Below, in pieces: positions 1 through 32,337 of a stretch of 32,337 bases of DNA. The stretch spans positions 1-32,337 of the forward strand of contig JAQVIB010000003.1 in NCBI GenBank assembly GCA_028695945.1. Reading direction: 5' to 3'. The notes beneath the pieces are model-generated. The model saw only the letters and a program-made list of their open reading frames with translations. It ran no database searches and was not told the DNA's origin. The translations under genes were made by a program, and so were the position numbers. The first letter of the stretch is position 1. Every line of letters begins with the position of its first letter. The stretch comes from Lachnospiraceae bacterium (GTDB lineage Bacteria > Bacillota > Clostridia > Lachnospirales > Anaerotignaceae).

Positions 1-1
1 A

Positions 2-1687
2 CCGCTGTTGTTTATATTAGTAATGGCAGTTGCCATAATTATAAACATGGGAAGTAATATAATTTTTGGCACAATATCATTTTTTACCTTCAGCACGGCA
101 GCTATTTTGCAATTGGCTGTATCTATGGACTATTCAATATTTTTACTACATACATTTACCGCAAACAAAAATGCAGGTATGGATATTAAAGAGGCAATGG
201 AAAAGGCACTGCATGAGTCATCAAGCTCTATTTTTGCCAGTGGTGCAACTACAATAGTGGGCTTTTTAGCCATTGCACTTATGAAGTTTACAGTAGGTAA
301 GGACGTTGGTTTTGTACTTACAAAAGGTATTATTGTAAGTCTTGCAACGGTAATGCTTTTAATGCCGTCTTTAATTATCCGTTTTAACGATAGAATAGAA
401 AAATATGAACATAAGCCATTTTTTCCTAGTTTTGACGGACTTGCAAATGCAATGTACAAAATAAGAACTATTGTAGTAGTGGTTGCTGTTATTATGGCAT
501 TGCCAACTTACGTTGGGCAGGGAATGAACCATTTCCTTTACGGTGATGATGCCTTGGGTGCAGGCCCTGGTACCACTGTTTACGAGGATACAAAAAGGAT
601 AGATGATATTTTTGGCAAAAGCAATGTTATATTAGCCATAGTGCCAAACGGTTCCATTGTTAAAGAAAGAGAACTGACTGATGAGTTGGATGATTTGGAC
701 TTTACAAGCTATGCTCTTTCTCTTAGCGGAACACTTCCAGAAGGAATTCCAGAGGATTTTTTGCCACATGATATTGTAAAGGAACTTCGTACAGATAACT
801 ACGCAAGAATTATAGTTTCTATGGAAACGGCACAGGAAAGTGAATTTGCCTTTGAATGTAGCCAGAAGGTTGAAGCTATTGTTAATAAATATTACCCAGA
901 AGATGCCTATGTAATTGGTATGACACCAACAACTATAGATATAAGAGATATTTTAACCAAGGATTATAACTATGTAAGCATACTTTCTATGATTGGGGTT
1001 GCTTTGGTTGTAGCAATAACCTTTGGTTCGGCAGTAATGCCTTTATTGGTTATTATACCTATTGAGGTAGCAATTTACTTGAACATGACTATACCATACG
1101 TAATTGGAAGCACCATGCTTTACATAGGATATATAATAGTTAGCTGTTTACAGTTAGGAGCAACAATAGACTATTCCATTTTGTTAACCAACAACTATCT
1201 TGATGCAAGAAAGAAAATGGAAAAGCAAGAGGCCGCAAAGGCGGCAATAAGCAAAAGTGCATTATCTGTTCTTACCTCTGGCTCTATACTTACGGTAGTT
1301 GGCTACGGATTGTATTTTACATCAACTATTCAAGGCATTTCACAAATTGGGCATTTGGTAGGTCGTGGAGCACTTCTTTCAATGATGCTTGTACTTTCAT
1401 TGTTGCCAGCGTTGCTTGCACTTTTTGATAAGACAATAGAGAAACAGCAAGCAAAAAGCATTGAAAGAAAGGCAAGGCACAAAGCTTTTGTGGATAATCA
1501 TTTTTCTGCAATAAAAGCTAAAACAAATTCACTGCAGATTACAGGAAAACCAAAACAGAAAACACCACTGCTAACAAGTGGGAAAAAACCACTGCTTCTT
1601 ACGGGTGGCAAAAAACCATCGTTGCTTATGGGTAAAAAGCAAAAACAGATAACAGCTAAGGGAGGAGAAAAAGATGAAACTTTATAA
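2..1687 (+). CDS. MMPL/RND family transporter, C-terminal part (5' truncated by window edge)
   Basis: Frame is open from the window edge; ORF-track start at 8 is an internal TTG. Multiple TM segments, GATTTIVGFLAI and TIDYSILLTNNYLDARKK motifs typical of MMPL; Lys-rich tail. Confidence 0.85.
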   Translation, partial: PLLFILVMAVAIIINMGSNIIFGTISFFTFSTAAILQLAVSMDYSIFLLHTFTANKNAGMDIKEAMEKALHESSSSIFASGATTIVGFLAIALMKFTVGKDVGFVLTKGIIVSLATVMLLMPSLIIRFNDRIEKYEHKPFFPSFDGLANAMYKIRTIVVVVAVIMALPTYVGQGMNHFLYGDDALGAGPGTTVYEDTKRIDDIFGKSNVILAIVPNGSIVKERELTDELDDLDFTSYALSLSGTLPEGIPEDFLPHDIVKELRTDNYARIIVSMETAQESEFAFECSQKVEAIVNKYYPEDAYVIGMTPTTIDIRDILTKDYNYVSILSMIGVALVVAITFGSAVMPLLVIIPIEVAIYLNMTIPYVIGSTMLYIGYIIVSCLQLGATIDYSILLTNNYLDARKKMEKQEAAKAAISKSALSVLTSGSILTVVGYGLYFTSTIQGISQIGHLVGRGALLSMMLVLSLLPALLALFDKTIEKQQAKSIERKARHKAFVDNHFSAIKAKTNSLQITGKPKQKTPLLTSGKKPLLLTGGKKPSLLMGKKQKQITAKGGEKDETL

Positions 1688-3899
1688 AAAGGAAACTGCC
1701 GTTTTAATGGCTTTAATTATAGCAGTATCCGCAGGAACTTCCTCGGCATATGCAGGAATGCCTGTGGCAACTGGTGACGAGGCGATGTATGTAAATTTAG
1801 ATTACTATGGAAAAGCGGAAAACGTAAGTGTTGTAAAAAGCTACAGCATGAACGGTACTAAGGAGGTTGTGGATTACGGCGATTACACCGACATAATTAA
1901 CATGACTAACTATGCTCAGCCAAAAACTGAGGACGGCAAGGTGAGTTTCAATTTTGATGAAAATGTTAAACGCTTCTATTTTGAAGGCAAAATGAAAAAC
2001 AATCAGGCAAATTTGCCTTGGAATTTTGATGTAACTTACAAACTGAACGGTGTGCCATTACAGGCTGATAAGCTGCCAGGTAAATCAGGGCTTGTGGAAA
2101 TTGAGATTCACGCTATTCCCAACCCTAACACTAATCCTTACTATAAAAACAACATGATATTACAAGTAGGTACAGCTGTAAATGCCGATGATATACTTAG
2201 CCTTGAAGCACCAGGAGCACAGATACAGTCACTGGGAAATAAAAAGGCAGTTTTGTTTATGGCAATGCCACAAGAGGAACAAACATTTATAATACGCATT
2301 GGCAGTGATGATTTTGAGTTTGCAGGGGTTGAAATGATGATGATTCCTGTTACCCTTTCACAAATGGAGGATATAAAGGAACTTAGAGAAACAAAGGAGA
2401 AAATTGAGGACTCTGCTGATGCAATGAGTGACAGCATGGATGTTATTTTAGATACATTAGATGGATTGCAAAATGGTTTTGCTTCCACAGTTACAGGGCT
2501 TAAAAGCCTTGATGAGGCAAGGGCAACCATAAGCAGTTCAAAAGGAAAGGTTTATGAAAGCGGAGATGTTGCCGCAGAAGATATTAAAGAATTTTCTGCC
2601 GCAATTGCACCACTTGTGCCACATATTGATAATTCTAAAACCATGTTAAATGAGGTGAATACCAGCCTTAACAAATCTGTTTCAACATTAAAAGAATTGA
2701 AACCACAGCTTAACGACCTTAGTGCAGCTTTGGAAAAAACCCAGACCGATGTTGACGGACTTAAAGCAATGGTTGAGGAAATGAAGGCAAACGAGAAGGA
2801 TAGAAAAGAATTATTTACTGAAGTGGTTTACCAAATGACATGCGTAAGCAAAGACATGGATGACCTTTATGACAATATGGATGACCTGGGTAAGGCAACG
2901 GATGACCTTTACGAACTTTTATGGGATTTACCACACATTGACAGTATTCCAATTGATACAACGGATATAAATCCAGCCGCTTTATCGGGTGCAGGTGTTT
3001 CGGATGTTGCAGGTGTATATATCACACTTTCAACCATACAAGGAAAGTTGAACGGAATTGCCAATGTTGTAAATGAAGACCTTGACGAGGTTAGCTCTAG
3101 TATTGAGGAGCTTAGAGGAAAAGCATACACCCTTACAAAACCTTTAAAAGACCTTACAACTACAGGTGCAAGTATTAGCAAAACAGGCGGAGACCTTACA
3201 GAAACCATGGCAAAGCTTACAAAGCTTACAGATAAATATATGACATCAGCAGATGACCACAGCGATGACATAGTTTCTCTTTTGGATAATGCCGACGAAA
3301 TTTGTGGAGTTGCAGGAAATGCAACGGATACATGCCAAACCCTTATAGATAACGTAGATGAGTTGAATGGAATTTTAAATGAGCATGAGGCGGGTATGGA
3401 GGAAACGGCTGGACAATGCAGTACCTTGCTTACAACCAGTGTAAAAAGTCTTGATGACACATATACTTTTGTTAAAGAATTTGAAGAAGTAGCAAAAACC
3501 AGTGGCAATTCTTTAGATATTGGAACACAGAAAACTATAACTGGCTTGATTTCAGCCTTGGAGGAGTCTATGACAGGTTTGGCACAGGCACCTGTATTGA
3601 AAAACTCAAAAGACAGTGTTAAAAACCTAATAGATGATGAATGGGATAAATTCAGCGAGGAAAAAAACGGGTTGCTAAACATTGATACCAGTGAAAGCCC
3701 TGTGTCATTTACTTCGTCTAAAAATACAGCACCAAAAAGCGTTCAGGTTATTGTTAGAACAAAGGAAATCACAAAAGATTCAGTGGAGTCGGACGTTGAC
3801 CTTGAGGCAATGAATGCAAAGGACAATGGAACTTTTTTTGGCAGAGTTGCAGGAATTTTCAAAAAAATTTGGAGCGGAATAACAGGAATTTTTAAATAA
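1674..3899 (+). CDS. Secreted, coiled-coil-rich hypothetical protein coupled to the MMPL gene
   Basis: N-terminal signal peptide (MKLYKKETAVLMALIIAVSAGTSSAYA), long central helical/coiled-coil region, RBS GGGAGGAG inside the MMPL end, 14-nt overlap with the upstream gene. Confidence 0.75.
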   Translation: MKLYKKETAVLMALIIAVSAGTSSAYAGMPVATGDEAMYVNLDYYGKAENVSVVKSYSMNGTKEVVDYGDYTDIINMTNYAQPKTEDGKVSFNFDENVKRFYFEGKMKNNQANLPWNFDVTYKLNGVPLQADKLPGKSGLVEIEIHAIPNPNTNPYYKNNMILQVGTAVNADDILSLEAPGAQIQSLGNKKAVLFMAMPQEEQTFIIRIGSDDFEFAGVEMMMIPVTLSQMEDIKELRETKEKIEDSADAMSDSMDVILDTLDGLQNGFASTVTGLKSLDEARATISSSKGKVYESGDVAAEDIKEFSAAIAPLVPHIDNSKTMLNEVNTSLNKSVSTLKELKPQLNDLSAALEKTQTDVDGLKAMVEEMKANEKDRKELFTEVVYQMTCVSKDMDDLYDNMDDLGKATDDLYELLWDLPHIDSIPIDTTDINPAALSGAGVSDVAGVYITLSTIQGKLNGIANVVNEDLDEVSSSIEELRGKAYTLTKPLKDLTTTGASISKTGGDLTETMAKLTKLTDKYMTSADDHSDDIVSLLDNADEICGVAGNATDTCQTLIDNVDELNGILNEHEAGMEETAGQCSTLLTTSVKSLDDTYTFVKEFEEVAKTSGNSLDIGTQKTITGLISALEESMTGLAQAPVLKNSKDSVKNLIDDEWDKFSEEKNGLLNIDTSESPVSFTSSKNTAPKSVQVIVRTKEITKDSVESDVDLEAMNAKDNGTFFGRVAGIFKKIWSGITGIFK

Positions 3900-3910
3900 T
3901 GGATAAAATA

Positions 3911-4108
3911 TTTTGGGCGTTGCCCAAACCCACTTGCTTTTTGAAAAAAGCAAGACCAAAACTTTCATTAAAACCGCATATACATGCGGTTTTAGATGGG
4001 TTAAGGTGGCAATGGCAAAGACGTGCCATCTGTCCCGCAGGGCAGTTTTGCAAAGCAAAGTGCTGACAGAAAACCTTTATTAGTGTTTGAGGGCTAAGCT
4101 CTCAAGGG
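3911..4108 (+). repeat. Interspersed multi-hairpin repeat, copy 1
   Basis: Consecutive inverted repeats TTTGGGC-GTT-GCCCAAA, CTTGCTTTTT-GA-AAAAAGCAAG, AAAACCGCAT-ATAC-ATGCGGTTTT, then a ~60-bp unit and TTGAGGG-CTAAG-CTCTCAA; similar to the element at 24697-25040. Confidence 0.85.
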
Positions 4109-4230
4109 TTTAGATGGGTTAAGGGTTTAATTTTGTATTAAATATGAGGGGTTTTAGGAATGAATAATTCTTAAAGCTCCAGTTTTTTTGTAGAAATTCA
4201 GGGCGTATTTAGTAAAAACACCGTATTTAC

Positions 4231-4258
4231 TGTACATTTTTAGAATAAGTGCTATACT
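4231..4258 (+). promoter_or_regulatory. Putative sigma-A promoter of capA-like gene
   Basis: TGTACA-16 bp-TATACT with extended -10 TGC; preceded by an AGTAAA/TTTACT inverted repeat. Confidence 0.45.
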
Positions 4259-4286
4259 TAAATTGCAATAAAAAGGAGAGATATAA

Positions 4287-5525
4287 ATGAAAAAATACCT
4301 TATTTATATATTGTTTATTTTGGCAGTGATATCTACCTTTGCCTTTAGTGGGTGCGGGAAAAGGAAAGTGCCTGTAAGTGCAACGCCACAGCCTGTTAAA
4401 GAGGAGGTTGTTCAGCAGGGAGAAGAATTGCCACCACCTAAAGAGGACGTAATTAAAAAAGCAAAGCTAACCGTAACAGGAGATTTAATGGTACATAGCT
4501 GGCAGTATAACGAGGCATATAATAAGGAAACAGGAGCTTATGATTTTTCCCATAATTTCAGTGAAATAAAGAAGTATTTTACTGAAAGTGACTTGGTTAT
4601 TGGAAATTTGGAAACTGTTTTTGCAGGGGAAGATAAAGGCATAAGCGACTACCCTAGTTTTAATACACCAGACTCCTTTGCCAAAGCATTGAAAGAGGCA
4701 GGTTTCAATTTGCTTACCACTGCAAACAATCACTGTATGGACAAGGGAACAGATGGGCTTAACCGAACCATTAAAGTTTTAGATGACCTTGGTATAGACC
4801 ATTTTGGAACATATTTAAGCAAAGAACAGAGAGATTCCATACTTGTTAAGGATGTAAATGGTATTAAAATTGCTTTCCTTTCATATACTTATGGCACAAA
4901 TGGGATACCTGTGTCATCAGAATACAGCGTTAACCGTATAGATGGCGGAAATATGGAGGCGGACATTAGCCGTGCTAAGGGTATGGCAGACCTTGTAGTT
5001 GTTATGCCACACATGGGAACTGAGTATGAAGAAACTGTTAGAGATGAATATAAGGCTTTGGCGGATAAAATGTTTGACGCAGGTGCAGATATAATTTTGG
5101 CAAGCCACCCACATGTGCTTCAGCCTATGGAATACAGAACGATAACAAATCCAGATGGAACAACAAGAGATGGCTTCATAATCTATTCTCTTGGGAATTG
5201 CATTTCATCACAAACTACACCGCCAAGAAACGCAGGTGTTATATTGAACCTTGAAATTCAACAGCTTAATGATGATAAGCCAGAGATTAAACAGGTAAGT
5301 GTAATACCTATATGGACTCAGTTTAGGAATGTTAAGGAAGAGGACCATTTTATAGTTCGAAGTGTTTACGATATGCTTAGCCTCAGTGATGATGAGCTTA
5401 AAGCTACAGTTAGGGCAAAAGATATAAAACGCCTAAAGGAAATACAGGTGCAGTCCACCAAAACCCTTTTAGGCTATGAAGTGCCTATAGAGGAAATTAA
5501 ACCAGAATATATATTTGAACGCTGA
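4287..5525 (+). CDS. CapA family (poly-gamma-glutamate synthesis-type) metallophosphatase-like lipoprotein
   Basis: Lipobox FSGC; TVTGDLMVH, VIGNLE, NLLTTANNHCMDKG, SHPHVLQ motifs of the CapA family; RBS AAAGGAGAG. Confidence 0.88.
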   Translation: MKKYLIYILFILAVISTFAFSGCGKRKVPVSATPQPVKEEVVQQGEELPPPKEDVIKKAKLTVTGDLMVHSWQYNEAYNKETGAYDFSHNFSEIKKYFTESDLVIGNLETVFAGEDKGISDYPSFNTPDSFAKALKEAGFNLLTTANNHCMDKGTDGLNRTIKVLDDLGIDHFGTYLSKEQRDSILVKDVNGIKIAFLSYTYGTNGIPVSSEYSVNRIDGGNMEADISRAKGMADLVVVMPHMGTEYEETVRDEYKALADKMFDAGADIILASHPHVLQPMEYRTITNPDGTTRDGFIIYSLGNCISSQTTPPRNAGVILNLEIQQLNDDKPEIKQVSVIPIWTQFRNVKEEDHFIVRSVYDMLSLSDDELKATVRAKDIKRLKEIQVQSTKTLLGYEVPIEEIKPEYIFER

Positions 5526-5638
5526 TATAAAATATTAAATAATAATTGTTATTGACTACTAGACATTTTTTATGGTTTGTGGTATAGTAAAGAAGTAACA
5601 GAAAATAATATTTTTTTACTTAAGAAGGAGTGAACAAT

Positions 5639-6019
5639 ATGAGCGAAACTAAGTTTTTTGTCTGTAAGCATTGTGGTAACTTAATTGGAATGATAGAGAA
5701 TTCTGGTGTACCTATTGTGTGTTGTGGTGAGAAAATGACCGAGCTTGTTGCGAATACTGTAGATGCTAGCCTTGAAAAACATACTCCAGTTGTTAATGTA
5801 AACGGTGACAAAGTTGAAGTTGTAGTTGGAAGTGTTGAACACCCAATGCTTGAAGAGCATTTCATTAAATGGATTTATCTTGAAACAAAGAAGGGCGGAC
5901 AAAGAAAAGCTCTTAAACCAGGTGAAGCACCTAAGGCAACATTTGTTGTTACCGATGATGAACCTGTAGCTGTTTATGCATACTGCAATTTGCATGGCTT
6001 ATGGAAAACTGTAATCTAA
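5639..6019 (+). CDS. dfx: Desulfoferrodoxin / superoxide reductase (two-iron type)
   Basis: CKHCGN...CC center I; EKHTPV, VEHPMLEEHFIKWI, YCNLHGLW center II ligands. ATG 5639 is preferred over GTG 5630 because AAGGAG ends at 5629. Confidence 0.93.
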   Translation: MSETKFFVCKHCGNLIGMIENSGVPIVCCGEKMTELVANTVDASLEKHTPVVNVNGDKVEVVVGSVEHPMLEEHFIKWIYLETKKGGQRKALKPGEAPKATFVVTDDEPVAVYAYCNLHGLWKTVI

Positions 6020-6064
6020 GAAAAGGCCTATTAACTTAAATCATGGCTTACTTAATCTAAAGAA

Positions 6065-6097
6065 AAAACCGTTGGGTAATTACCCAACGGTTTTTTA
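6065..6097 (+). terminator. Rho-independent terminator
   Basis: AAAACCGTTGGGTAATTACCCAACGGTTTTTT perfect stem plus T-run. Confidence 0.9.
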
Positions 6098-6135
6098 TAT
6101 GAATCCAATTCGCAGAAAGCACATTTTATGTATGT

Positions 6136-6165
6136 TTGAACAAACAGTAAAGACTATGGTATAAT
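6136..6165 (+). promoter_or_regulatory. Sigma-A promoter with extended -10
   Basis: TTGAAC-18 bp-TATAAT with TGG directly upstream of the -10. Confidence 0.7.
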
Positions 6166-6191
6166 AATATGAAAAGGAGGTTAATTATTTC

Positions 6192-6584
6192 ATGAACAAA
6201 AATAGAGTAGTTAGTTTTATTTTATTGTGTGCTTTAATTATATCTTTAGCAACAAATATTTACACGGCAACAACCCATAAAAATTATTCGGGCAATATAG
6301 TTGGTACGTATTGTTATGGAGAGGAAAAAGACAATGGTGAATACTTAACATTCCTAGACGATAAAACATACATTCATTATAAGCAATTTAGTGTTTTGGA
6401 TGAGGGGAATTACTTTGAAGATTATGAAAATATATATATTCTAAAGGCGAATGAACAATCAAATGAAACTAAAATTATTTTTATTGGAGATATGATATAT
6501 TATAATAATGCTGATAACGATATTAAGGTATACAAAAAAATATCAAATACACCAATGCTTATAAATATAAATAATAATCAATAA
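6192..6584 (+). CDS. Small membrane-anchored/secreted hypothetical protein
   Basis: RBS AAAGGAGG; N-terminal hydrophobic segment; own promoter and terminator. Confidence 0.65.
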   Translation: MNKNRVVSFILLCALIISLATNIYTATTHKNYSGNIVGTYCYGEEKDNGEYLTFLDDKTYIHYKQFSVLDEGNYFEDYENIYILKANEQSNETKIIFIGDMIYYNNADNDIKVYKKISNTPMLININNNQ

Positions 6585-6634
6585 ACAGAACAAAGGGCTA
6601 TCTATTGGCAAGTATAAAATAGAGACTTAAATTG

Positions 6635-6672
6635 AAAAAACCCACCAGCTAAGCTTAACTGGTGGGTTATAT
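6635..6672. terminator. Bidirectional terminator between convergent genes
   Basis: AACCCACCAG...CTGGTGGGTT stem, A-run on the left and T-rich on the right. Confidence 0.75.
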
Positions 6673-8012
6673 TATGCTAAAATTTTTTCTTCTTTTGGGT
6701 GTGTAACTTTGTAATATAAAAATAACGAAAGAAGAGTGGAACAAATATCAGCAGTTGGCTGTGCGTAAACCAAGCCATTAAGTCCAATTAATGCATTGGA
6801 TATTATAAGCACAGGCAAGAATATAATTCCCTGGCGAGATACAGATAAAATCATAGATGGTACAGCTTTGCCCATTGCCTGAAACGTATTAACCATGAGG
6901 AACAGACAGCCCATAAACGGAACAGAAACAATGTTTACCCGAAGAAACCCTGTACCTATGGCAATAACCTCAGCGTCCTTTAAAAAAGCACCAATGATAT
7001 AAGGGCTGGCAGAAAACATAAGTATTGTAAAAACAATGCCAATGGTTGTGCCTGCAATGCTTGTGGTACGAATTACACCATGCAGACGGGTATGATTTCC
7101 AGAAGCATAGTTATAGCCTATTAAAGGCTGAACACCCTGTGCAAGACCGATTAAAAGCATAACAGGCAACATAGTTGCTTTAGACACAATGCCTAAAGCG
7201 GCAACCACATTATCTCCATAGCTAGCGGCAAAATTGTTAAGAACTATGTTTGAAAAACTTATCAATATAGTGTTAAGTGAAGCAGGCAGTCCAATTGAAA
7301 ATATGTTTCTCATAATTTCGCCGCTTATTTTGCAATCGCTAGGCAGAACAGAAAGGTTCTTGCTTTTTTTAAGCATGTAAAAAATGTAGTAAAGCACAGA
7401 CACAATATTGGCAAAGATGGTTGCATATGCCGCACCAGCAACACCCATTTTTAAAGTCAAAATAAGTATAGGGTCTAATATTATGTTTATAACTGTGCCA
7501 AGCATCATGCCAAGCATTGCATTTTTTGCCGCACCCTCTGCCCTAATGGTTTGTCCAAGGGAAAAGCTTAGAATAACAAATGGTGCTCCGCCTATAATGA
7601 TTACAAGGTAGCTTTTTGCAAAATCGAAGGTTTTTTCGCTTGCACCAATAGCATTTAAAATTGGGTTTATTCCTAAAAGACCTGCAATTATGCAAAAAAT
7701 TCCTAATGCAAAAGCAGAGTAAAATGCCACGGAGCTTGCATTCATACATTGTTCAGTTCGTTTTTGACCAAGCAAGCGTGATATGTACGAGCCACCGCCA
7801 ATACCGAAAATACTGCCCAAAGACATAAGGCACATGAAAATAGGCATTGCAATGGTAACTGCCGCAACTTGGTTTGCATCTTTAAGCTGACCAACAAAAA
7901 AAGTGTCTGCAAGGTTGTAGATAATTGTAACAAGCATACCAAGCATAGTTGGCAGGGCTAGTTTTATAATTGCCTTTGGAATAGGCAGGTTTTCAAAAAT
8001 TTCGTTTTCCAT
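6672..8012 (-). CDS. MATE family efflux transporter
   Basis: IPKAIIKLALPTMLGMLVTIIYNLADTFFVGQL; 12-TM MATE pattern; RBS AGGAGG; 11 bp after the marR gene. Confidence 0.92.
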   Translation of the reverse strand: MENEIFENLPIPKAIIKLALPTMLGMLVTIIYNLADTFFVGQLKDANQVAAVTIAMPIFMCLMSLGSIFGIGGGSYISRLLGQKRTEQCMNASSVAFYSAFALGIFCIIAGLLGINPILNAIGASEKTFDFAKSYLVIIIGGAPFVILSFSLGQTIRAEGAAKNAMLGMMLGTVINIILDPILILTLKMGVAGAAYATIFANIVSVLYYIFYMLKKSKNLSVLPSDCKISGEIMRNIFSIGLPASLNTILISFSNIVLNNFAASYGDNVVAALGIVSKATMLPVMLLIGLAQGVQPLIGYNYASGNHTRLHGVIRTTSIAGTTIGIVFTILMFSASPYIIGAFLKDAEVIAIGTGFLRVNIVSVPFMGCLFLMVNTFQAMGKAVPSMILSVSRQGIIFLPVLIISNALIGLNGLVYAQPTADICSTLLSLFLYYKVTHPKEEKILA

Positions 8013-8023
8013 ATAAGTTCCTC

Positions 8024-8476
8024 CTAAGATGTTTGATTCTCCAAATTTTCAAGTCCACGTTGTAAAAGGTTTGCAAACATATCCTTTTCATCGTCACTCA
8101 TTCCCTCCACCAGCTTGTTTTCAATGGATTTTAGTACCTGTTTAATTTCAGGTATACTTTTTTGTGAAGTAGGCGTGAGTATAAGTTTTTTAATACGCCT
8201 ATCTTCTGGGCAACTTTCCCTTAAAATTAGCTCCTTTTTTTCAAGATTATTAAGAAGACTTGTAATAGACGAGCGTCTAATTTGAAAAACCTCTTCTAAT
8301 TCATTCTGAAAAACGTCTCTTACCGTGGATTTATCGTTGATGTAGCATAAAATTTTACCCTGCTGGTGGGTTACGTTTTTATGCTCTAAAGCAGCATCCA
8401 TCATTAAAAACATGTAGTTGGTTATTCTACGCATATATGCACCATACAAAAAGTTGTTGTCGCCGTCAGTAATCAT
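8024..8476 (-). CDS. MarR family transcriptional regulator
   Basis: Winged-helix region IRRSSITSLLNNLEKKELILRESCPEDRRIKKLILT. ATG at 8476 is preferred over 8482 from RBS spacing. Confidence 0.88.
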   Translation of the reverse strand: MITDGDNNFLYGAYMRRITNYMFLMMDAALEHKNVTHQQGKILCYINDKSTVRDVFQNELEEVFQIRRSSITSLLNNLEKKELILRESCPEDRRIKKLILTPTSQKSIPEIKQVLKSIENKLVEGMSDDEKDMFANLLQRGLENLENQTS

Positions 8477-8487
8477 GCCCATTCTCC

Positions 8488-8507
8488 TTTGTTAGAGTTC
8501 TAACAAA
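8488..8507. promoter_or_regulatory. Probable MarR operator palindrome
   Basis: TTTGTTAGA-GT-TCTAACAAA, perfect 9-bp arms, between -10 and RBS of the marR-MATE operon. Confidence 0.75.
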
Positions 8508-8512
8508 TGTTA

Positions 8513-8541
8513 AGTATAGTATTAAAAAATTTATTTGTCAA
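8513..8541 (-). promoter_or_regulatory. Sigma-A promoter of marR-MATE operon
   Basis: TTGACA-17 bp-TATACT on the minus strand. Confidence 0.85.
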
Positions 8542-8595
8542 GGGAAAATAGCCATATAAGTGCAGATTTATGGTAGATTAACTGTATATTTGCAA

Positions 8596-8632
8596 ATTAA
8601 AAATGCCCCGACCTATAGGTCAAGGCATTTAA
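8596..8632 (-). terminator. Rho-independent terminator of the 8671-10122 gene
   Basis: Minus strand AAATGCCTTGACC-TATA-GGTCGGGGCATTT followed by T-rich sequence. Confidence 0.8.
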
Positions 8633-8670
8633 TGTGTTGAGCTGAAACCAATTATGGGGTTAGACCAAGT

Positions 8671-10122
8671 TTATGGAAGTGCTGTAAACATGTCGTTAAG
8701 AGAAACTACTTTGTCACCAGCTTTTGGTGCACTAAGTGGTTTATTTTTTGTTTCTAAATAATTAATATCACCTGTCATAGTCATGTCAAACAAACCGTCC
8801 ATACCCATTGTCATGTTCATTGTTGTTTTAAGACCGTTCTGAGCAACTGTCATTTTCATCATTTCAGTACCCATGTAACCCATTTTCATATCCATTGAAT
8901 AACCTGTTACTTTATCATCTGCTGTTGTAAGTTTCATGGATATTGTTGTTGCCATACCGTCTGCATCCTGTGTGTAAGTAGACTGATATCCGTCTGCAAC
9001 TGTCTTGAAAGCACTGTCGCTGAAAAGACCTGAAATAAGTTTATATGTTGAAATTGTTGCTGCTGCTGAGTACTTATTATCTGTTGGAATTTCAGATGAC
9101 ATAGCATTTACATAAGTTTCAAAATCTGCTTCCTTTGCCATTTTTGCCAGGTCTGTAAAGTTGAAACCTGCACCAGCCTTTGAAATCATTTCGTTCATAT
9201 CAATTGAGTACCATGTGCCATCTGCTGCACCCATAAGGGAAGAGAAAAGGTTGCTTTGAATGTAATATTTGCCTGAGTCTAAGTTGAAAATTAATTTGAA
9301 ATCAATGTTTTTCAAGGCTTCAAGCTGAGCAAGATTCTCGGCAGTAGTTGATGAATCTGCCTTAAGCATTTTCTCAATTGCAGCAAGGTCAAGTTTTGCA
9401 ACCATATCCATGTTAACGTTTGATGCATCTACAATACCATCAATAGTGCAAACACCCTTAATATTGTTATCTTTTGAACCATCAATATTTTTAACATCAA
9501 GATTAATTGTACCTGTAAGTTCATATGTTTTATCAGAGAATTCTTTTGCATATGCAAGGTATTTATTCATAATTGTGTAGGTTTGACCTGCACCTTTAAT
9601 TTCGTCAGCATCAAAAATGATTACTGTTCTGTTTTCAGCATCCCAGCCTACTGTGCAGTTAAGTGCTTGTTCTGCAAAACGAACTGGTACGTATGTACGG
9701 CCGTTTTGAACAAATGAAGCAACGTCTGTTTCAACAGTTTTGCTTTCGCCGTCTTTTGTTATTGCAATGCTTTTTTCACCAACTACAAAAGCAGCTTCTG
9801 TGTCATTCTTTTTAACTGTAATTTTGCTTGCATCAGCATCGTAAGCTACTTCTGCATTAAGTCCTTCAAACACAGCTCTGAAAGGTACATAAACACGACT
9901 ATTTACAATAATTGGCTCTGCATCGTCAAATGTCATATCAGTTCCGTTAAGCTGAACAGCAAGTTCAGGCTCTACAGCGTCCTCTTGTGCAGCATCATCG
10001 TCTTCAGCTGTAGCAATAACTTTAGGTGCATCCTCTGGTGTTTCTTGTGCGAAAGCACTGCTTGGAGCAAGCACCATTAAAGATGCCATTGCAATTGCGG
10101 CTAACTTTTTAAATTTCATCAT
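8671..10122 (-). CDS. Secreted protein with copper amine oxidase N-terminal-like (stalk) domain
   Basis: Signal peptide ending SSAFA; VYVPFRAVFEGLNAEVAYD... and TYVPVRFAEQALNCTVGWDAENRTVII repeats typical of PF07833. Confidence 0.85.
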   Translation of the reverse strand: MMKFKKLAAIAMASLMVLAPSSAFAQETPEDAPKVIATAEDDDAAQEDAVEPELAVQLNGTDMTFDDAEPIIVNSRVYVPFRAVFEGLNAEVAYDADASKITVKKNDTEAAFVVGEKSIAITKDGESKTVETDVASFVQNGRTYVPVRFAEQALNCTVGWDAENRTVIIFDADEIKGAGQTYTIMNKYLAYAKEFSDKTYELTGTINLDVKNIDGSKDNNIKGVCTIDGIVDASNVNMDMVAKLDLAAIEKMLKADSSTTAENLAQLEALKNIDFKLIFNLDSGKYYIQSNLFSSLMGAADGTWYSIDMNEMISKAGAGFNFTDLAKMAKEADFETYVNAMSSEIPTDNKYSAAATISTYKLISGLFSDSAFKTVADGYQSTYTQDADGMATTISMKLTTADDKVTGYSMDMKMGYMGTEMMKMTVAQNGLKTTMNMTMGMDGLFDMTMTGDINYLETKNKPLSAPKAGDKVVSLNDMFTALP

Positions 10123-10293
10123 AATATAAAGTTCCTCCCTTTATTTCTTTTTTGATTATTAACATCACTAACAAGTCTATCACCATTTTTTGTAAATAGC
10201 TATAAAAATGGAGTTATTTTTAAAATATTAATAAATTTGTAAAAAAAATTATAGGAAGTTTTTAATTAGTATACTTCATAATAGAAATCATGT

Positions 10294-10322
10294 ATTGAAA
10301 TAAATACAAAAAAAGGTATAAT
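10294..10322 (+). promoter_or_regulatory. Putative ispE promoter
   Basis: TTGAAA with ~17-bp spacing to TATAAT. Confidence 0.55.
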
Positions 10323-10366
10323 GTTTGTATACAGTATATAAAAAACATATGGAATACGGTGATTAT

Positions 10367-11254
10367 ATGGAATATATAAAATTAAAATCGAGAGCAAAAA
10401 TTAACCTTACGTTGGATGTAGTTGCTAAGCGTGAAGACGGATACCATGACCTTGAAATGATAATGCAGACTGTTAGTCTTTATGACAGCATTTTTATTAA
10501 AAAAGCTGAAAATGATGGAATAGTTGTTAAAACTAACCTGTATTATTTGCCTACGGATGAAAGAAATATTACCTACAAGGCGGCAAAGCTTATTAAGGAA
10601 GAATTTGATATACAGCAAGGGGTGTATATTGAACTTACCAAGCGAATACCGGTTGCAGCGGGGCTTGCAGGCGGAAGTGGAAATTGTGCCGCAGTAATTA
10701 AGGGAATGAACAAGCTTTTTGACCTTAATTTATCAATGGAAAGGATGATGGAACTGGGTGCTCGCCTTGGGTCTGACGTACCTTACTGCCTTATGGAGGG
10801 AACTGCCTTGGCTCAAGGAAGAGGAGAAATTTTAACTGCTCTTTCCCCTTGTCCACATTTTTATGTACTTCTGGCAAAGCCAGACATAAGTGTGTCTACG
10901 GCACAAGTTTATAAAAACCTTAAATTAGAGGAAGTGAAAAGCCATCCAAATACAAAAGCGGTGCTTAAAGCCATTGAAGATGGAGATGCAGAAGGTATTT
11001 CTTTAGGTCTTTGCAACGTTCTTGAAACGGTTACAATACCTTGTAAACCTATAGTTGGTAACATTAAGGAATTTATTCAAAATCAAGGTGCCTTTGGAGT
11101 GCTTATGAGCGGAAGCGGACCTACAGTGTTTGCCATGTTTCACAAAAAGGAAACCGCAAAAGACGCTGCATATAAGGTTAAAGAAAAATTTGGTATAAAG
11201 GATGTATATGTAACAGAAATATATAATTCTACATGTGCAAAGGGGAAAAACTGA
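10367..11254 (+). CDS. ispE: 4-diphosphocytidyl-2-C-methyl-D-erythritol kinase
   Basis: SRAKINLTLDVVAKREDGYHDLEMIMQTV, PVAAGLAGGSG, LGSDVPYCL, LMSGSGPTVFA. ATG 10367 is preferred because the ORF-track start at 10325 lies at the promoter. Confidence 0.93.
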   Translation: MEYIKLKSRAKINLTLDVVAKREDGYHDLEMIMQTVSLYDSIFIKKAENDGIVVKTNLYYLPTDERNITYKAAKLIKEEFDIQQGVYIELTKRIPVAAGLAGGSGNCAAVIKGMNKLFDLNLSMERMMELGARLGSDVPYCLMEGTALAQGRGEILTALSPCPHFYVLLAKPDISVSTAQVYKNLKLEEVKSHPNTKAVLKAIEDGDAEGISLGLCNVLETVTIPCKPIVGNIKEFIQNQGAFGVLMSGSGPTVFAMFHKKETAKDAAYKVKEKFGIKDVYVTEIYNSTCAKGKN

Positions 11255-11255
11255 T

Positions 11256-11921
11256 ATGGACTACAAATTTAATGTAAACGTTAACGAGTATTTACCTCTA
11301 AGAGAGGTTGTTTTTAATAATTTAAGGGATGCTATACTTAATGGAGAGCTTAAACCTGGTGAGCGTTTGCTTGAAAACCAGTTGGCTGACAAGCTTGGCA
11401 TTAGTCGTACTCCTGTAAGAGAGGCATTAAGAATGCTTGAGCAGGAAAATTTGGTTGCTCTTTTTCCACGAAAGGGTGCACAGGTTCTGGATTTATCTGC
11501 AACAGATATAAAAAACGTACTGGAAATAAGAAGTGCATTGGAGGCCGTTGCTATGCGTCATGCCTGCCAAAGTATGGACGTGGAAAATTTAAATGAGATT
11601 AAAAGGTTGAATGTGGAATTTGAACGTGCCTTTGAAGAAAAAGAGTATGAAAAGGTTGCAACTACCGATGAAAAAATTCATGACATTATTTTTGCCGCTG
11701 CCCATAATGATAGGCTTGTACAAATAATTAGTAATATGCGTGCACAGGTTTATCGTTACCGAATGGCGTATTTAAAGGTATATGAAACAAAAACGGCAGT
11801 AATTAATCACCACAGGGGAATTATACGTTCTATAGAAAATCATCTTGAAGAAGAAGGTATAAAAGTGATGTCAGAACATATTGACCATCAAATTCAGGTT
11901 ATACTTAAATCCTTAAAATAA
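11256..11921 (+). CDS. GntR family (FadR/FCD-type) transcriptional regulator
   Basis: LKPGERLLENQLADKLGISRTPVREALRMLEQENLVALFPRKGAQV wHTH plus helical C-terminal domain; ATG 1 nt after the ispE stop. Confidence 0.92.
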   Translation: MDYKFNVNVNEYLPLREVVFNNLRDAILNGELKPGERLLENQLADKLGISRTPVREALRMLEQENLVALFPRKGAQVLDLSATDIKNVLEIRSALEAVAMRHACQSMDVENLNEIKRLNVEFERAFEEKEYEKVATTDEKIHDIIFAAAHNDRLVQIISNMRAQVYRYRMAYLKVYETKTAVINHHRGIIRSIENHLEEEGIKVMSEHIDHQIQVILKSLK

Positions 11922-12017
11922 GATTACAAAATAGGCAATTAATTGTAATATATATAAATATGGAATAAAATGAAGGGTATAGCAAAAAATACATAAAAAT
12001 ACAAGGAGGAACTGTAT

Positions 12018-13094
12018 ATGAGTAGTTCGCAGGGCAGGCAAAATGGGAAAAAAACGATATACAGCTCTAACCCTGAGGTAAAGCACACTACAGGAGTGTA
12101 TCATCAGGGAAGTGACAAGCGTAAGGAACTTAGGTTTAACAGGCGTAAAAAACATCGTAGACAGCTTAAAATTGGGGTTATAGGTGCGTTTATTGCAATT
12201 TTGGCGTTGTCTATGTTTATTGTGTTGCGTAGAAATGCAGATAAGGTATATGTTGGCGATAAATATGTTTGCATGATTAAAAACAGCAATGTTAAAGCAG
12301 AAGATTTTGTTAATACTGTTACAGCACAGCTTGCTAGTGAAGTTGGAACTAATGTTAAAATAAACGAGGAAGTAAAATTTGTACCTGCACGCGGTAAAAA
12401 GAAGGAATTTGTAACACCTGAATATGCTATTTCTGAAATTAAGAAAATAGTTAGCTATAAAGTGGAGGCGGCTGTAATTACCGTGGACGGTGGAGAAATA
12501 CTTGCACTTGCCACCAAGGAACAAGCAAAGGAAATTTTAGATGGAATTATTGCCGAATATAAACCTGAAGGGTCTAATATAGTTCAAAGTGGATTTGTTG
12601 AAAAGGTTGATACCATTACAAAATTTGTTGATTCTAAGGAGATTGTATCCAAGGAAGAAGCTGTTGCAAAGCTTACAGCGGGAACAAGTACGGTAAAAGA
12701 TTATTACGTTACTACTGGCGATAATTTGTTTAAAATTGCAACAAAAAATAGTATAACAGTAGAGGATATTTTGGCGGCAAACCCAGGCATGACGGCAAAT
12801 ACTACCATTGTTATGGGCAGTAAGATAAATCTAAAAGTTATGGTGCCATTTATTTCAGTTAAAACAGCAGAAAATGTTGTGTTTACCGAAAAACAAGAAA
12901 AACAGGTTGAGTACAGAAAGGACAATACTAAACCAATAAGTTATAAAAAGGTTATACAGCAAGGCAAGGACGGACAAAAAGAGGTTACCACGCAAATTAT
13001 AAGAATAAACGGTTTTGAAAGCGAGCAAAAAACGGTATCTGAAAAGATTACTGTTGAGCCTGTTACAGAAATTATTGTTGTTGGTACAAAATAA
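12018..13094 (+). CDS. Membrane-anchored LysM and G5 domain protein
   Basis: Single N-terminal TM; YYVTTGDNLFKIATKNSITVEDILAANPG LysM; C-terminal G5-like region VEYRKDNTKPISYKKVIQQGKDGQKEVTTQIIRINGFE. Confidence 0.82.
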   Translation: MSSSQGRQNGKKTIYSSNPEVKHTTGVYHQGSDKRKELRFNRRKKHRRQLKIGVIGAFIAILALSMFIVLRRNADKVYVGDKYVCMIKNSNVKAEDFVNTVTAQLASEVGTNVKINEEVKFVPARGKKKEFVTPEYAISEIKKIVSYKVEAAVITVDGGEILALATKEQAKEILDGIIAEYKPEGSNIVQSGFVEKVDTITKFVDSKEIVSKEEAVAKLTAGTSTVKDYYVTTGDNLFKIATKNSITVEDILAANPGMTANTTIVMGSKINLKVMVPFISVKTAENVVFTEKQEKQVEYRKDNTKPISYKKVIQQGKDGQKEVTTQIIRINGFESEQKTVSEKITVEPVTEIIVVGTK

Positions 13095-13116
13095 TAAATT
13101 GTGGCGGAGGTACTAA

Positions 13117-13812
13117 ATGGATAGGAAAATACTTGTTGTAGATGATGAAAAAAATATAGTGGATATTATAAAGTTCAACCTTAAAAAAGAAGGTTATGAG
13201 GTTATTACTGCGGCAGATGGCGAAGAAGGTATTTTAAAGACCTATGAGGAAAACCCAGACCTTATTTTGTTGGACATAATGATGCCAAGGATAGACGGTT
13301 ACGAGGCATGTAAAAAGATAAGAGAAAAGTTTGATACGCCAATAATTATGCTTACAGCAAGGGCAGAAGAGGTTGATAAAGTATTGGGTTTGGAGCTTGG
13401 TGCCGACGATTATGTTACAAAACCCTTTGGTGTAAGGGAACTTATGGCACGTGTTAAGGCAAACCTTAGGCGAAAGTCTGTTGTACCTGGGGCAGAAGAA
13501 GCCCCAAAAGGCAACACGTTGGTTTTTGGAATACTTGAGATAGATATGGACCTTTACGAGGTAAAAAAAGAAGGCAAAGTTATAGAGCTTACTTTCAGAG
13601 AATTTGAACTTTTAAAGTTTTTAGCCAGCCAAAAAACTCAGATTTTTTCCAGAGAAACATTGTTGGAGAAGGTTTGGGGCTACGAGTATTTTGGAGATGT
13701 GCGTACAGTGGATGTAACAGTTAGACGTCTTAGGGAAAAAATAGAAACTGACCCAGCACATCCACAGTACATACTTACTAAACGTGGTGTGGGGTATTAT
13801 TTCGGCAGTTAA
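13117..13812 (+). CDS. walR: OmpR-family response regulator, WalR/YycF-like
   Basis: [40 protein letters not shown], w[20 protein letters not shown]; followed by walK. Confidence 0.9.
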
Positions 13813-13825
13813 AGGATGGACATGC

Positions 13826-15598
13826 ATGAAAAGTATAAAATGGAAGCTGATAGCAATGTATTTGGGCTTGGTGCTAATTGTAATGATAGTAAGCGGAAGT
13901 TACATTTTAATTAGCCTGCAAAATATTGAAATGGATAAGGCAAAAAGCCAAATGGAGCTGTATGCAGAGAAAATAAGCGAGCAAGTTGTGCTTTCTTATG
14001 AAGAGGACAGTTTTCAAACGGGACTTATTCAGTTTAGCAAAAGCGGCAGTAACTCCGCACAGATACAGGGAAGTATTTTAAATAAATCAGGTGAGACCAT
14101 AGCCTCTACAACTACCAGCAAACCACCTTACCCAAGTTATAAAAATTCATCAATTATAGGTGCAATGGCAGGCAGTGAAACTTTTTCCAAGAACAGTACA
14201 GACAAGGACATTACAGGTACACAGTACCTAAGCTATGCATATCCGGTGTTGCTTAACGGAGAAACAGAATACGTTATTTATACCCGCATGGATGCAGAAG
14301 CTATACATGACAGTATTAACGAAACCCGAAGAACTATTATGTTTAGCATGGTGCTTGCCCTTTCTATGGCGGCACTTATGGGTTATGTTTTTGCTAAAAC
14401 ACTTACAGGGCCTATTGTGGCACTTACAGGCAAAGCGAAGGAACTGGCACAGGGAAAGCTAGACCAAAGTGTGAAGGTTTTTTCTGATGACGAAATAGGG
14501 CAGCTTTCGGAAAGTTTTAATTATATGGCAAGTGAGCTTAACAACACCATGGGTGAAATTTCAAGAGAAAAAAATAAGTTTGAAATTATACTGCATAATA
14601 TGACTGACGGAGTTGTTTCCTTTGACAGGGATGGGAATGTAATGCACTATAACAGTGCCAGTATGGAGTTACTTGACTTTAGCAAAACAGATTTTACATT
14701 TGACGAGTTTATAAAAAGGTTCGATATAAATGCAGGAATTTATATAGATATGATAGGGCAGGAATTTACCAAAACAGTAAGCTTTTGGGCAAAGAACAAG
14801 TACATTAATGCCAGCTTTTCGCCTTATTCCAGTGAAAGAAAAGAGATGGAAGGACTTGTGGTTGTTTTACAAGATAATACCGAGCTTAAAAAATTAGATG
14901 ATATGCGTAAGGAATTTGTTGCCAACGTATCCCACGAGCTTAGAACACCCCTTACCACTGTTAAAAGTTACACAGAAACCTTGATGGACGGTGCAATTGA
15001 GGACCGTGAATTGGCAATGGAATTTTTGGATATTATAAATAACGAGGCGGACAGGATGTCATTTTTGGTTCGGGATTTACTACAGCTTTCCCGTTTTGAC
15101 AATAAACAGATTGTTCTTAGTTATTCACAGATTAACCTTAATAGCTTTGTTACAGATAACATTCGCCAATGCAAAATACATGCTGAAAACAAACATCAAA
15201 GCCTTACATTTACACCCTATCCAAAAGATGTGTGTATAACCGCGGATAAGGATAGAATTACGCAGGTAATGAATAATGTGCTTACCAATGCAATTAAATA
15301 CAGCCAAGAAGGTGCAGATATATCAGTTAGAATTGACCAAAGCGAGAAATACTACAAGATTGTGGTTAAGGACACGGGTATGGGCATACAAAAAGAAGAT
15401 TTAAACAGAATTTTTGAGCGTTTTTACCGTGTGGATAAAGCCAGAAGCCGTGCAATGGGTGGTACAGGTCTTGGACTTGCCATTGCAAAAGAAATTATGG
15501 AAAGCCATGGCGGCAAAATTACTGCCGAAAGTATTTATGGTAATGGAACAACAATAACTATGTGGTTTCTGAAAAAATTAGAAATGCAAGAAATTTGA
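13826..15598 (+). CDS. walK: Sensor histidine kinase, WalK/YycG-like
   Basis: TM-extracellular-TM-HAMP-PAS-HisKA (VSHELRTPLTTVKSY)-HATPase (NVLTNAIKYS, DTGMGI, GGTGLGLAIAKEI). ATG 13826 chosen by RBS AAAGGATGG. Confidence 0.9.
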   Translation: MKSIKWKLIAMYLGLVLIVMIVSGSYILISLQNIEMDKAKSQMELYAEKISEQVVLSYEEDSFQTGLIQFSKSGSNSAQIQGSILNKSGETIASTTTSKPPYPSYKNSSIIGAMAGSETFSKNSTDKDITGTQYLSYAYPVLLNGETEYVIYTRMDAEAIHDSINETRRTIMFSMVLALSMAALMGYVFAKTLTGPIVALTGKAKELAQGKLDQSVKVFSDDEIGQLSESFNYMASELNNTMGEISREKNKFEIILHNMTDGVVSFDRDGNVMHYNSASMELLDFSKTDFTFDEFIKRFDINAGIYIDMIGQEFTKTVSFWAKNKYINASFSPYSSERKEMEGLVVVLQDNTELKKLDDMRKEFVANVSHELRTPLTTVKSYTETLMDGAIEDRELAMEFLDIINNEADRMSFLVRDLLQLSRFDNKQIVLSYSQINLNSFVTDNIRQCKIHAENKHQSLTFTPYPKDVCITADKDRITQVMNNVLTNAIKYSQEGADISVRIDQSEKYYKIVVKDTGMGIQKEDLNRIFERFYRVDKARSRAMGGTGLGLAIAKEIMESHGGKITAESIYGNGTTITMWFLKKLEMQEI

Positions 15599-15635
15599 AA
15601 CTGAAGAAAAAAGTGTAATTTAAAAGTAAGCATCA

Positions 15636-15652
15636 TGTAATACAATTGTAAC
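15636..15652 (+). promoter_or_regulatory. Candidate WalR box
   Basis: TGTAAT-ACAAT-TGTAAC matches TGTWAH-N5-TGTWAH; TATAAT -10 at 15663-15668. Confidence 0.6.
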
Positions 15653-15758
15653 AATAATAGTGTATAATTCTTCCTATAACAGAAGAAAAATGTGAATAAA
15701 GTTTGTAAACCAATCTTTAAATAGTTTAAAATAGCTTAATGGAAGGAGGCTGTATACC

Positions 15759-16202
15759 ATGAAAAAAATGTTAATGGGTATGTTAGTTGGATTTATGATA
15801 TGTGTAAGTGCAAGCATTGCGTATGCAGGTTCTGCACAGGCGGCACAGGTAGAAGTAGGAATTACGGGAGATTTAGATTTTGAAAAAGAAAAGGTTTCTA
15901 CCTTTAACGATTCAAAGACTCTTTCCGGTACAGCTGAAAAAGGGACGACAATAAATATTATTGTGTATACAAAAAGCCGTTTGGGAAATCTTACAGAGGT
16001 TGAAAACTATAGCGTTGAGGTTGGAGATTCCAATCTTTTCAGCCAAGCAGTTGGGCTTAGTGTAGGTGATAACTATATTGAGTTTAAGGCAACAAAAGAA
16101 GGCTACGATAACTATGAAGGAAGTGTTACTGTAAGCCGAAAGAATAAAGCTATAAAAACCAAGCTGGAAAATAGTATTTATATACCAGGAGGAAGCTTGT
16201 AA
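15759..16202 (+). CDS. Small secreted hypothetical protein (likely beta-sandwich)
   Basis: RBS GGAAGGAGG, signal peptide MKKMLMGMLVGFMICVSASIAYA, Ser/Thr/Gly-rich beta-type remainder. Confidence 0.7.
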   Translation: MKKMLMGMLVGFMICVSASIAYAGSAQAAQVEVGITGDLDFEKEKVSTFNDSKTLSGTAEKGTTINIIVYTKSRLGNLTEVENYSVEVGDSNLFSQAVGLSVGDNYIEFKATKEGYDNYEGSVTVSRKNKAIKTKLENSIYIPGGSL

Positions 16203-16240
16203 AAATTCATAAAATATTGGATTAAAGCGGTGAATATACA

Positions 16241-17671
16241 ATGAAATCTATAAAGTTCAGCAGAATTAAGAATTTCGTAATTGTTGGCTTGATTTTTGCT
16301 GCAGTTTATCAAACAGGAACGTTATGGCTTGGCAATTACACAGGTCATAACTTTTTTTATTCTATTTTAAATACCAATAATGGGCTAAGAAGCAGTAAAA
16401 AAACATCAGCTACACTTATAGATGCACAGAAAATAGTTGTTGGGTATGGAAATAAATACTTTAATCTAATTTACCCAGGGCTTATGGGTGGTAAAGACAT
16501 TTTACCTAAAACAAACGGCTTTATTACGTCGCTTCTTGAAAATGGAAAGTATGTTACAACAGAGGAAACAGTTTTAGAACAATACATAGGTCAAAAATGC
16601 GTGATTTATGACTTCGCCTTTGATGTATCTGCAACCCAGTATTTTATTGGAATGGGTACAGTAAATAATGACAACATTAAAGGAATAAATTCCATAAGCC
16701 AAATAATTGCAGTGCCAGCTGCGGGCAAAAATGATGTAAGCTATTTGTATATAGTAGATGCATATACAGGAAAAACAAATATTTTTGAAGCAAATTCTTC
16801 AGTGGAAAGTGAAAAGCTTTATTCCCAAATTGAAGAGCTTGAGGGGCTTAATGTTGACAGCATGAAGTACATTTCCACCAGGCAAAGTGGGTTTAATATA
16901 TTTAAGGAAAATACCTTTGTGCCACAATGGACTCAAAGCAAATATCAATATGCAGCTATAAATAAGATTAGCACCTTAAGCCGTTTTGGTGATGATATTG
17001 ATACAGAGCTTGAAAATGCAACATCTGGATTTTTTGACAATTATTATACAAAGAGTTTAACAAAGGATAGCAACGGTGTTTATATGATTAGCGATGATAA
17101 CACTGTAGTTAAATATTATCCACAAGGTACAATGGAGTATTTTAATTACCAAAGTTCTGCAAATAAAACAGAGCAAACACTTTCAACAGCATATTATGCG
17201 TGTAAAGAGTTTTTGAAAAAGGATGGAACCCTTAAAACGAAGATGTTTTTATCGGATGTTAAGCTTAATAAAAGCGATGGGCTTGTATTTTGTTTCGACT
17301 ATTGCATAAATGATATACCAATTTTTTTGTCTGAGAAAACAAAGGAAAATCTATCTATAGAACATGCGGCGGAAGTAGTTGTTGAAAGTAATACCGTAAA
17401 AAAATATAAGCGTTATGCATACGATTTTGAAGCTTTGCCATCACATGACCGATGGGTAGATGTAGATTTTTTGGGTGCAATGAACCAAGCTATTGCAAGT
17501 GAAGGTGACCAAGGTTCGGTAACGGAAATAGGGGATATTGTGCTGGCTTATTACGTGGACGAAAGCAGTGAGAGTGGCCTTAAATGGTTTACTTATGTTG
17601 ATGGAGAAATACATACAGTTGACACAGTGAAGAATGTATCAAACCAAGATGTAGCAGAGGATGGAAAATAA
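16241..17671 (+). CDS. Divergent YycH/WalH-like membrane-anchored extracellular protein
   Basis: Single N-terminal TM, large extracellular domain, position directly before a YycI-like gene in the walRK locus. Confidence 0.6.
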   Translation: MKSIKFSRIKNFVIVGLIFAAVYQTGTLWLGNYTGHNFFYSILNTNNGLRSSKKTSATLIDAQKIVVGYGNKYFNLIYPGLMGGKDILPKTNGFITSLLENGKYVTTEETVLEQYIGQKCVIYDFAFDVSATQYFIGMGTVNNDNIKGINSISQIIAVPAAGKNDVSYLYIVDAYTGKTNIFEANSSVESEKLYSQIEELEGLNVDSMKYISTRQSGFNIFKENTFVPQWTQSKYQYAAINKISTLSRFGDDIDTELENATSGFFDNYYTKSLTKDSNGVYMISDDNTVVKYYPQGTMEYFNYQSSANKTEQTLSTAYYACKEFLKKDGTLKTKMFLSDVKLNKSDGLVFCFDYCINDIPIFLSEKTKENLSIEHAAEVVVESNTVKKYKRYAYDFEALPSHDRWVDVDFLGAMNQAIASEGDQGSVTEIGDIVLAYYVDESSESGLKWFTYVDGEIHTVDTVKNVSNQDVAEDGK

Positions 17672-18532
17672 ATGGACTGGGAGAAGGTAAAAAGGATATT
17701 TATTTGGCTGTTAATAGGTCTTAACATAGGCCTTTTTGGTGTGAACTACAGTATAAGCAGGCAGTATGTAATGACTTCCGCACAGGAAAAGGCAATTTAT
17801 GAGGTACTGGGTGCTAACGGTATTGGAATGTACACAGAGCTTATTAAAACCACCAAACCAATGCGTCAGCTTAGTGTTTCTTTGGAATTTTTGGAAGCCG
17901 ATAAAATAAAAAAAATGTATTTCCAAGAGGACGAGGATGTGAAAATCACTCGAGAGTTTGAAAAGATAATATTTTCTAGCAATTCCAAAAGTCTTACAGT
18001 ACAAGGTAATAGCATTGTGTTTCTTAATCCCACTGGAAGTGGGTATATAGATGAATTTTCAAAGGAAAAGGCATTAAAAGCCGCGGATGATTTTATTAAT
18101 AAAGTTGGTATGGACATAGGGCAAAACATAAAGCTTGAAAGCGTGGATTATGACGAAGGGAAATATGTTTTTGAATACAATGAAAGGTACAAAGAATATA
18201 AGCTTTTCAGCAATGCAAAGAAAGTTACAGTGTCTGAAAATGGTGTAATAATGGCAAGTGCGTCATATTATACAGTGCAGAACTTTTTGGGTGAAAATCG
18301 AAAAATTTGTGCTTGCGATGAGGCTTTACTTACATTTTTAGGAGAAATTAAAAAAGAGGGAAAAACTGAAGGAGTATACATAGAAAAGATTGAACTTGGA
18401 TATGACTTTCAAGAGGCTGGAGATGTTGCAGATGGAAGCAAACTAAAGCTGATACCATGTTATAGAATTTTTATATCAGGTTCTTCAAAAGTATATCTAA
18501 TTAATGCATATACCAATGAAATTATGAGTTAA
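17672..18532 (+). CDS. YycI/WalI-like two-component system regulatory protein
   Basis: MDWEKVKRIFIWLLIGLNIGLF start resembles YycI; single TM; ATG directly abuts the upstream stop. Confidence 0.72.
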   Translation: MDWEKVKRIFIWLLIGLNIGLFGVNYSISRQYVMTSAQEKAIYEVLGANGIGMYTELIKTTKPMRQLSVSLEFLEADKIKKMYFQEDEDVKITREFEKIIFSSNSKSLTVQGNSIVFLNPTGSGYIDEFSKEKALKAADDFINKVGMDIGQNIKLESVDYDEGKYVFEYNERYKEYKLFSNAKKVTVSENGVIMASASYYTVQNFLGENRKICACDEALLTFLGEIKKEGKTEGVYIEKIELGYDFQEAGDVADGSKLKLIPCYRIFISGSSKVYLINAYTNEIMS

Positions 18533-18540
18533 ACATGGTT

Positions 18541-18604
18541 TACAATGAAAGCTTTTGGTATTGCTTTTTTCAAAAAGCAAGTGGGTTTGGGCAACGCCCA
18601 AGAT
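18541..18604 (-). repeat. Interspersed multi-hairpin repeat, copy 3 (truncated, inverted)
   Basis: Reverse complement CTTGGGCGTTGCCCAAACCCACTTGCTTTTTGAAAAAAGCAATACCAAAAGCTTTCATT matches the first two hairpins of copy 1 (3911). Confidence 0.82.
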
Positions 18605-18654
18605 TTGTTTTTAGTCTGAATTAAACACATTAAGGTTTCAAAAATCCTTTAAAC

Positions 18655-18683
18655 TTGTTTTTTGCTTTTTTCAGCGTTATAAT
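18655..18683 (+). promoter_or_regulatory. Putative sigma-A promoter of MATE gene
   Basis: TTGTTT-17 bp-TATAAT. Confidence 0.55.
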
Positions 18684-18709
18684 GAAAGCAAAAACTTTTG
18701 GGGTGCAGT

Positions 18710-20056
18710 ATGAAAAAATATGAAACCGACTTAACTGAGGGGAATGTAACAAAGCAGCTACTGGGCTTTGCTACGCCCTTTTTTGTTGCCCAAATTTTGC
18801 AGGCGTGCTATAGCATGGCAGATATGCTGATTGCAGGGCGATACATGGGTGATTACGGAATATCCGCCATAAATAACAGCTCGGTTTGCATTATGCTTAT
18901 AACTATGCTTGTAAACGGTTTTGCCCTTAGCGGAACGGTTCTTGTAGCCCAATTTGTAGGGGCAAAACAGCCGGAAAATGCAAAAAAATCAATTGGTACA
19001 TTATTTACGGTTTTCATATACTGCGGAATGATTGTAACAATTTTAGGAGTTTTGTTTACAAGTAAAATTGTGGTTATTCTTAAAATTCCTCAAGAGGCTG
19101 TGGCAGAGGCAAAAAATTATTTGCGTATTTGCTTTATTGGCACAATTTTTATTTGTGGTTATAATGCAGTAAGTGCAGTTCTTCGTGGACTTGGCGACTC
19201 TAAACGTCCGTTGTATTTTGTTGCAGTTGCAACTGTGGTGAATGTGGTACTGGATTTGATTTTTGTTGGCGTATTTGACTGGGGTGCAGGCGGTGCGGCA
19301 TTTGCAACAATTTTGGCACAGGCTCTGTCTTTTGGACTTGCAGTACATACTCTATACAAGAACAACTTTGTTTTCGATTTTAAGCTAAAAAGCTTTGTTA
19401 TATATAAGGACATACTTAAAATGATATTGAAAATAGGGCTTCCATCCGCAATTCAAAGTACAGTTGTAAATTTTTCCATGCTTTTTGTGCTTACAACAAT
19501 TAACGGGTATGGTCTTGCGGCATCAACCGCGGCTGGAATAGGGGCAAAAATAGACTCTTTTGCAATTTTACCAACCATTGCCGTAAGTCAGTCGGTAGCA
19601 TCTATGGCAGGGCAGAATTTGGGTGCAGGGTGCATAGACCGTGCAAAAGAAACTGTTTTTGCTGGGGTGCGTATTAGTTTAAGCTTTGGAATTATTATCT
19701 ATTTGTTTATAAATATTTTTGGCGGTAAAATAGTAAACATATTTAATTGTTCGCCTCAAACGGTGGAAGTTGCACTTATGTACATAAAATATGTGTCCGT
19801 TTTTTACCTTGCAAATTCGGTTATGTTTGTTTTAAACGGTTTGGCCGCAGGTTCAGGTAATGCAATTTTTGCATTGGGAAATTCTGTGTTAAGTGTTATT
19901 ATTGTGCGAATTCCCTTAATCTTTATTTTTCAAAATACATTGGGGTTGGGGCTTAAAGGTGTATTTTTGGCAATGGGGCTTGCTCAATATGCCGGTTTAT
20001 TTACGTCAGGGCTTTTTTACATTAGTGGAAAGTGGAAAAAATCTTTAGTAAAATAA
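18710..20056 (+). CDS. MATE family efflux transporter
   Basis: LTEGNVTKQLLGFATPFFVAQILQACYSMADMLIAGRYMG; MATE TM pattern; ATG 18710 preferred over the TTG at 18698. Confidence 0.92.
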   Translation: MKKYETDLTEGNVTKQLLGFATPFFVAQILQACYSMADMLIAGRYMGDYGISAINNSSVCIMLITMLVNGFALSGTVLVAQFVGAKQPENAKKSIGTLFTVFIYCGMIVTILGVLFTSKIVVILKIPQEAVAEAKNYLRICFIGTIFICGYNAVSAVLRGLGDSKRPLYFVAVATVVNVVLDLIFVGVFDWGAGGAAFATILAQALSFGLAVHTLYKNNFVFDFKLKSFVIYKDILKMILKIGLPSAIQSTVVNFSMLFVLTTINGYGLAASTAAGIGAKIDSFAILPTIAVSQSVASMAGQNLGAGCIDRAKETVFAGVRISLSFGIIIYLFINIFGGKIVNIFNCSPQTVEVALMYIKYVSVFYLANSVMFVLNGLAAGSGNAIFALGNSVLSVIIVRIPLIFIFQNTLGLGLKGVFLAMGLAQYAGLFTSGLFYISGKWKKSLVK

Positions 20057-20080
20057 AACTTTCCACTCAGTATACATCTG

Positions 20081-20089
20081 TGGTATAAT
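20081..20089 (+). promoter_or_regulatory. Extended -10 of the murA promoter
   Basis: TGGTATAAT about 100 bp upstream of murA. Confidence 0.5.
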
Positions 20090-20190
20090 TGATTATTAAG
20101 CTGGGTGAGTACTGATTTAATGTAATAATGTGCCTTCACCATTGTATTATGCAAATTTACGTATTTATTGGAAGGGTTTGAATAGGCAAA

Positions 20191-21450
20191 ATGGACAAAC
20201 TTGTTATAAATGGGCCAAACCGCCTTATGGGCGAAGTGGTTATAAGCGGAGCAAAAAATGCAGCGGTAGCAATTATACCAGCGGCAATTATGGCAGACGA
20301 TGTATGTAAAATAGAAAATCTGCCAAATATTGAGGACGTGAAAAGTCTTTTTACTACAATAAATAAGATTGGTGCAAAGTGCCAATTTTTGGACAAGCAT
20401 ACTTTGAAAATAGACAGCCGTGGTGTTGATAATATATGTGCAACCTTTGAAGAAGTAAAAAAAATGCGTGCTTCCTACTATCTTTTAGGAGCTCTTTTAG
20501 GACGCTACAAAAAGGCGGAAGTGGCTATGCCTGGCGGATGCGATTTTGGCACAAGACCTGTGGATTTACACCTTAAGGGGTTTAAAGCAATGGGTGCAGA
20601 GGTGGCAATTGAGCGTGACGTTATAAGGGTTTGGGCAAAGGAACTAAAAGGTGCGGCAATTTATATGGATACTGTAAGCGTTGGAGCAACCATTAATATT
20701 ATGTTGGCGGCAACCCTTGCAACAGGCACTACAACTATTGAAAATGCGGCAAAAGAGCCTCATGTAGTTGATGTGGCAAACTTCCTTAACATTATGGGTG
20801 CAAAAATTAAGGGTGCTGGAACAGATGTAATTCGAATTGTTGGGGTTGAAAAGCTTCACGGGGCAGAATATACAATTATACCAGACCAAATTGAGGCAGG
20901 TACTTATATGATAGCGGCGGCTATTTCAGGCGGAGATGTAACCGTTAGAAACCTTATTCCAAAGCACATGGATTCTCTTTCGGCAAAGCTTGTGGAAATG
21001 GGCGTTGATGTTGAGGAGTTTGATGATTACATAAGAATTAATGCAACAGAACGCAGACTGAATGCCGTTAGCGTAAAAACTATGGCATATCCAGGGTTTC
21101 CTACTGACCTTCAGCCGCAAATGGCGGCACTTTTGGCAGTTGCGGAAGGCACAAGCAAAATAACAGAAAATGTGTGGGAAAAACGCTATCAGTATACAGA
21201 CGAACTTAAACGCCTTGGTGCACAAATTAATGTTGAAGGGCGTGTGGCAATTATAACAGGTGTAAACCAACTTACAGGGGCAAAGGTGGATGCTACTGAC
21301 CTTAGGGCAGGTGCGGCTATGGTAATTGCAGCGCTGAATGCCAATGGTGAAACTATTATAGGTGACGTTAAATACATAGACCGGGGTTATGAGGAAATTG
21401 AGGATAAGCTTAACCAAATGGGTGCGGATATCAAGCGTATTTCCATGTAA
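20191..21450 (+). CDS. murA: UDP-N-acetylglucosamine 1-carboxyvinyltransferase
   Basis: SGAKNAAVAIIPAAIMA; MPGGCDFGTRPVDLHLKGF with catalytic Cys; PGFPTDLQPQMAALLAVAEGTS. Confidence 0.95.
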   Translation: MDKLVINGPNRLMGEVVISGAKNAAVAIIPAAIMADDVCKIENLPNIEDVKSLFTTINKIGAKCQFLDKHTLKIDSRGVDNICATFEEVKKMRASYYLLGALLGRYKKAEVAMPGGCDFGTRPVDLHLKGFKAMGAEVAIERDVIRVWAKELKGAAIYMDTVSVGATINIMLAATLATGTTTIENAAKEPHVVDVANFLNIMGAKIKGAGTDVIRIVGVEKLHGAEYTIIPDQIEAGTYMIAAAISGGDVTVRNLIPKHMDSLSAKLVEMGVDVEEFDDYIRINATERRLNAVSVKTMAYPGFPTDLQPQMAALLAVAEGTSKITENVWEKRYQYTDELKRLGAQINVEGRVAIITGVNQLTGAKVDATDLRAGAAMVIAALNANGETIIGDVKYIDRGYEEIEDKLNQMGADIKRISM

Positions 21451-21464
21451 AGGAGCGTAGATTT

Positions 21465-22256
21465 ATGATACGATTTTGTCCTGTTGTAAGCGGAAGCAGC
21501 GGAAACAGCGTATATATTGGTACCGACTACACTCACTTGCTTATTGATGCAGGAGTTAGCGGAAAAGCAATACAAGAGGGACTTAGTACCATGAACGTTG
21601 AGGGCGGAATGCTTGATGGCATTTTTATTACCCACGAGCATAGCGACCATATTAAAGGCGTTGGTGTACTTTCCCGTAGGTTCGATTTACCAATTTATGC
21701 TACCGAGGGCACATGGAATGCAATGGAAAGCGGTTTGGGCAAGATAGCCAGAAAAAATAAAATAATTATATACAGCGGTGAAAAACTTGAGTTAAACGAC
21801 CTTGTTATAAAGCCATTTGATATACCACATGATGCTGCAGAGCCAGTAGGTTATAGTGTTATGGCTGGTGATGTGAAAATGACAGTGGCAACAGACTTGG
21901 GTCATATAAGCGAATCGGTTAAAAACGGAATTGCCGACAGTGATATACTTTTGTTGGAAGCCAATCACGACATAGACATGCTTAAAAGAGGACCTTATCC
22001 CTATACGCTGAAACAAAGAATACTAGGCGAATTTGGTCACCTTGCAAACGAGAATGCAGGAAGACTGTTATCAGAAATGACTACAAAACGCTTGAAACAT
22101 GTTTTTTTGGGTCATCTTAGTGCCGAAAATAACACACCAAGCCTTGCTTACAAATCTGTAGAAAGTATACTGTACGAAAGTGGTATTAAAGTTGGACGAG
22201 ATTTTTCTATGGAAATGGCAAACCGTCACAGTGTAAGCCGATGTATAGAGTTTTGA
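21465..22256 (+). CDS. walJ: MBL-fold metallo-hydrolase, WalJ/YycJ family
   Basis: SGSSGNSVYIGTDYTHLLIDAG; FITHEHSDHIKGVGVLSRR; LLLEANHD; FLGHLSAENN; directly upstream of rlmH. Confidence 0.92.
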   Translation: MIRFCPVVSGSSGNSVYIGTDYTHLLIDAGVSGKAIQEGLSTMNVEGGMLDGIFITHEHSDHIKGVGVLSRRFDLPIYATEGTWNAMESGLGKIARKNKIIIYSGEKLELNDLVIKPFDIPHDAAEPVGYSVMAGDVKMTVATDLGHISESVKNGIADSDILLLEANHDIDMLKRGPYPYTLKQRILGEFGHLANENAGRLLSEMTTKRLKHVFLGHLSAENNTPSLAYKSVESILYESGIKVGRDFSMEMANRHSVSRCIEF

Positions 22257-22265
22257 GGTAAATAT

Positions 22266-22745
22266 ATGAAAATTTCCGTTATTTGCGTAGGCAGACTGAA
22301 AGAAAAATACTGGACAGATGCTGTGGCAGAATATACTAAACGCCTAAGCAAGTATGTTAAACTGGAAATAACTGAGCTTCCAGATGAAAAAGCACCGGAA
22401 AGCATGAGTGCCGCACAGGAAGAACAGGTTAAAACAAAAGAAGGGCAAAGGATACTTAAGGCAATTAAGGAAGATGCCTTTGTTATTACCCTTGAGGTTC
22501 AAGGAAAACAGATTTCTTCCGAGGAACTGGCACAGCTTGTAGACACAAAAGCTACAGGTGGAGTAAGCCATATTGCCTTTGTAATTGGTGGCTCACTGGG
22601 TCTTTCTGATGAGGTAATAAGCCGTGCAGGGTATCACCTAAGCTTTTCTAAAATGACTTTTCCGCACCAAATGATGCGGGTTGTGCTTTTGGAGCAGATT
22701 TATAGGGCGGTTAAAATTAATAAAAATGAGCCATACCATAAGTAA
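22266..22745 (+). CDS. rlmH: 23S rRNA (pseudouridine1915-N3)-methyltransferase
   Basis: [44 protein letters not shown]...NEPYHK C-terminus. Confidence 0.96.
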
Positions 22746-22773
22746 CGTATTCTTAATAAAAGGAGATGGATTT

Positions 22774-23403
22774 ATGAATGGACCAGATAAAAAAAGTCTT
22801 TATCCTAACCCCAATATTAAAACTGTTTGTTACATAAGCAACTTGCCAACAAGAAAAAATGTTCAGATAGGTGAATACACATATTACAGTGACAATAAAA
22901 AGTCTCCGGAAAATTTCTATGATAATATAGAACATCATTATGAGTTTCTTGGTGACAAGCTTGTAATTGGAAGATTTTGTGCAATTGCAGAGGGTGTTAA
23001 GTTTATTATGAACGGAGCTAACCATATAATGGATGGAATTACCACATACCCATTTAATATTTTTGCTAGTGGTTGGGAAAAGGTTACGCCTGAAATAAAC
23101 CAGTTGCCCTTTAAAGGTGACACTGTTATTGGAAACGATGTGTGGATAGGGGAAAATGTAACAATTATGCCCGGAGTTAAAGTTGGAGACGGTGCAATTA
23201 TTGCCGCTAATTCAACTGTTACCAAAAACATTGAACCATATACAATTAATGGCGGTAACCCGGCTAAATTAATCAAGAATCGGTTTGATGATGGAATGAT
23301 TGAAAAATTGTTAAAGCTTCAGTGGTGGAACTGGGATGAAAAAAAGATATTTGAAAACCTTGAATTATTAACATCTAAGGAAGGGTTGGAGAAGCTTATA
23401 TAA
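22774..23403 (+). CDS. Vat/CatB-type xenobiotic O-acyltransferase (left-handed beta-helix)
   Basis: LPFKGDTVIGNDVWIGENVTIMPGVKVGDGAIIAANSTVTKNIEPYTINGGNPAKLIKNRF...WWNWDEKKIFEN. ATG 22774 chosen by RBS AAAAGGAG. Confidence 0.88.
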   Translation: MNGPDKKSLYPNPNIKTVCYISNLPTRKNVQIGEYTYYSDNKKSPENFYDNIEHHYEFLGDKLVIGRFCAIAEGVKFIMNGANHIMDGITTYPFNIFASGWEKVTPEINQLPFKGDTVIGNDVWIGENVTIMPGVKVGDGAIIAANSTVTKNIEPYTINGGNPAKLIKNRFDDGMIEKLLKLQWWNWDEKKIFENLELLTSKEGLEKLI

Positions 23404-23501
23404 AAATAGTGATATGCAGAGCAATATATAATTAAAATTATGAAAAAAGCCTTTACAATAAAACTTAGGCATTTAATTATAAGTTATAAGGAGGAATAAA
23501 A

Positions 23502-23858
23502 ATGGTTAGAAGAGCAGACGAAAGAAAAAAATTGGAGATGAAACATGCACAGGGTGGCAAGGAAACACTTTTTCCAAACGTTATTCTTGAGGGTGACGAA
23601 TTTACAGGTGCAGGCAGACTTTTCAACATCGTTACATTTCCACCTAAAAGCTCTATGGGCTATCATGTTCACAATGGCGAAACTGAAACCTACGTTATAC
23701 TTTCCGGCAAAGGATTATACAGTGACAATGGAACAGAGGTTATTGTAGAACCAGGAGATGTTACATACTGTCCATCTGGAGAGGGTCATGGTTTAGAAAA
23801 TATAGGTGACGAGGATTTAGTAGTTATTGCGTTAATCCTTTTTGACAAAACAAAATAA
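23502..23858 (+). CDS. Cupin domain protein
   Basis: GYHVHNGETETYVILSGKG and GEGHGLENIGDEDL cupin motifs; RBS AAGGAGG. Confidence 0.88.
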   Translation: MVRRADERKKLEMKHAQGGKETLFPNVILEGDEFTGAGRLFNIVTFPPKSSMGYHVHNGETETYVILSGKGLYSDNGTEVIVEPGDVTYCPSGEGHGLENIGDEDLVVIALILFDKTK

Positions 23859-23872
23859 TTGTTAAGCATTTA

Positions 23873-23907
23873 AAACCTCGGAGAATGAAAATCTCGGGGT
23901 TTTTTTA
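23873..23907 (+). terminator. Rho-independent terminator
   Basis: AACCTCGGAGA-ATGAAAA-TCTCGGGGTTTTTTT, stem with a one-base bulge and a T-run. Confidence 0.75.
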
Positions 23908-23920
23908 AGGAGGAATTACA

Positions 23921-24691
23921 ATGGAATTCGATTTTAAGGGCAAAAATGTTGTTATAACAGGAGGAAATTCGGGAATTGGGTTTGCAGCGGCAAAGGCTTT
24001 TGCTCAAAACGGAGCAAATGTGGCAATTTGCGGAACAAATAAGGACAAGCTGGACAAAGCAGTTGAAAAGTTAAAGGAATTTGAAACATGGATATATAGC
24101 GACGTATGCAACGTTGGAGATAGCAAACAGCTTTTAAAGTTTGCAGATGACTGCGAGGAAGTGCTTGGTGGCATAGATATTTGGATTAGCAATGCTGGGT
24201 TTATGCCTTTTAGCAAAATTGTGGATACATCGGAAGAGATGTGGAACGATTTATTTAATGTTAATGTGAAATCTGTATATATTGGGGCAAAAATTGCCAA
24301 GGAGAAAATGGCAAAGGGCGGTGTACTTATTAATGCATCATCTTTTGCAAGCATTATGCCATCGGTTAATACAGGAGTATATGCGGCAACAAAGGCGGCA
24401 GTTACAAGCCTTACAAAAACCCTTGCTTCTGAACTTGCACCCTTGGGAATACGTGTTGTGGGCTATATTCCAGGGCTAATCGCAACAGACCTAAATGCTA
24501 TAAACATTGAAAACAATGGATATAAGCTTTTGGAAAGCATTTCAGCAAGAAAGTTTGGCACAGCGGAGGACATTGCTAACGGAATATTATTCCTTGCCTC
24601 TGATTATGCTTCTTACATTACAGGAACTTGCTTAGAGATAAGTGGTGGAAAATTTGCTACACAAAATCCAAAGGCGGCTTGGGAACTATAG
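23921..24691 (+). CDS. SDR family oxidoreductase
   Basis: VVITGGNSGIGFAAAKAFA; NAGFMPF; YAATKAAV; C-terminal GTCLEISGG. Confidence 0.92.
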   Translation: MEFDFKGKNVVITGGNSGIGFAAAKAFAQNGANVAICGTNKDKLDKAVEKLKEFETWIYSDVCNVGDSKQLLKFADDCEEVLGGIDIWISNAGFMPFSKIVDTSEEMWNDLFNVNVKSVYIGAKIAKEKMAKGGVLINASSFASIMPSVNTGVYAATKAAVTSLTKTLASELAPLGIRVVGYIPGLIATDLNAINIENNGYKLLESISARKFGTAEDIANGILFLASDYASYITGTCLEISGGKFATQNPKAAWEL

Positions 24692-24696
24692 AAAAA

Positions 24697-25040
24697 CCTT
24701 GGGCGTTGCCCAAACCTACTCGCTTTTTGAAAAAAGCGAGACCAAAAATTTTTATTAAACCGCATATTAATGCGGTTTTAGATGGGTCAATTATGCAATG
24801 GCAAAGACATGCCATCTGTCCGTAGGACAGCTTTGGGTCGCAAAGTGCTGACCAATGCAATGGCAAAGACATACCATCTGTCGGTAGGACAGCTTTGGGT
24901 CGCAAAGTGCTGACCAATGCAATGGCAAAGACATGCCATCTGTCGGTAGGGCAGCTTTGGGTCGCAAAGTGCTGACCAGTGAAACCTTTGTGGGTGTTTG
25001 AGGGTGAAGCCCTCAAGGTTTCGAGCAATGTCCAAGGGTT
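24697..25040 (+). repeat. Interspersed multi-hairpin repeat, copy 2 (expanded)
   Basis: Same ordered hairpins as 3911-4108; contains three 62-bp tandem units; ends TTGAGGG-TGAAG-CCCTCAA. Confidence 0.88.
24794..24979 (+). repeat. Three 62-bp tandem units
   Basis: TGCAATGGCAAAGACATGCCATCTGTC[C/G]GTAGG[A/G]CAGCTTTGGGTCGCAAAGTGCTGACCAA starts at 24794, 24856 and 24918. Confidence 0.95.
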
Positions 25041-25047
25041 TTCACGT

Positions 25048-25090
25048 TAAAAAAGCCAACTCCGTATAAAAATAGGTGTTGGCTTTTTGT
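25048..25090. terminator. Bidirectional terminator between SDR side and murC
   Basis: AAAAAGCCAAC...GTTGGCTTTTT. Confidence 0.85.
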
Positions 25091-25132
25091 TTACATAAAA
25101 ATGGCATGAAATTGTGTGTTTTGTTAGGTAAA

Positions 25133-25163
25133 TTGTGCACAACTATGTGGATAACGTGGATAA
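25133..25163. promoter_or_regulatory. Cluster of DnaA-box-like 9-mers
   Basis: TTGTGCACA (weak), TGTGGATAA (perfect, 25146-25154), CGTGGATAA (25155-25163). Confidence 0.5.
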
Positions 25164-26543
25164 CTACCCTTTTACAAGGTTTTCACCCACTAAATATACA
25201 TCTCCTGCACCCATAGTTATCAACATATCACCAGGCTGTGCTGTGGATTTAATGAAGTCAACTATATCGTCAAAACTGCTGATGTATCTTGCACTTTTGC
25301 CATGACTTTTAATTTTATCCACAATATCTCGAGAGTGAATTATGCCAGTGTCTTTTTCTCTTGCGGCATAAATATCTGTTACTATAATTTCGTCAGCATC
25401 AGTAAAGGCGTTTCCAAAATCTTCAAACAAAGTTTTTGCACGGCTATAGGTATGAGGCTGGAAAATGCACCAAAGCGTTTTATGTTCCACTTTTTGTGCC
25501 GCCGCAAGGGTTGCACGAATTTCCGTTGTATGGTGAGCATAGTCATCTATAACACTAATGCCGTTGTAGGTTCCTTTATACTGAAAACGTCGGTTAACAC
25601 CTGTATAGTTATCAAGACCTGTTATTATACTTGCCATAGGCAGGGTAAGGGCATTTGCCGCCGCACATGCCGCAAGGGCATTAAGTATGTTATGTTCGCC
25701 TGGAATACGCAGTGCAATACGCCCCATAATCTTACCATTAAAGACTGCATCAAAGCTATTACGTCCGTTTGGCTCATGGATTATGTTATCTGCATACCAG
25801 TTTGCAGCGTTATCAAGTCCGTAGGTAATAACATTGGCTTTAAGGTCACTGGTAATGTATTCTTTGCCTACGGTGTCGTTATTTATAATTACATAGCCTT
25901 CAGAAGGTACGTTTTGGGCAAAGCCTTTAAATGAAGTCTGTATCTGGTGCAAATCCTTAAAATAATCTAAATGTTCAGCCTCTACATTAAGAATAACAGC
26001 TACAAATGGATTGAATTTAAGAAAGCTATCGTGGTATTCGCAGGCTTCTGCAAGGAAAAACTTAGAATTACCTATTTTTGTATTTCCGCCAATGGTAGAA
26101 AGAATTCCACCTACAGAAATGGTAGGGTCTGCATTATCGGCAAGTAATATTTCACTTAACATAGAGGTGGTTGTGGTTTTACCATGTGTGCCAGCAACGG
26201 CTATGCTTTGGCTATACCAAGACATAATACTGCCTAAAAGGTCACTTCTTTCTATAACCAAAATTCCTTTTGCTTTTGCGGCAACTATTTCTGGGTTATC
26301 ATCTTTAACGGCGGCAGTGAATACAACCAAATCTATATCATCGGTTATATTTTCAGCCTTATGACCATAATTAACTTTAATACCAAGGCTTTCAAGATGT
26401 ATAGTAACATCAGATGACTTAACGTCTGTTCCGCTTACGTGCAAACCTTTAAAGTTTAATATTTCTGCAAGACCGCTCATACTTATGCCGCCTATGCCAA
26501 TAAAATATATGTTTTTATATGTGTTTTCAAAATCTAGCTTCAT
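25164..26543 (-). CDS. murC: UDP-N-acetylmuramate--L-alanine ligase
   Basis: YFIGIGGISMSGLAEIL; VAGTHGKTTTTSML; DDYAHHTTEIRATLAA; FQPHTYSR. Confidence 0.96.
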   Translation of the reverse strand: MKLDFENTYKNIYFIGIGGISMSGLAEILNFKGLHVSGTDVKSSDVTIHLESLGIKVNYGHKAENITDDIDLVVFTAAVKDDNPEIVAAKAKGILVIERSDLLGSIMSWYSQSIAVAGTHGKTTTTSMLSEILLADNADPTISVGGILSTIGGNTKIGNSKFFLAEACEYHDSFLKFNPFVAVILNVEAEHLDYFKDLHQIQTSFKGFAQNVPSEGYVIINNDTVGKEYITSDLKANVITYGLDNAANWYADNIIHEPNGRNSFDAVFNGKIMGRIALRIPGEHNILNALAACAAANALTLPMASIITGLDNYTGVNRRFQYKGTYNGISVIDDYAHHTTEIRATLAAAQKVEHKTLWCIFQPHTYSRAKTLFEDFGNAFTDADEIIVTDIYAAREKDTGIIHSRDIVDKIKSHGKSARYISSFDDIVDFIKSTAQPGDMLITMGAGDVYLVGENLVKG

Positions 26544-26976
26544 TGTTGTTTACGCCTCTATTCATATAAAATAATTCCAAATAAGTATACTACAGCATTT
26601 GTGGAAAGTCCAGTTTCCCTAGTATTTTTACAGTTTTTGAAGTCTCTATTTTTTAATTGAATTTAGTTGAAAAAAAATATGCAGAAAATTTTTAGAATCA
26701 ATTAAGCATTTTACACATTGTGGCGGAAAAACAGGTTCTTTTATCTTGTATGAAATGTGCAAATAGTATGCAGCTTTTGTAGATTTTTACAAGAGGGTAT
26801 ATAAAAATGCTAAAAAACTATTTAAAATGTAGCTTTGGTTGGATAGATTGCTACAAATATTTGGAAATAACTATTTATTACTGTGTTGAAATATGATAAA
26901 ATAGTAATACATAAAGCAGTGTATGCTTTTTTGGTAAAACTTATCCATATAAGTATGGGCATTAGGAGATGATGAC

Positions 26977-28260
26977 ATGAGTAAGAATGAAATGATTGCT
27001 ATGCTACTAGCAGGAGGACAAGGAAGTAGGTTGGGTATTTTAACACGAAAAATTGCTAAACCAGCTGTTGCCTTCGGCGGTATGTATCGGATAATTGACT
27101 TTCCACTTAGTAACTGTATTAATTCCGGGGTATATAATGTCGGAGTTCTTACGCAATATCAACCTCTACGCTTGAATCAGCATATCGGTATTGGTATCCC
27201 TTGGGACTTAGACCGAAAAAATGGCGGTGTAACGATACTTGCACCTCATGTTAAAGGCGGCGGAGATAGTGGTGAGTGGTTTACGGGAACGGCAAATGCC
27301 ATTTATCAGAACATAGAGTTTATTGATGCAAATGACCCTGAGTATGTATTAGTGCTTTCAGGTGACCATATTTATAAAATGGATTATTCTCAAATGTTGG
27401 AATATCACAAAAAAAATAATTGTACAGCAACAATTGCAGTTTTGGAAGTACCAATTGAGGAAGCAAGCCGTTTTGGCATTATGAACACAACAGAAGACGA
27501 CAAGATTTATGAGTTTGAAGAAAAACCTGCAAACCCGAAAAGCAATCTTGCCAGCATGGGTATTTACATATTTACTTGGAGCAAGCTTAGGGAAGCACTT
27601 ATACAAGACAGTAAAGTGCATCCAGACAGTGATTTTGGAAATCATATCATTCCCAAAATGCTTGAAAGTAACGAAGTTATGTATGCATATCGTTTCCGTG
27701 ATTACTGGAAGGATGTTGGTACAGTTGAAAGCTACTGGCAAGCTAACATGGAGTTGATTAAAACTCTTCCTGCTTTTAACCTTTACGAGGATTTTTGGAA
27801 AATCTATACCAATACCGACCACCAGCCACCGCAATATGTGGGTGCAAACGGAAAGGTTAAAATGAGTATTATTTCAGACGGGTGCGAGGTTTACGGAGAG
27901 GTGTATAACTCGGTTTTAGGCCCAGAGGTTATAATTGAAGAAGGTTGCGTAATTAAGGACTCTATTATTATGAGCAAATGCACCATAGGCAAAAATTCAA
28001 TCATAGACAGATGCATTATTGACGAAGAATGCACAGTGGGTGAGAATGTAAAAATGGGAATAGGTGAAAATGTGCCAAATAAAGACAAGCCATCTATTTA
28101 TAACACAGGAATTACCGTTATGGGTGAAGATACAACTGTACCAGATGGTGTGGAAATTGGGAAAAACTGCGTGATATTTGGTAAAACACAGACACAAGAC
28201 TACCCTGATATGAAGCTTGAAAGTGGAATGTCGGTCATAAAAGAGGGGGTTGAAATATGA
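26977..28260 (+). CDS. glgC: Glucose-1-phosphate adenylyltransferase, catalytic-type subunit
   Basis: [42 protein letters not shown]; beta-helix C-terminal domain. Confidence 0.95.
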
Positions 28261-29372
28261 AAGCAATAGGTATAATTTTAGCAGGTGGTAACAGTGAAAT
28301 GCGTTTAGGAGAGTTGACAAATACCAGGGCGGCAAGTGCTATGCCCATAGGTGGATGCTATAGAACTATAGACTTTCCTCTTAGCAATATGTCCAGCTCA
28401 AGAATAAGCAAGGTTGCTGTTATAACACAGTACAATTCCCGTTCCCTTAACGACCACTTAGCAAGCTCTAAATGGTGGGATTTTGGACGCAAGCAAGGCG
28501 GTTTATTTGTGTTTACACCTTACATTAGCACCGATAATTCCTTTTGGTTCAGAGGAACTGCCGATTCTATTTACCAAAACATTTCCTTCCTTAAAAAAAG
28601 TAATGAAACCTATGCGGTAATTGCTTCAGGAGATGCGGTATACAAAATGAATTACCGTGATGTAATTCAGTACCACAAAGAGTCGGGTGCGGATATTACT
28701 GTTGTATACAAGGAAATTATGGATAAGGATCTTACCAAGTTTGGTATTTTGCAGATGGATGAAAACAACAGGATACTAGAGTTTGAGGAAAAGCCTATTG
28801 AACCTCAAACGAACTGTGCATCCCTAGGAATATATATTATTTCCAGAACCCTTCTTATAGAGCTTTTAGAGCAGATAGTTCCGGAGGGAAGATATGATGT
28901 TGTTAAAGATATTATTATTCGCTTCCGCAGAAAGCTTACCATTAAAGGCTACAAATTTGATGGATATTGGAGCAATGTTGGTGGCGGTATAAAAGATTAT
29001 TATAACACCAACATGGATTTTCTTAAGCAAGAAGTAAGAGATATATTTGTTAAGCAATATCCTTACACAACAACAAAGCCTAAGGATGAGCCACCGGTTA
29101 AATATAATTTTGGTGCAGAAGTGGCAGACACCATTGCAGGCGGAGGAAGCATTATTAATGGAAATATAAACCACTCTGTTTTATTCAGAAGGGTATATAT
29201 AGGCGAAAACGCCGTAGTAAAAAACTCCATTATTATGGAGGGTTGCTATATTGGCAACAATTGTGTTATTGAAAATGCAGTGTTCGATAAGAATGTTGTT
29301 ATTTCAGAAGGCAAGCACATTGTAGGGGAAGAAGATAACCCTGTGGTGCTAAAGAAAGGTTCAGTTATGTAA
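28257..29372 (+). CDS. glgD: Glucose-1-phosphate adenylyltransferase subunit GlgD
   Basis: [46 protein letters not shown] overlap with glgC. Confidence 0.94.
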
Positions 29373-29466
29373 AGACGTGATGCATTATTACAACTAGTGG
29401 AACTGACTCTTTACTTTGGAAGAAACGGGGTTAGTTTCGCCGACAAAAAAGGGGTGGACTTGATTT

Positions 29467-29766
29467 ATGGAAATTACTGACGTAAGAGTAAGAAAAGTAA
29501 ACAAGGAAGGAAAGATGAAGGCTGTTATATCGGTAACCTTTGATAACGAGTTTGTTGTTCATGACATTAAGGTTATTGAACGGGACGAAGGTTTATTTAT
29601 TGCTATGCCAAGCAGAAAAACAACAGAAGGCGAATTTCGTGACATTGCTCACCCAATTAATGCCTCAACCCGTGAAAAAATTCAGTCTGTAGTTCTTGAA
29701 AAATACAAGATTGCACTGGCAGAATTAGAAGCCGCCGAAGCAGAGGCAGTTGAAGTAGCTCAATAG
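29467..29766 (+). CDS. spoVG: Septation regulator SpoVG
   Basis: [51 protein letters not shown]...FRDIAHPIN. Confidence 0.96.
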
Positions 29767-29772
29767 AAAAAC

Positions 29773-29809
29773 ATAAGCCGTAACCTAAAATATGGGTTAC
29801 GGCTTTATT
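29773..29809. terminator. Terminator after spoVG
   Basis: ATAAGCCGTAACC-TAAAATAT-GGGTTACGGCTTTAT. Confidence 0.85.
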
Positions 29810-29840
29810 CTTCACAAAAAGTATTAATAAACCAATTACG

Positions 29841-31367
29841 TTACTGAACTTTTGTTGCACTTCCATTTGCTGTAAACGTGCCATCCCATTCCACGGTTTG
29901 AAACATAGTACATGTAATGGGCTTTGATTGCGTGTCAAAGTTCAGCTCCAAAGAAATTTCGGATGACTGATAAACAGCCTTACCTGTAGCACTGTCATAA
30001 TTGCACACTACGGAATCCTCAGCATCTTCCCCACTATGAAAAATCAACTGGTCTCCGTTTAGTTTCATTTCAAACTCCACAGGTTCAGGAGATGAGGTTA
30101 CAGGTTTACCGTCAGGGTCATAGGAGGTAACGCTGCCACTGTATTTGCCTATAATAGCTGTAATATCGCTGGAGTTACTTGCTGCTGGTGGTGTTGCTTG
30201 TGTTTCCTCTTGGGTAATTGGCTCTTCTTCCACAGGGAACTGTTCGAAAATAGACTTTAATTTGTTTATATACTCATCAATATTAATTGAAGTTTGCTCA
30301 ATCAAATCATCCAAAGTTTTCTCTGTAAATTCAGGTGGTTGGGCACCAACTGCAATAATCTCTTTTTCAATTTCCTCTGGGGTCTTTCCGTTGGTATTAA
30401 TTTGCCATATGCTGTCTTTATCAACTTTAGTACCATTTAGTTTAAAACCAGCAATTTTATTTTCGTAAAACCAGTCAGCAAGGTTATCGCCTATAAAAGC
30501 CAATTTTTCACCTGCTGTGGCACTGTCAAAACCTGCAATTCCAAAAACAAATGAAACAGGAGCAAAGCTGTTTTTCATCTTATCAAATTCAACATATACG
30601 TTATTGTTTTCCCCTAAAACTATATTACTGGAAGTTGCACCTATATCTATAATTACATCAACTCCGCTAACAATTATACCAGCAGATTGACCTAAGGTTG
30701 CACCTCCTGCAAGTGCGGAAACTCCACCTGCGGTAGCGATTGTTCCGCCTATAAAAAGACCGGTTTTACACACTGTTTTAGTGGTTGCGGCATAATCCAT
30801 CCATTTTTGATAAAGGTCGGCTTCTTCATTTGCTGCTTCACCATGAAGAATATTTTGTGCCATGGTAAGTTGCTTAAAAGCAGTTTTTGCATCTACACCC
30901 AGTTGTTCACCCAACTGTTTTAACTTGTTTGCACCTTTAACAGCGTCATATTGACTTGTTATTTTATTTGCCCATTCTTAAGCTTCATTTGCACCATAAA
31001 CAGTTTGCACCATTCCCAGGGAAAATTGGCTTTTATTTTGTGGAAGTGAGTTAGACATACTTACAGTACTTGTTTCTTTATCTGCAACGGCAGGAATAAC
31101 TTGTGCCATTTTATTTGTTGCTTCCCAAGCTTTTTGGGTTTCATCCACAAGGGCATATAAATCCTCACGAGGTATTGAGTTAATATCAATTGAAACCAAC
31201 TTATCTGTAAGCAATCGTGCATATACATAACTATGTACTGTATGAACAACAACTGTATTCAGCTCTTGTGAAACAATATCAGAGTTAGCCGCAGTTGGCT
31301 CTTTTGGCGAGCCACATCCAGATAAGGTTAGTAACAAAATAAGTAATATGCTTATGAATTTTTTCAT
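29841..31367 (-). pseudogene. Lipoprotein gene split by one in-frame TAA (parts 30978-31367 and 29841-30977)
   Basis: The two ORF-track entries share a frame, separated by TAA at 30980-30978 and 21 open codons (EWANKITSQYDAVKGANKLKQ). N-part has lipobox LSGC and RBS AAGGAGG; the downstream ORF starts at a TTG with no RBS. Confidence 0.8.
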
Positions 31368-31622
31368 AAATCCTCCTTTTTCAATTAAATAATTTTTCTA
31401 CACGTTGTTAAAAGCTATTTTAAGCGGGTTACAATAGTGTAGCGATTATTTTATCATAATAGGCACTGTGTTTCAATCATAACATTAAACTATGGATTTA
31501 CAAATTCTATATGGAATATTCTTAGGCTTAAATATATTTTTAGACTGCTATTCATTTCAAAGGCATAAACTTTTTTTTTGCTAATATAATTAGATAGTAG
31601 ACGAAGCTAAAGGAGGGTAAAT

Positions 31623-32337
31623 ATGCCATTTGAATTGATAAAAACGGACAAAGAAACTTACGAAACCATAGGCAGAGGCACAACCCAGGTACTATTGGAG
31701 GGTGATATAATTGTGCCTGATATTAAGCCGGATATTGCCGAGGTTTTACGAGTTGAGGCACAACCATACATTGAGGAGGACAAAGCAGCAGAGGATAGGG
31801 TAGGGTTTAAGGGTGGACTGCGTTTAAGCATAATATATATTGCAAAAAAAGCAGAAAAACCTGTACATAGTATGCAAGATATACTTACCTTTGAAGATTT
31901 TATAAACATAGATGGGGTTACTAGGCTTAGTGATGTTCAAACATGGGTGAAGCTTACACACTTGGAGTATAAGCTGATTAACGACCGAAAGGTTGGCGTG
32001 AAGGCAATAGTTACAGTTTCTGATTGTGCATGGGAAAAACAAACAAATGAGGTGTTGCAAGATGCTATAGGCAATGGGCTTCAGCTTAAAACATGCACAG
32101 TGGCAATGAATAAAAGCACAAATAACAAAAAGGACAGGTTTGTAATTAAGGAACAGCTTAATATAGACCGAAGCAAACCTAACATAGGTCAAATTTTAGA
32201 GTGCGATGTAACTCTTTCGCAAAAAGAGGTTAGGGCAGTAAATGGCGGAGTAAGTGTTAAGGGCGAAGGTGCTGTAAGTGTGCTTTATACAGGTGAAGAC
32301 CAAGAAAGCATAGTGGAACTGGGTGAATTTTGGGTAC
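31623..32337 (+). CDS. DUF3794 (SPOCS) domain protein, 3' truncated; possibly the DUF3794-LysM spore-coat type
   Basis: RBS AAAGGAGGG; open to the window end; MPFELIKTDKETYETIGRGTTQVLLEGDIIVPDIKPDIAEVLRVEA is typical of DUF3794 proteins. Absent from the supplied ORF track. Confidence 0.8.
   Translation, partial: MPFELIKTDKETYETIGRGTTQVLLEGDIIVPDIKPDIAEVLRVEAQPYIEEDKAAEDRVGFKGGLRLSIIYIAKKAEKPVHSMQDILTFEDFINIDGVTRLSDVQTWVKLTHLEYKLINDRKVGVKAIVTVSDCAWEKQTNEVLQDAIGNGLQLKTCTVAMNKSTNNKKDRFVIKEQLNIDRSKPNIGQILECDVTLSQKEVRAVNGGVSVKGEGAVSVLYTGEDQESIVELGEFWV

What the first reader, a model, noticed from the sequence alone, without database searches (positions are those of the whole stretch)
29841..31367. 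Single in-frame TAA splits a 508-codon lipoprotein gene
ORFs 30978-31367 and 29841-30914 are in the same minus-strand frame. Between them only one TAA interrupts ...VQTVYGANEA*EWANKITSQYDAVKGANKLKQLGEQLGVDAK.... The 21 codons after the stop read as sensible protein and the second ORF lacks an RBS. Options are a recent nonsense mutation (one change from GAA, AAA or CAA), phase or strain variation, sequencing error, or a truncated functional N-terminal lipoprotein.
Basis: seen in the sequence. Interest (0 to 1): 0.6.

Follow-up and report, generated by a model that had tools for sequence, protein, structure and literature searches.

The report
Lone stop codon in accessory lipoprotein gene
In this draft genome rebuilt from a mixed microbial sample, one surface-lipoprotein gene is cut by a single stop codon; every complete relative that spans that point is one unbroken gene and other genes of the same draft (including core enzymes) carry similar lone stops, so this is an ordinary nonsense change or a draft-sequence base error, not a new mechanism.

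Summary
On the minus strand, a 129-codon lipoprotein ORF (ATG 31367, good Shine-Dalgarno, lipobox) ends at TAA 30980-30978. The same frame stays open for 378 further codons (chance about 8e-13) with no ribosome-binding site. Both pieces match one protein family in order: about two dozen homologues in Firmicutes, Chloroflexi and other anaerobes read through this point in one frame. The stop lies in the linker between an N-terminal helical domain and the conserved core. The core shows no sign of decay (43 of 55 conserved positions kept, like intact homologues of similar divergence). The gene is accessory: the same-genus genome lacks it between spoVG and the SPOCS-domain gene. The window belongs to a 74%-complete, 226-contig draft, and a 504-kb sample holds three or four other lone in-frame stops (TAA and TGA), including gdpP and serA. 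I found no suppressor tRNA, readthrough structure or recoding. Most likely it is a recent nonsense substitution or a draft-consensus base error; reads are needed to tell which. Interest is low. The protein family has no Pfam, NCBIfam or PDB counterpart.

The parts
30978..31367 (-). Upstream ORF (129 aa): lipoprotein signal peptide, lipobox Cys18, N-terminal helical domain
   Evidence: aligns to the N-terminal 130-170 aa of intact homologues; helices in the model of an intact homologue, moderate confidence
31372..31379 (-). Shine-Dalgarno AAAGGAGG before ATG 31367
30978..30980 (-). In-frame TAA, in the linker between N-terminal domain and core
29841..30977 (-). Same frame after the stop: 378 codons, conserved Gly-rich core (start WA..IT.QYD) and a predicted C-terminal beta-barrel; no RBS
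29841..30914 (-).
   Evidence: no Shine-Dalgarno; start lies inside the conserved core
29807..31555 (.). Segment (gene plus upstream region) absent from the same-genus genome G001, where spoVG terminator and SPOCS gene are adjacent
29775..29805 (+). Terminator hairpin after spoVG, conserved in G001; left border of the extra segment

Best explanation
This is one gene, not two. It encodes an exported lipoprotein of an uncharacterised family: lipid anchor, helical N-terminal domain, conserved Gly-rich core, predicted C-terminal lipocalin-like barrel. A single base substitution has put a TAA in the linker before the core. If the base is real, ribosomes stop there and only a 129-residue anchored N-terminal stub is made, so the core is lost and the gene is very probably inactive. 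If it is not real, it is a consensus base error, or a base taken from a minority strain, in a fragmented draft. Shown: one frame in homologues, lone stop, no RBS, no decay after the stop, further lone stops in the same draft, patchy presence. Inferred: inactivation, recency, and the choice between error and mutation, which I put at about even with a slight lean to error.
For: About two dozen homologues are uninterrupted across the point. The two halves match one profile in order. No second lesion in 378 codons, and 43 of 55 conserved core positions are kept, like intact homologues of similar divergence (L136 43/59, L139 43/53). The draft is 74% complete in 226 contigs, and the stop is 1.4 kb from the contig end. 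A systematic scan of 504 kb found three other convincing lone stops: gdpP (TAA; halves match NF011110 positions 109-328 and 337-682), serA (TGA; PGDH positions 35-189 and 195-316) and an SLH-domain protein (TAA); a further likely one is a small exported protein (TAA, L072). None was found in 332 kb of same-genus G001, and few or no frameshifts in G000. The gene is accessory: absent from G001 at the same spot, in 3 of 58 genomes of the family and 10 of 392 of the order.
Against: No reads or conspecific genome were available, so error and true mutation cannot be separated. Three or four extra lone stops in about 0.5 Mb is also within the range of ordinary bacterial pseudogene content (my knowledge, not tested). 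The 0 in 332 kb against 4 in 504 kb contrast is weak (expected 2.6 at equal rates, P about 0.07), and the L072 case was not found by the systematic scan.
Confidence: 0.88

Rival explanations
1. A real nonsense allele fixed or segregating in the species (the 'mutation' half of the best explanation taken alone): loss of an accessory surface lipoprotein, on the way to the gene-less state seen in the sister genome.
For: Gene is patchy and absent at the same site in G001, so loss is tolerated. Other lone stops exist in the draft.
Against: gdpP and serA are hit in the same way in the same draft, which fits random base errors somewhat better than selective loss of an accessory gene. No further decay in the 378 codons after the stop.
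Confidence: 0.42
2. Programmed or tolerated readthrough of TAA (in-frame stops in functional bacterial genes have been proposed to be common, PMC7918605), giving a small amount of full-length protein.
For: The downstream part looks constrained. The literature reports dN/dS below 1 around conserved in-frame stops, 0.74 for TAA.
Against: That study counted only stops shared by two or more genomes; here none of the homologues has a stop. No structured RNA at the site (z = +0.63). TAA is the main terminator here (127 of 197 long genes). No suppressor tRNA among the few tRNAs in the sampled contigs (sample incomplete).
Confidence: 0.04
3. The stop makes a functional split: a free N-terminal lipoprotein plus, possibly, a separately started core.
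For: The stop falls in the linker between domains.
Against: No homologue is split; no Shine-Dalgarno for the downstream part; its first start lies inside the conserved core and it would lack any export signal.
Confidence: 0.02
4. Genome-wide stop-codon reassignment (TAA or TGA read as sense).
For: Several in-frame TAA in one draft.
Against: TAA, TAG and TGA all end normal genes (127, 37 and 33). Lone stops include both TAA and TGA. 55 coding G001 genes aligned over 18,301 aa to G000 show no internal stop apart from one at residue 4, beside an uncertain start.
Confidence: 0.005

Closest known systems
Intact homologue in Anaerotignum neopropionicum DSM-3847 (NZ_LRVM01000008.1; L028/L132, 549 aa)
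   Same: Lipoprotein signal, N-terminal helical domain, linker, conserved core, C-terminal domain; 37% identity over the whole 378-codon downstream part
   Different: One uninterrupted ORF; different genomic neighbours (a dapB-like gene downstream)
Anaerotignum sp. MB30-C6 homologue (NZ_CP133078.1; L029/L136, 616 aa)
   Same: Same core, 44% identity over the first 247 residues after the stop
   Different: Anchored by zinc ribbon plus transmembrane helix instead of a lipobox; uninterrupted
Bacterial genes with in-frame stop codons (Belinky et al. 2021, PMC7918605)
   Same: Lone in-frame stop with coding-like sequence after it
   Different: Their cases are stops conserved in two or more genomes; here one draft only

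Membership tests
Pseudogene or nonsense allele of a single-ORF lipoprotein gene | Homologues encode one uninterrupted protein across the stop | tested here: met
Pseudogene or nonsense allele of a single-ORF lipoprotein gene | Sequence after the stop is homologous, in frame, without its own translation start | tested here: met
Pseudogene or nonsense allele of a single-ORF lipoprotein gene | Stop is present in the organism's DNA, not only in the assembly | not testable with these tools
   no reads and no second genome of the species; the other lone stops in the draft make error plausible
Programmed stop-codon readthrough | Stop conserved among orthologues, or a stimulatory RNA element or suppressor tRNA | tested here: not met
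   no homologue has a stop; z +0.63; no suppressor tRNA in sampled contigs, sample incomplete
Two-gene (split) organisation | Orthologues encoded as two ORFs with an RBS for the second | tested here: not met
Alternative genetic code | The codon is read as sense throughout the genome | tested here: not met
Bacterial lipoprotein | Signal peptide with lipobox Cys | tested here: met
   LTLSGC seen in the sequence; Pfam LPAM_1 only below its cut-off (13.8 of 20 bits)

The most novel reading that the evidence does not exclude
The linker before the core is a natural separation point in this undescribed family (many intact members carry a hydrophobic run ending VAYAAE there, resembling a protease cut site), so a stop at that spot would mimic a processed, still functional N-terminal lipoprotein.
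Probability: 0.03. Interest if true: 0.45.

Novelty: already known. Interest (0 to 1): 0.12.

Why it matters
Mostly as a caution: single in-frame stops in fragmented drafts should be checked against reads before being read as biology, since core genes (gdpP, serA) show the same lesion here. A side product is an undescribed, patchy family of anchored surface proteins in anaerobes with no Pfam, NCBIfam or PDB counterpart.

Tried and rejected
Searches of Pfam, NCBIfam, PADLOC and PDB with the family gave nothing meaningful for the core. Phage, plasmid and viral collections have no relative, so no sign of mobile carriage. No target-site duplication or terminal repeats were noted at the borders of the extra segment in the repeat list. 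Frameshift was considered and rejected: the frame is the same on both sides. The L129 homologue (Mageeibacillus sp. UBA5747) is also broken in the linker, but by a frame change at a run of six C about 0.25 kb from a contig end, a different lesion and probably an assembly error. The comparison with G001 proteins was noisy until antisense ORFs were removed by codon score. Structure prediction of an intact homologue was low confidence in the core (mean pLDDT 51); only the C-terminal barrel is usable.

Full report
Observation. The minus strand carries ATG 31367 with AGGAGG just before it, a signal peptide with lipobox (LSGC), 129 codons, TAA at 30980-30978, and then 378 open codons in the same frame to the stop at 29841. 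At the base composition of that stretch a run of 378 open codons has probability about 8e-13. The first start codon after the TAA is TTG 30914, without a Shine-Dalgarno.

One gene or two. Both halves match one family profile in order, with the TAA as the only interruption. Homologues were found in 3 of 58 genomes of the taxonomic family and 10 of 392 of the order (the two weakest matches, at E about 6e-6, cover only the N-terminal part), and in a wider collection: Anaerotignum, other Clostridia, Anaerolineaceae and other Chloroflexi, Smithella, Lentisphaerae and Fusobacteria drafts. Every homologue whose contig covers the point is one ORF of roughly 510 to 760 aa (one of 1125, and one of 423), except L129, which has a frame change in a run of six C about 0.25 kb from a contig end. 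None is organised as two genes.

Anatomy. Members have either a lipobox or a zinc ribbon plus transmembrane helix, then a helical N-terminal domain, a linker often reading VAYAAE, a conserved core (WAe..T.qYD...g...QLa..LGtDak.A..q..lAq.I, then Gly-rich hydrophobic stretches and gvD.ivD...t.S.i..gEn..V), and a variable C-terminal domain. A model of the intact Anaerotignum neopropionicum protein is poor in the core (mean pLDDT 51) but shows a C-terminal beta-barrel at pLDDT about 80, whose best matches are lipocalins (E 1.6e-3, TM-score by target 0.43; suggestive only). The stop sits in the linker, so a truncated product would be the anchored N-terminal domain alone (inference).

Age. Of 55 core columns conserved in the other members, the window sequence keeps 43; intact homologues of similar divergence keep 43 of 59 and 43 of 53. 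There is no sign of decay after the stop, so the change is recent or not real.

Setting. In the same-genus genome G001 (flanks 83% identical at DNA level) the spoVG terminator is followed within about 90 bp by the SPOCS-domain gene; window 29807-31555, this gene and its upstream region, is missing there. The gene is therefore accessory. It is single-copy in its own draft.

Error or mutation. The draft has 226 contigs and is 74% complete. In 504 kb sampled from it, a codon-score scan found lone in-frame stops in gdpP (TAA), serA (TGA) and an SLH-domain protein (TAA) besides the one in question; a fifth likely case, a small exported protein (L072, TAA), came from an earlier unfiltered list. For gdpP and serA the two halves match adjoining parts of one family model. 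None was found in 332 kb of G001. Frameshift candidates are few and unconvincing. About 4.4% of single substitutions in these genes would create a stop, so four or five stops would correspond to about two substitutions per 10 kb if all were random errors (my estimate). This leans towards base errors or mixed strains but does not exclude true nonsense alleles.

Special decoding. TAA ends 127 of 197 long genes, TAG 37, TGA 33. No RNA structure at the site. The only tRNAs in the sampled contigs were Gly, Trp and two Ser. Readthrough and recoding have no support. Belinky et al. 2021 (PMC7918605) argue that conserved in-frame stops can be functional, but they required the stop in two or more genomes; here it is in one draft only.

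Verdict. A confirmed but ordinary finding: a lone nonsense codon in an accessory lipoprotein gene of a draft genome, whose reality needs read support.

Noticed in passing
L079:1292-3280 (-), L118:5525-6712 (+), L071:3-1061 (+), L072:6601-7401 (+): Other genes of the same draft with a lone in-frame stop: gdpP (TAA), serA (TGA), an SLH-domain protein (TAA) and a small exported protein (TAA).
   Followed up: yes
window 24793-24978: Three tandem copies (96% alike) of a 62-nt unit (ATGCAATGGCAAAGACATGCCATCTGTCGG...). A 25-nt core of it also occurs once each on two other contigs of the draft (L110, L112) and not in the sampled part of G001.
   Followed up: partly
L029/L136, L026, L027 versus window and L028: The same uncharacterised core occurs on two kinds of anchor: lipobox lipoprotein or zinc ribbon plus transmembrane helix. 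Some contigs carry two members close together (L024, L125).
   Followed up: partly
L132, L142, L136, L135 linker before the core: Conserved hydrophobic run ending VAYAAE or TAYAAE in mid-protein, resembling a signal-peptidase-like cut site; possible processing point.
   Followed up: no
L129:1-300: Homologue in a Mageeibacillus draft broken by a frame change at a run of six C in the same linker, about 0.25 kb from a contig end.
   Followed up: partly
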